Positions 1-64,000 of a DNA stretch of 64,000 nt are shown in pieces. Made by a program: the position numbers and the translations under genes. Position 1 is the stretch's first letter. Each line of letters begins with the position of its first letter. Under the pieces are notes generated by a model, which saw nothing but the letters and a program-made list of their open reading frames with translations, did no database searches and had not been told where the DNA came from. The DNA is from Chitinophagaceae bacterium PMP191F (GTDB lineage Bacteria > Bacteroidota > Bacteroidia > Chitinophagales > Chitinophagaceae), in the NCBI GenBank assembly GCA_001302245.1, contig LGYU01000012.1, forward strand, positions 62,001-126,000, read 5' to 3'.

Positions 1-461
1 TTCATATACGCCACTACCATGCTATCATCTTTCCTGATATTAGGATTACCGGACAAACGTTGGTTCATTTCGGTCAACTGCCTGAACAAAGGAGAAAAGG
101 TATTCTGGAATTCCATGAAATCGCTGTTGATAGCAGATCCCTTTACATCCAGTTGCTGTACATTGTCAATACTTCCTTTTACGGTCATATTTTCATTGCC
201 CATAAACAACACAGCCTTTTTCTGTCCGCCTGCAAAATTCAACTGGTGCAGGTTAGCCTCTTCAATGGTTCCTTTCAATACAAACGAACCATTCTGTACA
301 GTACCGCTGGCAAGCGTATCAGTGGGATTGTTGACATCCGTTAATGATACTACTGATTTATCAGCAAGCCCTGTAATAGTTCCGTTGATCACAAATCCTT
401 TCTTCTGTGCAGATGCAGTGAACGATGCACCCAGTAAACAAAACAACAAATACTTTTTCAT
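1..461 (-). CDS. DUF4369-type secreted protein, partial (cut by window edge)
   Basis: Read on the minus strand from an ATG at 461, this frame stays open to base 1, so only about 153 N-terminal residues are visible. It starts with a lipid-free signal peptide (MKKYLLFCLLGASFTASA, then QKKG). A beta-rich segment follows, with text such as INGTITGLADKSVVSLTD and GSFVLKGTIEE. This is typical of the DUF4369 domain that precedes a thioredoxin/AhpC-TSA fold in periplasmic Bacteroidota thiol-disulfide proteins. The thioredoxin part would lie outside the window, so the redox function is inferred. The ATG is 6 bases after the hisIE stop, so it may be read through from the trp-his operon. No promoter box was seen in the tiny gap. 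Confidence 0.75.
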   Translation of the reverse strand, partial: MKKYLLFCLLGASFTASAQKKGFVINGTITGLADKSVVSLTDVNNPTDTLASGTVQNGSFVLKGTIEEANLHQLNFAGGQKKAVLFMGNENMTVKGSIDNVQQLDVKGSAINSDFMEFQNTFSPLFRQLTEMNQRLSGNPNIRKDDSMVVAYM

Positions 462-467
462 ACGTTT

Positions 468-1064
468 CTATTTTGCATGTCGCGCCTGTAAAACGCCTGC
501 AATATCCCGTAAATTATGGCCTTTTGCGTTAAGTAAAACCAAATAATGGAATAACAGGTCAGCCGCTTCATTTATAAAGCGTTCATCGTCATTGTCTTTT
601 GCCTCAATCACCACTTCCACAGCTTCTTCTCCCACTTTCTGCGCTATTTTGTTAATGCCCTTTTCAAACAATTGTTTTACATACGATTTTTCGTCGGTGC
701 TTTTTTTACGCAACTCAATGATATCTTCCAGATAGTACAGAAAATCATCGTGGTGATTGCGTTCGCTCCAGCAGGTATCAGCCCCGGTATGACAGGTGGG
801 TCCCAGTGGTTGTGCTTTTATCAGCACAGTATCATTGTCACAGTCTGACAAGATTTCTTTTACCAGCAGGTGATTACCGCTTTCCTCCCCTTTTGTCCAC
901 AATCTTTTTTTACTGCGACTATAAAAGGTCACCCTACCTTCAGCCATTGTTTTTTGCAGGGCTTCTTCGTTCATAAAACCCAGCATCAGTACTTTATGTG
1001 TTTTAAAGTCCTGTACAATAGCCGGTGCCAGCCCGTCGGAATATTTTTTAAATTCAATCTTCAT
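468..1064 (-). CDS. hisIE: Bifunctional phosphoribosyl-AMP cyclohydrolase / phosphoribosyl-ATP pyrophosphatase HisIE
   Basis: A fused enzyme for steps 2 and 3 of histidine synthesis. The N-terminal HisI half shows GFMNEEALQKT, FYSRSKKRLWTKGEESGNHL, the DCDNDT metal motif and the zinc/active-site cysteines in GPTCHTGADTCW. The C-terminal HisE half shows KVGEEAVEVVIEAK, the MazG-like metal-binding EExxE signature, and DLLFHYLVLL. The frame is open further upstream to 1130, but the family begins at MKIEFKKYSDG, so the ATG at 1064 is chosen (198 residues, usual length for HisIE). It is the last biosynthetic gene of the trp-his array, about 60 bases after the small membrane gene. Confidence 0.95.
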   Translation of the reverse strand: MKIEFKKYSDGLAPAIVQDFKTHKVLMLGFMNEEALQKTMAEGRVTFYSRSKKRLWTKGEESGNHLLVKEILSDCDNDTVLIKAQPLGPTCHTGADTCWSERNHHDDFLYYLEDIIELRKKSTDEKSYVKQLFEKGINKIAQKVGEEAVEVVIEAKDNDDERFINEAADLLFHYLVLLNAKGHNLRDIAGVLQARHAK

Positions 1065-1126
1065 AGTGAATTGTGAATAGTCAATGTTCAAAAGGCAAAT
1101 AACCCAGGAAGTCAACAGATAGCTGC

Positions 1127-1315
1127 TCATTCAGCTATTCCATCTTCATTATTTTCCTGCATTTTCTTTCCTGACTGTAATAGTTTTTCCAGCATTTCCT
1201 CCCTCCTCTCCTGCATGCGTTCATGTTGCCGATCCCTTCTTCTTTGTACACTCCGGTTAATGTAAATGAACAAAATCAGTCCGATGAAAACTCCCGAAAG
1301 GACAATCTGGATCAT
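1127..1315 (-). CDS. Small single-pass membrane protein, unknown function, coupled to hisF
   Basis: This 62-residue protein has one N-terminal hydrophobic helix (about residues 2-19, [18 protein letters not shown]). A highly charged, probably coiled-coil tail follows, rich in Arg, Glu and Gln ([20 protein letters not shown]). Its ATG overlaps the hisF stop as ATGA, which favours translational coupling and argues that it is a real gene rather than a chance frame. No family is recognised. By topology it would be a small inner-membrane protein with a cytoplasmic tail. Nothing in its sequence ties it to histidine synthesis except its position between hisF and hisIE. Confidence 0.6.
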
Positions 1316-2070
1316 ATTCTGACAACAATATTATGTTGTTGCAAATATCCCTTTAATTCGGGAATTGCCACCTCTTTAAAGTGAAAGATACTGGCCGCCA
1401 GTGCTGCATCTGCCTTTGCCTGCTCAAATACATCTACAAAATGCTGCGCAGTACCACCTCCGCCAGAGGCAATTACGGGTACCGGCAGTTCCGCAGCCAG
1501 TTTCCCGGTAATATCCAGGGCAAAACCCTGCTTGGTACCATCGTGGTTCATAGAGGTGAGCAGAATTTCGCCTGCACCCATGTCTACCGCCTGCCTGGCC
1601 CAGTCAAAACAGGTCGTGCCGGTTTTTACCCGGCCGCCATTCAGGTATACATACCATTCTCCATCTTCTTCCTTGCGTGTATCAATGGCCAGCACCACAC
1701 ATTGACTGCCAAATTCCTTTGCCAGTTCATTTACCAGGCCTGGATTTTTAAAAGCAGCAGTATTGACAGATATCTTATCTGCACCGTTCTGCAGTAATAC
1801 CTGTACATCTTCCACACTGCTGATACCACCACCTACTGTAAAAGGGATATTGATATGGTGCGCAATCCTGTTCACCAGTTCGCTCAGTGTTTTTCTTCTT
1901 TCATTGGTAGCTGTAATATCCAGGAACACCAGCTCATCAGCACCCTGTTGTGCATACAATGCACCCAGCTCTACGGGGTCACCTGCATCACGCAGATCCA
2001 CAAAGTTGGTTCCTTTTACCGTTCTGCCGTCTTTGATATCAAGGCAAGGAATAATTCTTTTAGTCAGCAC
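1312..2070 (-). CDS. hisF: Imidazole glycerol phosphate synthase cyclase subunit HisF
   Basis: A (beta/alpha)8-barrel subunit that uses ammonia from HisH to convert PRFAR into imidazole glycerol phosphate and AICAR. It shows the N-terminal [16 protein letters not shown] with the catalytic Asp, then [36 protein letters not shown], and [14 protein letters not shown] with the second catalytic Asp. Length 252 is normal. The start codon is GTG at 2070, matching the family N terminus (M-L-T-K-R). The stop overlaps the next small gene. It lies 31 bases after hisA. Confidence 0.97.
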
Positions 2071-2101
2071 AGCTCAATATTGATAATGAATGATAATCTT
2101 T

Positions 2102-2815
2102 TCAAAATACCTGCAACTCCTTCAGAGAGATCCTATTCTCATAAATCGCTTTGCCCACAATGGCCCCTTTACAACCTGCCTGTTTCAGATCATATAGATC
2201 CTGCACAGTACTAACGCCGCCGCTGGCAATAAAATGCAGTTCCCGGAACCGCTGTACTATTTTCGTATACAGCTCTGTAGCTGGCCCCTGTAACAAGCCG
2301 TCCTTGCTTACATCTGTACAAAATACCTGCCGTACTCCTTTGTCAAAATAGTTTTGCAGAAAATCATATATGGACACATCGGTTGTTTCCAACCAACCGC
2401 TTACTGCTATTTTTTCATTCTTTACATCTGCGCCCAACAGAAATTTATCGGCTCCGTATTGCAGTAACCACTTTACAAACTCCTGCTCATTTTTTACAGC
2501 AATGCTTCCCACTGTAGCCAGTGCCGCTCCGGAATTAAAAACAATGTTTACATCTGTATCCGTTTTGATACCGCCGCCAAAATCAATAATGAGCGAAGTT
2601 TTGCCAGCTATGTTTTCCAGCACTTTCCAGTTCTTCACCACACCGGCTTTGGCACCATCCAGGTCTACCAGGTGCAGGCGTTTCAGACCTGCATCTTCAA
2701 ACTGTTTTGCTACTTCCAGCGGATTTTCGTTGTAGATCTTTTTCTGTTCGTAATCGCCCTGCGTTAACCGTACACACTTTCCTTCAATAATATCAATAGC
2801 TGGTATTATCTGCAT
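2102..2815 (-). CDS. hisA: ProFAR isomerase HisA
   Basis: A 237-residue TIM-barrel isomerase acting on ProFAR, the step before HisF/HisH. Diagnostic text: [20 protein letters not shown] near the N terminus with the catalytic Asp, [33 protein letters not shown] with the second Asp, and [11 protein letters not shown]. It starts at an ATG 4 bases after the end of the upstream GNAT gene, so it is tightly packed in the operon. The homologous trpF is kept as a separate gene in the same cluster, so this is not a bifunctional PriA. Confidence 0.97.
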
Positions 2816-2819
2816 ATAA

Positions 2820-3227
2820 TTATAACTGTTTCTCCATTTTTATAAATTCAATCCCATGTTTTGTCCAGGATTCCCCTGCGGTTTGCATCCCGAATTTCCG
2901 GTACAATGCTGTTGCACTCACACGCGCATTACACCATATTTTCTTTTTGTGGTTGCGCGTTGCCCAATTTATCACATATTGTAACAGCATGGTTCCGTAT
3001 CCCTTTCCCTGTTGGCTGGTTTGTGTGGCAAATTTTCTGAACTGTACCGTAGCATCCTGTTCAAATACCGATATTACCGACACCAATACATGCTGTACAT
3101 ATAATCCCCAGTGAAAACCATTTTCATCACCATCCAGTTTTACAAAATCAATGGTTTCCCCGGGATACATCACATCACGTCTTAACTGCCATACTGTTTC
3201 CATCGGAACATCTTTTACCTGCATCAT
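2820..3227 (-). CDS. GNAT family N-acetyltransferase embedded between hisH and hisA
   Basis: A 135-residue single-domain acetyltransferase. The acetyl-CoA pyrophosphate loop is visible as [15 protein letters not shown] (about residues 72-86). The C-terminal [20 protein letters not shown] is the usual GNAT motif B. The substrate cannot be read from the sequence. The first of two adjacent ATG codons overlaps the hisH stop as ATGA, implying translational coupling. A second, different GNAT gene sits between trpF and trpB, so two acetyltransferases are built into the same amino-acid operon. Confidence 0.85.
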
Positions 3228-3817
3228 TTCAAAGCCAGAAAGTTTTTTAACAGTTGTTCGCCCATCTGTGCACTTTTTTCAGGATGAAACTGCGCACCAT
3301 AAAAATTACCCCGGTGTAAAGCCGCACTGTATGGTTGTACATAATCTGCTGTAGCAATGGTATGTGTACCCAATGCCGCATAATAGCCATGTACAAAATA
3401 GCAATAGCTCCTCTCCGGTATATTGCTGAACAATGGTGTCTGCAGATTGTAAATATTGTTCCAGCCTATCTGCGGTACTTTTAACGTTCCCGCAACAGGT
3501 GTAAACAGTTTTACCTTTTCTTCAAAAATACCCAGGCAGGTTGTATTGTTCTCTTCCGAATACGCACACATCAATTGCATTCCCAGGCAGATGCCCAATA
3601 CAGGTTGCTGAAGATCTTTCAGCACAGTATCCAGTCCTCGTTCCTGCAGGTAACGCATGGCGCTGCTGGCCTCGCCTACTCCGGGAAAGATCACTTTGTC
3701 TGCCTGCTGCAATCTTTTATGATCATCCGTTACAGTAGCGGTGGCACCAATTCTTTCCAATGCATACAATACTGATTGAATATTGCCCGCATTGTATTTT
3801 ACGATAACCAGGTCCAT
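3224..3817 (-). CDS. hisH: Imidazole glycerol phosphate synthase glutaminase subunit HisH
   Basis: A class I glutamine amidotransferase that supplies ammonia to HisF. The oxyanion segment PGVGEASSAM, the nucleophile elbow GICLGMQLMC with the catalytic Cys, and the FHPEKS His/Glu pair near the C terminus are all present. Length 197 fits the family. The ATG at 3817 is 25 bases after the trpA stop with no terminator or TAnnTTTG box between, so hisH appears to be transcribed with the trp genes. It is the first histidine gene after trpA; hisG, hisD, hisC and hisB are absent here. Confidence 0.96.
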   Translation of the reverse strand: MDLVIVKYNAGNIQSVLYALERIGATATVTDDHKRLQQADKVIFPGVGEASSAMRYLQERGLDTVLKDLQQPVLGICLGMQLMCAYSEENNTTCLGIFEEKVKLFTPVAGTLKVPQIGWNNIYNLQTPLFSNIPERSYCYFVHGYYAALGTHTIATADYVQPYSAALHRGNFYGAQFHPEKSAQMGEQLLKNFLALK

Positions 3818-3842
3818 ATTAAATATTTCGTCGTAATTAACA

Positions 3843-4613
3843 TTAACGCAGTATGCTGTCCAAGAACTGCCTGGTAACAGTTTCTACATCTGTTGTATTT
3901 TCCAGCGCTTTGATATACGCACTGCCAATAATTGCACCGTTTACATGTGCCCCGGCAGACTGAAAGGTTACTTTGTCTTTAATACCAAAGCCCACCAGTA
4001 CCGGGTTGTTCAACTGCATTCCCTGCAAACGTTGCAGGTAGTTGGTTACAGTATGCATATCCTTGTCTTTTCCGGTAGTGGATGAAGACGATACGGCATA
4101 CAGAAACCCACTGCTCAGTGTATCCAACCTGCGGATCCTTGCTTCAGAAGTTTCGGGTGTTACCAGGAAAATAAAATCAAGGCCGTATTTTTTGATCACA
4201 GCACCATACTCGGTTTCAAATTCATATTCCGGTAAGTCGGGCAGAATAAGGCCATCAACACCTGCGGCCGCGGCATCAGCACAGAATTTCTCAAAACCAT
4301 ATTGCAATACGGGATTCATATAACCCATCAGTATTACCGGTATGGACACTTTTTTTCTGAAATCTTTCAGTTGCTGAAATAATGTGGCAATGGTCATTCC
4401 ATTGGCAAGCGCTTTGGCGCTGCTATCCTGTATTACCGGGCCATCTGCCAGCGGATCGCTGTAAGGCATACCCAGTTCAATAATGTCTGCACCGTTTGCT
4501 TCCAGTGCCTGCATGATCGTCAGCGTGCTATCCAGTTGCGGATACCCTGCTGTGCAATATACGTTCAGCACCTGTGTGTTTTTCCTGCTGAATAATTCCT
4601 GTAAACGGCTCAT
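3843..4613 (-). CDS. trpA: Tryptophan synthase alpha chain
   Basis: Cleaves indole-3-glycerol phosphate to indole and glyceraldehyde 3-phosphate within the TrpAB complex. Recognised by GADIIELGMPYSDPLADGPVIQ with the catalytic Glu and Asp (about residues 40-61), DGLILPDLPEYE, YAVSSSSTTGKDK, and VGFGIKDK. Its 256 residues are family-normal. It follows trpB after a 91-base gap that holds one of the degenerate intergenic words (around 4647-4690) and no promoter box. Confidence 0.97.
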   Translation of the reverse strand: MSRLQELFSRKNTQVLNVYCTAGYPQLDSTLTIMQALEANGADIIELGMPYSDPLADGPVIQDSSAKALANGMTIATLFQQLKDFRKKVSIPVILMGYMNPVLQYGFEKFCADAAAAGVDGLILPDLPEYEFETEYGAVIKKYGLDFIFLVTPETSEARIRRLDTLSSGFLYAVSSSSTTGKDKDMHTVTNYLQRLQGMQLNNPVLVGFGIKDKVTFQSAGAHVNGAIIGSAYIKALENTTDVETVTRQFLDSILR

Positions 4614-4704
4614 ATATTACCGCGTTCTTTCTTTTAATTATTAAAATAGCTGTGAGCTTTAGGCTACGGGCTGCGTGCCCACCTGATCCCTGATTAACTG
4701 TTCC

Positions 4705-5904
4705 TTATCCCAGATGCTCCATTTCCCTCATATACGTCGCCATATCCTTATCACCTCTTCCACTCAGACACAACACCACTACATCCTGTTCGGTAAAATT
4801 CATTTTCTTCAGTGCGGCCAGTGCATGTGATGATTCCAGTGCGGGAATAATACCTTCCAGCCTGGTCAGTTCAAAGGCTGCCTGTAATGCTTCTTCATCT
4901 GTTGCATTCAGAAATGTACCACGACCACTATCATACAGGTATGCATGCAAAGGACCAATACCGGGATAATCAAGTCCGGCAGAAATGCTGTGTGGTTCTA
5001 TCACCTGCCCATCTTCAGTTTGCATTACCAGGCTTCTGCTGCCATGCAATACACCGGGCTTTCCCAACTGCGTGGTAGCGGCACTGTGACCACTGTCAAC
5101 ACCCAATCCTGCCGCTTCAACAGCTACCAGTTTTACAGACGGCTCATCCAGGAAGTGATAGAACGTTCCGGCGGCATTGCTGCCTCCGCCTACACAGGCC
5201 ATTACATAATCCGGTAAATCCTTCCCTGTTTTTTCTTTCAGTTGTTTCCTGATCTCCTCACTGATCACACTCTGAAAACGAGCTACCATATCAGGATAAG
5301 GATGTGGCCCTACCACGCTGCCAATGATGTAATGTGTATCGCCGGGGTTGTTGATCCAGTCGCGAATAGCTTCATTGGTAGCATCTTTCAGCGTTTTACT
5401 ACCGCTGGTAGCCGGTATTACCGTAGCGCCCAGCATCTTCATGCGCGCTACATTGGGGGCCTGGCGTTCAATATCCTTTTCACCCATGTACACAATACAT
5501 TCAATGCCTTTCAGTGCACATACCGTAGCTGTTGCCACACCGTGTTGTCCGGCGCCGGTTTCGGCAATGATGCGTTTTTTGCCTAAACGTTGTGCCAGTA
5601 ATATCTGTCCTATTGTATTGTTGATCTTATGCGCGCCGGTATGACACAGATCTTCGCGCTTGAGATAAATAGTAGTATTAAACTGCTTACTTAACCGTTC
5701 CGCCAGGTACAGCGGTGTGGGGCGTCCTACATAGTCTTGCAGCAGGTACCGGAACTCTTTCTGAAAAGAGGCTTCCTGCATAATTTCAAGATACTTCGAT
5801 TTCAGCTCTTCCACATTCCTGTGCAGCATCTCCGGAATAAAAGCCCCGCCAAATTTTCCATAATAGCCCTGCGCATCCGGTCGTTGATAAGTTGTTGTTG
5901 TCAT
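4705..5904 (-). CDS. trpB: Tryptophan synthase beta chain
   Basis: A PLP enzyme that condenses indole with serine. It shows the PLP lysine in [13 protein letters not shown], the catalytic Glu region [14 protein letters not shown], the glycine-rich phosphate loop [10 protein letters not shown], and [11 protein letters not shown]. Length 399 fits the standard TrpB1 type that pairs with TrpA. The start at 5904 follows the upstream GNAT stop by 38 bases. Confidence 0.97.
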
Positions 5905-5942
5905 CGTAGTTAATTCTATTTAACGTCTGTTGTGTTGCTCAA

Positions 5943-6467
5943 TTACTGCTCCCTTGGTTGTAATGGGGTATCCAATAATAACTGGAGAAATATAAGATCC
6001 AGCCATCGTCCGAATTTATACCCCACCTGTTTAAAATGAGCTACTTTTTCAAAACCAAAACTTCTGTGCAGTTGCAGACTTGCTTCATTGGCAGCATCTA
6101 TACCGGAAATAATTGTATGCATATCCAGTTGCCTGGCTGCTTCAATCAATGGCGGCATCAGCAATTTACCAATCCCCTTTCCCCGCGCACTGCTGTCTAC
6201 ATATATTGAATTTTCAACCGAATATTTATACGCTGCCCACGCCCTGAAAGGACCAATGGAACTGAATCCCAGTAACAGGCCGTCTTCCGCTGCCACAAAT
6301 ACCGGAAACCCCTGTTGTTGTTTAGTATCCCACCATTGCTGCCGTGCCTCCATTGTGTGCGGTTGATAATCGTACACCGCAGTAGTGTTCAGAATAACAT
6401 CGTTGTATATGGCAAGCATTGCTGGCAGATCCTGTTCTGTAGCATTTCGTACCGTAACCATATACAT
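5943..6467 (-). CDS. GNAT family N-acetyltransferase, phosphinothricin/amino-acid acetyltransferase-like
   Basis: A 174-residue GNAT of the Pat/YncA (MnaT) type. It begins VRNATEQDLPAMLAIYNDVI and shows VENSIYVDSSARGKGIGKLL (acetyl-CoA loop), GIDAANEASLQLHRSFGF, and the VGYKFGRWLDLIFLQ tail characteristic of this subgroup. Members acetylate L-phosphinothricin, methionine sulfone or similar amino acids, and the native substrate is often unknown. It lies 6 bases downstream of trpF and 38 bases upstream of trpB, so it is embedded in the trp operon. Start is either the ATG at 6467 or the one at 6461. Confidence 0.88.
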   Translation of the reverse strand: MYMVTVRNATEQDLPAMLAIYNDVILNTTAVYDYQPHTMEARQQWWDTKQQQGFPVFVAAEDGLLLGFSSIGPFRAWAAYKYSVENSIYVDSSARGKGIGKLLMPPLIEAARQLDMHTIISGIDAANEASLQLHRSFGFEKVAHFKQVGYKFGRWLDLIFLQLLLDTPLQPREQ

Positions 6468-6473
6468 TATTTT

Positions 6474-7112
6474 TTATGGGTGAACACCCAATTGTTCAGT
6501 AAACATTTTCACTTTATCCATATCCTTAATACCAGGGCTCACTTCAAAACGGCTGTTGATATCAACAGCAAAAAGCGCCCTGGCAGCAGTATCCTGTATA
6601 AACTCTTTCAGCCTGCCTTCATCACCGGGTTCAATACCACCGCTCAGAAAGAAAGGTTTACCAATAGAAGCGCCCTGCAATACACTCCAGTCAAACTTTT
6701 TACCGGTGCCGCCGTATCCAGCTCCCATTGTATCGAACATGAACATATCACATACATCCATATAAGGACGGATCATCCATTCAACACTATCATTCTCGCT
6801 GAGGCGGAAAGCCTTTACCACCGACACATAATCCGCAATCTTTTCACAGAACTTGGGCGTTTCATCACCGTGCAATTGTACCATATGCAAACGGCATTCG
6901 TCTACCATGTGCAATACCTCTTCTACCGATGAGTTTACGAACACACCTACTTTGTTGATGTTGTTCACTTTCCTGATCTGGGTAGTGGTCATATTTTTGA
7001 AAACATAACGCGGGCTTTTTGAATAGAAGATAAAGCCGGCAAAGGTTACTCCGAAACCAGCCAGTTGCTCTACCTGTTCAACCTGCGTCATGCCACATAC
7101 TTTTACGCGCAT
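6474..7112 (-). CDS. trpF: Phosphoribosylanthranilate isomerase
   Basis: Catalyses the Amadori rearrangement of PRA to CdRP. It has KVCGMTQVEQV with the catalytic Cys at the N terminus, GVFVNSS, MVQLHGDETPKFC, the general-acid Asp in FMFDTMGAGYGGTGKKFDW, FFLSGGIEPGDE, and VDINSRFEVSPGIKD. 212 residues. It starts at 7112, 44 bases after trpC. Confidence 0.96.
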   Translation of the reverse strand: MRVKVCGMTQVEQVEQLAGFGVTFAGFIFYSKSPRYVFKNMTTTQIRKVNNINKVGVFVNSSVEEVLHMVDECRLHMVQLHGDETPKFCEKIADYVSVVKAFRLSENDSVEWMIRPYMDVCDMFMFDTMGAGYGGTGKKFDWSVLQGASIGKPFFLSGGIEPGDEGRLKEFIQDTAARALFAVDINSRFEVSPGIKDMDKVKMFTEQLGVHP

Positions 7113-7156
7113 ATTCCCGGATTTTAAGTGTTAGGCAGTCAGGCAGCAATCGTATC

Positions 7157-7957
7157 TTAATGGAAGCGCTGACAAGATAACAGTTGTTGGGCAAATTGCT
7201 CAAATGCTTTTCCGGGATCGGTTGCTTTCATAAAATTTTCTCCTACCAGAAAGCCTCTGAATCCGTGTTTTTTAAACAACTGTATGTTCTCCACTGCATT
7301 GATACCACTTTCTGCAATCTTTACTTTACCCGCCGGGATCTGCTCTGCCATTTTCAGACTTCTGTCAATATCTACCACAAATGTTTTCAGGTTACGGTTA
7401 TTGATGCCTACCAGTACAGTATCATCACAGATATGTTCCAGTTCGCCCTCATCATGCAATTCCAGTAACACTTCCAGTTGCAGACTTTTAGCAAAAGCTG
7501 CCAGTCTTTTTACTGTAGCAGTATCCAGGCAGGCAGCAATCAGTAGTATTACATCCGCTCCCATTGCTTTTGCTTCCACAATCTGGTACTCGTCGATCAT
7601 AAAATCCTTCCGCAGAATAGGAATGTTGTTGATCCGGGCCTGCTCCAGATCCTGTGTACTACCTCCGAAAAATTGTTCATCGGTCAGCACAGACAAACCG
7701 GAAGCACCGCCGGCAGCATAAGCCGAAGTAACAGCCACCACGTCTGCCGTTCCGTTGATAATACCTTTGGATGGCGATTTACGTTTAAACTCTGCTATGA
7801 TGCCCGTTTTGGCGTCGTCCAGTAAAAACTGTTTCAGTGACAAAACAGGCCGTGCAAAAGCAGGTTTCTTTTCCAGTTCACTGATACTTACCAAAGCCTT
7901 TCTTTCAGCAACTTCCTTTTTCTTATGTTCTATAATCGTATCGAGAATATTCATCAT
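7157..7957 (-). CDS. trpC: Indole-3-glycerol phosphate synthase
   Basis: Ring-closes CdRP to indole-3-glycerol phosphate. It shows ILDTIIEHKKKEVAERK at the N terminus, FKRKSPSKGIING with the catalytic Lys, SVLTDEQFFGGS, PILRKDFMIDEYQI, VGINNRNLKTF, and KIAESGINAVENI. The frame extends upstream to 7987, but the family start is M-M-N-I-L-D, so the ATG at 7957 (or 7954) is preferred, giving 266-267 residues. It is separated from trpD by about 220 bases of repeat-like sequence, the largest gap within the operon. Confidence 0.96.
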   Translation of the reverse strand: MMNILDTIIEHKKKEVAERKALVSISELEKKPAFARPVLSLKQFLLDDAKTGIIAEFKRKSPSKGIINGTADVVAVTSAYAAGGASGLSVLTDEQFFGGSTQDLEQARINNIPILRKDFMIDEYQIVEAKAMGADVILLIAACLDTATVKRLAAFAKSLQLEVLLELHDEGELEHICDDTVLVGINNRNLKTFVVDIDRSLKMAEQIPAGKVKIAESGINAVENIQLFKKHGFRGFLVGENFMKATDPGKAFEQFAQQLLSCQRFH

Positions 7958-7984
7958 TATATTTTTTGAAACCCGAAAAATCAA

Positions 7985-8178
7985 CAAAATGCAACCGGTT
8001 TATCATTCACTATTGACCATTCACAGCTCAACTTCATTTAGTTATCAGTAACTATCTGTCATAAAGACTCAACGTATGCATAAAGAAAAAACCTTTGTGA
8101 CCCTTTCTTTTTTTGTGCCTTAGTGGCAAAAACAGCTTAACTAAACGACATTAATTCACACCTCACCATTCACCACTC
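7985..8178. repeat. Operon-internal spacer of degenerate intergenic words between trpD and trpC
   Basis: This spacer has no gene, promoter box or terminator that I can support. It holds two word-like families seen elsewhere in the window. One is 'caccattcaccactcac' and 'attgaccattcacag'. The other is 'cctttgtgaccctttctttt...gtgccttagtggcaaaa' at about 8088-8137. All the neighbouring trp genes are packed within 50-90 bases of each other, so this looks like an insertion or expansion of intergenic filler inside the operon. Confidence 0.5.
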
Positions 8179-8179
8179 A

Positions 8180-9172
8180 CTACTGCAAACTCACCAATTT
8201 ATTCAACGCAGCATACGCTTTACCACTTTCAAGACTTTCCACAGCAGCAGCATACGCATCATCGTATGAAGTATAATTACCGGTACAATGCAATGCCATG
8301 GCAGCATTGGCCAGCACTACCGCGTTCTGCGCCCATGTGCCCTCACCTCTTATGATCTTCTGGAACAGTTTTGCGGCATCTTCCACGCTATTACCGCCGT
8401 AAATATCAGCAGGTTGTACTGCACGTTTGCCCAGTTGTTCGGGCGTCATGATCCTTTCTCCGGCATTGGTGATCACCTTGGTATCATTGGTCAGCGATAT
8501 TTCATCATACCCGTCAAGACTATGTATGATAGCAAACGCCTGGTCTGTCTGTTGTAACAGGTAGTTATATACACGTGCCATTTCAAGATTGTATACACCT
8601 ACCAACTGAAACTTTGGGAAAGCAGGATTTACCATGGGGCCCAGCATATTGAAAAAAGTACGCACGCCCAGGTTTTTCCTGATAGGTCCTACAGCTTTCA
8701 ATGCCGGATGAAATAATGGTGCGTGCAGGAAACAGATATTCGCCTCTTCCACTTCTCTCTTCAATGCATCCCTGTTGTTCTTGAATTTATAGCCCAGTTG
8801 TTCCATTACATTGGAAGCTCCGCTTACTGAAGTAGCGCCGTAATTACCATGTTTGGCAACTTTTTGACCGGTACCTGCTACTATAAAACATGCCAGTGTA
8901 GAAATGTTGAATGTATTCTTACCATCACCACCGGTACCTACAATATCCACTACAGCATGACTATTCAGGTCAACCGGTACACAAAGCTCAAGCAAAGCAT
9001 CCCGGAATCCCTGTAACTCTTCAATGGCAATGCTGCGCATCAGGTAAACAGTCATAAAGGCTGTTACCTCATGTTCATTGTAAACACCCTTGCCTATATT
9101 CACCAGGGCTTCTTTTGCCTGTTGTCTGCTGAGCGTTTTGTATTCAAATAAGTATTGTAATATCTTTTTCAT
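8180..9172 (-). CDS. trpD: Anthranilate phosphoribosyltransferase
   Basis: Transfers phosphoribose from PRPP to anthranilate. The PRPP-binding VGTGGDGKNTFNISTLAC (about residues 78-95), the KHGNYGATSVSGASNVMEQLG block, FLHAPLFHPALKAVGPIRKNLGVRTFFNMLGP, and VHSLDGYDEISL-like text (IIHSLDGYDEISL) are all present. 330 residues, stand-alone and not fused to TrpG. The gene starts 44 bases downstream of trpG. Confidence 0.97.
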   Translation of the reverse strand: MKKILQYLFEYKTLSRQQAKEALVNIGKGVYNEHEVTAFMTVYLMRSIAIEELQGFRDALLELCVPVDLNSHAVVDIVGTGGDGKNTFNISTLACFIVAGTGQKVAKHGNYGATSVSGASNVMEQLGYKFKNNRDALKREVEEANICFLHAPLFHPALKAVGPIRKNLGVRTFFNMLGPMVNPAFPKFQLVGVYNLEMARVYNYLLQQTDQAFAIIHSLDGYDEISLTNDTKVITNAGERIMTPEQLGKRAVQPADIYGGNSVEDAAKLFQKIIRGEGTWAQNAVVLANAAMALHCTGNYTSYDDAYAAAVESLESGKAYAALNKLVSLQ

Positions 9173-9216
9173 TTGTCTGTTTTCGTTTGCACATTTTCAA
9201 CTTGGTTCATCACGTA

Positions 9217-9786
9217 TTATTTGCCTAGCCAATTACGAAGAATGGTTTCCCCTTTTGGTGTCAACACACTCTCCGGGTGAAACTGTACACCCTGCACATC
9301 ATATTTTTTATGCTGCAGTGCCATGATCATCTGGTTACTATCACGGGCGGTAATTTCCAGGTCAGCAGGAAACCCTTCTTCACTTATCACCCAGCTATGA
9401 TAACGGCCCACTTCAAATTCATCCGGTAATCCCTGGAACAATGGCGCTTTTTTATTCATCACATTAATTGGCGTTGCCACGCCATGATATACGCTGCTCA
9501 GGTTGATCAGCTTACCACCAAAGGCCTCTCCTATTGCCTGGTGGCCAAGACATACGCCCAGTATTGACTTTGCGGGTGCATACTCTTTGATCAAAGGCAA
9601 CAACAGACCAGCTTCTTCAGGAATGCCGGGACCAGGAGATAAAATGATCTTGTCATAATCTTTTACTTTTTCCAGCGGTATCTGATCATTGCGGTGTACG
9701 TCTACACGTCTGTGAATGATCTTTTCTACCAGGTGTACCAGGTTGTACGTAAAAGAATCATAGTTATCGAATACCAGAATTTTCAT
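9217..9786 (-). CDS. trpG: Anthranilate synthase component II (glutamine amidotransferase)
   Basis: Provides ammonia to TrpE. The sequence shows ILVFDNYDSFTYNLVHLVEK at the N terminus, LSPGPGIPEEAG, the nucleophile elbow GVCLGHQAIGEAFGG, and the VQFHPESVLT His-Glu pair. 189 residues. TrpG and PabA are close relatives, and its placement directly between trpE and trpD assigns it to tryptophan synthesis. An amphibolic role with a PabB elsewhere cannot be excluded. Confidence 0.95.
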   Translation of the reverse strand: MKILVFDNYDSFTYNLVHLVEKIIHRRVDVHRNDQIPLEKVKDYDKIILSPGPGIPEEAGLLLPLIKEYAPAKSILGVCLGHQAIGEAFGGKLINLSSVYHGVATPINVMNKKAPLFQGLPDEFEVGRYHSWVISEEGFPADLEITARDSNQMIMALQHKKYDVQGVQFHPESVLTPKGETILRNWLGK

Positions 9787-9819
9787 ATCAATGCTATACT
9801 TCGTGTTAAGGGATTTTAA

Positions 9820-11238
9820 TTACCTGCTGATCTCTTCTGCAAAAAGAATGGCTTTTTTCAAAGCGCCCAGTTTGTTATTTACTTCCTGCAACTCACTTTC
9901 CGGTTTACTGGCCGCTACTACGCCGGCACCGGCCTGGTATATCAGTTTATTTTGTCTGCTAAGGAAGGTCCGGATCATAATGGCATGATTGCAACTACCA
10001 TCAAAACCCATGAAGCCAATAGCTCCGCCATAATAACTGCGTGCCGTAGGTTCATAACCATCGATCAGTTCCATGGCCTTGAATTTAGGAGCGCCGCTCA
10101 AGGTGCCAGCCGGAAAGGTTTTCGCTACCAGTTCAAAAGGATTACTTCCTGCACGTACTTTACCCATTACCTCACTTACCAGGTGTATTACATGCGAATA
10201 ATATTGTACCTGTCTGTAATGCACTACCTGTACATCATCACACACCCGACTCAGGTCGTTACGCGCAAGATCAACCAGCATTACATGTTCAGCATTTTCT
10301 TTTGCATCCTGCAGTAAACGTTCTGCTTCCTGCTGGTCAATTTCATCATCACCCGTTCTGCGGAATGTACCGGCTATGGGATGCACCACTGCTTTACCAT
10401 TACCAATGATCAATTGCGACTCAGGAGAAGACCCCATCAGTTTATAATCACCATAGTCAAAGAAAAACAGGTATGGAGAAGGATTGATACTACGCAATGC
10501 CCTGTATACATTGAATTCATCACCATTGAACTGCTGTTCAAAACGACGACTCAATACAATCTGGAACACATCACCCCGTAAACAGCTTTTGATGCCTTTG
10601 GAAACCATATCGCGGTATGTGGCATCATCCATATTGGATACTTCTTCGCCTTTGCTGCTGAAAGGATATACCGGTACATCTTTACTACGTATGAGTGATT
10701 CCACTACCTGTAATTCACTTTCTATACCCGGCAATATGTTTTCGCAGATAAACAGTTCATCCTTATAATGATTGATAGCAATAACATATTGATACAACCT
10801 ATAGCGCATCAGCGGAATGACAGGCTGGTTGCTGTTCGGTATATCCAACTGAATGGTATCAAAAAACTGTACGGCATCGTATGTGGTATATCCATACAAA
10901 CCCTGTGCAAATCGGGCTTCCCTGGAAGAGGATTCAACAGTAAACCGCTGCATAAATTCCCATAGCAGTTGCGGCACTTCACTCACATTGCCAATGGCCT
11001 GTTTTTCAGGAGGCAGCCCCGGCAATTTAAATTCAATGCCTTTGGTGGAAGATATCTCAATACCTGCAATGGCATTGATACCAATAAAAGAATAACTGTT
11101 CTCTGCCACGTGGTGATCTGTGCTTTCCAGCAGTACGGTATCGCGGAAGCGGTCACGTACTCTCAGGTAAATACTGACGGGCGTAAACACATCTGCCAGC
11201 ATCTTTTTACATTTCGTCTGTAGCGCTATTTTCTTCAT
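9820..11238 (-). CDS. trpE: Anthranilate synthase component I
   Basis: Converts chorismate to anthranilate and is the first gene of the operon. The N-terminal feedback-binding motif LLES (in DTVLLESTDHHVAENSYSFIG, about residues 35-55) suggests inhibition by tryptophan. The chorismate-binding C-terminal half has DVFQIVLSRRFEQ, SPYLFFFDYGDYKLMGSSPE, HPIAGTFRRTGDD, LVDLARNDLSRVC, and FPAGTLSGAPKFKAMELIDG. 472 residues. The ATG at 11238 lies 56 bases beyond the U-tract of the leader terminator, so transcription into trpE depends on attenuator read-through. Confidence 0.97.
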   Translation of the reverse strand: MKKIALQTKCKKMLADVFTPVSIYLRVRDRFRDTVLLESTDHHVAENSYSFIGINAIAGIEISSTKGIEFKLPGLPPEKQAIGNVSEVPQLLWEFMQRFTVESSSREARFAQGLYGYTTYDAVQFFDTIQLDIPNSNQPVIPLMRYRLYQYVIAINHYKDELFICENILPGIESELQVVESLIRSKDVPVYPFSSKGEEVSNMDDATYRDMVSKGIKSCLRGDVFQIVLSRRFEQQFNGDEFNVYRALRSINPSPYLFFFDYGDYKLMGSSPESQLIIGNGKAVVHPIAGTFRRTGDDEIDQQEAERLLQDAKENAEHVMLVDLARNDLSRVCDDVQVVHYRQVQYYSHVIHLVSEVMGKVRAGSNPFELVAKTFPAGTLSGAPKFKAMELIDGYEPTARSYYGGAIGFMGFDGSCNHAIMIRTFLSRQNKLIYQAGAGVVAASKPESELQEVNNKLGALKKAILFAEEISR

Positions 11239-11294
11239 ACCTGCTATGGTATTTTTTAATATGTTATAAATCCGGTCAATACCCGTAAGACAAT

Positions 11295-11320
11295 AAAAAA
11301 AGCCCCGATATTATCGGGGC
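11295..11320 (-). terminator. Intrinsic terminator of the trp leader (attenuator)
   Basis: In the transcript (minus-strand sense) GCCCCGATA and TATCGGGGC form a near-perfect hairpin (11320-11302), immediately followed by seven U residues (11301-11295). It sits between the leader peptide gene and trpE and points toward trpE, so it is a premature terminator rather than the end of another gene. Its 5' arm can instead pair with the end of the leader-peptide coding sequence. Confidence 0.9.
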
Positions 11321-11367
11321 CTGAATATGATGTTATAATAAACAACAATAGCAGCGTTACAAGCCCC
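11316..11367 (-). promoter_or_regulatory. Antiterminator helix of the trp attenuator
   Basis: Transcript segment GGGGCUUG (11367-11360) spans leader codons 18-20, just before the stop. It can pair with CAGGCCCC (11323-11316), which overlaps the 5' arm of the terminator. All eight positions pair, with a single G-U wobble. A ribosome stalled at the Trp codons leaves GGGGCUUG free to antiterminate. A ribosome that reaches the stop codon covers it, and the terminator forms. The pairing was done by hand; no strong pause hairpin was seen. Confidence 0.8.
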
Positions 11368-11419
11368 TGACAAGGTTTGTATGCCACCACCAATGCTTAT
11401 TTTGATTATTTACGTTCAT
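11357..11419 (-). CDS. trpL: trp operon leader peptide (three consecutive Trp codons)
   Basis: A 20-codon frame, MNVNNQNKHWWWHTNLVRGL then TAA. The run of three TGG codons at positions 10-12, lying just upstream of mutually exclusive antiterminator and terminator hairpins in front of trpE, is the hallmark of ribosome-mediated tryptophan attenuation. The frame is too short for ordinary gene calling. No Shine-Dalgarno sequence is visible. The ATG lies only 6 bases after a TATATTTG promoter box, so the leader mRNA may have almost no 5' untranslated region. Confidence 0.9.
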   Translation of the reverse strand: MNVNNQNKHWWWHTNLVRGL

Positions 11420-11425
11420 GTACTG

Positions 11426-11458
11426 CAAATATAATGGTCAAAAAATGAATTGCACAAA
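11426..11458 (-). promoter_or_regulatory. Promoter of the trp-his operon
   Basis: On the minus strand TTTG (11458-11455) and TATATTTG (11433-11426) are 21 bases apart. This matches the Bacteroidota housekeeping promoter form (-33 TTTG, -7 TAnnTTTG). Transcription should begin within a few bases of the trpL start codon. No other promoter of comparable quality was found within the operon. The 140 bases beyond it, up to the divergent hydrolase gene at 11601, hold no gene that I can see. Confidence 0.8.
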
Positions 11459-11600
11459 TATTTTTTAAAAGCCGGGAATATGTATGTTCTGGCCTTTTTT
11501 TATGCTACAGCATACAACACCCGGTATATTTCAATAAAAATGCGAAATTGAACCGCTGCTTTACACAAGTAACACCCATTATACACAATACAGTTATTGT

Positions 11601-12155
11601 ATGGTTCAACCCGTTGTTCTGATCTTGCCCGGTTTATACAATTCAGGCCCTCAGCACTGGCAAACGGCCTGGGAAAACGAGTATGGTTTTATACGTATAC
11701 AGCAAACCAACTGGGATACGCCTGTATGTGAGGATTGGATCAACACATTGGATACAGCAGTTATGCAGCATCAACCGGAGCAGGTAGTGTTAGTAGCACA
11801 TAGCCTTGGTTGCTGCACCATTGCGCACTGGGCACGTACATACAACCGCGCTATAAAAGGTGCATTTCTGGTTGCTCCCAGCGATACGGAAGCTCCTTCC
11901 TATCCTATAGGCACTACAGGTTTTAAACCGGTTCCATTGCAACCGCTGCCATTTCCTTCAACAGTAGTGACCAGCAGCAATGACTTTTATGTTACGCCTG
12001 CAAGAGCAAGATATTTTGCAGATAGCTGGAACAGCCGGTTTGTTATGCTGGGAGAAGCAGGTCATATCAATTCTGCCAGCAACCTGGGCAATTGGCCCGC
12101 GGGCATTGATATACTGAACAGTCTGGTACCCGGCATTGTGAGCAGGCATTCATAA
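11601..12155 (+). CDS. RBBP9/YdeN-family alpha/beta hydrolase
   Basis: A 184-residue small serine hydrolase. It has the family opening LILPGLYNSGPQHWQTAWE, the nucleophile elbow VAHSLGC (Ser68), the acid in SSNDFY (Asp128) and the base in EAGHINS (His155), so the triad is complete. Family members are cytoplasmic esterase-like enzymes of mostly unknown substrate. It is divergent from the trp operon and 36 bases upstream of a small GNAT gene, with which it may be cotranscribed. Confidence 0.88.
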   Translation: MVQPVVLILPGLYNSGPQHWQTAWENEYGFIRIQQTNWDTPVCEDWINTLDTAVMQHQPEQVVLVAHSLGCCTIAHWARTYNRAIKGAFLVAPSDTEAPSYPIGTTGFKPVPLQPLPFPSTVVTSSNDFYVTPARARYFADSWNSRFVMLGEAGHINSASNLGNWPAGIDILNSLVPGIVSRHS

Positions 12156-12191
12156 ATAATCATATTTTTTACCAATTAATAAAATACAGGT

Positions 12192-12476
12192 ATGCTTATT
12201 CAGCACAAACAGGATGGAAACCGTGGAATGTTCTATGTAGAACAAGATGGCACTACACTTGCCGAAATGACCTATACCATGTCTTTACCAGCAGTAATGG
12301 TTATTGAACATACAGAAGTGAGTGATGCATTGGAAGGAAAAGGAGTAGGCAAGCAACTTGTACATGCAGCAGTGGAGTACGTACGCGAACACAACATAAA
12401 GATCGTTCCGCTGTGCCCCTTCGCAAAAGCCATATTGCACAAGGTTACAGAATGGCAGGATGTGTTGGTTAAGTAG
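12192..12476 (+). CDS. Small GNAT-like N-acetyltransferase (YjdJ/NATD1 type)
   Basis: A 94-residue protein of the short GCN5-related family. It shows GRGMFYVEQDG-like text (NRGMFYVEQDGTTLAEMTY), VIEHTEVSDALEGKGVGKQLV with the shortened acetyl-CoA loop, and the family tail KIVPLCPFAKAILHK. The substrate is unknown. It follows the RBBP9-like hydrolase on the same strand. Confidence 0.85.
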   Translation: MLIQHKQDGNRGMFYVEQDGTTLAEMTYTMSLPAVMVIEHTEVSDALEGKGVGKQLVHAAVEYVREHNIKIVPLCPFAKAILHKVTEWQDVLVK

Positions 12477-12707
12477 AGAACTGTTGCAGGTTCGTGAGCG
12501 TGAGATTCAGATGGCTGAATTGCTGGATTGTTCTATGGTTATCAGCTATAACAATCAAACCATATAACCACTGAACAATCTTGCTATTCTTGCACATAAT
12601 CTATTTCACGCAAAGACAGCTAAGTATCGCAAAGATGCAATGAGACGAGATCGCACTGCATATTCTTTAAGACGTCTGACTTCGGGCTTCCGGCTTCCAG
12701 ACTTTCT
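12477..12707. repeat. Convergent intergenic spacer with degenerate words
   Basis: No gene is seen. The spacer holds 'cacgcaaagacagctaag' and 'tatcgcaaagatgcaatgag' (12608-12646), whose complement reads like the 'tctttgcg...tctttgcgtgaa' words common in bacterial intergenic DNA. It also holds 'gtctgacttcgggcttcc' and 'ggcttccagactttc' (12674-12705), a second word family. It separates the plus-strand GNAT gene from the end of pdxJ. No clear terminator. Confidence 0.45.
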
Positions 12708-13424
12708 TCACTTCAACTGCCGTTTATACAACTGTATAGTATTCTCATAACCCAGGTACAATGCGTCTGCTATCAATGCATGACCAATAGATACTTCCAG
12801 TAACCCGGGAATGTGCTGTGCAAAATAGGCCAGGTTATTCAGGTCAAGATCATGACCGGCATTGATACCCAGTCCCAGTTCATTGGCTGTTTTGGATGCG
12901 CTTACGTAGGCAGCAATAGCAATTTCTTTATTATCGGCAAAATGACGGGCATAGCCTTCTGTATACAGTTCAATACGATCGGTACCGGTTTCGGCTGCAC
13001 CTTTTACCATCGCCTCCACAGGATCAACAAATATAGAAGTACGGATGCCTGCTTTTTGAAACACACTGATCATTTCTTTCAGGTAATCACGGTGCCGTAA
13101 GGTATCCCAACCATGATCAGAGGTAAGCTGGCCTTCAGCATCGGGTACCAGCGTTACCTGGTGCGGTTGTACTTCCAGAACCAGGTCAATAAACTTTTGT
13201 TCGCTGCAATTTCCCTCTATATTAAATTCAGTGGTGATGATCTTTTTAATATCACGTACATCCTGGTAGCGGATATGGCGCTCATCGGGTCTTGGATGCA
13301 CGGTAACACCATCGGCGCCGAATTTCTGTGCATCAACAGCCGCTTTCACTACATCAGGATTATTACCACCACGACTATTACGCAGGGTTGCAAACTTGTT
13401 GATATTAACGCTCAGTTTTGTCAT
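12708..13424 (-). CDS. pdxJ: Pyridoxine 5'-phosphate synthase
   Basis: Condenses 1-deoxyxylulose 5-phosphate with 3-amino-1-hydroxyacetone 1-phosphate in vitamin B6 synthesis. Seen: [100 protein letters not shown], and [15 protein letters not shown]. 238 residues, usual length. The ATG at 13424 is only 4 bases downstream of a TAATTTTG box. Confidence 0.96.
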
Positions 13425-13428
13425 GCAA

Positions 13429-13463
13429 CAAAATTATTCAAAACTGCAATAACAGGTCACAAA
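13429..13463 (-). promoter_or_regulatory. Promoter of pdxJ, adjacent to its start codon
   Basis: On the minus strand TAATTTTG (13436-13429) is followed by TTGC and then the pdxJ ATG. TTTG (13463-13460) lies 23 bases upstream. If the box acts at its usual distance, transcription starts at or next to the start codon, giving a leaderless mRNA. Confidence 0.6.
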
Positions 13464-13464
13464 T

Positions 13465-13499
13465 AAAAAAGGGCTCCGCCGACAGGAACCCTTTTTTTA
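13465..13499 (-). terminator. Intrinsic terminator between the 13523-13912 gene and pdxJ
   Basis: GGGTTCC and GGAGCCC (13491-13485 and 13477-13471 in minus-strand sense, one G-U pair) form a 7-base stem flanked by A and T runs on both sides. It follows the minus-strand gene at 13523-13912 and may also work in the other direction. Confidence 0.8.
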
Positions 13500-13522
13500 T
13501 AAATCGAAGAAAAACCACATTA

Positions 13523-13912
13523 TCATTCTTTGACAAGCTTTGTCTGGAACAATGAACTGCCTTCATGATCCAGGATATCCAGGTAATACGTTCCGGCAGA
13601 CAACAGGCTCACCTCTTCTACAGTGGTAATATTGGTGCCCCTTATCAGGTACCAGCTAAACATCTTTACAATTTTCTGTTCATCATCAAACATCCGCACT
13701 ATCACCTGCTTACTTTTTTCACAAACCACATCAAGCGTAATGGATGAAAAAAAGCGGTTAGCCTTTACAATCACATTAGTAATCATAGCTGCCTGTTTTT
13801 CAATTCCGGGCTTTGTTTTAATGCGCTCCCAGTCAACCTGTAAAAGACGCATGAGCTGTTCATGCAAGCCCTTTTTGCCTTCATGCTGTGTAAGTTCAGT
13901 AGTGTTGCTCAA
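13523..13912 (-). CDS. Small protein resembling a stand-alone T9SS-type C-terminal domain
   Basis: A 129-residue protein with no signal peptide. The N-terminal third is charged and helical (HEGKKGLHEQLMRLLQVDWE). The rest is beta-rich and has the rhythm of a type A T9SS sorting domain: VIVRMFDDEQKIVKMF, then GTNITTVEEVSLLSAGTYYL, then LDHEGSSLFQTKLVKE. Such domains normally end large exported proteins, so a free copy is odd. The first possible start is TTG at 13912; the next is ATG at 13852, so the N terminus is uncertain. Function unknown. Confidence 0.6.
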   Translation of the reverse strand: MSNTTELTQHEGKKGLHEQLMRLLQVDWERIKTKPGIEKQAAMITNVIVKANRFFSSITLDVVCEKSKQVIVRMFDDEQKIVKMFSWYLIRGTNITTVEEVSLLSAGTYYLDILDHEGSSLFQTKLVKE

Positions 13913-14172
13913 TTGATTAGGTTATTTGCCGCTTCTATATCCAACCTGATGCCAGACTCGTTTATCAAATGATTAACAACTACTTACAAATACATAAGGT
14001 TTGTCAAATGTCTCATTTTGGGATAAATTACTACACTTTCTGGAAGGAGTTTTTTGGTAAATACACAAAAACCAGTACCGGTCAGTAGTTACACTTGACA
14101 ATTGTTATTTTCTACGTATGCGTCTAAGGGGAACCACCCCTCCCTGCAGTAGTATCGCAGACAAAAAAACCT

Positions 14173-16656
14173 TTAGAACCTGGCCACCAGCTTCAGGTTC
14201 AGCAAACGTGGAGTCAGCCTGTTAGGCATAGCATAAGTGGTATTGGAGAAATCTTTTACCAGCAAATACGATATAGTATTGCTGCGGTCTATCAGGTTAA
14301 ACACTTCCAGTGTAGCCCAGATGTTTTCAAAATTGCGGAACGGGCTGTGACTGCGGCGATTGCTTTTTTCGCTATCCAGCAGCAATGCACTGAAGCCAAT
14401 ATCAATACGCATGTAAGGTTCAATCACCAGCGCATTGCGGTATTTTACACTTCCGGGAATATTGTAAGGCAGGTTACTACCATACAGGAAGTTGAGATAT
14501 ACTTTAATGTTCTTATTGGTAGAAAGATAATCCTGTAAAAACATACCGAAGGTCAGCAAACGGTCAGTAGGTCTGCGCACCCAGCCAGCTTCTTTCAATG
14601 TACTGTCAATAGGTTTGTTGTTTGCATCCAGCGTATAATCGTAATAAGTATCGCCTTTGATATTTTCACGCGTACGCATCAGTCCCAGGCTGATCCAGCT
14701 TTCAGCATCTTTTACCAGCTCACCAAACAACCGTGCTTCAATGCCTGCTGCATAGGCTTTGGCTTTATTCTCACCAAAATAACGCAGTCGTACATTGTCA
14801 ATATCATACGGCACCACATCCCACATATTTTTATAATAAGCTTCCAGTGTTAACCGGTAAGGGCGGTTGCCATTTCTGAAATTATAATCCATACCTGCTG
14901 TTACCTGCCAGCTTTTCTGTGATTTCAGGTCTTTGTTCACAGTACCATCATACCGGCGCAACTCACGATAGAAGGGTGGCTGGTCATAAATACCAACGGC
15001 ACCTCTGAAAATGATATCACGTTTCCAGTGTGAAGGCTTCCAGGAAACACCCACACGTGGCGATACCAGGAACTCATGGTTTAGTGTATTGTAATTGTAC
15101 CGTATACCTGTCTGGAATGTAAAATCAGAAGAATCACTGATCACAATATTGTCCTGTATATAACCACTGAAACGCGTAATATTCAGGTCTGCCTTTGATT
15201 TTAATACGTTGTTCAAAGCAAATACACCCGGATTGTAAGGCAGGTTGTATCCTGCAGAATCCTGGTATTCCCATTCGTGCAGTTTATCATGAATAGTTTG
15301 TTGCTCGATGGTTTGTCCCCATTGTATAAAATGGTTCTTTTTATCAAGACTTCCTTTGTGTGAAAAATTCCAGACGGCAATGTTCAGTTTATTACGCGCA
15401 TAGTTCTGGTACAAACCGGCACCCAGCGGATTGGTGATCAAACCAAAATCAGGTTTCGTTTTATCAAACTCCCTGTCGCCAAACAGGTATGCACCGGTAA
15501 TGTCGATTGATTCACGCTCATCGTTTTCAAAACGGCTCACCATCCATTTCAATCGCAAATCCTTACACAACTGTTGTATCCAGGATAAACCCAGCATATT
15601 GGTCTGGTAACGATCTTCCTCCCTTCCTGAAAAATAAATGTCCAGTCCCAGGTTGGCACTGAAATACGGAGAGAACACAGAAGAAGTTAACTGGCTCGAT
15701 TGCGGTATCAGTGTAAACTTTGTCTGTGAAAAATTGCCCAGCAGTTCAATCGTATTCTTTGTATTCAGCTGATAGGTCACCAATGCCTGTATGTCGGCAG
15801 ATGATGGCACATAATTACCCTTGGTTTCCTGGCTGCTGAGCAGGTTGCGGTTGCTGCGGTTACGCACGCCCACCAGGTAAGTGAATTTATTGTTTTTACT
15901 GATACCTTCCAGGTGCAGGCCCTGCTCCAGCAAGCCTACATAAGCTGAACCGGCAAAATTGCGGGGCTTTTTGTATTGAATATCCAGAACCGAAGACATC
16001 TTATCACCATATCTTGCCTGGAAACCACCGTTATAAAAATTTACATTCCGGGCCAGTTCAGGATTGATAAAACTCAACCCTTCCTGCTGCCCGCTACGTA
16101 CCAGGTACGGACGGAATACTTCAAAATCGTTTACATAGATCAGGTTCTCATCATAGTTACCACCGCGTACAGAATACTGCGAGGTCAATTCATTATTGGA
16201 ACCCACAAATACTTTTATCAGGCTTTCAATACCACCGGTAGGCGAAGGAATATTGATGGCATGTTTAGGATTGATCACTACCAGGCCGGCCTCACGTCGC
16301 TGACGCTGATCTGTAACCACTACGGTATCCAGTTGACGCATTCCTTTTTCCATACGCACCACAATACGCTCCTCCTCATTCTCGTTCAATAGAAAATTGC
16401 GTTGCTCTGTTTTATAACCGGCAGAAGAAAAGACAATAGCAAATGCTTTATCGGCAGGCACTTTCAACCGGAAAGTACCGGAATCGGAAGTAACCAAACC
16501 CTGCTGACGTCCCAGTATGGTAACCGATATACCGGCCACGGGATTCTCATTATCATCTACAATCTTTCCTGAAACATAGGCCAGCTTTTTCTGGGCAGCA
16601 GCAGACTGATACAGGCAGATTGCAACCAAAAGCAGTAAAATTCGTACAACTCTCAA
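14173..16656 (-). CDS. TonB-dependent outer-membrane receptor with carboxypeptidase-regulatory-like domain
   Basis: An 827-residue receptor. It has an N-terminal signal peptide (ILLLLVAICLYQSAAAQ) and a CarboxypepD_reg-like domain (about residues 27-110, YVSGKIVDDNENPVAGISVT with SDSGTFRLKVP). A plug domain follows (about 125-240, SGGIESLIKVFVGSNN-like text, YSVRGGNYDENLIYVND, FYNGGFQARYGDKMSSVLDI), then a long barrel ending in aromatic LVARF. It imports an unidentified substrate; no SusD partner gene is adjacent, so a carbohydrate role is not supported. The 260-base stretch on its downstream side (13913-14172) shows only a short GGGG/CCCC hairpin near 14130. Confidence 0.92.
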   Translation of the reverse strand: MRVVRILLLLVAICLYQSAAAQKKLAYVSGKIVDDNENPVAGISVTILGRQQGLVTSDSGTFRLKVPADKAFAIVFSSAGYKTEQRNFLLNENEEERIVVRMEKGMRQLDTVVVTDQRQRREAGLVVINPKHAINIPSPTGGIESLIKVFVGSNNELTSQYSVRGGNYDENLIYVNDFEVFRPYLVRSGQQEGLSFINPELARNVNFYNGGFQARYGDKMSSVLDIQYKKPRNFAGSAYVGLLEQGLHLEGISKNNKFTYLVGVRNRSNRNLLSSQETKGNYVPSSADIQALVTYQLNTKNTIELLGNFSQTKFTLIPQSSQLTSSVFSPYFSANLGLDIYFSGREEDRYQTNMLGLSWIQQLCKDLRLKWMVSRFENDERESIDITGAYLFGDREFDKTKPDFGLITNPLGAGLYQNYARNKLNIAVWNFSHKGSLDKKNHFIQWGQTIEQQTIHDKLHEWEYQDSAGYNLPYNPGVFALNNVLKSKADLNITRFSGYIQDNIVISDSSDFTFQTGIRYNYNTLNHEFLVSPRVGVSWKPSHWKRDIIFRGAVGIYDQPPFYRELRRYDGTVNKDLKSQKSWQVTAGMDYNFRNGNRPYRLTLEAYYKNMWDVVPYDIDNVRLRYFGENKAKAYAAGIEARLFGELVKDAESWISLGLMRTRENIKGDTYYDYTLDANNKPIDSTLKEAGWVRRPTDRLLTFGMFLQDYLSTNKNIKVYLNFLYGSNLPYNIPGSVKYRNALVIEPYMRIDIGFSALLLDSEKSNRRSHSPFRNFENIWATLEVFNLIDRSNTISYLLVKDFSNTTYAMPNRLTPRLLNLKLVARF

Positions 16657-16772
16657 CCGGCGTTGTTTTTAGGGTGTCGAAATTAGTTGAAAATGTGCTC
16701 ACTGTAAAACAGAAAAAAAGTGCTTTTATTTTATTCCTGCCCTTTTGTTATTAATATTACGCACCTTTTTGT

Positions 16773-17666
16773 ATGAAAAATTTGTTACTGCTATTACTGG
16801 CTGCATTTATAGCACAGGGTTGCTCACAAAAACCCAAAGAAAAAAAGACCGCCGCTACCTACGTACTGAAAGAAACACTGGTAACAGGCACCGATAACGG
16901 CATGATCAACCTTGCCGGTTTCAAACGCAGTTTTATTGAAACCATCTGTCAGCGGTGGGAACTGGACAAAACCACCGATGCTTCGGATATACTGGTGTGG
17001 GACCCCAAATCCGGCGACCGTCTTTTTCCCGGTCTCGCGCTGTTTAAAGATTCTACAGCTATCGAAAATCCGCGGGGAAAAACGCTGGCAGGCAAATGGC
17101 AGATAAACAGTGACAACGATGAAATGACGCTGGTACTGACCTTTCCCGGTAAAAAACCACACCTGTATAAGGTCAAACAACTTTCATCCCGCAAACTCCG
17201 TTTAACGCTTGCTGACGACAAGGGTCAACCACTACTGCTTACACTCACTTCCGACGCCCAGGTACATCAGAATATGCAAAACGATCCTTTCTACTATACC
17301 CATCAATGGTGGCGTATTAAACCTGCAACTGCGGAAAGCGATTCTGCCATTCACGAACGTACAAAGGCCTGTATCCAATTCTATGCATTGTATTACCGCG
17401 ATTTTATCAAACGGAAAGGGCCCAAGATCTCGTTCTCCGGTTTGCCGGAAATATTTATCTGGTACAACAGGGCCATTGGTTTGCCCGACAGGGACAAGAT
17501 TGCCCAGTCATGGATCGATTGTTTTTACAACAGGGAGCAGGCCGTAAAAGCATACAACTTATTGAGGACTTTGATTGTTAATTACGAGTTCAACTGGCCT
17601 GCCGGTACCCCGGGCTGGGAATACCAGACCCATTCAGTACTGGAACAGATGTATCATAAGTTTTAA
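16773..17666 (+). CDS. Lipoprotein, unknown function (lipocalin-like N-terminal half)
   Basis: A 297-residue protein with a type II signal peptide and lipobox (LLLLLLAAFIAQGCSQ, Cys17). Residues about 50-150 are beta-rich, with RWELDKTTDAS, TLAGKWQINSDNDEMTL and RKLRLTLADDKG, and look like a lipocalin-type stress-response domain. The C-terminal half is helical (CIQFYALYYRDFIKRKG, IAQSWIDCFYNREQAVKAYNLL) and is not recognised. It diverges from the TonB receptor. Role unknown. Confidence 0.8.
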   Translation: MKNLLLLLLAAFIAQGCSQKPKEKKTAATYVLKETLVTGTDNGMINLAGFKRSFIETICQRWELDKTTDASDILVWDPKSGDRLFPGLALFKDSTAIENPRGKTLAGKWQINSDNDEMTLVLTFPGKKPHLYKVKQLSSRKLRLTLADDKGQPLLLTLTSDAQVHQNMQNDPFYYTHQWWRIKPATAESDSAIHERTKACIQFYALYYRDFIKRKGPKISFSGLPEIFIWYNRAIGLPDRDKIAQSWIDCFYNREQAVKAYNLLRTLIVNYEFNWPAGTPGWEYQTHSVLEQMYHKF

Positions 17667-17791
17667 TGTTGACAAGTTAATTAGCTGATAAGGAACTGAT
17701 TAAGGAGATCAGGAACCGGAAATCAGGAAAAATAGTGCAGGCAGGCTGGACTTATCATTTACAACTTATAACCTAAAACCTGCAACTATAG

Positions 17792-17799
17792 TATATTTG
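17792..17799 (+). promoter_or_regulatory. TAnnTTTG box upstream of mnmA
   Basis: TATATTTG lies 24 bases before the mnmA ATG. No good TTTG partner is seen at 19-23 bases, so only the -7 box is supported. The 150 bases before it hold the degenerate words 'acttataacctaaaacctgc' and 'aaccggaaatcagg'. Confidence 0.5.
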
Positions 17800-17823
17800 C
17801 AGGTTCTAAAAAATGATTAAACA

Positions 17824-18927
17824 ATGAGCCGTAAAGGAAAGGTTCTGGTAGCAATGAGTGGCGGTATTGACAGTACCGTTGCGGCTCTGATGCTGAATGA
17901 CCAGGGATATGAAGTAATTGGCATCACCATGAAAACATGGGATTATGCAGCCAGCGGCGGCGGTAAAAAAGAAACCGGCTGCTGTAATGTGGATTCCTTT
18001 AATGATGCACGCCTGGCCGCAGTACAACATGGTTTTCCGCATTATATTCTCGATATACGTGATGAATTTGGCGACTTTGTGATCGACAATTTTGTAGATG
18101 AATATCTCGCCGGTCGTACCCCCAACCCTTGTGTAATGTGCAATACCCATATCAAATGGCGTGCATTACTGAAACGTGCCGATGCACTGGGATGCGATTT
18201 CATTGCCACCGGGCATTATGGCAATATTCACCAGCACAGCAACGGACGTTTTTACATCAGCAAAGGACTGGATGATACCAAAGACCAGAGCTATGTATTG
18301 TGGGGACTGCAGCAAGACCTGCTGAGCCGTACTTTACTGCCGCTGGGCAATTTCCGTAAAACAGAGATTCGCCAGATGGCGCTGGATTACGGGTATCCTG
18401 AACTGGCTAAGAAAAGCGAAAGCTATGAAATCTGCTTTGTGCCCGACAACGACTATCGCGGTTTTTTGAAACGCCGGGTAAACGGACTGGAAGAAAAAGT
18501 GGAAGGCGGCTATTTTGTAGATAAATCCGGTAAAATACTCGGTCAGCACAGAGGCTATCCTTTCTATACCATTGGTCAGCGGAAAGGACTGGATATTGCC
18601 TTGGGTAAACCCGTATATGTAACACAGATACTGCCCGAAACCAATACAGTAGTACTGGGTGATGAAACAGATCTGAACAGCAATACCATGACGGTAGGCA
18701 AGCTGAACTGGCTGAAATACGATGGTATTACAGACGGCATGGAAGCCATTACCAAAATACGTTACAAGGATAAAGGCACTTTTTCCAACCTGTACAACCA
18801 TGCCAACGGCATAGAAGTGAAATTTTATGAAGATGCCAAAGGCATTGCGCCGGGACAAAGCGCCGTTTTCTACGAAGGCAACGACGTTATTGGCGGCGGT
18901 ATTATCCAACGGAAATCAGCCTTTTAG
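17824..18927 (+). CDS. mnmA: tRNA-specific 2-thiouridylase MnmA
   Basis: Makes 2-thiouridine at the wobble position 34 of tRNAs for Lys, Glu and Gln. The PP-loop AMSGGIDSTVAALML (about residues 10-24), the catalytic Cys in TPNPCVMCNTHIKW (about 99-112), FIATGHYGNI, DDTKDQSYVLWGL, and the second catalytic Cys in ESYEICFVPD-NDYRGFL are present. The C-terminal beta domains hold FYTIGQRKGL and GIAPGQSAVFYEG. 367 residues. A well-formed terminator follows. Confidence 0.97.
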   Translation: MSRKGKVLVAMSGGIDSTVAALMLNDQGYEVIGITMKTWDYAASGGGKKETGCCNVDSFNDARLAAVQHGFPHYILDIRDEFGDFVIDNFVDEYLAGRTPNPCVMCNTHIKWRALLKRADALGCDFIATGHYGNIHQHSNGRFYISKGLDDTKDQSYVLWGLQQDLLSRTLLPLGNFRKTEIRQMALDYGYPELAKKSESYEICFVPDNDYRGFLKRRVNGLEEKVEGGYFVDKSGKILGQHRGYPFYTIGQRKGLDIALGKPVYVTQILPETNTVVLGDETDLNSNTMTVGKLNWLKYDGITDGMEAITKIRYKDKGTFSNLYNHANGIEVKFYEDAKGIAPGQSAVFYEGNDVIGGGIIQRKSAF

Positions 18928-18985
18928 GTCAAATCGGGCTTAGGCCTCGTTTACAGACAATAAAGAGCGTGCATAATACGTTAGC

Positions 18986-19014
18986 AACCGGGAAATTCCC
19001 GGTTTTTGTATTTT
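18986..19014 (+). terminator. Intrinsic terminator after mnmA
   Basis: AACCGGGAA (18986-18994) and TTCCCGGTT (18996-19004) form a perfect 9-base stem with T-rich sequence after it (TTTGTATTTT). Confidence 0.85.
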
Positions 19015-19050
19015 ATTAAACAACAATGCTTTAAGCAACGAAAACAGGGG

Positions 19051-19058
19051 TACATTTG
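19051..19058 (+). promoter_or_regulatory. TAnnTTTG box upstream of the 19106 lipoprotein
   Basis: TACATTTG lies 47 bases before the lipoprotein ATG, downstream of the mnmA terminator, which supports an independent transcript. The -33 element is not clear. Confidence 0.5.
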
Positions 19059-19105
19059 TCTCATAGAAAATAAAATCCGATTCCAACAAGCTTAACCGGT
19101 TTTGC

Positions 19106-19876
19106 ATGAAAAGGACTGCTTTCCTGTATAGTGTGGTGATAGTTTTACTGGTGTGCGCTGCTTCCTGCGGCAAAACAACCGATACATACAATACAGCTTC
19201 CGCTATCGCTTATTTTACACCTTTACAGGTAGGAAAATACATTACCTATCGTCTTGATACCTTAAAATTTGTCAATAACACCCAGGATACCTTTGTTTCC
19301 AGCCAGATCAAAGACGTGGTGGAAGAATCCATTACCGACAACAAGGGCCGGCCGGCCTGGCGCATTGTACGTTACGGACGCCCTGTGAACAGCACTGATG
19401 AAGCGGCCTGGAGTCCTGTTAATACCTTTACAGCCACTTACGCCGATCATACACTGGAATTGGTGGAAGACAACCTGCGTTTTGTAAAACTGCACGAGCC
19501 TTTCCGTGAAGGATATTCATGGCTGGGCAATTCGTATCTGCCATACACACCTTTTGCACCACAATATGGGTTCAGCAATGATGAGGATATCCAGAAATGG
19601 AACTATACTTTTCAAGATGTGAACACTTCTATCAGCATCAATGGCAAAACGTACGACAGCACAGTTACAGTAGTACAGATAGCCGATTCATCCAACGTTC
19701 CCATTGTATATCCGCAGGGCATTGCCTACAATAACTACTGGGTTGAAAAATATGCCAAGAACATTGGTCTGGTGTACAAACAGATCATCATGTGGGAATA
19801 CCAGCCGGAAACCACTTCCCAACCCAAATACAAAACAGGTTTCGGCGTATTGCAAACCATCCTGGATCATAATTAA
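19106..19876 (+). CDS. Lipoprotein, unknown function
   Basis: 256 residues with a type II signal peptide and lipobox (VIVLLVCAASCGKTTDTY, Cys near residue 22). The mature part is beta-rich: YFTPLQVGKYITYRLDTLKF, then VVEESITDNKGRPAWRIVRY, then YDSTVTVVQIADSSNV. This pattern is common in Bacteroidota cell-surface lipoproteins, but I do not recognise a named function. It lies 44 bases upstream of the S8 protease on the same strand and is probably cotranscribed with it. Confidence 0.82.
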   Translation: MKRTAFLYSVVIVLLVCAASCGKTTDTYNTASAIAYFTPLQVGKYITYRLDTLKFVNNTQDTFVSSQIKDVVEESITDNKGRPAWRIVRYGRPVNSTDEAAWSPVNTFTATYADHTLELVEDNLRFVKLHEPFREGYSWLGNSYLPYTPFAPQYGFSNDEDIQKWNYTFQDVNTSISINGKTYDSTVTVVQIADSSNVPIVYPQGIAYNNYWVEKYAKNIGLVYKQIIMWEYQPETTSQPKYKTGFGVLQTILDHN

Positions 19877-19920
19877 CCGGTAGCACCTGATAAGTGGTAA
19901 CTTTATTACAGCATAGCTGC

Positions 19921-21618
19921 ATGAAACACTTATTTATACTCGTCTGCCTGTTTTGCTGTATCCTGCTTACACAGGCACAGTATTCACGCTATGTAATACA
20001 GTTTACCAATAAAAAAGGTACACCTTACTCCTTATCAGCACCTTCAGCATTTCTTACTGCAAAGGCAATTGAACGCAGAAACCGGTACAATATCGCGTAC
20101 GATTCCACCGATCTGCCCATAACACCTGCTTACCTGGATAGTATCCGCAATGTTCCCAACGTTACCATACTGAACGTATCCAAATGGTTAAACCAGGTAC
20201 TCATCAGAACAACAGATGCAACAGCACTGGCTGCTATCAATACATTCACTTTTGTAAAAGCCGCCACAGCAATAGCGCCCAGAATGACTGCGCCTGTTAC
20301 GGCCGGCAACATAAACAAGTGGGACACTTCTTTTACCCCATTACCACAACTTCCTTACAGGATACAGGGAATTGCCTCGCTGGAATACGGCAATATGTAC
20401 AACCAGGTACATATACACGAAGGTGAATACCTGCACAATATGGGGTACACCGGAAGAGGTATTACCATAGCAGTGATTGATGGCGGTTTCAATAGTTATA
20501 AAACCAATCCTTTTTTTGATAGTGTTCGTCTGCAGGGACGTTTTATGGGTGAATGGGATTTTGTGAACAATGAACCCAGTGTAAATGAAGATGCAGCTCA
20601 TGGCGCACAATGTCTCAGCACTATTGCAGCCAACAAACCCGGACAGGCAGTAGGCAGTGCGCCACATGCACAGTTCTGGCTGTTCCGTTCAGAAGATACC
20701 AACAGTGAGTACCCTGTGGAAGAACAGAACTGGGCCGCCGCCGCAGAATACTCTGATAGTGTGGGTGTGGACATGATCAGCACTTCACTGGGATATTCAG
20801 ATTTTGACAATGCAGCACTTAACCATACCTATGCACAACGTGATGGTAAAACCACCATAGTTACCCGCGCAGCGGCTCTTGCCACGCGAAAAGGCATACT
20901 GGTAACAGTAAGTGCGGGCAATTCAGGCGCCAGCGGCCCCGATCTTAAATACGTAAGTTGTCCGGCAGATGCAGACAGCGTGTTCACAGTAGGTTCCATC
21001 GGGTTAGACAGCGTTATTTCACCTACCAGTTCATGGGGACCTAATGGGGCAGGCAAGTTAAAACCCAATGGAGTGTCTGTAGGCGTTGGCGCAGTAGTGA
21101 TCTCCGCATCCGGAACCATAGGTTATGCCAATGGAACCTCATTTGCCAATCCCAATCTCTGCGGATTGATCGCCTGTTTGTGGCAGGCATTCCCGGAATT
21201 CAATAATCTGCAGATCATGGATGCTGTACAACGAAGTGCCAACCGGTATAATACGCCGGATTATCGTTATGGCTATGGCATTCCCAACTTCAGAAGGGCC
21301 TTTGACATTTTACAGAATAAACGCAATCCTCCTGTCAATAATTACGAAGCTATACTGGGCAATCAATGGATAAAAGCATATCCTGTGCCTTTCAGCAATA
21401 CAGTAACAGTATTACTGAAGGCGCCATCTGCCGGACGAGTACAATGGCAGTTTACCAATGCGGTTGGCCAGGTACTGGATACCCGTGTACAGGACGTTGT
21501 GGCCGGACAGATTTATGTGATCAGTTTTCCGCATACCAATGGGCTTGCCAAAGGTGTTTATTATATCCGTTATCAAAACGGGAAGAATAAATATACCCTA
21601 TCGGTTATGAAGCGGTAA
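19921..21618 (+). CDS. Secreted subtilisin-like (S8) serine protease with T9SS C-terminal sorting domain
   Basis: 565 residues from the ATG at 19921; the frame opens 27 bases earlier, but MKHLFILVCLFCCILLTQAQ is the signal peptide. The catalytic triad is Asp187 (TIAVIDGGFNSY), His227 (DAAHGAQCLSTI) and Ser407 (YANGTSFANPNLCG), with the oxyanion Asn in VTVSAGNSGASG. The last 80 residues are a type A T9SS domain (IKAYPVPFSNTVTVLLKAPS, then AVGQVLDTRVQDVVAG, then GVYYIRYQNG), so it should leave through the SprA/T9SS pathway. Its 3' end overlaps the convergent methyltransferase gene by 14 bases. Confidence 0.93.
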   Translation: MKHLFILVCLFCCILLTQAQYSRYVIQFTNKKGTPYSLSAPSAFLTAKAIERRNRYNIAYDSTDLPITPAYLDSIRNVPNVTILNVSKWLNQVLIRTTDATALAAINTFTFVKAATAIAPRMTAPVTAGNINKWDTSFTPLPQLPYRIQGIASLEYGNMYNQVHIHEGEYLHNMGYTGRGITIAVIDGGFNSYKTNPFFDSVRLQGRFMGEWDFVNNEPSVNEDAAHGAQCLSTIAANKPGQAVGSAPHAQFWLFRSEDTNSEYPVEEQNWAAAAEYSDSVGVDMISTSLGYSDFDNAALNHTYAQRDGKTTIVTRAAALATRKGILVTVSAGNSGASGPDLKYVSCPADADSVFTVGSIGLDSVISPTSSWGPNGAGKLKPNGVSVGVGAVVISASGTIGYANGTSFANPNLCGLIACLWQAFPEFNNLQIMDAVQRSANRYNTPDYRYGYGIPNFRRAFDILQNKRNPPVNNYEAILGNQWIKAYPVPFSNTVTVLLKAPSAGRVQWQFTNAVGQVLDTRVQDVVAGQIYVISFPHTNGLAKGVYYIRYQNGKNKYTLSVMKR

Positions 21619-22801
21619 ATATTGCTGCGAACAATGTATCTGCACCCTGTTCATATCCTGTAAACAATTGCTTTTTCAGTAACCGCATACGGGAATTGGA
21701 TTCAATGAACTGCACCACTTCTTCATTTTCCTGTTTAAAAACCGAACAGGTGATATACAACAGGTATCCACCGGGTTGAATATGTGTGATGACGTTTGCA
21801 ACGATCTTTTTTTGCAGCGTACTATACCTTTCAATGGCAGACATATCAAAATAAGCCAATTGTTCAGGCGTGCGTCCCCATGTACCGGAACCACTGCAGG
21901 GTACATCTGCAATAATGAGTTGATAAGGGGTATTACCAAAATTTCCTTTACTGCTGAAAGGCGGATGTGCTGCAAGATCGGCCGTAAATGAATCATACCG
22001 CTGGATACCTGCCGTTGCAAAACGTTTATGAAGGTTGAACAGGATAGAATCCCGTATGTCCGAAACAGTGAGCTGAATACCGGGCAGCATATCATAAGCC
22101 ATGATAGATTTTCCACCGCTGGCAGCACAACAATCCCATACGTTGTGTACAGGTTGATATTGTTCCTGCTGTGTTATCCATTGCAATAACTCCCCTACAC
22201 TTTGAGAACTGTAATCCTGTATTACAGCATCCCGGTCAATGGCAATAACATCATCAATTTTAGAAGTGTTGGGTAAAGCCAGGCAGGTATCATTCTTTTG
22301 CGTGAAAGCTATACCAGCCTGCTCCAGTTGCTCTTTTACGATGGCAGCTTTCCCGGGACGTATACGCAGAAAAAGGTCTGGCTGTACAAAAAAGGAAGCA
22401 CAGAAATGGTTATATATCACTTCCTCACTCAACGCGTTCTGCCAGGGAAATACATCTTTCAAAGCAAAGGGGGTATAATGTTCACTGAACAAAGTGATCT
22501 TATCCTCCAGTGGCAATCCGGCTTCTTCATCAAGATCCTGCAGCAGGTATTGCAATAAGCTACCCGGTTGACGGGCGCAGAAAAATAGCCCTGCAATGAT
22601 CTTTTTATCTGTAGCAATACCCGGCAAAGCCTTTCCCAACCGGAAAAAGGCGTAACACAGTTCACTGATATTCTTCCTGTCGCGCGAACCGTATTTTTTA
22701 TCCTGTCTGAAAAACTCTTTCAAAAAAATACTGAAAGGTTTCTTACCGTCATAGCGTTCAAGAACAGTAACAGCCGTATTGAGGTGAGAAAAATACTTCA
22801 T
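21605..22801 (-). CDS. RsmB/NOP2-family RNA cytosine-C5 methyltransferase
   Basis: 398 residues. The N-terminal third resembles the NusB-like/RsmB_N helical region (KYGSRDRKNISELCYAFFRL). The Rossmann methyltransferase core has the SAM loop WDCCAASGGKSIMAYDML, motif IV IIADVPCSGSGTWGRTPEQL, and the nucleophile Cys in motif VI, YITCSVFKQENEEVV. It probably makes m5C in rRNA, but which position cannot be read from sequence. The ATG sits 5 bases downstream of a TACCTTTG box. The gene is convergent with, and overlaps, the S8 protease end. Confidence 0.9.
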   Translation of the reverse strand: MKYFSHLNTAVTVLERYDGKKPFSIFLKEFFRQDKKYGSRDRKNISELCYAFFRLGKALPGIATDKKIIAGLFFCARQPGSLLQYLLQDLDEEAGLPLEDKITLFSEHYTPFALKDVFPWQNALSEEVIYNHFCASFFVQPDLFLRIRPGKAAIVKEQLEQAGIAFTQKNDTCLALPNTSKIDDVIAIDRDAVIQDYSSQSVGELLQWITQQEQYQPVHNVWDCCAASGGKSIMAYDMLPGIQLTVSDIRDSILFNLHKRFATAGIQRYDSFTADLAAHPPFSSKGNFGNTPYQLIIADVPCSGSGTWGRTPEQLAYFDMSAIERYSTLQKKIVANVITHIQPGGYLLYITCSVFKQENEEVVQFIESNSRMRLLKKQLFTGYEQGADTLFAAIFTAS

Positions 22802-22806
22802 TCCTG

Positions 22807-22814
22807 CAAAGGTA
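22807..22814 (-). promoter_or_regulatory. TAnnTTTG box adjacent to the rsmB-like start codon
   Basis: On the minus strand TACCTTTG (22814-22807) is followed by CAGGA and then the ATG at 22801. It fills the 13-base gap between this gene and the upstream MG2-like gene. The predicted transcript would start at or next to the ATG. The -33 region would lie inside the upstream gene and is poor (GTTTAC). Confidence 0.5.
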
Positions 22815-25256
22815 TCAATCCTGCGGCTTTCTTACAGTAAACACCTGTTCGCCATATACAACTCCATTACTGGTAACTCCCTGCACAATGATCCGGAAAC
22901 GGCCTCCGATATCGCTGGTATAAAAAGAAAAAGTTGTTTCCTTATCTGAAGTAACCACAGCCATATGTTTCCAGAATATGGTGGAGATATACTCAGCATC
23001 CGGGGGATTAGCTACAGAATAATCCGATCCATAAAATTCTTTATGGGTGTAAATACCTTTGACAGCAATCACATTATCACGCTTCATTTCATTACATCCG
23101 ACATAAGTTACCCTGCCGCCACCACTACCCGGTGAATAATATGCCTGCCCCGCAACAGGTTCTCTCCCACCGAAAGGATGGTTGGGACAGTTCAGGATAC
23201 CATACAGGCATACATAATCCCCGCAGGCATTTTTTTTAGTGCCATACAGGGAATTATCACCACCTGGCGTAACCACAACTGCAGCCAGTGTCTTTACCTT
23301 TTCATCGCCGGGTATCATGGCTTGCCGCGTATCCTGTACAGGAGATTTAGGTTCCTCCCATACAGCAGCAATTTCTGCTCCCAGTTTTTTATTCAACACC
23401 TTATAAGGATCAGTTATTTCTATATTGTACTCTCCCACACGTGCATTGCTGACAGCCAGCATTACCTTATGTCCCTGTGCCATAACAATACTTTCTCCAT
23501 CCAGTATAAATCCACCCGTAGTATCGGTGGTAAGTATGCCAATAGATGAATCATGTATTACTGCCAGCGTAGCAGGTTTTTTAAGCTGTTTCTCATATTT
23601 AGTTACCTGACCTGTAAACTGCATGGCAACATGTTGCTGCAATGTATCTTCAGGACGGGCTTGTATCATTTCCTGCCACGTATACCGGCGCCAGCCTTTT
23701 ATCAGCAATACATTCTGCAGATAGTCCACGGCTGTTTTATCATTACTCACCGGCCTGTAGCGGTAAGGCATAGGCTGCAGTGCATGCTTCAGGTAAAAAT
23801 AACTTTCGATATCCTGCATTTTTCTAGCCTCCAGCCTGTTCTCCTGTACACAGGCTATAGATACCAATGCTTTTCCGCCGTTCGCAGTATCGCCACCCAG
23901 TTTTAACGATAGTTGCACTTTCTGCCGGGTATTATAGTACTGGCTGTCTGTAGTAATACGAATAAATGATCTTCTGTAGTAATGTGCAAAGATCATCCGT
24001 TCGGTCCAGGGTCTGCCCACACTGTCCAGCAGTGTAACCACTATCAACCCTTTAGGCACGTCCTGCAGCGGAAAGGTCAGTTCTTTGGATACAGGTTGTT
24101 TTACCTGCAGATCAAATACCTGGTAAACCTGCCGGTAATCGTGCAATACCAGGTGATACATTCCGGTCTGCATGGTGGAGAGTTTCACAGTAACAGAATC
24201 TTCTGCCAATGCATTTCTGATTCCCACTACTGGTCCCTCTGGCAAGGTAGCCGGTAAAAAATATTCCTTACCTGCACTCCCGTTATTCAACAGTTTAAGC
24301 GTGTACTTATTACCCGGCTGGGGTGCCAGTTCAAAATGCCCCATGCCATAACTATCAGTCTGTATGGTGTCCAGCACATGTCCGTTTTCATATAACAATG
24401 CGGTAGCGGGCAATGGTTCGCCGACAGCAGTAGTTACTTCAACACCTACCACACAAAACATATCATCTATAAGGTGTCCGCCTTCAGGATAAAATTTTAC
24501 TACCGGCTCTTTATCATATACGGGTAACTGTAACCTAATCCTTTTTATTTCCTTATCAGCTGTTACCTGCACCTGCAACAGGTTGTTGGCGGCTGTGATC
24601 TTTGCAGCTGGTACTACAAAAACATGTTCGCCAAATGCATTGGTTTTCGTTCTCCCTGATGCAATGACCTGTTTACCCTTGCCAATTGTATAAATGACCT
24701 CTGCACCTGTCAGTACACGTCCATCCTTTGTGGTTGCTTTTAACAACATTCTTACAGAATCGGTCCGGGCTTGTGCTGTATCTGTTATTTTTAGTAATGC
24801 TGTAAAGTTAGCGTCCGTAACTGTTTTAATGGTAACAGGCTGTATAAATACGTCTTCAGGAATACCGTTTATAAGCTGGTTGGTGTAAGCAATCAGGCTG
24901 TAATTACCGGGGGGCAATGAATCGGGGAGTAATATATTGCCAAAAGAAAGACCATTGGCCATTACAAACTTTTCTTCTGCCGCTACAGTACTGTCTGCAT
25001 TATTCAGCAATGCAATAGATAATGTATTGTATATTTTTGCAGGATTTCCTTTTAATATATACCCGGTAAACCAAACGCTTTCATTATTGGTATAAACTGT
25101 TTTATCAAAATGTACAAACAAGGCTGCATAAGGTTTCTGCAGGTTATAGTAATGCATTTTAAGAATAAAATCATCACCTGCTCCGTGCTCCTGTGCCTTA
25201 GAATAGGATGCTATTAACAGCATTATTAAAATACCTGATATTATGCGTAACTGCAT
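22815..25256 (-). CDS. Secreted macroglobulin-like (MG2-domain) protein, paralogue A
   Basis: 813 residues from the ATG at 25256 (signal peptide MQLRIISGILIMLLIASYSK, then AQ); the frame opens earlier, but those residues lack signal features. An MG2-type domain is clear at about residues 40-140 (LFVHFDKTVYTNNESVWFTG, LPPGNYSLIAYTNQL). MG3-like text follows (VKFYPEGGHLIDD, GEPLPATALLYENG, SYGMGHFELAPQPG). Near the C terminus are a cysteine motif (ACGDYVCLYGILNCPNHPFG) and a final macroglobulin-like strand set (TFSFYTSDIGGRFRIIVQGV). No thioester motif. Location probably periplasm or outer membrane. Tandem duplicate of the 25582-28017 gene. Confidence 0.8.
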   Translation of the reverse strand: MQLRIISGILIMLLIASYSKAQEHGAGDDFILKMHYYNLQKPYAALFVHFDKTVYTNNESVWFTGYILKGNPAKIYNTLSIALLNNADSTVAAEEKFVMANGLSFGNILLPDSLPPGNYSLIAYTNQLINGIPEDVFIQPVTIKTVTDANFTALLKITDTAQARTDSVRMLLKATTKDGRVLTGAEVIYTIGKGKQVIASGRTKTNAFGEHVFVVPAAKITAANNLLQVQVTADKEIKRIRLQLPVYDKEPVVKFYPEGGHLIDDMFCVVGVEVTTAVGEPLPATALLYENGHVLDTIQTDSYGMGHFELAPQPGNKYTLKLLNNGSAGKEYFLPATLPEGPVVGIRNALAEDSVTVKLSTMQTGMYHLVLHDYRQVYQVFDLQVKQPVSKELTFPLQDVPKGLIVVTLLDSVGRPWTERMIFAHYYRRSFIRITTDSQYYNTRQKVQLSLKLGGDTANGGKALVSIACVQENRLEARKMQDIESYFYLKHALQPMPYRYRPVSNDKTAVDYLQNVLLIKGWRRYTWQEMIQARPEDTLQQHVAMQFTGQVTKYEKQLKKPATLAVIHDSSIGILTTDTTGGFILDGESIVMAQGHKVMLAVSNARVGEYNIEITDPYKVLNKKLGAEIAAVWEEPKSPVQDTRQAMIPGDEKVKTLAAVVVTPGGDNSLYGTKKNACGDYVCLYGILNCPNHPFGGREPVAGQAYYSPGSGGGRVTYVGCNEMKRDNVIAVKGIYTHKEFYGSDYSVANPPDAEYISTIFWKHMAVVTSDKETTFSFYTSDIGGRFRIIVQGVTSNGVVYGEQVFTVRKPQD

Positions 25257-25581
25257 TTCCGGAATGCTAAGTAATTTTACCGTTGGCTTATTAACCATCC
25301 AACCCAAATTTGCCAACTGAATTAAAAGATTTTTGTATTATAAAAATACAATCATACCGCTATATCTCCTACTGCAGCATGTAATATTAGTGGGTTTTTG
25401 ATTCTACACAAGTAAAGACAAAGCCATTTCAAAGTCATATATCTGCTACACTACCTCTTACGGTTTTAATAATCCCTCACGCGCTTTTAGCAGTTTTTTT
25501 CGCTCATCATAGACGCCCAGGAACAATAGTAGCAGTATAAAATATAAAGTGCGAGATATGCATTATCGGGCTATGAAGGCA
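25257..25581. other. Spacer between the two MG2-like paralogues
   Basis: About 325 bases with no gene. A TTGTATT/AATACAA hairpin (25333-25351) lies just upstream of paralogue A. I see no exact TAnnTTTG box on the minus strand, so the promoter of paralogue A is unknown. Confidence 0.4.
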
Positions 25582-28017
25582 TCAATCCTGCGGCTTTCTT
25601 ACAGTAAACACCTGTTCGCCAATTACAACATCACTGCCGGTTATTCCCTGGACTATTATTCTGAAACGGCCTGTAATATCACTGGTGTAAAACGAAAATG
25701 TAATTTCCTTATCAGTATTGATCAATGTTGCATGTTTCCAGAATATGGTGGAAATGTATTCAGCATCGGCAGGATTGGCAATTGAATAATCAGATCCATA
25801 AAATTCTTTATGGGTGTAGATACCTTTTACATACACAATGTTCTCCCTGCGTGCATCCTCACAACCGGCATATACTACACGGCCCCCACCCGGCGATCCA
25901 TACGTTTGTCCTGCTACCGGCAGCCTGCCTCCGAAAGGATGATTGGGGCAGTTAAGAATATTATAGGCACATACATAATCACCGCAGGCATTTCTGGCCA
26001 TACCGAAAAAAGAATTGTCAACCCCCTTTCTGTTACTTACCACTACTGCTGCCAATGTTTTAACTTTCTCATCATTCGGTATCATGGTTTGCCTGGTGTC
26101 CTGTGCGGGAGACAAAGGTTCTTCCCAGTTATCAGCCACCGCCGCAGCAATCTTTTTGCTCATGGATATATAAGGGTCCTGTACTTCGATGCTGTATTCT
26201 TTACTATTACTACTACTCACAGTCAGCATGATTTTGCGCCCCTGCGATGCTACAATATTATTTCCTTCCAATGCAAAAACGCCGGCACTGTCTGTATTGG
26301 TTACACCCAGCGATGAATCACGTATCACAGCAACTGCTATTGGCTTTTTCAGCTTTTTCTCATACCGTTTTACATTGCCGGTAAACGTCAGCGATTCACG
26401 CAACTGTACAGTGTCGGCGGCCTCTGTATTGATCATATCCCGCCAGGTATACCGGCGCCATCCTTTTACCAATAATACATTCTGCAGGTACTCAAGCGCA
26501 GCCTTCTCATTACTGATCGGCCTGTAACGGTAAGGCATTGGCAACAGGTCATGCTTCAGGTAAAAATAGCTTTCAATATCCTGCATCTTTTTAGCCTCCA
26601 GCCTGTTCTCCTGTATACAGGCTACAGAAACAAGCGCCTTTTTATTGACAGTATCACCGGCCAGCTTCAGCGACAGTTTCACTTTCTGTCTTGTAGCGTA
26701 CGACTGACTGTCTGTTGTTATCCGTACAAATGAACGTTGATTGTAATGTGCAAATACAATACGCTCTGCACATGGTCTTTCTAAACTATCCAGCAACGTA
26801 ACGGTCACCAATCCTTTGGGTACAGCAGCCAGTGGGAATGCAATTTCACGGCTCACCGCCTGCTTTACCTGTACATCAAATGATTCAAACACCCGTCTGT
26901 AATTATGCAACAGCAATTGATAAATGCCCGGCCCCGGGGTTGTCAGGCGTACTACCAGCGAATCGCCCGGCAGCCCGTTACTGATACTCAACACAGGAAC
27001 GTCATGCAACGCTGCAGGAAGAGCGTACAATTTATCTCCACCAACGCTTAACAGTTTTACTGCATGCCTGCTATTTGACCTGGGTATTAATTCAAACCGG
27101 CCCATTCCATAACTATCCGTTTGTATAGTATCTTTTACCTGGTCCCCTTCGTACAACAACAGCGTTGCCGGCAATGGTTCACCAATGGCTGTAGTAACTT
27201 CAAACGCTACTGTATTGCGCAGATTGCTGACAATATTCCCTCCTTCCGGATAAAATTTTACTACAGGAAGTTTTTCTGCTACAGGCAACTGCAACCTCAG
27301 TCTATTTACCTCTTTCAATTGCCTTACCTGCACCTGCAATAGATTATTTAAAGGAGTGATTTTTGACGCAGGTATTGATATAGTATACTCCCCATAAGTA
27401 TCCGTTTTTGTTTTGCCGGACATTACGATGTTCTTCCCTTTTCCTATAGAATAAGCAACTTCTGCACCCGTTAATACACGTCCATTCTTCGCTACTGCTT
27501 TCAGCAATACTTTTGTAGAATCAAACCCCGGACGTACTGTATCTGTTATTTTAACAGATGCGGTAAAAGATGCGTCAGTCAGGGTTTTGATAGTGACCGG
27601 CTGTACAAACACTTCTTCGGGAGCTCCATTGACCAGTTGATTGGTATAAGCAATAAGGCTGTAATTGCCGGGAGGTAAGGAGTCAGGCAATAATATATTA
27701 CCCAAAGACAGCCCTTCTACAATGATAAATTTCTCTTCAACCGCTACTGTACTATCCGAATTATTTACCAGGGCTACGGATAAAGCATTATACACAGCGT
27801 TTGGATTTCCTCTTAATATGTAACCGGTGAACCATACCGTTTCATTGTTGGTATAAACAGTTTTGTCGAAATGCACAAACAAGGAAACCGAAGGTTTCTG
27901 CAAACTGTAATAATACATCTTCTTCGTGATCATATCAGTGTTATCCTGCATCTGGGCTACGGAGCCTGCATGTAAAAACAATATTGCGATCAGCAAAAAG
28001 AAAATGTGGCGCGACAT
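25582..28017 (-). CDS. Secreted macroglobulin-like (MG2-domain) protein, paralogue B
   Basis: 811 residues with signal peptide (IFFLLIAILFLHAGSVAQ). It shares the whole architecture of its downstream neighbour: LFVHFDKTVYTNNETVWFTG, then KFYPEGGNIVSNLRNTVAFE, then the cysteine block ACGDYVCAYNILNCPNHPFG, then IYTHKEFYGSDYSIANPADA and a near-identical last 45 residues. The nucleotide sequence at the 3' ends is also nearly identical (22813-22852 versus 25580-25620), so duplication or gene conversion is likely. Family relatives in Bacteroidota are TonB-associated or alpha-2-macroglobulin-like surface proteins; no enzymatic role is evident. Confidence 0.8.
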   Translation of the reverse strand: MSRHIFFLLIAILFLHAGSVAQMQDNTDMITKKMYYYSLQKPSVSLFVHFDKTVYTNNETVWFTGYILRGNPNAVYNALSVALVNNSDSTVAVEEKFIIVEGLSLGNILLPDSLPPGNYSLIAYTNQLVNGAPEEVFVQPVTIKTLTDASFTASVKITDTVRPGFDSTKVLLKAVAKNGRVLTGAEVAYSIGKGKNIVMSGKTKTDTYGEYTISIPASKITPLNNLLQVQVRQLKEVNRLRLQLPVAEKLPVVKFYPEGGNIVSNLRNTVAFEVTTAIGEPLPATLLLYEGDQVKDTIQTDSYGMGRFELIPRSNSRHAVKLLSVGGDKLYALPAALHDVPVLSISNGLPGDSLVVRLTTPGPGIYQLLLHNYRRVFESFDVQVKQAVSREIAFPLAAVPKGLVTVTLLDSLERPCAERIVFAHYNQRSFVRITTDSQSYATRQKVKLSLKLAGDTVNKKALVSVACIQENRLEAKKMQDIESYFYLKHDLLPMPYRYRPISNEKAALEYLQNVLLVKGWRRYTWRDMINTEAADTVQLRESLTFTGNVKRYEKKLKKPIAVAVIRDSSLGVTNTDSAGVFALEGNNIVASQGRKIMLTVSSSNSKEYSIEVQDPYISMSKKIAAAVADNWEEPLSPAQDTRQTMIPNDEKVKTLAAVVVSNRKGVDNSFFGMARNACGDYVCAYNILNCPNHPFGGRLPVAGQTYGSPGGGRVVYAGCEDARRENIVYVKGIYTHKEFYGSDYSIANPADAEYISTIFWKHATLINTDKEITFSFYTSDITGRFRIIVQGITGSDVVIGEQVFTVRKPQD

Positions 28018-28080
28018 GTAATGAAGCTACTTAAAAAAGACGAAAGCCGGTTGTAAGCTGGCAGCTTTAAGTTATAGGTA

Positions 28081-28115
28081 AAACAAAAAGCCGCTGCATT
28101 ACTGCAACGGCTTTG
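28081..28115 (-). terminator. Intrinsic terminator after odhB
   Basis: AAAGCCGTTGCA and TGCAGCGGCTTT (minus-strand sense, 28114-28103 and 28098-28087) form a 12-base stem with one wobble pair. TTGTTT follows. It ends the odhA-odhB transcript. Confidence 0.85.
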
Positions 28116-28171
28116 CTATATTAAAAGAACTTAAAATCCGAAGTATTCAACCTGAACTTACAACCTGCAAC

Positions 28172-29410
28172 TTATAACTCTAATAACGCTTTCACCGGAT
28201 CTTTACCAAACAGCAACAGTTCAGGATTTTCCAGCAGCTCTTTTACACGCACCAGGAAACTTACTGACTCACGACCATCAATAATACGGTGGTCATAGCT
28301 CAGTGCCAGGTACATCATAGGTTTAATGACCACCTGTCCGTTAATAGCCATAGGACGCTCCTGTATCTTGTGCATACCCAGGATAGCGCTTTGAGGAATG
28401 TTGATGATAGGTGTACTCATCAGTGAACCGAACACACCGCCATTGGTAATGGTAAAAGTTCCACCCTGCAGTTCATCCATCGTCAGCTTATTATCCTTTG
28501 CCTTGTTGGCCAGTTCAATCACTTTTTTCTCAATCTCTGCCATGCTCAGACTTTCTGCATTGCGGATAACCGGTACAGTTAAACCACGTGGAGTAGATAC
28601 TGCAATTGAAATATCGCAATAATCATGGTACACCAGTGCATCGCCATCAATATATGCATTCACTGCAGGCCATTCATTCAATGCAATACAACAGGCTTTG
28701 GTAAAGAAGCTCATAAAGCCCAGACCCACACCGTGCCCTTCTTTGAATTTATCCTTGTATCTGCCGCGGATAGCCATGATAGCGCTCATATCTACTTCAT
28801 TGAAAGTAGTGAGCATGGCGGTGGTATTCTTTGCTTCTACCAGTCTGCGTGAAATGGTTTTACGCAACTGGCTCATTTTTTCTCTTCTTTCCTCTCGGCT
28901 GAACAGGGCTTTGCCGCCTGTTACTTTTCCGGGATTTGCCAGCGCAGCCAGTACATCATCCTTCACTATTTTACCCTGGAAACCGGAAGGAGTAACGCTT
29001 TTAGGATCTACTTTTTTATCGGCAATGATAGCAGCAGCTACGGGAGTTGCTTTGATATCATTGGATACAGCAGTTACAGGTGCTGCAGAAGAAGCTCTGG
29101 CTTCAGCTTTGGGAGCCTCTGCTTTTTTCTCTGCTGCTCCGTTGGAAGCAGGCACTGCTTTACCTTCTGGTTTGGGAGCCGTTTCGTCAATAGAAGCCAG
29201 GATATCACCGATCTTCAGCGTATCGCCCTCCTGTGCTCCGGTTTTTAAAACACCTGCCTGTTCTGCATTTACTTCAAACGTAGCTTTTTCACTTTCCAGT
29301 TCTGCAATCACTTCATCACGCTCTACGTAATCGCCATTGTTTTTTGTCCATTTAAGTAAGGTCACTTCGCTGATGGATTCGCCTACCGTTGGAACTTTAA
29401 TATCGATCAT
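28172..29410 (-). CDS. odhB: 2-oxoglutarate dehydrogenase E2 (dihydrolipoyllysine succinyltransferase)
   Basis: 412 residues: lipoyl domain (about 1-75) with the lipoylated Lys42 in [13 protein letters not shown]; an Ala/Pro/Glu-rich linker (80-125); the E1/E3-binding domain ([20 protein letters not shown]); and the catalytic acyltransferase domain ending with [16 protein letters not shown], which carries the His and Asp active-site residues. It transfers the succinyl group to CoA in the TCA cycle. It follows odhA on the same strand with a 145-base gap of degenerate words ('ggttataggtgttaaggtg'). Confidence 0.96.
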
Positions 29411-29555
29411 ATGTAATATTTCTAAATTTCAGGTTATAGGTGTTAAGGTGTAAAGTTTAATGTTTAAGGTGCTTCCGTTCTTAATCGCTTTCACCATTAT
29501 CAAACCTTTTGGCCCATCAAACCCTCTGTCTGTCCATTTTCAAATTACCCGATTC

Positions 29556-32312
29556 TCAAATTGAAAATGCGGTATCAATGATCTCAGCCTGCTCCTGCGC
29601 ATGTACCTTGGCATACCCGGTTGCAGTAGCAGCACTCGGCTGACGGCTGATGACACCATAGTTAATGCTCTTCAGGTTCATCTGGAGATAAGAAGCAGCA
29701 CCCATATTCAGCGGCTCTTCCTGTACCCAGAACCAGGTAGCTTTATTGTATTTAGCATATAAAGCATCCAGTTGTTTCAGCGGCAGCGGGTACAATTGCT
29801 CTACCCTGATGATCGCTGTATCCTGCCTGTTCTCTTTCTGCTGACGCTCTGCCAGATCGAAGTATACCTTACCACTACAGAACAATACTTTTTTCACTTC
29901 ATCGGCATTGCTCACAAAGGTATCATCAATTACTTCACGGAAACTGCCTTGCAGAAATTCCTGTTTGAGCGAATAGCTACCGGGGTGACGCAGGTTGGCC
30001 TTGGGTGAAAAGTTGATCAATGGTTTGCGGAACGGCCATGCCAGCTGTCTGCGCAATGCATGGAAAAGATTGGCCGATGTGGTAATGTTGGTCACCACCA
30101 TATTCAGCTCAGCACACTGCTGCAGGAAACGTTCCATACGTGCACTGCTATGCTCAGGCCCCTGACCTTCATAACCGTGTGGCAACAACATGGTAATACC
30201 ATTCATACGGTTCCATTTCTGCTCACCGGCTGAAATAAACTGATCGATCATGGTCTGCGCTCCATTGCAGAAATCACCAAACTGTGCTTCCCACAACACC
30301 AGTGCATCAGGATTGGCCATGGCATAACCATATTCAAATCCCAGTACACCATATTCACTCAGCAATGAATTATAAATATGGAAAACGCCTTTGCTGCCGG
30401 GAATTTCACTTAACCGGCTGTAGGCCTTGTCTGTATTCTCATCGCGCAATACTGCATGACGATGAGAGAAGGTACCACGACGAACATCCTGCCCGCTCAT
30501 ACGCACATCTTTTCCATCTACCAGCAGGCTGCTGTAAGCCATCAGCTCACCGGTAGCCCAGTCTATTTTACCTTCTTCGTTAAACAGTTTTATTTTATCC
30601 TGCAGAATCTTTTCGATCTTTTTCAAAGGCTTGAAGTCAGCAGGCCATTTCATCAATGCTTCAAAAATGCTGCGGAAATTATCTTCACTGATACCAGTAC
30701 CGGGAGACTGATCAAAATCTTCAGATACCGCTTTGCGCAGGCTTTTCCATGCCAGCTCTGGTTGCTGGTGACGGTAAGGTAATGGGTTCTGTTTTACCTC
30801 ATCCAGGCGTTCCTGGAGATCGGCCCAGAATTTCTTTTCCATTTCCTTCGCCAGTTCTTTCGCATCGGGCTCGCCGTTCTCCAACAGGTAGTTGGTATAT
30901 ACTTCACGTGGATTGGGGTGTTTGTCGATCAGCGCATACATGTGCGGCTGGGTAAATTTAGGATCATCACCCTCATTGTGCCCGTGACGACGGTAACATA
31001 CCATATCTATAAATACATCTGCATTGAACTCCTGGCGATAGCGGGTTGCTATTTCCACGCATTTTACTACCGCTTCAGCATCATCACCATTTACATGCAA
31101 TACCGGAGCCTGAATCATAGCCGCCAGTGAAGTACAGTAATCAGCACTGCGTGCATCATCAAAATCAGTAGTAAAACCGATCTGGTTGTTGATCACAAAA
31201 TGAATGGTTCCACCAGTGTAATAACCTTCCAGGTCACTCATCTGCACCACTTCATATACAATGCCCTGGCCTGCTACAGAAGCATCACCATGGATCAGTA
31301 TCGGCAGAATTTTATCGTAATCGCTTTTGTATAGCACATCAGCCTTAGCCCTTGCAAAACCTACTACTACCGGGTCAACGGCTTCCAGGTGCGAAGGGTT
31401 CGGCATCAGCTTCAGGTGAATGGATTTGTTGCCGGCAGTCTGCACTTCGCTGCCATAACCCATATGGTATTTCACGTCGCCACTACCCATGGTTTGGTCA
31501 AGCTTGGCAGTACCTTCAAATTCACTGAAAATCTGCTCGTAAGTTTTACCCAATACATTGGCCAGTACATTCAAACGGCCACGGTGTGCCATACCGATCA
31601 CCACTTCCTGTACATCATTGTCAGCAGCAGTGCTGATAATGGCATCCAGTGCAGCGATGGTGGTTTCACCACCTTCCAGTGAGAAACGTTTCTGCCCGAT
31701 GTATTTGGTGTGCAGGAATTTCTCAAACATCACCCCCTGGTTCAGTTTTTCCAGGATGCGGCGTTTTTTTTCAATGGGCAGCGCTTTATTAAAGTTGCGC
31801 TCCATTTCATTGGTCAGCCAGTCAACCTTTTTCTGGTCGCTGATATATTTGAACTCCACACCCACATGCGCCGCATAACAGCTTTGCATGTATGTAAGGA
31901 TATTCTGTAAAGTGGTATTGCCCAAACCGATCAGGTTGCCTGCATAAAAAGTTTTATTCAGGTCTTCTTCAGAAAGTCCATAGAAACCAAGATCAAGATT
32001 GGCACCGCGATCTTTACGGGGACGAATGGGATTGGTTTTGGCAATCAGGTGGCCCCTGTTACGGTAACCCAGGATCAGGCGGTAAGCGCCGATCTCCTTT
32101 TTCCAGTCAAAGCCTTCACCGGTAATTTTACCGGCTGTGCCTGTGGCAGCAGCTCCGTTGGAAGCAACTTTGCCTGAATCAACTGCGAAATCAAAACCTT
32201 CAAAAAACTTCTTTAAATCCGGGTCTACGCTATTGGGGTCCTTCACATAATCCTGGTACAGACTCTCAATAAAAGCCGGGGAGGAACTGGTGATATACGA
32301 AAAATCCTTCAT
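29556..32312 (-). CDS. odhA: 2-oxoglutarate dehydrogenase E1 component
   Basis: 918-residue ThDP-dependent decarboxylase. It shows the E1o N-terminal motif YITSSSPAFIESLYQDYVKD, RNRGHLIAKTNPI, GMAHRGRLNVLANVLGKTYEQIFSEFEG, HGDASVAGQGIVYEVVQMS, NNQIGFTTDF, HVNGDDAEAVVKCVEIA, CYRRHGHNEGDDPKFTQP, EAQFGDFCNGAQTMIDQFIS and the C-terminal WVQEEPLNMGA. It makes the TCA-cycle complex with OdhB. The E3 gene is not in the window. Confidence 0.97.
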   Translation of the reverse strand: MKDFSYITSSSPAFIESLYQDYVKDPNSVDPDLKKFFEGFDFAVDSGKVASNGAAATGTAGKITGEGFDWKKEIGAYRLILGYRNRGHLIAKTNPIRPRKDRGANLDLGFYGLSEEDLNKTFYAGNLIGLGNTTLQNILTYMQSCYAAHVGVEFKYISDQKKVDWLTNEMERNFNKALPIEKKRRILEKLNQGVMFEKFLHTKYIGQKRFSLEGGETTIAALDAIISTAADNDVQEVVIGMAHRGRLNVLANVLGKTYEQIFSEFEGTAKLDQTMGSGDVKYHMGYGSEVQTAGNKSIHLKLMPNPSHLEAVDPVVVGFARAKADVLYKSDYDKILPILIHGDASVAGQGIVYEVVQMSDLEGYYTGGTIHFVINNQIGFTTDFDDARSADYCTSLAAMIQAPVLHVNGDDAEAVVKCVEIATRYRQEFNADVFIDMVCYRRHGHNEGDDPKFTQPHMYALIDKHPNPREVYTNYLLENGEPDAKELAKEMEKKFWADLQERLDEVKQNPLPYRHQQPELAWKSLRKAVSEDFDQSPGTGISEDNFRSIFEALMKWPADFKPLKKIEKILQDKIKLFNEEGKIDWATGELMAYSSLLVDGKDVRMSGQDVRRGTFSHRHAVLRDENTDKAYSRLSEIPGSKGVFHIYNSLLSEYGVLGFEYGYAMANPDALVLWEAQFGDFCNGAQTMIDQFISAGEQKWNRMNGITMLLPHGYEGQGPEHSSARMERFLQQCAELNMVVTNITTSANLFHALRRQLAWPFRKPLINFSPKANLRHPGSYSLKQEFLQGSFREVIDDTFVSNADEVKKVLFCSGKVYFDLAERQQKENRQDTAIIRVEQLYPLPLKQLDALYAKYNKATWFWVQEEPLNMGAASYLQMNLKSINYGVISRQPSAATATGYAKVHAQEQAEIIDTAFSI

Positions 32313-32376
32313 GAGGCACTATTGAATCTATTATGAAAAATAGAGTGTGTTAAAAAACCGGGTTACAAATATCGGG

Positions 32377-32384
32377 CAAAAATA
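32377..32384 (-). promoter_or_regulatory. TAnnTTTG box upstream of odhA
   Basis: TATTTTTG (minus-strand sense 32384-32377) lies 64 bases before the odhA ATG in the divergent odhA-rpsT intergenic region. The -33 partner is weak. Confidence 0.45.
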
Positions 32385-32446
32385 GACAAGGTATGCCGGC
32401 AATTCGTTTGATTTTGTGGATTTAATAAAAGAATATGTATTCGTCA

Positions 32447-32454
32447 TACCTTTG
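32447..32454 (+). promoter_or_regulatory. Upstream TAnnTTTG box for rpsT
   Basis: TACCTTTG, 110 bases before the rpsT ATG. It could be a distal promoter. No convincing -33 TTTG. Confidence 0.35.
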
Positions 32455-32533
32455 GTTACCAACTGCTTTGAATTTTTTTGTGCTGCTTTTTGTATTTTTT
32501 GCACTGTTTTTTTCATTTTATCAGTAAAACCCC

Positions 32534-32541
32534 TACCTTTG
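32534..32541 (+). promoter_or_regulatory. Proximal TAnnTTTG box for rpsT
   Basis: TACCTTTG, 23 bases before the rpsT ATG, with a T-rich tract about 20 bases further up in place of a strict TTTG. It is the best candidate for the main rpsT start. Confidence 0.6.
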
Positions 32542-32564
32542 CCGTCCTAAATTTTCGAAACGCA

Positions 32565-32822
32565 ATGGCAAATCATAAGGCTACCAAAAAAGATGTGCGT
32601 CAGGCAGCTAAACGTCGTGAAAGAAACAAATATTATGGTAAAACAACCCGTAATGCAATTCGCGATCTGAAAGCTTTGAAAACAGGTAAAGAAGCGACTG
32701 AGCAACTTCCTGAAGTAGCATCTATGATCGACAAACTGGCTAAACGTGGCATTATCCATAAAAATAAAGCTGCGAACCTGAAAAGCAAGTTGTCTAAGAG
32801 AGTAAACACACTGGCGAAGTAA
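32565..32822 (+). CDS. rpsT: 30S ribosomal protein S20
   Basis: 85-residue basic protein beginning MANHKATKKDVRQAAKRRER. It continues with NKYYGKTTRNAIRDLKALKT and ends IIHKNKAANLKSKLSKRVNT, all matching bS20. The frame is open 29 codons upstream, but the family start and the nearby TACCTTTG box fix the ATG at 32565. A strong terminator follows, so rpsT is monocistronic. Confidence 0.97.
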   Translation: MANHKATKKDVRQAAKRRERNKYYGKTTRNAIRDLKALKTGKEATEQLPEVASMIDKLAKRGIIHKNKAANLKSKLSKRVNTLAK

Positions 32823-32853
32823 TTGTTTTATTTCGCACTATTATAATGACTTG

Positions 32854-32879
32854 CCCTTCCTACGCAGGAAGGGTTTTTT
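32854..32879 (+). terminator. Intrinsic terminator after rpsT
   Basis: CCCTTCCT-ACGC-AGGAAGGG followed by TTTTTT: a perfect 8-base stem with a six-T tract. Confidence 0.92.
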
Positions 32880-33003
32880 CATTGATAATCACCAACTATT
32901 GAATGTTGTGTGTTGATTATTGAATATTACTTTCAGTATTTAATGTCCATGAATCAATGCTCAATATCCAATATCCGGCTATTTACGAACTTTGTAACAG
33001 GCT

Positions 33004-33621
33004 ATGACTACCGCTACCTCCACCATCGCATTACCGGTTATGGAAGCTTTTTACACCCTGCAGGGTGAAGGCTTTCACCAGGGTAAGGCTGCCTATTTTA
33101 TAAGGCTGGGTGGCTGTGATGTAGGCTGCGTATGGTGCGATGTAAAAGAAAGCTGGGATGCATCCAAACACCCTGTACAGGATATTGACGCTATTGTAGC
33201 CGCCGCCGCCGCCCATCCCGGAAGACTGGCCGTTGTAACCGGTGGCGAACCCCTGATGCACGATCTGACAGCACTGACGGCTTCCTTAAAAGCTGCCGGT
33301 TTTCAGACCAATATTGAAACTTCCGGTTCACACCCGGTAAGTGGTTCATGGGACTGGATCTGTCTTTCGCCCAAAAAATTCAAAGCACCCCTGCCGGAAA
33401 TATTGCCGCTGGCCAATGAACTGAAAGTGATCATTTTCAATAAAAGTGATTTTGCCTGGGCTGAAAAATATGCGGAACAGGTTGCTCCCTCCTGCAAACT
33501 GTACCTGCAACCCGAATGGGACAAAGCCAATGCCATGACACCGCTGATAGTGGATTACATCAAAGACCATCCACAATGGGAGCTCTCTATCCAGATGCAT
33601 AAGTATATCCAGGTTCCGTAA
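33004..33621 (+). CDS. queE: 7-carboxy-7-deazaguanine synthase QueE (radical SAM)
   Basis: Converts CPH4 to CDG in queuosine/7-deazapurine synthesis. The cluster-binding cysteines are in GGCDVGCVWCD (C-x3-C-x2-C, about residues 37-46), preceded by FYTLQGEGFHQGKAAYFIRL. VVTGGEPLMHDL and IETSGSHPVSGSWDWICLSPKK support the family. 205 residues. No other queuosine gene (queC, queD, queF) is near. A near-match promoter box (GAACTTTG) lies 9 bases before the ATG; no preQ1 riboswitch was recognised. Confidence 0.94.
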   Translation: MTTATSTIALPVMEAFYTLQGEGFHQGKAAYFIRLGGCDVGCVWCDVKESWDASKHPVQDIDAIVAAAAAHPGRLAVVTGGEPLMHDLTALTASLKAAGFQTNIETSGSHPVSGSWDWICLSPKKFKAPLPEILPLANELKVIIFNKSDFAWAEKYAEQVAPSCKLYLQPEWDKANAMTPLIVDYIKDHPQWELSIQMHKYIQVP

Positions 33622-34231
33622 CAAGGCGAAGGCACAAGGATATAAGGTTCAGGGAACAAGAGCCCCCAACCACAGAATCCCCGGTTTCCGGATCAAGGTT
33701 ATTAATTAAGACAGGCCATTTCGTAATCCTCTGCTTATCAGATAGATAAATAATTTTGTTTTCTGGCTCCGGAGCCGGGTTCAATTGCAACCCCATCTCC
33801 CAATATCAATATAAGAATCGGGATACCAAACATCAGCAAAGAAAGTACCGGGCAGGCAGTCGGCAACCATCAGCCAATCGATCCCAAAATCACCCAATGC
33901 CCAAAGCAGCAGTTCTACTGGGGTACCTGTACCTCGTTCCTTGCAGCCCATTCCCTGCCACCTTCCTGCAGCTTTCCTGCCCTTTAAAGCGTACAAACTA
34001 AGGGTTGAGATAAAAGAATAAGCGAAGAATGTACCAAGAAGACCGCTACCAGACCAGGGCAAAGCAGACCGCTATCCAATCCCAAAATCACCCAGTCTCC
34101 AAATCGGCAATCCCCAATAAGTTACTGATGCACAACCCTCTCCCCTATTCCTGCTATTTTTTTAACAATTAGAATATTATCTTTCCAAAAGAAACGTTCG
34201 TCTATTAGAACGGTGAACTACAGATAACCCA
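33622..34231. repeat. Gene-free 610-base region with degenerate direct repeats
   Basis: No coding frame here looks real. The 16-base word ATCCCAAAATCACCCA occurs twice (33881-33896 and 34079-34094), each preceded by a 'CCAATC'-type segment and followed by related text ('atgcccaaagcag', 'gtctccaaatcgg'). 'gcaaagcagaccgctatcc' and 'gaagaccgctaccagacc' are related too. A TATCTTTC near-box at 34178-34185 may serve the OmpA-like gene. Confidence 0.5.
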
Positions 34232-36157
34232 ATGAATTACCTGATGATGAAAAACCTTTGTGCCATATTTATACTGCTCATTTCTGCGCATACCGCTATT
34301 GCTCAATACGATCCGTCTAAAATCAGTAAAAAGGCAGTGGACCTGCTGGAAAAAGGTATTGGCCAGGCACAGGACGGCGATTTTAAGGGAGGCATTCTTA
34401 CCATTCAGCAGGCCATTAAACAGGAACCCCGTTTCCTGGATGCTTACCTGTCGGTAGCCGGCATGTACAGTGAAATGAAGAACTACCAGCAAGCCATTGA
34501 CAATTATCTGAAAGCCAAAGCTATAGACAGCATTTATTTCCGCGATTATAATTTAAACTATTCCATCAATCTTGCCGGTAAAGGCGCTTTCCAGGAGGCG
34601 CTGGATGCAGTGAATGTTTTTCTGGCCATTCCCAACCTCAACCAGCAAAGTATACGTGCCGGTGAATACCGCCGTAAAACCTACCAGTTTGCCATTGATT
34701 ACGCACAAAAACTTCCGCTGGGTGCTTACCGGTTCGAGCCTGCCAATATGGGCGATAGTATCAATAGCAATATGTCTGAATACTACCCTACCATCACCCT
34801 CGACGGCAAGGAGCTCATCTTTACACGACGTGTAAAAGGCATTAATGAAGACTTTTTCGGATCTGTCAATATCAATGGTACCTGGAGTAAAGCCCAACCA
34901 CTGGCCGGTAATATCAATACCAGTTCCAGTGAGGGCGCACAGAATATTTCGCAGGACGGGCAATGGCTCATCTTTACAGGCTGCAATTTTCCTAATGGCT
35001 ACGGCAGTTGCGACCTGTATATTTCTTATCTCACGCCACAGGGATGGAGCGTGCCCGAAAACCTGGGCTGGCGTATCAACAGCGAATCATGGGAATCCGG
35101 TCCTTCGCTGTCACCCGATAAAAGAGATCTATACTTTGCCAGCAACCGCCCGGGTGGATATGGCGGCAGCGATATTTATGTAAGTCACCGCTTACCCAAC
35201 GGACAATGGAGTGAGCCGGAAAACATGGGTCCCGGTATTAATACCGCAGGTGAAGAAGCCTGCCCGTTTCTTCACGCCGACAATCAGACCCTGTATTTTA
35301 CTTCCAATGGACATCCGGGTTATGGAGGCGACGATTTATTTATGGTAAGAAAAACAGGAAAAAACACCTGGAGCAAACCCATCAACCTGGGTTATCCTAT
35401 CAATACCATAGAAAATGAAGGCAGCATGGTTGTAGCCGCCGATGGCAAAACGGCTTACTATGCCAGCGACAGAAGCGATAGTCGCGGCCTGCTGGATATT
35501 TACACTTTTGAATTGCGCAACGATATACGTCCTTCCAGAACATTGTGGGTAAGAGGGAAAGTGTTTGACAAAAAAACCAATAAAGGATTACCTTCTGCTG
35601 TTGAACTTACTGATCTTGCCACGCAGGATGTACTGAGCAAAGTACAAACCGATGAAACGGGCAACTATCTCGTTACACTGCCTGTTGGTAAAGACTATGC
35701 CTTTAATGTTAACAGGAAGGGGTACCTGTTCTATTCAGAAAATTTCCCGTTAAGCCAGGGTGCACCGGATTCTACCTTTAACATTGATATTCCTTTACAG
35801 CCTATTGAAGCCAATGCTTCCATAGTGCTTAAGAACATCTTTTTTGATGTCAATAAATATGAGTTAAAACCGGAATCAACTTCTGAACTGGATAAAGTAG
35901 TAATATTGCTGCGCGATAATCCTACATTAAAGATCCAGATCAATGGACATACTGATAATGCAGGTAAAGCAGACGATAACATCACACTCTCTAATAACCG
36001 CGCCAAAGCTGTTGTTACTTATCTGGCCACTAAAGGCATAGAATTGCAACGATTATCCTTTAAAGGATTTGGCGCTACCCAACCAATAGCAGATAACACC
36101 ACCGAACAGGGACGGGCACAAAACCGCCGTACCGAATTGAAAGTTGTTAGTCAGTAG
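34232..36157 (+). CDS. OmpA-family outer-membrane protein with TPR and PD40 beta-propeller repeats
   Basis: 641 residues. Signal peptide (CAIFILLISAHTAIAQ); TPR-like helices at about residues 30-140 (AVDLLEKGIGQAQDG, FLDAYLSVAGMYSEMKNYQQ). Then come repeated PD40/WD40-like blades (YYPTITLDGKELIFTRR, GPSLSPDKRDLYFASNRPGG, PFLHADNQTLYFTSNG). A CarboxypepD_reg-like segment is at about 430-500, and a C-terminal OmpA peptidoglycan-binding domain follows (IFFDVNKYELKPESTSEL, INGHTDNAGK, GRAQNRRTELKV). The fold order matches the PorE-type T9SS-associated periplasmic anchor proteins of Bacteroidota; that assignment is an inference. Confidence 0.85.
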   Translation: MNYLMMKNLCAIFILLISAHTAIAQYDPSKISKKAVDLLEKGIGQAQDGDFKGGILTIQQAIKQEPRFLDAYLSVAGMYSEMKNYQQAIDNYLKAKAIDSIYFRDYNLNYSINLAGKGAFQEALDAVNVFLAIPNLNQQSIRAGEYRRKTYQFAIDYAQKLPLGAYRFEPANMGDSINSNMSEYYPTITLDGKELIFTRRVKGINEDFFGSVNINGTWSKAQPLAGNINTSSSEGAQNISQDGQWLIFTGCNFPNGYGSCDLYISYLTPQGWSVPENLGWRINSESWESGPSLSPDKRDLYFASNRPGGYGGSDIYVSHRLPNGQWSEPENMGPGINTAGEEACPFLHADNQTLYFTSNGHPGYGGDDLFMVRKTGKNTWSKPINLGYPINTIENEGSMVVAADGKTAYYASDRSDSRGLLDIYTFELRNDIRPSRTLWVRGKVFDKKTNKGLPSAVELTDLATQDVLSKVQTDETGNYLVTLPVGKDYAFNVNRKGYLFYSENFPLSQGAPDSTFNIDIPLQPIEANASIVLKNIFFDVNKYELKPESTSELDKVVILLRDNPTLKIQINGHTDNAGKADDNITLSNNRAKAVVTYLATKGIELQRLSFKGFGATQPIADNTTEQGRAQNRRTELKVVSQ

Positions 36158-36459
36158 GCAGATTCAAGTCCGGGAGACGCGAAATGCTGAACGCCTAACG
36201 TGGAACGCAAAAGGCAATACAAAAAGGGAAAGCAGAAGTTGTACAGAAGCTCTCTGCTTAATCTCTTGTGACTCTTGTTCTCTGCGGTGAAAAGAAACAG
36301 GCCAGAACCCGGAAGAGATAAGGTTCGTAAAGGCGCGAGGCAGGATCAGGTTTAGAAGGTTAAAAAGTCTTTGCATAAAGCAGGCTATGCGCAAGAATAG
36401 CGGCGATAGATCACATTTGACGATTCACGAATCAAACCCGGAACTTCAATTGTTTCTGC
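36158..36459. other. Intergenic region with degenerate words, no gene
   Basis: Holds 'gacgcgaaatgctgaacgcc' and 'taacgtggaacgcaaaaggc' (36175-36214) and 'ctcttgtgactcttgttctctgcggtgaaa' split over 36261-36292, both members of the window-wide word families. No terminator or exact promoter box was found. Confidence 0.4.
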
Positions 36460-37563
36460 ATGAATAACGATCTTATATACCAGCTTGCTTTAACGCAAAC
36501 ACCACATATCGGTCATGTACATGCCAGGATACTGGCGCAGCAATTTGAATCGGCAGAAGCTATTTTCAAAGCACCGTCCGGTATTCTTGAAAAAATAGAT
36601 GGCATTGGTCCCATACGTGCCCGTTCTATTAAGCAATTCAACAATTTCAGTGCTGCAGAAAAAGAAATTGCATTTATTGAAAAATACCGGATCAATACAT
36701 TATTCCTGAAAGATGAAAATTACCCGCAACGATTGTTGCATTGTTATGATCCTCCCACCCTGTTATTCTATCGTGGCAACGCTAATCTGAATGCATCTCG
36801 TGTAGTAGCAATTATAGGAACGCGCAATCATACTGAATATGGCAAACACATTACCGATACGCTGGTAAAAGAACTGGCGGCTTTTGATGTGCTGATCGTA
36901 AGCGGTCTGGCACTGGGTATTGATGCATTGGCACACAAAGCAGCGGTGAAACACCACCTGGCAACTACCGGTGTGCTGGCGCATGGTTTAGATACTTTGT
37001 ATCCACCGCAACATACCACGCTGGCTAAAGAAATGCTGAAACACAATGGGGGGCTGCTGACTGAATTTCCCAGCAATACGCCGCCCGACAAACACAACTT
37101 CCCCACCCGTAACCGTATTGTTGCAGGCATGAGTGATGCTATTGTTGTAATAGAAACCGGTATCAGGGGTGGCAGTATGATCACAGCAGAGCTGGCCAAC
37201 AGTTACAACAAGGATGTGTTTGCCATTCCGGGAAAAACCACCGATAGTAAAAGTTGTGGCTGCAACCAGCTTATCAAAAACAATAAAGCCATGCTGTTAA
37301 CAGATGCACAGCAACTGGCAGATACCATGGGCTGGACCGAACCGGTTAAACCACCTGCAAGGAAACAACAGGAAATTTTCATTGAGCTGACTGGCCCTGA
37401 AAAAATGGTGGTAACCCTGTTGACGGAAAAAGACACTGTGCATATTGATGAACTGACCATCAAAAGCGGTATCAGCAGCAGCGCTGCCGCAGCAGCTATA
37501 CTGAATCTTGAATTGCAGAACATTATTCAATGTTTGCCGGGAAAAATATACAAGCTGTTATAG
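36460..37563 (+). CDS. dprA: DNA-processing protein DprA
   Basis: Binds incoming single-stranded DNA and loads RecA in natural transformation. 367 residues. It has an N-terminal helix-hairpin-helix (ILEKIDGIGPIRARSIKQF) and a Rossmann core (VAIIGTRNHTEYGK, VSGLALGIDALAHKAAV, LTEFPSNTPPDKHNFPTRNR, IVVIETGIRGGSMITAELAN, FAIPGKTTDSKSCGCNQLI). The C-terminal winged helix has IDELTIKSGISSSAAAAAIL. No other competence gene lies nearby. Confidence 0.95.
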   Translation: MNNDLIYQLALTQTPHIGHVHARILAQQFESAEAIFKAPSGILEKIDGIGPIRARSIKQFNNFSAAEKEIAFIEKYRINTLFLKDENYPQRLLHCYDPPTLLFYRGNANLNASRVVAIIGTRNHTEYGKHITDTLVKELAAFDVLIVSGLALGIDALAHKAAVKHHLATTGVLAHGLDTLYPPQHTTLAKEMLKHNGGLLTEFPSNTPPDKHNFPTRNRIVAGMSDAIVVIETGIRGGSMITAELANSYNKDVFAIPGKTTDSKSCGCNQLIKNNKAMLLTDAQQLADTMGWTEPVKPPARKQQEIFIELTGPEKMVVTLLTEKDTVHIDELTIKSGISSSAAAAAILNLELQNIIQCLPGKIYKLL

Positions 37564-37569
37564 CATACA

Positions 37570-37600
37570 ATAAAGATCCCGGCATCATCTGCCGGGACCT
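37570..37600. terminator. Hairpin between convergent dprA and lipoprotein genes
   Basis: TCCCGGCA (37577-37584) and TGCCGGGA (37590-37597) form an 8-base stem. Minus-strand reading gives TCTTTATTG after it, so it better suits the minus-strand lipoprotein. The plus side has no T tract. Confidence 0.55.
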
Positions 37601-37612
37601 GGTACAACTGTA

Positions 37613-38113
37613 CTAATCAGGAATATTGTAATATTTTTTTACAGCGTAGTAATCTGAATAATCAACCGGCGCAGCCTGTCGTCCCCCAGGTAATACAGAG
37701 GATGCAGGAACAATAAACACACGTATTTTAGTAAAGGTCAATGCTGATGCATAAGCACCTGAGCCATCCGGCTTGTTTGCCCTGAGCGCAACAAAATAAT
37801 TACTGGGGGAAACGGAGGCTTGATAAATCAAATAACGCATTTCGTAAAGACCTCCTGAGCCCAAACCCGGAACAGGATACCATGCAGTTGACGTTTCGGT
37901 AGAAGGATTATAATAGATCAGCACCATGCTGGAGTCTATTTTACCCTGCGAAATATTCGATAAGGTAAGATTCAAAACACCTGTAAATGTCTGTGAACCG
38001 AAATTGTATTGAATAACGTTTGCATTTCCGGCAGGACCGGTATCACCTTTTTTACAGGAAACAATAGATGTAAACAGTACTAAAGCTGCAATTAAACATT
38101 TAGTGTAGTTCAT
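37613..38113 (-). CDS. Lipoprotein with a short collagen-like motif
   Basis: 166 residues. Type II signal peptide with lipobox (LVLFTSIVSCKKG, Cys near residue 20), immediately followed by GDTGPAGNAN, a G-x-x-G-x-x collagen-like stub often seen right after the lipid anchor in Bacteroidota. The rest is a beta-rich domain (VIQYNFGSQTFTGVLNLTL, YEMRYLIYQASVSPSNYFVA, IRVFIVPASSVLPGG). Probably a small cell-surface protein; function unknown. Confidence 0.75.
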   Translation of the reverse strand: MNYTKCLIAALVLFTSIVSCKKGDTGPAGNANVIQYNFGSQTFTGVLNLTLSNISQGKIDSSMVLIYYNPSTETSTAWYPVPGLGSGGLYEMRYLIYQASVSPSNYFVALRANKPDGSGAYASALTFTKIRVFIVPASSVLPGGRQAAPVDYSDYYAVKKYYNIPD

Positions 38114-38453
38114 AATGGCGTTTTTTAATTACAAGTAAGGTGATGCAAAAGTTAAAAGAAATCACGGCATAAACAATACCACTTTAATGGGTTTATTGGA
38201 TGCATACCGTGTAAAACCATTACCACAAAGCGGTATACAACTACCTGTTAGTGGTATTACAGTGCATACTTATATATTTACATTTTTTATCTGCATATAA
38301 ACAGGCACACTGCTACAACAAAAAATTGCGGCCGGTAAAACAGGTAATGGGCTATTTCCAGAAGGTTATCCTGCCGGCAGTTCAGATTCACTGTCTTTTA
38401 CAACCAACATAAAAACCCAATACAGGCAAGGGTTACAGCATATTCAAAATTCA
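38114..38453. other. Gene-free region between the lipoprotein and guaB
   Basis: No coding frame. An imperfect inverted motif, GCATACCG (38200-38207) and CGGTATAC (38230-38237), lies within a block that also repeats 'accattaccac' and 'gtggtatt'. It may be a diverged regulatory or mobile remnant; support is weak. Confidence 0.3.
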
Positions 38454-38486
38454 TTTGGAGCATATTTACCTGTAGCACTATCTTTG
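38454..38486 (+). promoter_or_regulatory. Promoter of guaB, adjacent to its start codon
   Basis: TTTG (38454-38457) and TATCTTTG (38479-38486) are separated by exactly 21 bases, the best match to the Bacteroidota consensus in this window. The guaB ATG comes 3 bases later, so the transcript would begin at or inside the start codon. Confidence 0.8.
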
Positions 38487-38489
38487 CAC

Positions 38490-39989
38490 ATGGCAACACG
38501 AATTAACTCTCCCCGGAAAAAATCCCCCGCGACAAATAAGTTTTTTGGTGAAGGTTTAACGTTCGACGACGTTTTACTTGTTCCTGCTTATTCACAGGTT
38601 TTACCACGTGAGGTGGATATTCGTACACATCTTACCAAAGATATAGTGTTAAACCTGCCCATGCTGTCTTCTGCAATGGATACAGTAACCGAGGCAAACC
38701 TGGCCATAGCGCTGGCCCGCGAAGGCGGTCTGGGTATCCTGCACAAGAATATGAGCATTGAAAAACAGGTAGAGCAGGTACGCAAGGTAAAAAGAAGTGA
38801 GAGCGGCCTGATCCTGGACCCGATCACTTTACACGAAGATTCTACTATTGGTGATGCATTGCGCCTGATGAAAGAGAATAAAATAGGCGGTATTCCTATT
38901 ATTGATAATAAACAGAAACTGGTTGGTATCCTCACCAACCGCGATCTGCGTTTTGAAACAGACGGCAAACGTAAAGTAAGGGAAGTGATGACCAGCGAGC
39001 GACTGATCACGGCACCGGAAGGTACCGATCTGAAAAAAGCAGAGAAAATATTACGTCAGCATAAGATCGAAAAACTGCCTGTTATTAAAAAAGACGGCAC
39101 ACTGGTTGGCCTGATCACTTACCGCGATATACTGCAACTGCAAAGTCATCCCAATGCAGTAAAAGATACTTATGGTCGTTTGCTGACCGGTGCGGCACTG
39201 GGTATTACCCGCGACCTGCTGGACAGGGCTTCTGCATTGCAACAGATCGGTGTGGATGTGGTTTGCCTGGACAGCGCACATGGTCACAGCAAAGGTGTGA
39301 TTGAAGCATTGAAAGCTGTAAAAAAGAACTTTAAAAAACTACAGGTCATCGCAGGTAATATAGGTACTGCTGCAGGTGCAAAAGCTTTGGCTGATGCAGG
39401 TGCTGATGCGGTGAAAGTAGGTATTGGTCCGGGCTCTATCTGTACCACGCGTATTGTGGCGGGTGCCGGTGTTCCGCAGATCACTGCCATTATGGAAGCT
39501 GCTTCTGTATTGCACAAACTGAATATTCCACTGATTGCCGATGGCGGTATCCGCTATACCGGTGATATGGTAAAAGCACTGGCAGCAGGAGCAAACCTGG
39601 TGATGATGGGCAGCGTTTTTGCCGGTACAGAAGAAAGTCCTGGTGAAACCATTATTTACGAAGGCAGAAAATTCAAACAATACCGCGGTATGGGATCTAT
39701 CGGTGCCATGAGCCAGGGAAGCGGTGATCGCTATTTCCAGGACGTGGAAGATGATGTAAAGAAATTTGTACCCGAAGGTATTGAAGGCCGCGTTGCCTTT
39801 AAAGGCAGCCTGAGCGAGATCGTTTACCAATATGTAGGTGGTCTGCGTTCCGGTATGGGTTATTGTGGTGCAAAAGATATCAAAGCATTGCAGCAGGCAC
39901 AATTTGTACGCATTACCAATGCAGGTATGAAAGAAAGCCACGCACACGATATCGAGATCACCAAAGAATCGCCCAACTACAGCAGATAA
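38490..39989 (+). CDS. guaB: Inosine-5'-monophosphate dehydrogenase
   Basis: Oxidises IMP to XMP with NAD in guanine nucleotide synthesis. 499 residues. The sequence shows [40 protein letters not shown], two CBS modules (about residues 95-210; [20 protein letters not shown] and [20 protein letters not shown]), [17 protein letters not shown], the catalytic Cys loop [38 protein letters not shown], and [14 protein letters not shown]. If transcription starts at the promoter box above, this is a leaderless mRNA; the next in-frame ATG is far inside the conserved domain, so the start at 38490 is preferred. Confidence 0.97.
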
Positions 39990-40013
39990 GTACATAATAA
40001 TAATTTAAGATAC

Positions 40014-40050
40014 AAGGCACAGGATGTTTTTCTCTTGTGCCTTTTGTTTT
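40014..40050 (+). terminator. Intrinsic terminator after guaB
   Basis: AAGGCACA (40014-40021) pairs with TGTGCCTT (40036-40043), followed by TTGTTTTT. Confidence 0.75.
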
Positions 40051-40100
40051 TCCCGGGTCTTGTACCCCAAACCTTATTATATTGCTTCAAATTATTACCG

Positions 40101-41267
40101 ATGAAACGGGTCCCGGTATTACTGCTTCTTTGTTTTTTTATACAACTGCAACTGCGTACGGATGCACAAACAGATTCCTGCAGCCTGCGCATCAGCCTGC
40201 TTACCTGCAGTCCCGGTGAAGAACTGTATTCTACCTTCGGACACAGTGCATTGCGTGTAACAGATTCTGTGCATGCAACTGATTATATTTTCAACTACGG
40301 CACATTTGAGTTCAACGATGATTTTTATGTAAAATTTGTTCGAGGCAAACTAAACTACTTTGAATCCATTGAATTTTTCAATGATTTTATGGCAGCCTAC
40401 CAGTGGGAGAAACGCGGCATTACCGAACAGGTACTGAACCTGAACTGCGAAGAAAAACAACAGTTGTTTGCCGCCCTGATGGTAAATGCCCGGGAAGAGA
40501 ACAAGTATTACAAATACGATTTCCTGTTCGATAACTGTACTACCCGCCTGCGTGATATTGTTTCCAAATACACCAGCAACAGAGTATTGTTTAAAAACAT
40601 TCTGCCCGAAAATATACCCACATTCCGCAATCTTTTGTACAGCTACCTGGACCCTGCCGGACAGCATTGGAGCAAATTTGGCATTGACCTGCTTCTGGGT
40701 AGCAAACTGGACAAAAAAGTAACCAATGAACAGGCTATGTTTTTGCCGGATTACCTGCTGATGGGTTTCGACAATGCCTTTACCAGCGGCAAACCATTGG
40801 TCAGCAGCAAACAGGTAATACTGGCAGCAGCTCCGCAACAACCCGTAACCACCTGGTTCCGTCCGGAACTGTTATTTTCAGTGCTTTTTGTATTGATTGC
40901 CGGCCTGTCGGTATCTAAATATAAAAGAGTGGCCCGTGCATTGCAGATTTTCGATATTGCCTTTTTTCTGCTGCTGGGGTTACTGGGTGTTTTACTCCTT
41001 TTTATGTGGTTTGGCACCGATCACATTGTGTGTAGCAACAATTACAATCTGTTATGGGCCTTACCCACTCATTTACCTGTGGCATTCATATTGCATAAAC
41101 AAAAGAAGTGGCTGCGGCAATATTTCATACTTACACTGGTCATCGCATTATTGCTGGCCGTATGCTGGAAATTTTTACCGCAACAATTGAATATAGGCGT
41201 ATTACCAATATTGGGCATTATTGCAGCCAGAAGCGCCAGAAGGATCGCGATGCTGAAAGATGCCTGA
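40101..41267 (+). CDS. DUF4105/Lnb-like membrane protein (possible lipoprotein N-acyltransferase)
   Basis: 388 residues from the ATG at 40101. Signal peptide (VPVLLLLCFFIQLQL), a periplasmic N-terminal domain with STFGHSALRV (His48) and FLFDNCTTRLRD (Cys146), a plausible Cys-His catalytic pair, then about four C-terminal membrane segments (LLFSVLFVLIAGLSV, IAFFLLLGLLGVLLLFMWF, LPVAFIL, YFILTLVIALLLAVC). This is the DUF4105 family, now named the Lnb N-terminal periplasmic domain. From memory, members in Bacteroides have been linked to lipoprotein N-acylation; that role here is inferred. The frame opens upstream at 40035, but those residues overlap the guaB terminator. Confidence 0.8.
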   Translation: MKRVPVLLLLCFFIQLQLRTDAQTDSCSLRISLLTCSPGEELYSTFGHSALRVTDSVHATDYIFNYGTFEFNDDFYVKFVRGKLNYFESIEFFNDFMAAYQWEKRGITEQVLNLNCEEKQQLFAALMVNAREENKYYKYDFLFDNCTTRLRDIVSKYTSNRVLFKNILPENIPTFRNLLYSYLDPAGQHWSKFGIDLLLGSKLDKKVTNEQAMFLPDYLLMGFDNAFTSGKPLVSSKQVILAAAPQQPVTTWFRPELLFSVLFVLIAGLSVSKYKRVARALQIFDIAFFLLLGLLGVLLLFMWFGTDHIVCSNNYNLLWALPTHLPVAFILHKQKKWLRQYFILTLVIALLLAVCWKFLPQQLNIGVLPILGIIAARSARRIAMLKDA

Positions 41268-41315
41268 TATAAGCCCTGATTCCGTACACAGGCACTCATT
41301 TAACCTATTGCAACC

Positions 41316-42113
41316 ATGACACAGGAAAGAATACTACTAATCAACCAACAACCATTGTTTTACCGTACCGCCGGTCAGGGGCAACCTGTTATGCTGGTAC
41401 ATGGATTTGGAGAAGATGGCTGTGTGTGGGAAAAACAGGTTGATTTTCTGAGTGAATATTTCCAGGTGATCGTTCCTGATCTGCCCGGCAGCGGACATTC
41501 GGCCCTGAATAACGACATTAGCATGGATGGCATGGCTGCCGTATTAAAAATATTGCTGGAAGAGTTACATATACCTTCCTGTATCATGATCGGTCACAGC
41601 ATGGGAGGTTATGTTACCCTTGCTTTTGCAGAAAAAAATCCCGGTATGCTACAGGCACTGGGACTTTTCCACTCAACCGCTTATGCAGATAGCGAAGAAA
41701 AGAAAACCAATCGTCGTCGCAGCATTACGTTCATCCGCGAACATGGCGCAGCAAAATTTCTTGAGCAATCAGTTCCCAATCTTTTTGGCGAAACCAGTAA
41801 ACAAGAACAGCCTGAACTGGTAAAAGATATGATTGAAGAATACGAAGGCTTTTCACCGGAAGCACTTATTGCTTACTATGAAGCCATGATACAGCGCCCT
41901 GACCGTATTCCTGTATTACAATCTTTTCCACGCCCTGTACTGTTTGTAATGGGTGCTTCTGATACCACCATTCCCGTACAACAGGGATTGCAGCAGTGTT
42001 ACCTGCCCGTTATTTCGCAGGTAGAAATATTAAAAAGTTCCGGTCATATGGGTATGCTGGAAGAACCGGACGAGACCAATTCACTGTTACTGAACTTCTG
42101 CACACTTGCATAA
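41316..42113 (+). CDS. Alpha/beta hydrolase
   Basis: 265 residues, cytoplasmic. It has the oxyanion HGFGEDG (after PVMLV), the nucleophile elbow IGHSMGGYVT (Ser95), the acid near VMGASDTTIP and the base in SSGHMGMLEEP. The cap is typical of esterase/haloperoxidase-type enzymes; substrate unknown. It is 48 bases after the Lnb-like gene and may share its transcript. The 290 bases after it (42114-42403) hold no gene. Confidence 0.88.
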   Translation: MTQERILLINQQPLFYRTAGQGQPVMLVHGFGEDGCVWEKQVDFLSEYFQVIVPDLPGSGHSALNNDISMDGMAAVLKILLEELHIPSCIMIGHSMGGYVTLAFAEKNPGMLQALGLFHSTAYADSEEKKTNRRRSITFIREHGAAKFLEQSVPNLFGETSKQEQPELVKDMIEEYEGFSPEALIAYYEAMIQRPDRIPVLQSFPRPVLFVMGASDTTIPVQQGLQQCYLPVISQVEILKSSGHMGMLEEPDETNSLLLNFCTLA

Positions 42114-42403
42114 AGTCAAAACGTCATTCCTTTTATTCAACGCTTTTCTAAAGTATTCATTAAAATATTACCGGCCTGCAATTCCGTATACATATATAAA
42201 TACTCCATTTTCAACTGTTTAATCTTCTTTTTCGTATTACAATTTGTCCATTTCGGCCAAACAGCCTGATACATATACCCTGATTTTTGTACATTCATAC
42301 ACAGAAAGGTCCGTTGCCCGGGAGTAATATCGAGCAGGAATACGTGTAACAGGTTTTACGACGGATTTTCACATTACAGAACGATATTCAGACCAGGTAA
42401 TTC

Positions 42404-45034
42404 ATGAAAAGATACATTGTCATCCTCGGACTTATTCTCAGCATGAGCAATACACTGCATGCCATGCACATCAGGGGAGGAGAAATGTATTACACCTATC
42501 TCGGTCCGGGTACCTCTGCGGGAAATTCCAGATATACTATTACACTTAAACTATATGTTAGCTGCGGTGCGCAACCCAGCCAGATAGATAATGTAGAGCC
42601 ATTTTCTATATACCGGAAAAGCAACAACAGTCTTATTTTCAATTTAAACGCACCTTTTACCACTGAAAGAAGAATACAGTACGATCCGGCTTCCAATCCC
42701 TGTATCAGCAATCCGCCCAATGATGTGTGTTACCGGCTTCGCTATTACGCACTGACTGTAGAACTGAGTGATGATCCCAAAGGATATGTGGTGGCCTTTC
42801 AGCGTTGCTGTCGTATTGCAGGTATCAATAACCTGCAGGCTCCCAGTGATTCATACGGCGTAACTTACCTGTGCGAAATTCCCGGTACAGATGTACTGCC
42901 TGCACCGGCCAGAAACTCCAGCCCTGAAATTACCGGTAATGACGCGGTGGCAGTTTGTGCAGGATCTCCTTTTAACTTCGATTTTTCAGCCAACGACCCG
43001 GATGCTGATTCGCTGATATATCAACTTTGTTCTGCATACAATGGTGGAGGTCAGGCACAGGGCACTTGTCCCAGTTGCTCACAGCCCAGCCCGGCAACAG
43101 CACCACCTTATGCCACACTGCCTTATTCCAGCGGTTATGGAGGTTCACAGCCAATGGGCATCAGGGCAGCTATAGATCCTTTCACCGGTATGCTATCTGG
43201 TACAGCCCCCAGCACACTGGGACAATATGTAGTAACTGTATGTATCAGCGAATACCGTAATAATGTGCTGATCAATACACATCGTAAAGACATTCACATC
43301 AGTGTTTCGGACTGTATACCGTTAAAAGCAAAGCTGAACCCCAGCTATGATTATTGCGATGATTTCCTGGTGCAGTTTAAAAATGAACAGGTCAATCCCA
43401 GCGGTACCATGTATATCTGGAAATATGGCGACGGTACCAAGGCCGACACATCGATGGATAATGAAGGAAAAGTACAGCACCAGTTTGCTGATACCGGAAC
43501 TTACACTATAAAACTGACCGTTATTCTTGCAGGCCAGTGTATTGATTCTACTACTACATTAGCAAAAGTATATCCCGGTTTTTATCCTGGTTTTGAAGTA
43601 ATAGGTACCTGCCTGTTACTCCCCATCCAGTTCAGGGATACTACCAAAACAAAGTACGGTTTTGTAAATAAATGGAGCTGGAATTTTGGTGATGAAACTA
43701 CCCTGGCCGATACATCGCATATTGGCACTCCTTCGTGGAAATACAGTACCACTGGCAACAAGGTGGTACAACTGATCGTTGAAAGCAACAAAGGATGTAT
43801 TGACACAGTAAAGGTTACAGCTATTGTAAGTGATAAGCCCCCGATACAGGTGGCATTTAAAGATACATTGATATGTAGTGTTGATACCCTGCAACTGCAG
43901 GCAAACGGCAATGGTAATTTTTCATGGCTGCCCAATTACAATATACTTAATGCCAATACAGCCACGCCACTGGTATATCCCAAAGCCACAACCAAATATG
44001 TTGTAACACTTGATGAAAATGGTTGTGTGAATACAGATACAGTACAGGTGCGTGTGGTAGATTTTGTAACGCTGGATGCCGGTCCGGACAGTACGATATG
44101 TCTTACAGATACGGCGAAGCTGCATCCTTCGGGCAATGGTTTAAAATTTGCGTGGACACCTGCTGCCACCTTAAATGATTCTACATTAAGATCGCCACTG
44201 GCTGTTCCAACAGGTAATACCACTTATACTGTTGTGGCCAGCATTGGTAAGTGTAATGCATCTGATAACTTAACTATTTTCACAGTTCCTTATCCTGGTG
44301 CCAATGCAGGTCCGGATACAGCGGTATGTTATGGCGATACAGCACAGTTGCATGCTTCCATAGCAGGTTCATCTTTCACCTGGACACCCACTGCCACGCT
44401 GGGTAATCCCAGAAGTCTCATTACTTACGCATATACTCTTCAAACCATTCCATATATACTGAAAGTGTATGACAACCTGGGCTGTCCCAAGCCGGGTATT
44501 GATACGGTGGTAGTAACCGTTTATCCGAAGATCAACGCATTTGCCGGCAATGATACAGCCGTTGTGGTTAACCAGCCGCTGCAGTTAAATGGTACCGGCG
44601 CACCCTTTATTGAATGGCAGCCACCGCTTTACCTGAACCGGAACGATATCAGCAACCCGATTGCCCTGTTGTCTGACAACTTCAGTTATATTATGCGTGC
44701 CTATACTGCCGAAGGATGTTTTGCATACGATACCATCAACATCAAGGTGTTTAAAACCAATCCCGATATTTTTGTACCCAATGCATTCAGGCCGGGCAGT
44801 TCGCAAAACAATGTACTTCGCCCCATACCTGTTGGTATTTCCACGCTCCACTATTTCAGGGTGTTCAATCGCTGGGGACAATTGGTTTTTGAAACCAACC
44901 AGATCAGTAAAGGCTGGGATGGCAACATTGGCGGTAAACCGCAAAGCACCGGCACTTATGTATGGTCTGTAAAAGGCACCGATTACACCGGCAAAGTGGT
45001 AGAACGCAAAGGCACTGCGGTGTTGATAAAATAG
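42404..45034 (+). CDS. Large secreted surface protein with PKD domains and type B (CHU_C) T9SS domain
   Basis: 876 residues. Signal peptide (IVILGLILSMSNTLHA) followed by MHIRGGEMYYTYLGPG, a family opening seen in Bacteroidota gliding-motility-associated proteins. A PKD pair is at about residues 325-490 (MYIWKYGDGTKADTSM, WSWNFGDETTLADTSHIGTP). Repeated Ig/PKD-like modules with DTxQLxAxGxxFxWxP text follow (TLQLQANGNGNFSWLP, TAKLHPSGNGLKFAWTP, TAQLHASIAGSSFTWTP). The C terminus is CHU_C (IFVPNAFRPGSSQNNVLRPI, FRVFNRWGQLVFETN, TGTYVWSVKGTDYTGKV), marking a T9SS type B substrate and probable adhesin. Confidence 0.92.
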   Translation: MKRYIVILGLILSMSNTLHAMHIRGGEMYYTYLGPGTSAGNSRYTITLKLYVSCGAQPSQIDNVEPFSIYRKSNNSLIFNLNAPFTTERRIQYDPASNPCISNPPNDVCYRLRYYALTVELSDDPKGYVVAFQRCCRIAGINNLQAPSDSYGVTYLCEIPGTDVLPAPARNSSPEITGNDAVAVCAGSPFNFDFSANDPDADSLIYQLCSAYNGGGQAQGTCPSCSQPSPATAPPYATLPYSSGYGGSQPMGIRAAIDPFTGMLSGTAPSTLGQYVVTVCISEYRNNVLINTHRKDIHISVSDCIPLKAKLNPSYDYCDDFLVQFKNEQVNPSGTMYIWKYGDGTKADTSMDNEGKVQHQFADTGTYTIKLTVILAGQCIDSTTTLAKVYPGFYPGFEVIGTCLLLPIQFRDTTKTKYGFVNKWSWNFGDETTLADTSHIGTPSWKYSTTGNKVVQLIVESNKGCIDTVKVTAIVSDKPPIQVAFKDTLICSVDTLQLQANGNGNFSWLPNYNILNANTATPLVYPKATTKYVVTLDENGCVNTDTVQVRVVDFVTLDAGPDSTICLTDTAKLHPSGNGLKFAWTPAATLNDSTLRSPLAVPTGNTTYTVVASIGKCNASDNLTIFTVPYPGANAGPDTAVCYGDTAQLHASIAGSSFTWTPTATLGNPRSLITYAYTLQTIPYILKVYDNLGCPKPGIDTVVVTVYPKINAFAGNDTAVVVNQPLQLNGTGAPFIEWQPPLYLNRNDISNPIALLSDNFSYIMRAYTAEGCFAYDTINIKVFKTNPDIFVPNAFRPGSSQNNVLRPIPVGISTLHYFRVFNRWGQLVFETNQISKGWDGNIGGKPQSTGTYVWSVKGTDYTGKVVERKGTAVLIK

Positions 45035-45141
45035 AGATGCGGGATACAAGATGCAGGATATGGAATGCCAGATACGGCGGGATCTTGAACTTTTCACTTG
45101 CACCTTAAACCTTTACCCTACACCTTTTCACCTTCTATGCT

Positions 45142-45149
45142 TAATTTTG
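45142..45149 (+). promoter_or_regulatory. TAnnTTTG box upstream of the SDR gene
   Basis: TAATTTTG, 19 bases before the start codon. The preceding 80 bases hold word-like filler ('cttaaacctttaccctacac'). No strict -33 element. Confidence 0.5.
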
Positions 45150-45168
45150 CTGCCTTAAATACCTCACC

Positions 45169-45930
45169 ATGCGCAAAACGGTTTTGATCACAGGAGCTAC
45201 CTCTGGTTTTGGAAAAGCATTCGCACAGAAATTTGCAGCTAACAATTGCAATGTTATCATAACAGGTCGTCGTGCAGAACGGCTGCAGGCTTTGCAACAG
45301 GAACTGGAAACCACGCACCAGGTACAGGTACTGCCACTGGTTTTTGATGTGCAGGATAAAAAAGCTGTAGATGAAGCTATCGGATCATTGCCTGAAACAT
45401 GGAGAAATATAGATGTACTGATCAACAATGCCGGGCTTGCACTGGGCAGGGATTATTTTGATGAAGCTCCCATGGAAGACTGGGAAACCATGATCGACAC
45501 CAACGTAAAAGGTTTATTATATGTATCCAAAGCAGTGATCCCTTTTATGACTGCCCGTAAACAAGGACATATCATTAACCTGGGATCAGTAGCAGGTAAA
45601 GAAGTGTATGAAAAAGGCAATGTGTATTGTGCCACCAAATATGCAGTGAATGCATTGACTCAATCTATGCGTATTGACCTGTTGAGACATAAGATAAAAG
45701 TAACAGCCATTCATCCCGGCGCAGCGGAAACTGAATTTTCAACAGTACGTTTTAAGGGCAACGAGGAAGTAGCCGGTAAAGTATATGAAGGGTTTGAGCC
45801 CCTTAGTGCTGAAGACGTTGCCGATATTGTTTGGTACACTACTACCCTTCCTGCGCATGTTTGTATCAACGACCTGGTGGTAACATGCACCGCACAGGCT
45901 AATGCCATCTATTTTCATAAAGAAGGCTAA
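45169..45930 (+). CDS. SDR-family oxidoreductase (YdfG-like)
   Basis: 253 residues, classical short-chain dehydrogenase. NAD(P) loop TGATSGFGKAFA (about residues 7-18), NVIITGRRAERL (favouring NADP), NNAGLALG, LINLGSVAGKEVYE (given here as INLGSVAGKE), and the YCATK active-site Tyr/Lys. The text LALGRDYFDEAPMEDWETMI resembles the 3-hydroxy acid / malonic semialdehyde dehydrogenase subgroup (YdfG). Substrate not determinable. Confidence 0.9.
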   Translation: MRKTVLITGATSGFGKAFAQKFAANNCNVIITGRRAERLQALQQELETTHQVQVLPLVFDVQDKKAVDEAIGSLPETWRNIDVLINNAGLALGRDYFDEAPMEDWETMIDTNVKGLLYVSKAVIPFMTARKQGHIINLGSVAGKEVYEKGNVYCATKYAVNALTQSMRIDLLRHKIKVTAIHPGAAETEFSTVRFKGNEEVAGKVYEGFEPLSAEDVADIVWYTTTLPAHVCINDLVVTCTAQANAIYFHKEG

Positions 45931-46087
45931 CAATCAATAAATTACAGATAAGCAGCAGCTATTTTCACGTAAATAGCATACAGGCATATCATGTGGCTGA
46001 TTACCCTACACACCGGTTACGGCAGTATAAACCCTTACAATAATATGATACTGTTACTTATACGCCTGTACAAAACCCGGCATGAGG

Positions 46088-46118
46088 TTTGGATTTCACA
46101 GGGTTTTAGCTAACTTTG
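46088..46118 (+). promoter_or_regulatory. Promoter of the 46157 gene
   Basis: TTTG (46088-46091) and TAACTTTG (46111-46118) are 19 bases apart, a good Bacteroidota promoter. The ATG at 46157 lies 38 bases downstream. This also argues against the longer frame that starts at 46082. Confidence 0.7.
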
Positions 46119-46156
46119 AAGTAAGCATTGATCCGCTATCCTTTAAAACCCATGTT

Positions 46157-46666
46157 ATGGCTCAATTCCTGTGTAGAATCCTACTCACCACATCCCTGTT
46201 TGTACTATGCACCCATCTTCGTGCGCAGAACGATGTAATACGGCAACAAAGTTGTGATATATCATCCTATCAGCATGCGATAGACAGTTTGAAACAACAC
46301 TTCAGTGCACAAGGTTATATGGTATTGCGTGAAGCTTCCATGGCTATGGAAAGTGAATATGAAATGCCGATCGTTGTGCCAATGTCACAGGGTTCATGGT
46401 ACCAGTTTGTTTTCATTGGCGACCCTACCTCCAAACTATACGAGGTAAGAATGTACGACAACAGCGACAAACAGGTAGTTTATAAAAAGAACCTGTGGGG
46501 CGATATTGATGGGAACATTATCAGTTATTCCTATATATCTAAGTTTACCGAGTATCACATGATCAAACCGGTACAGGTAAACAAACAGAAAAAGAAATTA
46601 TGCGGCTATGTTATGTTGTTTAAAAAAGTAGCCGCCAACGGGGATCAAAACACCACAGGAAAGTAA
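46157..46666 (+). CDS. Small secreted protein, unknown function
   Basis: 169 residues from the ATG at 46157. Signal peptide (ILLTTSLFVLCTHLRAQ). The mature part (about 145 residues) has ISSYQHAIDSLKQHFSAQG, then MESEYEMPIVVPMSQGSWYQ, then a beta-rich YEVRMYDNSDKQVVYK and MIKPVQVNKQKKKLCGYVML. No family recognised. Probably periplasmic. A strong bidirectional terminator follows. Confidence 0.75.
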   Translation: MAQFLCRILLTTSLFVLCTHLRAQNDVIRQQSCDISSYQHAIDSLKQHFSAQGYMVLREASMAMESEYEMPIVVPMSQGSWYQFVFIGDPTSKLYEVRMYDNSDKQVVYKKNLWGDIDGNIISYSYISKFTEYHMIKPVQVNKQKKKLCGYVMLFKKVAANGDQNTTGK

Positions 46667-46698
46667 GTTTGACTCCTGCGCCACTTCAGTAACACAAA

Positions 46699-46730
46699 GG
46701 CCGCCCGGTAACAAGGCGGCCTTTTCATTT
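46699..46730. terminator. Bidirectional intrinsic terminator
   Basis: GGCCGCC (46699-46705) and GGCGGCC (46715-46721) with loop CGGTAACAA, T-rich after on the plus side (TTTTCATTTT) and AAA before. It separates two convergent genes. Confidence 0.85.
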
Positions 46731-46750
46731 TGGTTCATGTATATCCATTA

Positions 46751-48868
46751 TTACGGCACTACTACAGTAGCCGTATCATTGACACGTTGTATCTGCTGCG
46801 TTATGGTACGTGTATCACCGGAAAAATTATTGGTTTTGATGGATACTCCATACGTTGTATTGATATAGATACCATAGTGATTACCGTTCCGTAAAAAAGA
46901 ACCGGTATTGCTGGTAAAGACATTGTTCTGTATAGTGCAGTTGGCTGCATTGAACAGTGAAATGCCATGCTGTGCAAAATTCAGAATAGTGTTGTTCTTT
47001 ATATAGATGTTTGCATGGTCTCTGGAGTAAGGCGACATTACATCTACAAACTGGTTCACTCCTACTGAATCAATTTTATTAAGCCGAACATTAATAGCTC
47101 CGGCATCGGCACCCAGGTTATCAAAGCCACAGCTTCTTATATCATTGTTCAGTATCCATATATCACGACTGTATAAACCATTGGTCCATTCTTCGGCTTC
47201 ATTATACAAACCGATGGCAGGTGATGAGCAATTGTAAAAGCGATTGCCATAAACCATGCCTTTGGCCGCACGTATGATAGAGCCACGTCCCCTTACAGTA
47301 AACCTGTTGTTATATACCATGAATTTTTCATTACGCAATGTGGCATTGTACAATTGTACATTCTGTTGCAGATCTGCATTGCCTATATCTTTCATGCTGT
47401 CAAGATCAGCAGCCGGGATAGCCGGAGTAAATTTCACATGATAATTACTTCCTTGCAGGTAAACAGTATCTACGGTGAAATTTGAACTCATGATCTTTCC
47501 TGTTTTAGGGGTAAAGATCCTGAATATATGCCCCTTTTTAAGGTTCATAAAATCACTTAGTATAATCAGCGCCGTATCGTTTACAATTGATTTTACAAAC
47601 ATGCCTTTGTTGTATAAAGCCACTCCATCATCAGCATTTCCTATAAAAGAACTGTTCTCAATCCACGGCCCTATTGTATTAGCCCTGCAATGCACGCCAT
47701 CGGCATTGGCAGATACAAACCTAGATGCATCCTTTAAAGCAGATTCACAGTTCAGCACTTTCATGTCACTGCCTTCGTAAGAATAATAGCAGCCAATAGG
47801 ACTGGCATAATTGATAATGCTGTCAAATACAAGATCAGTACAGTTCCTTGTGCTGATAAATGATCCTACATTGTTGCGGCAAACAATCGACAACACATCA
47901 CCCACCGCAAAGTATTTGCCTGATTTGGAACCGGGATGATAAATATTGTACTCCGGTGTATCCTTACATACAAACGGAGTAACGTCCGCCGGGTTAATGC
48001 CCAGCACATTGATCTCCACTTTTTTCAAACTGCCACGGTCTGCAGTATCCAGCAGGTATGCCCAGGACCAGTAATTGGTAAAAGCAGGATTGTTATAAAT
48101 AGCCGGGTAAAATGGTGAGGCTTTCCCGTTAACTGTTCTCAAGCGCACATTGACGTTGAGTGTATTGCTGTCGGAATTGTTTACTTTGATCACGTCCAGC
48201 AACGAGTGCGGTAACGGATCCCAGTCTACTTTCAGTCTTCTTACTGTTACACGGTTTGAATTCTGCAGCCGCAGGAAACCGGTTTGCAGATGGTTTTTGA
48301 TAATAATATTGGCATTGTTGCCTTCTATCACCAGGTCGTTTACATTGGCCGTATCTATAGCAAATAAACCGGAGATACCAGCATCCAGCTCATAGGTAGC
48401 ATTGGCTGTAAAGGCCAGTACAGCAGGCGTATTCATAATAGCTTTACGCATGGTGTCTTTAATAGCCTGCAATGAGGCACCGGCAGGTATCGTATATATT
48501 CTGGAGGGATTGGCTACGACGTACGTAAAATAAGCAGACCAGGCGCTGATGTCCGTACCATCTTCGTTTTTTGCTTTCACACGCCAGTATACATTGCCTG
48601 CAGGCAGGCGATCTACTGGTACAAATCGTGTAATGTACAGATCAGTACGTGATGCAATGATATTGGTAAATGCCGTATCCGTTGCCACCTGTATGTCATA
48701 GCTGAATCCGTCTGTAACTGTTTGCCAGGTAAACGTTGCATTTTTTACATACCCGGTGCTGCCATTGGCCGGAGTTGAAAGAACCGGTGCATTAATGGCA
48801 TAGCCTGTACCTGATATAAAACAGCACATCAGCGATACAACAACAGGTAAAAGTATTGTTCTTTTCAT
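46751..48868 (-). CDS. Secreted right-handed parallel beta-helix protein with N-terminal Fn3-like domain
   Basis: 705 residues. Signal peptide (VVSLMCCFISGTGYA). A fibronectin-III-like domain at about residues 27-115 (PVLSTPANGSTGYVKNATF, YWRVKAKNEDGTDIS). Then a long beta-helix: VNDLVIEGNNANIIIKNHLQ, NSNRVTVRRLKVDWDPLPHS, ADGVHCRANTIGPWIENSSF, IYIKNNTILNFAQHGISLFN. The ADGVH/WIENS.F...DDGVALY text resembles GH110-type beta-helix hydrolases, but I would not assign activity. No T9SS tail is evident at its C terminus. It follows a T9SS substrate gene after 17 bases, so they form an operon. Confidence 0.8.
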   Translation of the reverse strand: MKRTILLPVVVSLMCCFISGTGYAINAPVLSTPANGSTGYVKNATFTWQTVTDGFSYDIQVATDTAFTNIIASRTDLYITRFVPVDRLPAGNVYWRVKAKNEDGTDISAWSAYFTYVVANPSRIYTIPAGASLQAIKDTMRKAIMNTPAVLAFTANATYELDAGISGLFAIDTANVNDLVIEGNNANIIIKNHLQTGFLRLQNSNRVTVRRLKVDWDPLPHSLLDVIKVNNSDSNTLNVNVRLRTVNGKASPFYPAIYNNPAFTNYWSWAYLLDTADRGSLKKVEINVLGINPADVTPFVCKDTPEYNIYHPGSKSGKYFAVGDVLSIVCRNNVGSFISTRNCTDLVFDSIINYASPIGCYYSYEGSDMKVLNCESALKDASRFVSANADGVHCRANTIGPWIENSSFIGNADDGVALYNKGMFVKSIVNDTALIILSDFMNLKKGHIFRIFTPKTGKIMSSNFTVDTVYLQGSNYHVKFTPAIPAADLDSMKDIGNADLQQNVQLYNATLRNEKFMVYNNRFTVRGRGSIIRAAKGMVYGNRFYNCSSPAIGLYNEAEEWTNGLYSRDIWILNNDIRSCGFDNLGADAGAINVRLNKIDSVGVNQFVDVMSPYSRDHANIYIKNNTILNFAQHGISLFNAANCTIQNNVFTSNTGSFLRNGNHYGIYINTTYGVSIKTNNFSGDTRTITQQIQRVNDTATVVVP

Positions 48869-48885
48869 ATAGCGATGTTAGAAGG

Positions 48886-50490
48886 TTAATAGATAAACTT
48901 ACTGTTGAGCACATCACCCTCCGTAGAGTGTAATACAGCGATGTACATACCATGTGCAGCACTGCCCATATTTACCGGGAAGCGGTAAGTGCCCTGCTCT
49001 GCCGTTACGCGACAGGTGGTAATGATCTTACCATTTACATCATATACATACACTATTCCATTCAGTTTTTTGAATGTAGTGAGTGCAGCCTGCGGACGTG
49101 CATCCTGACCAGCAAACAATACCCGGAAATTAATGCTATCCACTTTAATGCGGACGGGTGTAAATTCTTCTTTGATACCTTCACCATGTACCTGTGTCAC
49201 CTTGTAAAAAGAAACATTTTTCAGTGGAGCATTATCTGTATATATAAACTGATTTACCGATGCCTGTTTAGCTGTTACACCTACAAGACCGATATCTATA
49301 TAGTTGCGGTTATCTGATGAACGCTGAACAATAAAATAGTCCTGCTGATGCAATGCGGCAGTCGTCCATTGTAACTGTACTTCTTTCTGTACCAGGTTGC
49401 CGGTAAGAGATTTGGATGCCATACGGCCTGAACTGGTTTTCGGTGCCATCACAATGCTTCTGAATACTTTATTATCACCTGCCTGCACCACTATTTCAGG
49501 TAACAGACCGGTGATACTACCATTATAACCCGTGGTATCTTTTAATTTGATCACTTCACCACCATTGCCGCTGGCATTATCATTTCGGCGAACAGCATAC
49601 AGTACAATATTATTGCCTGTTCCAACGCCTGTGAGACCACGGTATTTATCGGCAGATATACCAATAGTGCCATTGGTAACCCAGGAACCGGATACCAGTG
49701 AATATTTTTTCAGCAGGTTATTATCTGCCACGTACAAAATATTTACAGTATCACTGCCTGTAGAGTAGGTCATAAAAAATTGGTAAGGACTGCCATCTGT
49801 AGCAGTGTAACCCGGCAGGTTCGTCATTGTCTGCCCTGTTGTAACGGGTAAGCCGGTACCTACTTTTGCCAGTCTTAAACCGGTTGCGGTAGAAGTAGCA
49901 TACAATTGTCCGTCGTATATACCAAAGCAACGGCCTGTAGAGGTTGCAACCAATGTATTGGAAGTTCCCGTGCTGCCGGTTGCTGCGTATACGATGCCGC
50001 CACTGCCACCGGTAGTCCAGATATTACTACCATTAACAATGGCCGCTCTGATAGCCACGGTACTGAAACGATTACTGAATGTAGTAGTGGTATTAACATT
50101 GCCCGCTGCATCAATTACCGCCACTACCCTGTTTACGGAAGAACTGGCAGTAGCCGTAACAGCAGCAGTACCGGATGTTGCATCATAGCCACCCAGCGCC
50201 AGGTATTGCCCGTCAGCAGAACGACTGATATATCCTTCGCTGTAATCGGATGTTGAGATGGGGAGCGTGAGTCTTTTATTGGCACCAATTACGGTATCTG
50301 GTAGCGGAATACTTCTGACCAACTGACCACACACTGTATATTCATCCAGGTATACACGTTGCGCGGGTCCCGCGGTTAGTGTGGTTGCTCCGGACCCGAT
50401 CCGTACCACCACAAGATTGCCACTGCCGAATGACTGGGCACCGGCTTCTGCTGCATACAAAAGAAGCAGCATGCATAAGAACGCTTTCAT
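48886..50490 (-). CDS. Secreted beta-propeller-like protein with type A T9SS sorting domain
   Basis: 534 residues from the ATG at 50490 (signal peptide KAFLCMLLLLYAAEAGAQ); the frame is open 18 codons earlier without signal features. The central 350 residues are Gly/Thr/Ser-rich repeats with propeller-like rhythm (LVVVRIGSGATTLTAGPAQR, YISRSADGQYLALGGYDATS, DKYRGLTGVGTGNNIVLYAV). Residues about 380-530 hold VQLQWTTAALHQQDYFIVQR and a sorting domain (VYVYDVNGKIITTCRVTAEQ, GMYIAVLHSTEGDVLNSKF). Probably exported by SprA/T9SS to the cell surface. First gene of a two-gene operon with the beta-helix protein. Confidence 0.82.
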   Translation of the reverse strand: MKAFLCMLLLLYAAEAGAQSFGSGNLVVVRIGSGATTLTAGPAQRVYLDEYTVCGQLVRSIPLPDTVIGANKRLTLPISTSDYSEGYISRSADGQYLALGGYDATSGTAAVTATASSSVNRVVAVIDAAGNVNTTTTFSNRFSTVAIRAAIVNGSNIWTTGGSGGIVYAATGSTGTSNTLVATSTGRCFGIYDGQLYATSTATGLRLAKVGTGLPVTTGQTMTNLPGYTATDGSPYQFFMTYSTGSDTVNILYVADNNLLKKYSLVSGSWVTNGTIGISADKYRGLTGVGTGNNIVLYAVRRNDNASGNGGEVIKLKDTTGYNGSITGLLPEIVVQAGDNKVFRSIVMAPKTSSGRMASKSLTGNLVQKEVQLQWTTAALHQQDYFIVQRSSDNRNYIDIGLVGVTAKQASVNQFIYTDNAPLKNVSFYKVTQVHGEGIKEEFTPVRIKVDSINFRVLFAGQDARPQAALTTFKKLNGIVYVYDVNGKIITTCRVTAEQGTYRFPVNMGSAAHGMYIAVLHSTEGDVLNSKFIY

Positions 50491-50590
50491 ATTGCAAGTA
50501 TTGGTTTTACAATCGTATATACAGGCATCTGCAATAGCGTGCACGCCTGTTCAATCATCCGCTTATGCCGGCAGCTAACACCCGTGTGTA

Positions 50591-51271
50591 TTATTTAATA
50601 AATGGCTTTATTACATCTGTCCATATTTTATAGCCTTCTGCAGTAAGATGTAATCCGTCTTCACGATAATAGGCTGGTACCAGTTGTTTGCCGGGAGTAA
50701 GCATTGCAGTGTATACATCTGCATAGCCTGTATTTTTTTCTGTTTGCAGAAAGTCTTTTATCAGCAGGTTGGTCTGCTGAATAGCAACAGAGTCTTTCAA
50801 TCTCCTGGGAGATGGTTTGATAGTAATAAAGATGATCTCTGCTCCTGCATTTACCTGGCGTATGTAGCTGAAAAGTTGTTTAAACCGTAACAAGATACTA
50901 TCCGGGCTTAGTTTAAAACCAATATCATTATCTCCTTCGTATAAAAAGATCTGGTCTGCATGATAGGGCCTGATCACCCTGTTTGCATAATGCAACAGAT
51001 CGCTGGTTTTGGTTCCTGATATACCACGGTTCAGTACATTTTTTCCGGGAATATCCTGTTGTAATGTTTTCCAGTTTTCAATGGTAGAGCTGCCGGTAAA
51101 AAGTATTATATGTTTACCCGGCGGGTTTAACGAATCCTGTTTTTCATACGCGCGTACTTTCTGTTCCCATTTCTGTTGTTGTGTCAACGGCTCTTGTGCA
51201 GTACCCGTTATACTGTACAATGCCATAACAGCCATCAGCAATAAATGCAATGTGTAATTACTTTTTTTCAT
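50591..51271 (-). CDS. Secreted SGNH/GDSL-family hydrolase
   Basis: 226 residues from the ATG at 51271. Signal peptide (LLLMAVMALYSITGTAQ). Block I is FTGSSTIENW (G-S-S in place of G-D-S; probable nucleophile Ser62), block II NRGISGTKTSDL, block III YEGDNDIGF (the oxyanion Asn), block V DGLHLTAEGY (Asp and His of the triad). All four blocks are intact. A lipase/esterase or acetyl-xylan-type activity is possible. Its upstream region carries a duplicated operator-like palindrome. Confidence 0.88.
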   Translation of the reverse strand: MKKSNYTLHLLLMAVMALYSITGTAQEPLTQQQKWEQKVRAYEKQDSLNPPGKHIILFTGSSTIENWKTLQQDIPGKNVLNRGISGTKTSDLLHYANRVIRPYHADQIFLYEGDNDIGFKLSPDSILLRFKQLFSYIRQVNAGAEIIFITIKPSPRRLKDSVAIQQTNLLIKDFLQTEKNTGYADVYTAMLTPGKQLVPAYYREDGLHLTAEGYKIWTDVIKPFIK

Positions 51272-51469
51272 TTGCTGTACTTGATTGGTTGCAGGTAAAT
51301 AAACAGGTGTGAGATAAACCTGGTGCCGAAAAGCAAACCGGTTACGTGCAGTATTTGCCGGAAGCGTGTAGTAAAAGCAGTCAGAACCTGTATCATATGG
51401 CAATCAGTTCTGCCCGCAATATTTGTATTCGCATGCAGCATGCAAAGAAAAAAAGCAGCTTTTTCAGAT

Positions 51470-51500
51470 GGGAATGTTCCCAACTTAAGGGAATGTTCCC
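51470..51500. promoter_or_regulatory. Tandem GGGAA-TG-TTCCC operator-like sites
   Basis: The 12-base palindromic word GGGAATGTTCCC occurs twice, at 51470-51481 and 51489-51500, spaced 19 bases start to start. It lies 200 bases upstream of the SGNH hydrolase and beside the terminator of the porin gene. Two identical inverted repeats on nearly the same face of the helix suggest a dimeric repressor or activator site; the factor is unknown. The remaining 51272-51469 holds no gene that I can support. Confidence 0.5.
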
Positions 51501-51519
51501 ACCGGGTATTTCAGCGTTC

Positions 51520-51562
51520 AATACAAAAACAAAGCGGCGGTCTCTTGCGAGACCGCCGCTTT
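51520..51562 (-). terminator. Strong intrinsic terminator after the porin-like gene
   Basis: AAAGCGGCGGTCTC (51531-51544), loop TTGC, GAGACCGCCGCTTT (51549-51562): a perfect 14-base stem. On the minus strand it is followed by GTTTTTGTATTG. Confidence 0.9.
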
Positions 51563-51581
51563 GCAAACGCGGTAAGCGTAA

Positions 51582-52169
51582 TTATTTCTTGTTGTTAAAC
51601 AGTGTGTAGAACAAGCTTACCTGTATTACACTGTTCTTAAAATCAGGGTTAGCGGTAGAAGCATCGAAATCGCCTACTTTAGATAAGCCGGCAATATAAC
51701 GTGCGCCAATTCCCAATCCCATGCTGCTGTGGAATCCGATACCACCTGCCACAGACAGATCGAGATTCTTTGCAAAGTCTTTGATACCCATGTTAGGCAC
51801 ATCTTCACTTACCTTGAAACCCACCTGCGGACCTGCTTCAATATAGAAGCCACCGGTAAAGCGGTACTTTGCCATCACAGGCACATTGATATACGATACT
51901 TTAAAATTCTGCTTGTTACCCGCGTTTTCAATTTTAGCGCCCTGGGTAGAAAATAAAGCCTCGGGTTGTAAAGCGAAATGGTCACCTAACTGAAAGGCCA
52001 CAAAAGCACCTGCATGAAATCCCACTAAAGCTTTTTTGGAAACATTGCTGAAATCACCCCCGGTGTAATTACTTACGTTTACCCCTGCTTTAAGACCCAA
52101 CTGAAACGTTTGAGAGAAACCACTAACACATGCCATGAGCATTACGACAAACACAAGTACATTTTTCAT
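51582..52169 (-). CDS. Outer-membrane beta-barrel protein (PorT-like, OMP_b-brl family)
   Basis: 195 residues from the ATG at 52169. Signal peptide (VLVFVVMLMACVSGFSQ). The mature protein is an eight-strand-type barrel: FQLGLKAGVNVSNYTGGDFS, FHAGAFVAFQLGDHFALQPE, SYINVPVMAKYRFTGGFYIE, GPQVGFKV, VAGGIGFHSSMGLGIGARYI, and a last strand VIQVSLFYTLF. Members of this family are general small porin-like proteins; some act in T9SS (PorT). It is 120 bases downstream of sprA but has its own promoter box. Confidence 0.88.
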   Translation of the reverse strand: MKNVLVFVVMLMACVSGFSQTFQLGLKAGVNVSNYTGGDFSNVSKKALVGFHAGAFVAFQLGDHFALQPEALFSTQGAKIENAGNKQNFKVSYINVPVMAKYRFTGGFYIEAGPQVGFKVSEDVPNMGIKDFAKNLDLSVAGGIGFHSSMGLGIGARYIAGLSKVGDFDASTANPDFKNSVIQVSLFYTLFNNKK

Positions 52170-52239
52170 AAACAATACTTTTAGGTTAAGATGATTAAGT
52201 ATGCTACAAAAAAATTATACCAGGCCTTAACGTCGGGCA

Positions 52240-52247
52240 CAAATGTA
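52240..52247 (-). promoter_or_regulatory. TAnnTTTG box upstream of the porin-like gene
   Basis: TACATTTG (minus-strand sense 52247-52240), 70 bases before the ATG, in the gap after sprA. The -33 partner is unclear. Confidence 0.45.
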
Positions 52248-52289
52248 TGGATTATAAATTAATCATATACATTAATATTCATATAAACA

Positions 52290-55200
52290 CTACTGAGCCA
52301 ATGAAATCCGTATCTGGATATTGGCCCTTGTAACCACTGTAGGTGGTGAGGCAGAAATTTTCGGGGTGGTTCTCCGCTGATCAAAATAGAGTTTAATGTT
52401 TACACGATTACTGATCACATAGTCAATAGAAGGTGTGATGGTAATCACCTTCTGCCCACTGGTAGGCAGTGACTGACTCTGATCCAGGCGGCTGTTCGCC
52501 ACAATATCATCCTGTATACCGATATCAAGCCTGAAGCTGGCATCGTTACTCAATGGTTTTCCCTTCCACTTCAGGAAGGAGAATGCCCCACGTTTGCGCA
52601 AACCAGCTCCCAACGTAAACTTGGTGGTACGACTTTCACTCAGTTGGTAATCGATAAGGCTTAAGCTCAGTGTGCGTGATTTTTCAAACGCTACGTGTGC
52701 AGTTAGTTGGTTAGTGAACTGCATATCTGCATCCAGCAACGGCGCAAACTCTTCCCTGATGGTAATATTGGGCACCATGAAGTAGGGTATAAAGTTGCCG
52801 GTAAGCGTATCCAGGAAGCCCGGATAACTTACCCTGAACGGATCTTTGAACAACAGGTTAGAGTTAAAGCTGTTCATACTCAGTGTACTGTTGTATCCAT
52901 GTGTAAGCGTAAAGCTGGTAAAGATCTTCTGCAGTGCATTGATACGTGTTAAGCCGGTATACGTTACACGCCAGTTAGGTTTAGGCAAAATACCAGAGAA
53001 CGGGTTGGAACGTATGTTGGGGCTATTCTGCTTCATCAGCGAAACCTTTTCCGGACTTTTTCCGGTATAAGCTGCAATGAATGCAGGGATCAATACATCC
53101 TGCGCATAACGGCTGTAACCATTATAATAGCCATCGGAAAGGAATTTTTCGTTGGCCGGTAACCCCTGCCAGTATGGACTTTGTTCGGCCAGGCGTTTTG
53201 ACAAAATGAGACGATTGTTCTGGAATGTTTTAAACGCATCCGAAACCTCGTTGTCTTTTATTTTTGCAAACAATGTCTGGAATGAAATATATGATACACT
53301 GAAACTACCTGCTGTATAAGGATTGAGGCGGGCAAAATGCGTTCCCAGACCGGTAGTGTCTTTGTACAGCTCGCTATACGATTTACCAAATGTCTTTTCC
53401 AGGTTCAGGTCAATGATCAGGTCGCGGATGGGTGAAACCTGTGCCGTGATGGTCAGCTTCTGTGTATAGTTCTGTGAGTTCTGGAAGTTGAATGTAGAGT
53501 CTGCAGTGAGCCAGCCTTTCTGCGCCATCTTGTTGATGAAGTTGGTATCCGGTTGCATACCAAACACAAAACCAAGACCGGGTGCTCCTGTTTTAAAGTT
53601 CATACCCAGTGCACGTGTACTGTCGGTATAACCATATATATTGGCCGTGGCATTTTCGGTATAATCAATCCCGATACTCTTAATAGAGGTCAGCAAACGA
53701 CCCAGGAATTTCACACCGCCACTCAACTGCAATGGCTCGTTCGGGTCACGTTTTCTGCGTGCGGTATCCTGTTTGTTTTTATTGATGGCAGCGCCGGGTG
53801 GTTTCGGACCTGCAGGCCCATTATCTTCATCCAGTGCACGCATCCATCTTGATTTGCTGTACAACCTTGTAAAATCAAACCTGGTTGAAACAGTTTTCTG
53901 CTGCGAGTTCGATAACGTATTGCCAAGATTTCTTGCCAGCAATGAAGCCGCAATATAGTTGAACGTGGCACCATAGCTTACACGTGCTGTGGTCCAGTCG
54001 AGGAATGGTAATTTAGCTGTAGGCAATGTATAGGTAGCATTGGCAGTTTGCTGGTAAGAAATGGTACGACCACCTTTCCAGAAACGTTTCCACATACTTT
54101 GACGTTCCTCTTTATTCAGTCTGCCCGGATCTTCATCGATCCATGCTTTGTTCACAGCAGAGAAATCAATATTGAGTGAACGTGTCAGATCCCAGCGCAG
54201 GTTATACGTACGGTCAAACGTGAAATACTTGTCATATGTCTCCGGTAAGATATTTTTCGGACCGCCTACGTTGCGTGCCCGGAAAGCACCAAACTGCCGG
54301 TTCACATCTGCCCTGAAGCCCAGCAATGTGGGCATAGGGTTGAAATTGAAATCTTTTACAAACGTGACCCATTTTGATTTTGACTTAATGAGTTTTTTGG
54401 CAGGCTCCCAGAATTTGGGCGTACTGGTATAATTATACCCCAATCCTGCTTTATGCCGCGTGATCGCATTGCTTTCAATCAGCGGATTGTGCTGCTCTTC
54501 TTTATAATAAGAATAGCTTACATCTATATTCTCAATACTCCACAGCTTTTGCTTTTTGCCGGTAATATTGCTCCTTCGCACATTGGTGAAGTTGAACGTT
54601 CGTATCGTTCGTACATCCACGGCCGCATCGCGTATCGAATCGCGCATACTGGCTGGTGCCGCACTCAGTTTTTGCTTCAACTTAATATCCAGATCGTACG
54701 GATCATATTCCGGTGTGCTGACAGTTTTGGAATAACTGGCGTAGAATGGAATAGAAAGACCGGCAGTACGCGGCAACAACTTACCCAGTTCCAGGCTGGT
54801 TGCCATGTCAAACTGCCTGTAGTTATCAAGTGACCTTTCATTGATCCTTTGTTCAATACTTCCCCAGCCACTGCTGTGTGCGCTTCCCGATACAGTTAAG
54901 GTACCCAGGTCAGCCAGCTTCACATCCACCCTGCCCAGCGCAGCCCATGAACCATCCTGGTTAATATCGCTCAAACGCAGTTCGTTGAACCATATTTCCG
55001 TACAGGCCTCTTCACGGGTACGATTTTCCACACCTATAAAGAATACCTGCACTTCACCCAGGTTGGGATTACCAAGAATGGCCAGCTCTCTTCCCGTAGC
55101 GTCTGTTTCCTTATAATATTGATTGGTTGAACCGGTATTGTTACGCGCCAGTTTCAGTTTCACCAGGCTATCCAGTGCCAGGTTCAGTTCATTCTGTGCA

Positions 55201-58200
55201 GGCCATATCAATGCATCGTCACTGGTACCCCATGGTGTAATGGCCAATGGAATACGTATTTCATAGAAGTTACTGATCAGGTCATTACCCAAACGAATCA
55301 CACCATACAATTCATTGTTCTTGATATCACCGCTTGACACCTTAGACTCTGCGTGCATGTACATCTGCAAACGCCCGTAACGACGCAGGTCCAGACTCAT
55401 GGTTTTAAATACACCACGCACATCCCTGCGGGCAAGATTACATACCTGTAAGCTCAGTGATTGTTCGTTCAGCAACAGGTTCACGTTGTTGTTACTCAAC
55501 TGCTGCTGGCGTACTACACCGGGAGGTGTTTTATAAGGAATAGGATAACGTGAACTGTTTTCTTCCACGTTTACCGCAAGCTGGTTGACAACAGTATTGG
55601 TATTGACAGGAATGGTTACATACTGTCCTGTTGTATCTAACAAATAGTTGAACTGACGCCACTGGTTACGCACCAGTTCCAGTTTGGCAAAACGGAGGAT
55701 CACAGAATCCTGGAAACCTGTCAGGTACATACGCACAAAACGGATCGATTTGAAATCCGGGATATCACCTACTTTCTGTTGGTATTCAGAAATAGGAATG
55801 CGGAACAGGTACCATTTTTCCTGCATACCATTGGTAGGTGTAAAGGTGCGGGTATCAGTAATGAAATTCTGTCCTACCTGGAACTGGCTTGATTTCAATT
55901 CTACCTTATACTGGAAATATTCTTCCAGTTCGTTCATGGTATTGTCTTTATTGAACTCTTCCTGGTCAGGATACAGGGTAAAGGCATTTACATACTGATC
56001 ACCTGAAGAGGCTACCGGTGAGTTGCCCTGCGGGTTGTTTACATTTTTATAGCGACCGAGGATACCCGTTGAAGCAGCATCATAAGTAGCATCGCGATAA
56101 TTTTTAAAGTCATCATTAGCGGGATCGTTCAATGCCTGCTGGTAAATAGCAGAACCGGTACCAAAATTAGCAGCCAGCCTGTTGAGGTAAGTAGCAAATT
56201 TGCGACGTTCTGCATCATTGTCCAGGCCATCAAAACCGGCATCCTGCAAAGGACGGTCTGCCGGATCATTACTGAATGCATTGGTTACCTGTATAGAGTT
56301 GGCCGGCACCTTACCCCACCTGGTAGACGAATCTTCCAGTGCTTTTGTTACTGCACCGCTGATACCGTTCTCAAAAAAACGTTTACCATCTTTCAATACA
56401 TCCTCTGATATATTACCCAGGTTAAAATACAATTCCCCACCTGTACTGTTAGGCATTTTCAGGAAGGGGTCCTGTAACCAGAACTCAATATATTGTACGT
56501 TGCCTGTTTCAAAGTCAACCTGGTCAAGACCACGCATAATACCACCCCATCGTTTTTGCGGATTCAGCAATTCGCCACTGGCTGTAATATTAGTAGCATC
56601 AAAATTGTAAGGGCCCCTTTGTTTGGGATAGAACGCCATGTCAAAGGTTACCAGCTGCGCCTGTCCGTAGTCGGGCGTTTTGTTGGGATAGATCTGTGTT
56701 ACCAGTACCGGACGCACACGCGGATCGGTCAGGTCTTCATAATTCCTTACCGGGTTATTGGCATTCTTTTTATCCTGTAATACAGACTCAATATTATACC
56801 ATGACAATTTTGCCCTGTTGAAACCATAGTCCAGTGAATCCATCAATGTGGCTTCGGGGAACAGGCCATTGTTGGCCGGCGTAGATGACAAGCCCCAGCT
56901 TACCAGTGGAAAACGCAGGTCAATTGAACTGCGGCTGCCTTCAAAATCATCAATAAAGATCAGGCCATTGCTACCGGAACCGATCTGTTTCGGGTGACCG
57001 GGTTTCAGGTAAGCCGCTTCGCCATAAGCCGTAATGGTACTCATTTCGGTGGTATGGTAAAAAGGCAGCTTGTCCAGCAGGCGTGTTAAACGGGGCACTT
57101 CTGTACGATAGTTGAAGTCAATACCATACATGGTGTTACGGATGGGATCATCGTTGTACCCTGTTTTGGTAAAGAAAGGACGTTCGCCCAAACGCTCGTA
57201 CGTCATACCTATATTCAATGCTTCTTTCGCAGTATTTTTTACATTGTAATCGGCACGTATACCTAAAAAGTTTCGCTGCTGAATACCAAAGGCTGCATTG
57301 TCCTCATAATTTACATTCACCGGTACCCCTGAATTTAAAATAGCCTGGTTCAGGATCCTTACAGTACCCAGTGAATAATCCACCATGTAATCTACATTCT
57401 CTACCAGCGTTTGGCTACCGGCTGATACACTTACCGATCCCTGCGATATATTGAATGCGCCCAGGCTGATCTCGGAAGTAGATGTTCCTTTGGCATAACC
57501 ACTGATAATATACCTGTCAAGGTTAGCATAGGTCTTTGCGATCTCTTTAATGGTATCGTACAGTGGGTAATAGACATACTTATCCCTCAGGGATTGCGGA
57601 CTACTGGCAAAAGCTGCTGTTTCCAGGTCTTTACCAAAAGGTTCAAGAAACGGGAAGATGATCCGCGCCTGTTGCGAGACGACCGTATATCCTTCCAGGT
57701 AGTCAAATACCCCATCGGGCGTGGGGTCATTCCGGCTGTTCAACCTGTCAAGGTTCAGTACCGTGATTAACGGCACTTCTTTCTGATCGCCTTCCGGCAG
57801 ATAACGTTTCTGACCCAGGCTGGGTTGATCATATAATACATTCAGCTTAAAATCGCCGGGCTGTATATTAGATAAATAACTACCACTTTTTGTTTTAAGC
57901 GTATAAACGTTTTTCATCATCAGGTCCCACAAAGGCAGTTGTGTACGCTGTGATGTTGCTTTCAGCAATTTCAGGAACAGTATTTTCTGTATACCTGCAG
58001 TGTTGGTAGTGGTATCGGGTGGTACATCCTGTGAAAATTCACCTACCTGGAAAATACGGCCATTGTAACTATACTGATAAGCTACTGCCAGTACTTCATC
58101 TGACTGCAGCGGCTGGTTAAGTGAAAGAAAGCCCAGTTGTGCATTGAATGTATAATCAGAAGCCGTGAGCTTGCGGGCAAATGTTTTTTCAAAATCCTGT

Positions 58201-59456
58201 ACAGGTTTCAGTCCCATGGCCGACAACATGGTGGTAACCGAAGAGGAAACACGGATGCCGGACTGGTTAATAATATTACGGTACAGGTTGTTGGCATCAT
58301 TGAAAGGATATGGCTGCGGCGTATTGGGCGCCACAACAGGGTTGTACGGTTGTGTTTCACCCAGGTCCATCAAACCTACCACATCACGCGTGTCGGTGGT
58401 AGTACCATTCCTGTTGGTGACCCATACTTCCATACGCAGTATCTGCACCTGTGAATTCACTTTGGGCAACTGCGACATGGCCTTATTAAAGTTATTCCGG
58501 AAGAACTGCGCCATCAGGAAGTGACGGTTCTCATCGTAATCATCTACTTTGAATTCAAAATAGGTATTGGTGGCACCGCCCTGTACACCCAGCGACTGGC
58601 GTTGTGAACGCTGATTGGCCAGCACACCGGTCAGTGACAGTTTTCCAAACTGCAACTGTGTTTTAATACCAAATAATTGCTGTACACCTGGTATCAGTGT
58701 TCCTTTGGAAGAAAAGGACACGTTACCCGCTTCAATTTTGCGGATGATCTCGTCCTGTGTACCGGTATAATCCAGCTTCAACTGGTTTTCCCAGTCCATG
58801 TTTGCCAGTGTATTGTAACTGATCGGCAGTTTCATTTTATCGCCGATATTGGCAATCACGTTCAGGTTGGCGCTCATATCGAAATCGAAACCACCGGTAC
58901 GGCGGGCTCTTTCGGGCAAGGCAGGGTTTTTGACATTCTGCCCCTGGTAACCCGCCAGGATATTTACATCGCCCTGCGGACGGATATCAATTTTGCCATT
59001 TCCGAAAATGCGGTTGAACAGGTTGTCGGTAATAGCTTGTTTGGGACGCAGCAGTTTCCGATTGAGTGTATTGCTCATATCGGAACGTTTTTTAAAGTAA
59101 TCATCTTCAGCCCTGCGAGCCTGCAGTTGCTGAAATTCTTCAAAAGTGAGATAACCCGGTTTGCGGAACCAGGTTGACCCAATTTTTTCAATAATATAAT
59201 ACTGCCTTGTTTTGGGATCGTAAACAATTGAGTCTGTAAGGTTCGATGGGTCTGACAGACCAAATGACCGACGGCCGGGGAAACTAAGTCTGTCTCCACG
59301 GCGATCATGAATAGGATACTTCAAGGTATCTGCACTTTTGGGAGCAGAGGTATCCTGGAATGGCGAATAGTATGCTGAAGCTGTAACACAGGGCACAACA
59401 AAAGCAGCCATACACAAAGCCATAGTAATGGCAATCTGATAAGATATCCGGACCAA
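52290..59456 (-). CDS. sprA: T9SS outer-membrane translocon SprA (Sov)
   Basis: 2388 residues, the length expected of SprA. Conserved text includes TRQYYIIEKIGSTWFRKPGY, NLFNRIFGNGKIDIRPQGDV, FDMSANLNVIANIGDKMKLP, FSSKGTLIPGVQQLFGIKTQ, DYSLGTVRILNQAILNSGVP, FIDDFEGSRSSIDLRFPLVS, and a C-terminal barrel strand RANIQIRISL. It forms the very large beta-barrel through which T9SS substrates cross the outer membrane. The first possible start is TTG at 59456 (V-R-I-S before a signal-like segment ITMALCMAAFVVPCVTASA); an ATG at 59423 is the alternative. It follows ruvA by 47 bases, an arrangement known from other Bacteroidota. Its likely substrates in the window are the S8 protease, the CHU_C protein and the propeller protein. 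Confidence 0.96.
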   Translation of the reverse strand: MVRISYQIAITMALCMAAFVVPCVTASAYYSPFQDTSAPKSADTLKYPIHDRRGDRLSFPGRRSFGLSDPSNLTDSIVYDPKTRQYYIIEKIGSTWFRKPGYLTFEEFQQLQARRAEDDYFKKRSDMSNTLNRKLLRPKQAITDNLFNRIFGNGKIDIRPQGDVNILAGYQGQNVKNPALPERARRTGGFDFDMSANLNVIANIGDKMKLPISYNTLANMDWENQLKLDYTGTQDEIIRKIEAGNVSFSSKGTLIPGVQQLFGIKTQLQFGKLSLTGVLANQRSQRQSLGVQGGATNTYFEFKVDDYDENRHFLMAQFFRNNFNKAMSQLPKVNSQVQILRMEVWVTNRNGTTTDTRDVVGLMDLGETQPYNPVVAPNTPQPYPFNDANNLYRNIINQSGIRVSSSVTTMLSAMGLKPVQDFEKTFARKLTASDYTFNAQLGFLSLNQPLQSDEVLAVAYQYSYNGRIFQVGEFSQDVPPDTTTNTAGIQKILFLKLLKATSQRTQLPLWDLMMKNVYTLKTKSGSYLSNIQPGDFKLNVLYDQPSLGQKRYLPEGDQKEVPLITVLNLDRLNSRNDPTPDGVFDYLEGYTVVSQQARIIFPFLEPFGKDLETAAFASSPQSLRDKYVYYPLYDTIKEIAKTYANLDRYIISGYAKGTSTSEISLGAFNISQGSVSVSAGSQTLVENVDYMVDYSLGTVRILNQAILNSGVPVNVNYEDNAAFGIQQRNFLGIRADYNVKNTAKEALNIGMTYERLGERPFFTKTGYNDDPIRNTMYGIDFNYRTEVPRLTRLLDKLPFYHTTEMSTITAYGEAAYLKPGHPKQIGSGSNGLIFIDDFEGSRSSIDLRFPLVSWGLSSTPANNGLFPEATLMDSLDYGFNRAKLSWYNIESVLQDKKNANNPVRNYEDLTDPRVRPVLVTQIYPNKTPDYGQAQLVTFDMAFYPKQRGPYNFDATNITASGELLNPQKRWGGIMRGLDQVDFETGNVQYIEFWLQDPFLKMPNSTGGELYFNLGNISEDVLKDGKRFFENGISGAVTKALEDSSTRWGKVPANSIQVTNAFSNDPADRPLQDAGFDGLDNDAERRKFATYLNRLAANFGTGSAIYQQALNDPANDDFKNYRDATYDAASTGILGRYKNVNNPQGNSPVASSGDQYVNAFTLYPDQEEFNKDNTMNELEEYFQYKVELKSSQFQVGQNFITDTRTFTPTNGMQEKWYLFRIPISEYQQKVGDIPDFKSIRFVRMYLTGFQDSVILRFAKLELVRNQWRQFNYLLDTTGQYVTIPVNTNTVVNQLAVNVEENSSRYPIPYKTPPGVVRQQQLSNNNVNLLLNEQSLSLQVCNLARRDVRGVFKTMSLDLRRYGRLQMYMHAESKVSSGDIKNNELYGVIRLGNDLISNFYEIRIPLAITPWGTSDDALIWPAQNELNLALDSLVKLKLARNNTGSTNQYYKETDATGRELAILGNPNLGEVQVFFIGVENRTREEACTEIWFNELRLSDINQDGSWAALGRVDVKLADLGTLTVSGSAHSSGWGSIEQRINERSLDNYRQFDMATSLELGKLLPRTAGLSIPFYASYSKTVSTPEYDPYDLDIKLKQKLSAAPASMRDSIRDAAVDVRTIRTFNFTNVRRSNITGKKQKLWSIENIDVSYSYYKEEQHNPLIESNAITRHKAGLGYNYTSTPKFWEPAKKLIKSKSKWVTFVKDFNFNPMPTLLGFRADVNRQFGAFRARNVGGPKNILPETYDKYFTFDRTYNLRWDLTRSLNIDFSAVNKAWIDEDPGRLNKEERQSMWKRFWKGGRTISYQQTANATYTLPTAKLPFLDWTTARVSYGATFNYIAASLLARNLGNTLSNSQQKTVSTRFDFTRLYSKSRWMRALDEDNGPAGPKPPGAAINKNKQDTARRKRDPNEPLQLSGGVKFLGRLLTSIKSIGIDYTENATANIYGYTDSTRALGMNFKTGAPGLGFVFGMQPDTNFINKMAQKGWLTADSTFNFQNSQNYTQKLTITAQVSPIRDLIIDLNLEKTFGKSYSELYKDTTGLGTHFARLNPYTAGSFSVSYISFQTLFAKIKDNEVSDAFKTFQNNRLILSKRLAEQSPYWQGLPANEKFLSDGYYNGYSRYAQDVLIPAFIAAYTGKSPEKVSLMKQNSPNIRSNPFSGILPKPNWRVTYTGLTRINALQKIFTSFTLTHGYNSTLSMNSFNSNLLFKDPFRVSYPGFLDTLTGNFIPYFMVPNITIREEFAPLLDADMQFTNQLTAHVAFEKSRTLSLSLIDYQLSESRTTKFTLGAGLRKRGAFSFLKWKGKPLSNDASFRLDIGIQDDIVANSRLDQSQSLPTSGQKVITITPSIDYVISNRVNIKLYFDQRRTTPKISASPPTVVTRANIQIRISLAQ

Positions 59457-59503
59457 GTCTTTTCTCTCAGGAATTAGTTAGGTAAAAATCCGTTCCGATA
59501 GGC

Positions 59504-60091
59504 TTAGAGTGTTTTTAGAGCTTTCTTAATTATGTCTTCTACTGCGGTGAGGGCAGGTTCGGCTTTCAGTACTCTTTGAACAGCCATTTCTGCTGCATTT
59601 TTTGCAATACCCAGTGCTATCAGAGCATTTAACGCATCCTGTTCAAGCCTATTGCTTTTGTGAGCAGGAATATTATCGTTATCGGTTTTGATGCGCTTCA
59701 TTTTATCCTTCAGCTCCAGTACAATGCGTTCAGCCGATTTTTTACCAATGCCTTTGATCCGTTCCAGTTGCCGGGTGTCTTCCTGTGCAATGGCGGTGGT
59801 CAGTTCATCGGGCTTCATCGAAGACAACATCATACGGGCGGTTGCTGCACCTACACCTGATACACTTGTCAATTGCAGAAACAGTTCCTTTTCAGCCACT
59901 TCCGCAAAGCCATACAACACATGCGCATCTTCTCTTATGTGAAGATGTGTATGCAGCACACCATTATCAAGGTGTTGAATTTGCGAATAAGTATTCAGGC
60001 TGATCAGCAGTTCGTATCCTACCCCTCCCGCTTCTACATGAACAATAGCCGGTGTTTTATACACAAACTGGCCCCGTATAAAAGCAATCAT
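59504..60091 (-). CDS. ruvA: Holliday junction DNA helicase subunit RuvA
   Basis: 195 residues. N-terminal OB-fold (MIAFIRGQFVYKTPAIVHVE, GVGYELLISLNTYS), double helix-hairpin-helix (LFLQLTSVSGVGAATARMML, LERIKGIGKKSAERIVLELK) and a C-terminal RuvB-binding domain (QDALNALIALGIAKNAAEMA). It tetramerises on Holliday junctions. A TATTTTCG near-box lies 4 bases before the ATG. Confidence 0.96.
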   Translation of the reverse strand: MIAFIRGQFVYKTPAIVHVEAGGVGYELLISLNTYSQIQHLDNGVLHTHLHIREDAHVLYGFAEVAEKELFLQLTSVSGVGAATARMMLSSMKPDELTTAIAQEDTRQLERIKGIGKKSAERIVLELKDKMKRIKTDNDNIPAHKSNRLEQDALNALIALGIAKNAAEMAVQRVLKAEPALTAVEDIIKKALKTL

Positions 60092-60430
60092 GTCGCGAAA
60101 ATAGAGGAAATTACCCGAATGTTTCTCGTTTATTGATAAAGGTTTACAATAACAATACAGAGTTGTTTTTGAATGGTTTGGGTTGTGGGTTTCCAGGTAC
60201 CGGTTACAAGCTGCAGGTTTAGGTGCGTGCAGTTGGCAATTGCAGTTACGCTACTACCTTAGCCTGAACCTTGTGTCTTTTTGTGTTTTTTAGAACCAAA
60301 AAGGAATCAGGTATTAGCAGTTGGAATTTAGTTGTTAGCAGCAAACCCTTGTCAACTTTTCAACAATTTACATCTTGCACCTTGTACCTTATCTTCCCGA
60401 CTTCCTGACTTTTCTGTACATTTACCCCCT
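60092..60430. other. Divergent ruvA-fabH spacer with degenerate words
   Basis: No gene. It carries 'gttacaagctgcaggttta' (60206-60224), 'cctgaaccttgtgtcttttt' (60263-60282) and 'ttgcaccttgtaccttatc' (60376-60394), examples of the filler families found throughout the window. Confidence 0.4.
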
Positions 60431-60438
60431 TATTTTTG
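60431..60438 (+). promoter_or_regulatory. TAnnTTTG box upstream of fabH
   Basis: TATTTTTG, 41 bases before the fabH ATG. No clear -33 partner. Confidence 0.5.
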
Positions 60439-60479
60439 CTACCTATTCAATTTCAACCGATAAACCGCTTTCACCAAGC

Positions 60480-61481
60480 ATGAGTCAAAAAATTACTGCC
60501 GCTATCACTGCTGTGGGCGGCTACGTTCCCGAAGACAGGCTAACCAACTTTGACCTGGAGAAGATAGTTGACACAAACGACGAATGGATCCGCACCCGTA
60601 CCGGCATTGAAGAAAGAAGAATTCTGCGGGGTGACGGTAAGGCTACTTCTGACATGGTAGTTCCGGCAGTACGGCAATTATGCGAAAAAAGAGGCATCGA
60701 CCCCATGGAAATAGATGCCATAATTGTGGGCACCGTTACTCCGGATATGCTGTTCCCTTCTACCGCCAACCTGGCCTGTCATAAACTGGGCGCTAAAAAT
60801 GCCTGGGGCTTTGACCTGCTGGCGGCCTGCTCCGGCTTTTTGTATTCCCTCACTACCGGCGCTTCTTTAATTGAAAGCGGCCGTTATAAAAAAGTAGTGG
60901 TAGTGGGTGCCGATAAAATGAGCTCTATTATTGATTACAGCGACAGGGCTACCTGTATCATCTTTGGTGATGGTGCCGGTGCTGTACTGCTGGAACCCGA
61001 TACCAACGGATACGGCGTACTGGACAGCAAACTGAAAAGCGATGGTGCAGGCGGTCAGTACCTGCACATGAAGGCCGGCGGTTCTTTACGTCCTGCCTCA
61101 CTGGAAACCGTTAATAACCGTGAACACTTTGCCTACCAGGAAGGTCAGACCGTTTTCAAAAATGCAGTGAAAGGCATGGCTGATGTCAGCGCTGATCTGC
61201 TGGAAAGAAATCATCTTACCGGCAATGATATTGCATGGCTGGTGCCACATCAGGCCAACAAACGTATCATTGACGCCACTGCTGAGCGTGTTGGTTTATC
61301 GCAGGATAAAGTGATGGTGAATATTTACAAATACGGTAATACTACCGGCGCTACCATTCCGCTGTGTTTGTGGGATTGGGAAAGCAAACTTAAGAAAGAC
61401 GATAACCTGCTGCTGGCTGCTTTTGGCGGCGGCTTTACCTGGGGAGCAACCCTGGTAAAATGGGGTTACGACGGAAAATAA
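60480..61481 (+). CDS. fabH: 3-oxoacyl-ACP synthase III (FabH-type)
   Basis: 333 residues from the ATG at 60480; the frame opens earlier, but the family begins near [20 protein letters not shown]. It shows [18 protein letters not shown], the catalytic Cys in [32 protein letters not shown], and the His and Asn of [20 protein letters not shown] and [15 protein letters not shown]. It starts fatty-acid synthesis by condensing acyl-CoA with malonyl-ACP. It stands alone, not beside plsX or other fab genes. Confidence 0.93.
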
Positions 61482-61499
61482 CACCAGTTCAACATTATA

Positions 61500-61545
61500 C
61501 CCCCCCCCCCGGTGCATTGCTGTGCCGGGGGGGTGTTGTTTGAAT
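61500..61545 (+). terminator. Terminator-like hairpin after fabH containing an 11-base poly-C tract
   Basis: C11 followed by GG, then a loop of about 12 bases, then CC and G7 (61500-61533) form a very GC-rich stem. TGTTGTTTG follows. The unequal C and G runs leave extra C residues on the 5' side. It serves as the boundary between fabH and the convergent peptide genes. Confidence 0.65.
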
Positions 61546-61561
61546 ACTGCCACCGCTTTTT

Positions 61562-61780
61562 TTAGTTTACGCACAATTCAAAAGGACTATGGCAGGTGCC
61601 TATTTCCTCGCAAGGCGCATCATAATGACAAGCCCCCTGCGGTTGTACAGATCTGCATACTTCTGCATACCACGAGCCATCGATAAAACATCTCCATAAA
61701 GTTTGCGGAGGTACACCCCCTGCTATATTTTTCATTTCAGTGCGGGTCAGTGATTTACCCAGTTGTTGAATTTCTCTCAT
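61562..61780 (-). CDS. Double-glycine-leader six-cysteine peptide precursor 1
   Basis: 72 residues. The leader has REIQQLGKSLTRTEMKNIAG and ends with Gly21-Gly22, the cleavage signal used by C39 peptidase transporters and common in Bacteroidota natural-product precursors. The 50-residue core carries six Cys at 31, 42, 51, 57, 63 and 70, with CHYDAPC and EEIGTC. An AGAGG sequence lies 4 bases before the ATG. It is the last of three related minus-strand genes. No modifying enzyme or transporter is within the window. Function (bacteriocin, signalling or surface peptide) is unknown. Confidence 0.8.
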   Translation of the reverse strand: MREIQQLGKSLTRTEMKNIAGGVPPQTLWRCFIDGSWYAEVCRSVQPQGACHYDAPCEEIGTCHSPFELCVN

Positions 61781-61828
61781 GTGACCTCTTTTCCAGTTGA
61801 AAAATTAAAAATAGGTGCCCGTTGCTTC

Positions 61829-62047
61829 CTATGAGCAATTAGTGGGCGCAAGACAGCTTCCAACCGCTGTACAAAAATCATAACCACAAAAAGGTGTAGG
61901 ATCTGTTGTACGGCAATTGTAAAATGCCTGTGTGGTATTACCGCCTTCATAACATGCCCAGCGGATATAATTTACAAGACCGCCGGAAATGCTTTTCATT
62001 TCAGTACGGGTAAGTGATTTGCCCAACTGTTGAATATTTTTAAACAT
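61829..62047 (-). CDS. Double-glycine-leader six-cysteine peptide precursor 2
   Basis: 72 residues. The leader (FKNIQQLGKSLTRTEMKSIS, Gly22-Gly23) is almost identical to that of precursor 1, while the core differs apart from its cysteines at 32, 45, 54, 59, 65 and 71. Shared core landmarks are W-A-C, CGYDFC and AVGSC. The gene lies 48 bases upstream of precursor 1 and 62 bases downstream of the broken copy. Conserved leader with variable core is the usual pattern of processed-peptide families. Confidence 0.8.
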   Translation of the reverse strand: MFKNIQQLGKSLTRTEMKSISGGLVNYIRWACYEGGNTTQAFYNCRTTDPTPFCGYDFCTAVGSCLAPTNCS

Positions 62048-62109
62048 ATAACAGGATTGCTTTTTAGTAAAAGCAACAAAACTTCAGATAGTTAATAATC
62101 GGTGAACAT

Positions 62110-62324
62110 TCATACAGCCATACATTGCGTCATAAAAGAACAGGTACCTGTTATGTCGCAATAATCGTAACCACAGGCAGTTGCAGGATCAAATGCAAAC
62201 ACATTTGTACTGATGAGCCATTGTAATAACATGTCCATTCCGGGAATGCAGCAAGTGCCCCGGTAATGTTTTTCATTGCATCGCGCGTGATGGGAGTACC
62301 CAACTGAGACATTTTTTTGAGCAT
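62110..62324 (-). pseudogene. Six-cysteine leader peptide precursor 3, frameshifted
   Basis: Starts at the ATG at 62324 with LKKMSQLGTPITRDAMKNIT, then G-A where the others have G-G, then WTCYYNGSSVQMC. After this Cys the frame runs into unrelated residues and stops at 62151. Adding one T to the TTT run at 62199-62197 restores FAFDPATACGYDYCDITGTC and a stop at 62110, giving 71 residues with Cys at 32, 42, 51, 56, 62 and 68, the same pattern as the two intact copies. It is either a recent pseudogene or a sequencing error; the GA cleavage site also suggests decay. Confidence 0.75.
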
Positions 62325-62508
62325 CGTGATAAAGTTTAAAAAAGTGAATAAAAACAGGTAGTATCATTTTGCACCGCTTATACAAATACACAACGATACT
62401 ATCAGCATTTTCGAATTTAAAAAACATTTATTGATCTTCGTTAGTGTTAGTAAAATACAACCTGCATATACCAAAATATATTTATCAACCAACCCGCAAC
62501 ATGCATTC
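62325..62508. other. Upstream region of the peptide cluster
   Basis: AT-rich with no gene. No exact TAnnTTTG box was found for the minus-strand peptide genes, so their promoter is not identified. Confidence 0.35.
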
Positions 62509-62531
62509 AAAAGTTGTGCAACACAACTTTT
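62509..62531. promoter_or_regulatory. Perfect inverted repeat between the peptide cluster and the trans-sulfuration gene
   Basis: AAAAGTTGTG and CACAACTTTT are exact inverted copies separated by CAA, with partly matching ATGC/GCAT flanks. No gene ends here on either strand, so a terminator role is unlikely. An operator in the divergent promoter region is more plausible. Confidence 0.5.
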
Positions 62532-62615
62532 GCATAAATCTTTCGTCCGCAACCGATCCACATGCCCGGTTACCACTCACATAATACCGGCACCTGCAAA
62601 AACCTGCAAATGAGT

Positions 62616-62623
62616 TATTTTTG
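62616..62623 (+). promoter_or_regulatory. TAnnTTTG box upstream of the trans-sulfuration gene
   Basis: TATTTTTG, 29 bases before the ATG at 62653; -33 element weak. Confidence 0.5.
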
Positions 62624-62652
62624 ATACTCACGATAAATTCATACTCGCTCAT

Positions 62653-63879
62653 ATGGCTGATAATCAATTTTCACCGACCGGCTTTAGCTCGCTGGCCATT
62701 CATGCAGGACATGCCCAGGACCCACGTTACGCACACCTGGTACCCGTCTATGCATCTTCTACTTTTGTATATGATAATGCCGAACAAGGCATGCAACGTT
62801 TCAGCGGACAAGAGGACGGCTATATCTATTCACGCTGGAGCAATCCCACTTCTGATGAAGCCATGTGGAAAATTGCCGCGATGGAAACCTTTGGCTTACA
62901 GGATGCATCGGGCAATCCCCTGCAGGCAACAGGTTTTCTGCAGGCATCCGGTATGGCAGCCATCAGCAGCATGTTCCTGTCTGCATTGAAAAAAGGTGAT
63001 AAAGTATTATCCCATTACTCGCTTTACGGCGGTTCGCAGGAGTTCCTGGACAAGATATTGCCCGACCTGGGTATTGATTATATTATTGATGACCTGCGCG
63101 ATCTGAACAAGGCAGAAGCAGCCCTGAAGAAAGACCCGGCCATCAAAATGGTATACATTGAAACCCCAGCCAACCCTACCCTGCAGTGTGTAGACATTGA
63201 GGCGCTTACCACGCTTGCCAAAAAATATGGAAAACTGGTGGCCTGCGATAATACATTTGCTACCCCTTACCTGCAACAGCCATTCCGGTATGGCGTTGAT
63301 TTCATTATTCACTCCACTACCAAATTTCTCAATGGTCATGGTACGGCCATTGGCGGTATATTCCTGGGTCGTGATGTAGAGTTTATGCATACACAGGCAC
63401 GCAAAACCTTCCGTTTGCTGGGTGGTAACAGCAGTCCTTTTGATGCCTTTTTGCTGATCAACGGTTTGAAGACACTGGAGATCCGTATGGATCGTCATTG
63501 TCACAATGCTATGGAAGTAGCCGGGTACCTGGAAGCACATCCTGCAATTGCCAGGGTAAATTATACCGGTTTGCCCACACACCCCGATCACCATGTGGCA
63601 ACCAAACAGATGCGTCACCCCGGAGCCATGATGAGCTTTGAACTGAAAGGAGGTTTGCAGGCAGGTGTTAACATGATGAATAAACTGAAAATGTGTACCC
63701 GAACTGTTTCATTAGGAACCTGTGATACTTTACTCTGTCATCCTGCTTCTATGACGCACTACAGTGTGCCCAGGGAAAAGCGCGAACAATACGGTATTAC
63801 AGACGGTCTGATCCGTATGAGCACCGGCATGGAAAATGTACAGGATATTCTGAAAGACCTGGAGCAGGCACTCAGTTAG
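62653..63879 (+). CDS. PLP-dependent trans-sulfuration enzyme (cystathionine gamma-synthase/lyase, sulfhydrylase or methionine gamma-lyase type)
   Basis: 408 residues of the Cys/Met metabolism PLP family. It shows FSSLAIHAGHAQDP, VPVYASSTFVYDN, YSRWSNPTSDEAMWKIAAME, ASGMAAISSMFLSAL, YIETPANPTLQCVDIEAL, ACDNTFATPYLQQP, the PLP lysine in DFIIHSTTKFLNGHGTAIGG, RLLGGNSSPFDAFLLINGLK and TLLCHPASMTHYSVPREKR. The exact reaction (O-acylhomoserine sulfhydrylation, cystathionine formation or cleavage, or methionine gamma-lyase) cannot be fixed from motifs. No other sulfur amino-acid gene is in view. Confidence 0.9.
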   Translation: MADNQFSPTGFSSLAIHAGHAQDPRYAHLVPVYASSTFVYDNAEQGMQRFSGQEDGYIYSRWSNPTSDEAMWKIAAMETFGLQDASGNPLQATGFLQASGMAAISSMFLSALKKGDKVLSHYSLYGGSQEFLDKILPDLGIDYIIDDLRDLNKAEAALKKDPAIKMVYIETPANPTLQCVDIEALTTLAKKYGKLVACDNTFATPYLQQPFRYGVDFIIHSTTKFLNGHGTAIGGIFLGRDVEFMHTQARKTFRLLGGNSSPFDAFLLINGLKTLEIRMDRHCHNAMEVAGYLEAHPAIARVNYTGLPTHPDHHVATKQMRHPGAMMSFELKGGLQAGVNMMNKLKMCTRTVSLGTCDTLLCHPASMTHYSVPREKREQYGITDGLIRMSTGMENVQDILKDLEQALS

Positions 63880-64000
63880 GTGTCAGGATCTGGATAAGGC
63901 CCTTACGTTTACTATTTGCCATTCACCACTCAATGCCGGTTAGATAGTCGCTGGTGTCTTCACCCGGCGGCATTAGCAACCTTAACTAGCGACATTGATT
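63880..64000. other. Right-edge intergenic sequence with nested hairpins
   Basis: No coding frame seen. GGTG-TCTT-CACC (63953-63964) sits inside GTCGCT (63947-63952) and AGCGAC (63988-63993), a nested stem that could be the start of a structured RNA cut by the edge. It does not match a riboswitch consensus I know. Confidence 0.3.

Follow-up and report, generated by a model that had tools for sequence, protein, structure and literature searches.

The window, the whole stretch of 64,000 nucleotides that was analysed, contains an array of three small genes on the minus strand (61562-62324), each opening with a leader that ends in GG or GA and continuing into a cysteine-rich core. The array and its immediate surroundings comprise the following features.

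ends at 61481, + strand, ketoacyl-ACP synthase III-like gene (identified by eye), one flank of the array
61504..61533, no strand assigned, G+C-rich hairpin with a 13-bp stem, between the plus-strand gene ending at 61481 and the minus-strand peptide array
61562..61780, - strand, peptide copy 1, 72 residues: 22-residue leader MREIQQLGKSLTRTEMKNIAGG, 50-residue core with six cysteines at spacings 10,8,5,5,6
61829..62047, - strand, peptide copy 2, 72 residues: 23-residue leader MFKNIQQLGKSLTRTEMKSISGG, 49-residue core with six cysteines at spacings 12,8,4,5,5
62110..62324, - strand, peptide copy 3, frameshifted, with leader MLKKMSQLGTPITRDAMKNITGA ending in GA
starts at 62653, + strand, PLP-dependent gene (identified by eye), the other flank of the array

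These coordinates and translations bear out the sequence-only reading of the locus, which had described two intact 72-residue precursors and one frameshifted copy with a shared six-cysteine core pattern, the latter matching the spacings of copies 1 and 2. Its claim that the GG leaders are near-identical stands for these two copies but not for copy 3, whose leader is more divergent and ends in GA. Copy 3, analysed with its reading frame unmended, starts at 62324 and runs for 57 residues to a stop at 62151, with two core cysteines (C-x9-C) before the break; its second half (CGYDYC...GTC...TQC, four cysteines) is open in a different frame that ends at 62110. The region 61480-61560 has a folding energy of -31.5 kcal/mol (z -2.84), and the hairpin within it is probably a terminator for the converging transcripts. 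The Bacteroidota -7 promoter element, TAnnTTTG, is absent from the 110 bases upstream of each of the three copies. Elsewhere in the window, a 2388-residue open frame (52290-59456, minus strand) appears by eye to encode a SprA-like giant outer membrane protein, presumably of the type IX secretion/gliding system.

Profile searches place the window peptides in a peptide family without a name. Profile A1, built from copies 1 and 2, recovers an additional member from the window's own genome (C8:102418-102609, 4.6e-5; MNKLRIAGTILSRQQMKLLSGG..., with the motif CGYSLC); it finds no relative in the public genomes searched, and all its matches outside its own genome in a set of 59 genomes are weaker than E 0.01. 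Profile A2, which adds the C8 member and hence still draws on this one genome, matches 19 of 394 family genomes at E 0.01, its best matches outside its own genome being three peptides of G087, a genome of another genus (8.6e-12, 5.9e-8 and 1.2e-6). Profile A4, with seven members, matches 24 of the 394 family genomes at E 0.01 and 7 of 395 class genomes at E 0.001, own genome included in both counts, and retrieves unseen members from a different family of the class (4.2e-10, 1.3e-9 and 1.1e-8). The profile search for homologues that had been proposed from the sequence thus yields relatives in another genus and in another family. Members were added by eye from G527 (three, two of them in tandem), G689, G710 and G380. 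The family as counted here consists of the 13 rows of alignment A6 (three from the window's genome, ten from outside) and the broken copy 3; many of the remaining A2 and A4 matches are other cysteine-rich GG peptides or chance. Two A6 rows have altered cysteine spacing, G167 L037 (1,27,6,4,6) and G380 L203 (1,30,6,4,6); they are at best a sub-family, and the core pattern was not rested on them. The tandem pair of G527 (L195:8825-9402) belongs to the same six-cysteine family and, as an orphan pair, parallels the array in the window.

Library searches agree with the earlier statement that no named family has this core. The three window peptides have no Pfam match up to E 10, and the 13 A6 members have single weak matches to four Pfam families at E<=1 (ET module, Bacteriocin_IIc at 0.027, netrin receptor domain and DUF6059, one member each). 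In NCBIfam, the best match of copies 1-3 is NF047798 (leader_Chryseo, 'bacteriocin-like protein') at 15.6, 15.2 and 14.5 bits, all below its cut-off of 23.5 bits, and this model spans only 18 positions of the leader. Among the 13 A6 members at E<=0.1, leader_Chryseo matches eight (best 6.2e-5), TIGR04149 five (best 0.0011), the class IIb cerein model two, and lant_leader_L1b, CCPGW_fam and the lichenicidin model one each. Assignment of the window peptides to TIGR04149 (GG_sam_targ_CFB), as radical SAM precursors, was rejected: copy 2 reaches 12.8 bits where the cut-off is 25, and copies 1 and 3 have no match to this model at E 10 or better. Padloc returns no match. The leaders carry the hydrophobic positions and the GG or GA end before the core that are expected for C39 export, and the proposal that they are of the C39 type is supported by the best, sub-cut-off match to leader_Chryseo and by the C39 ABC exporter adjoining same-core relatives in G087.

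Conservation within the family is concentrated in the cysteines. Across A6, the six cysteine columns have a mean identity of 97%, against 39% in the other 44 core columns with at least eight residues; one proline is invariant (13/13), and a tryptophan two residues before the first cysteine is found in 10 of 13. The cysteine number is even throughout, six in both intact window copies and, among the 13 members, exactly six in 11 and eight in two, with no cysteine in any leader. A comparison of copies 1 and 2 shows purifying selection on the leader (dN 0.15, dS 1.32, dN/dS about 0.11) and a core that has diverged to dN 0.95 with saturated dS while keeping 6/6 cysteines. The sequence-only reading had named a lack of constraint on the cysteines as a refuting condition: all six are kept at this core divergence, but their retention is partly circular because cysteines also guide the alignment. 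AlphaFold, run on copy 2 with A6, gives a mean pLDDT of 75.7, with block means of 85-91 over residues 31-70, and models the core as three strands and one short helix. A search of the PDB by fold with this model finds nothing at E 0.001 and nothing with Z of at least 2, so that no known disulfide fold can be named; the search by sequence returns only carnobacteriocin B2 (E 0.16, profile positions 7-37), mostly over the leader.

Candidate maturation machinery is encoded elsewhere in the genome. C39 peptidase domains (PF03412) occur at five places and VKOR domains (PF07884) at four, whereas the same search finds neither on C4, the contig of the window, in agreement with the earlier suggestion that a transporter would act in trans. 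The genome-wide search for C39/HlyD exporters that had been proposed finds two full C39 ABC exporters, in C65 and C10, and a HlyD-like gene (by eye) beside the former. The other three C39 places lie within VKOR genes (C25, C13 and C3), and in each of the four VKOR genes the VKOR domain is fused to a DsbA-like thioredoxin_4 domain. Their C39-like start is matched by Pfam at 54.4 bits in C25, 22.6 in C13 and 21.4 in C3 (just below the cut-off of 22); in the C65 fusion it is assigned by alignment only. Each of the four fusions adjoins a cysteine-rich GG-leader peptide (eight cysteines in C65 and C25, six in C13 and C3), and in each case the peptide is followed by a thioredoxin-fold gene (Redoxin/Thioredoxin_8; Thioredoxin_7; AhpC-TSA; AhpC-TSA with DUF4369). 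The order fusion, peptide, thioredoxin-fold gene is thus repeated at C65, C25, C13 and C3 (L020, L021, L024 and L025) with different cores, and with 26.9 bits the peptide at C25 exceeds the cut-off of leader_Chryseo. At the second C39 ABC exporter (L023:7217-9385, C10), a GG-leader peptide with a cysteine-free, Gly/Leu-rich core (MKNQQFTALTEQEMLTTNGGGPLDGLLNGLLGG...) is encoded about 1.4 kb away (L023:10764-10973).

The window copies do not adjoin a fusion of this kind, whereas members in G087 and G380 do. In G087, the three same-core peptides (L063:8268-8471, L063:10188-10403 and L053:1480-1707) flank the only VKOR place of the genome (C1:173176-173556), which lies in a fusion (L063:8502-10094) next to a C39 ABC gene (6033-8213) and a HlyD-like gene (4749-6023). 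The G380 member (L203:7879), with its altered spacing, adjoins a fusion, a C39 ABC and a thioredoxin gene, as labelled by motif, and the 6.8-kb contig that carries the G167 member also has a VKOR gene and a gene for a C39 ABC. The members of the window, C8, G527, G689 and G710 have no fusion or C39 ABC within the 9-18 kb around them.

VKOR is encoded in all eight genomes checked, against a base rate of 28/390 genomes in the class. All seven class genomes with an A4 match carry it (G000, G527, G606, G642, G689, G699 and G710); with the own genome removed, the co-occurrence is 6/6 (P 6.4e-8) by genome and 3/3 (P 4.7e-4) by genus, on profile and VKOR samples that differ by five genomes (395 and 390) and with shared descent handled only by genus counts and clustering. 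The six-cysteine core is found in only four of the seven, G000, G527, G689 and G710, which represent two genera, the last three being of one genus; the matched peptides of G642 and G699 have four cysteines each and that of G606 has seven. Because the matched peptides vary in cysteine number, the class test backs a VKOR link for cysteine-rich GG peptides generally, and for the strict six-cysteine core this co-occurrence only weakly supports it. A VKOR place is found about 0.6 kb from the G606 peptide and about 2 kb from that of G699, and the former peptide, with its odd seven cysteines (L187), is an exception to the even-number trend. Among 12 family genomes with matches, VKOR is present in 9 and absent in G063, G257 and G228; of the 24 family genomes matched by A4, 12 were covered by the VKOR check.

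A scan with the fusion illustrates how widely this arrangement occurs. The best 80 of 213 matches correspond to 78 distinct named loci, largely from what we take to be Chitinophagaceae and Sphingobacteriaceae with some Flavobacteriaceae. Within these 78 loci, from the best 80 of 213 matches, a leader ORF with at least four core cysteines is present in 68 and a C39 ABC in 44 (within the stretch around the fusion), and 10 have no peptide by the leader rule, a loose pattern of GG-, GA- or GS-type that admits a few spurious ORFs. Under a stricter rule, a nearest downstream peptide is assigned in 54 of the 78 loci, with nine dropped (fusion ORF without motif) and 15 without a candidate. Of the 53 unique nearest peptides, 50 have an even number of core cysteines and three an odd number (49 and three after clustering, n=52), and plain binomial probabilities for this excess overstate it because they assume 50% and no shared descent; one of the 53 has a cysteine in the leader. 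In the wider set, with whole ORFs counted, 111 of 120 are even, and among control ORFs from these loci that have at least four cysteines, 248 of 358 are even, a high fraction because counts of four dominate. Among ORFs with at least five cysteines, the contrast is 104/113 in the wider set against 70/180 in the controls. One locus of Sphingobacterium tabacisoli (L133:4982-10059) encodes five cysteine-rich GG-leader peptides around a single VKOR fusion, with 6, 10, 8, 12 and 16 cysteines, all even. At eight further loci (L078, L102, L105, L118, L122, L124, L135 and L146), the leaders of fusion-adjacent peptides end in AGS (NIMAGSG type) rather than GG, which suggests that AGS may be a second cleavage motif of the same system.

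The fusion itself appears to combine an oxidase with an inactive peptidase-like start. The six redox cysteines of the VKOR and thioredoxin parts are invariant in 43/43 aligned fusions. Over the first 129 reference residues of the same alignment, no column has cysteine in at least 6 of the 43, and over residues 60-109 none has histidine in at least 10; in the absence of such columns, the catalytic residues of C39 are not conserved in the fusions. Some cysteine does occur in the 45 residues ahead of the HPDYPS motif in 15 of 71 fusions. The C65 fusion is modelled by AlphaFold at a mean pLDDT of 92.1, and the structure matches listed for it are DsbA-, BdbD-, ScsC-type and VKOR-like proteins, with no C39 peptidase among them. 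Type I secretion ABC proteins carry a C39-like domain, and by analogy with these we propose that the dead C39-like domain of the fusion could grip the leader.

Taken together, these observations favour a reading in which the array encodes precursors of small secreted peptides with three predicted disulfide bonds, which are oxidised by a VKOR-DsbA fusion, exported in trans by a C39 transporter and probably bacteriocin-like; we regard it as probable, though by no means assured. The precursor would be guided by its 22-23 residue leader to an unlinked C39 peptidase ABC transporter of the same genome; the transporter of the C65 cluster is the likeliest one, and it would cut after GG and export a core of about 50 residues. 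One of the four fusions of this genome would oxidise the six cysteines, coupling a VKOR quinone-linked oxidase to a DsbA-like thioredoxin, with the C39-like start, lacking catalytic residues, proposed to hold the leader, and the thioredoxin-fold proteins encoded beside the fusions may correct wrong bonds by shuffling or reducing them. The array would then be an orphan substrate set with fast-changing cores, most likely bacteriocin-like. The sequence-only reading had left the choice between three disulfides and another cysteine modification, and the fusions adjoining relatives, together with the mostly even cysteine numbers, point to the former. An antibacterial role, judged on its own, has in our estimate slightly less than an even chance.

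The alternative that survives best keeps the same disulfides and export and assigns a different role to the products, which would act as pheromones between cells or, at the cell surface, as structural or adhesive peptides. The occurrence of diverged orphan copies across several genomes would suit such a role, and none of the genes recognised near the array is an immunity gene. The fast core divergence (dN 0.95), however, fits a role in conflict better than a fixed receptor ligand, and bacteroidetocins, whose gene set is similar, are killing peptides even though no obvious immunity genes occur in their regions, according to the available part of PMC6671954. A signal or surface role is unlikely, yet it deserves more weight than any of the other alternatives.

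That the array is a decaying leftover, with duplicated precursors severed from their cluster and no longer made, is improbable. The frameshift in copy 3, the absence of a C39 or VKOR place on the contig and the lack of TAnnTTTG within 110 bases upstream of any copy are what decay would predict. Copies 1 and 2, however, are intact, their leader is constrained (dN/dS about 0.11), and orphan members are likewise intact in G527, G689 and G710, each of which has kept a VKOR gene.

Conversion of the cysteines into thioethers, as in a lanthipeptide or a radical-SAM product, is less probable still. It draws on the weak leader matches at E<=0.1 (TIGR04149 in 5/13 members, best 0.0011; lant_leader_L1b and the lichenicidin-type model in 1/13 each), but copy 2 falls at 12.8 bits against the TIGR04149 cut-off of 25, the genes adjoining close relatives are VKOR-DsbA fusion, thioredoxin-type and C39 ABC genes, and the even cysteine number is a prediction of pairing. 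A search of the genome for LanB (PF04738) gives no match, but the control likewise matched nowhere. Least probable is that reduced cysteines bind metal (metallothionein-like or zinc-knuckle) and that the VKOR link is incidental: the cysteine spacing taken alone is compatible with it, but the G087 and G380 members have an oxidase gene next to them, the leader points to export into an oxidising compartment, and no metal-protein family is found among the NCBIfam and Pfam matches of the 13 members.

The preferred reading, in which a fusion oxidises the peptides and a C39 transporter exports them in trans, bears on more than this locus. Tiny cysteine-rich GG-leader genes without an adjacent maturation enzyme occur in several Bacteroidota genomes, and the results suggest that such orphan precursor arrays are better regarded as substrates of machinery at other loci of the same genome. 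The link to the fusion offers both a testable maturation route and a search handle, namely to look for peptides by the fusion and to count even cysteines. More broadly, leader-guided disulfide formation may be widespread in Bacteroidota, with a VKOR-DsbA protein that reads GG leaders through its catalytically inactive C39-like domain and oxidises diverse cysteine-rich cores, before cleavage and release by a C39 ABC exporter, also for unlinked arrays, and with the six-cysteine family as a scattered orphan substrate; this extension is tentative, and we would sooner doubt it than assert it, if narrowly. If the dead C39 domain does grip the leader, leader-directed disulfide formation would be useful for producing disulfide-locked peptides in Gram-negative hosts.

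Comparison with known systems sets the family apart from each of them. Leader_Chryseo, the best library match, is alike in the leader and silent on the core. Actifensin and laterosporulin, defensin-like bacteriocins, also have six cysteines, and three disulfides and bacteriocin status are theirs (PMC6989792, available part). Membership in this group was rejected: the spacings 12,8,4,5,5 and 10,8,5,5,6 do not match its motif (C-x5-12-C-x3-C-x9-10-C-x4-5-C-x-C, same source), and no fold match is found in the PDB. Class II bacteriocin candidates have been predicted across phyla including Bacteroidota (PMC12648078, in part), and these peptides may therefore already be listed there. Among the literature matches listed, in a scope that mostly leaves aside subscription papers, no paper describes a C39-VKOR fusion with peptide genes, which is weak evidence of absence because listings are partial and coverage is limited. 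The available parts of PMC10352776 do not mention VKOR, and those of PMC4555120 contain none of the terms C39, peptidase, Bacteroidetes, bacteriocin or fusion.

On the enzyme side, the fusion resembles VKOR-thioredoxin and DsbB/DsbA systems in its six invariant cysteines and in its structural matches to DsbA, BdbD and VKOR-like proteins. It differs from them in the added C39-like N-terminus without catalytic residues and in that its gene mostly adjoins a peptide precursor.

The closest known kind are the bacteroidetocins (class IIf), and the window family is not a member. The likeness lies in the Bacteroidota origin, the GG leader and cysteines thought to pair as disulfides. Membership is ruled out, as far as the available part of the source allows, by leader length (15-16 residues in bacteroidetocins, 22-23 here), by core size and cysteine number (42 residues and four cysteines in mature bacteroidetocins A and B, 49-50 residues and six cysteines here, with at least two cysteines in other bacteroidetocin members; PMC6671954) and by the absence of C39 and VKOR from the contig. 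The bacteroidetocin region comprises four genes, for a five-TM protein, the peptide, a thiol oxidoreductase and a C39-type ABC transporter (Coyne et al. 2019, PMC6671954), and the available part of that paper makes no mention of a C39-VKOR fusion. Unlike bacteroidetocin genes, those of the window are unlinked to C39 and VKOR, whereas the G087 relatives have a linked C39 ABC and fusion. In bacteroidetocins, the disulfides are supported by a change in migration on reduction, and toxin activity is weakened when the gene for the oxidoreductase, the TM protein or the peptide is deleted (PMC6671954, available part).
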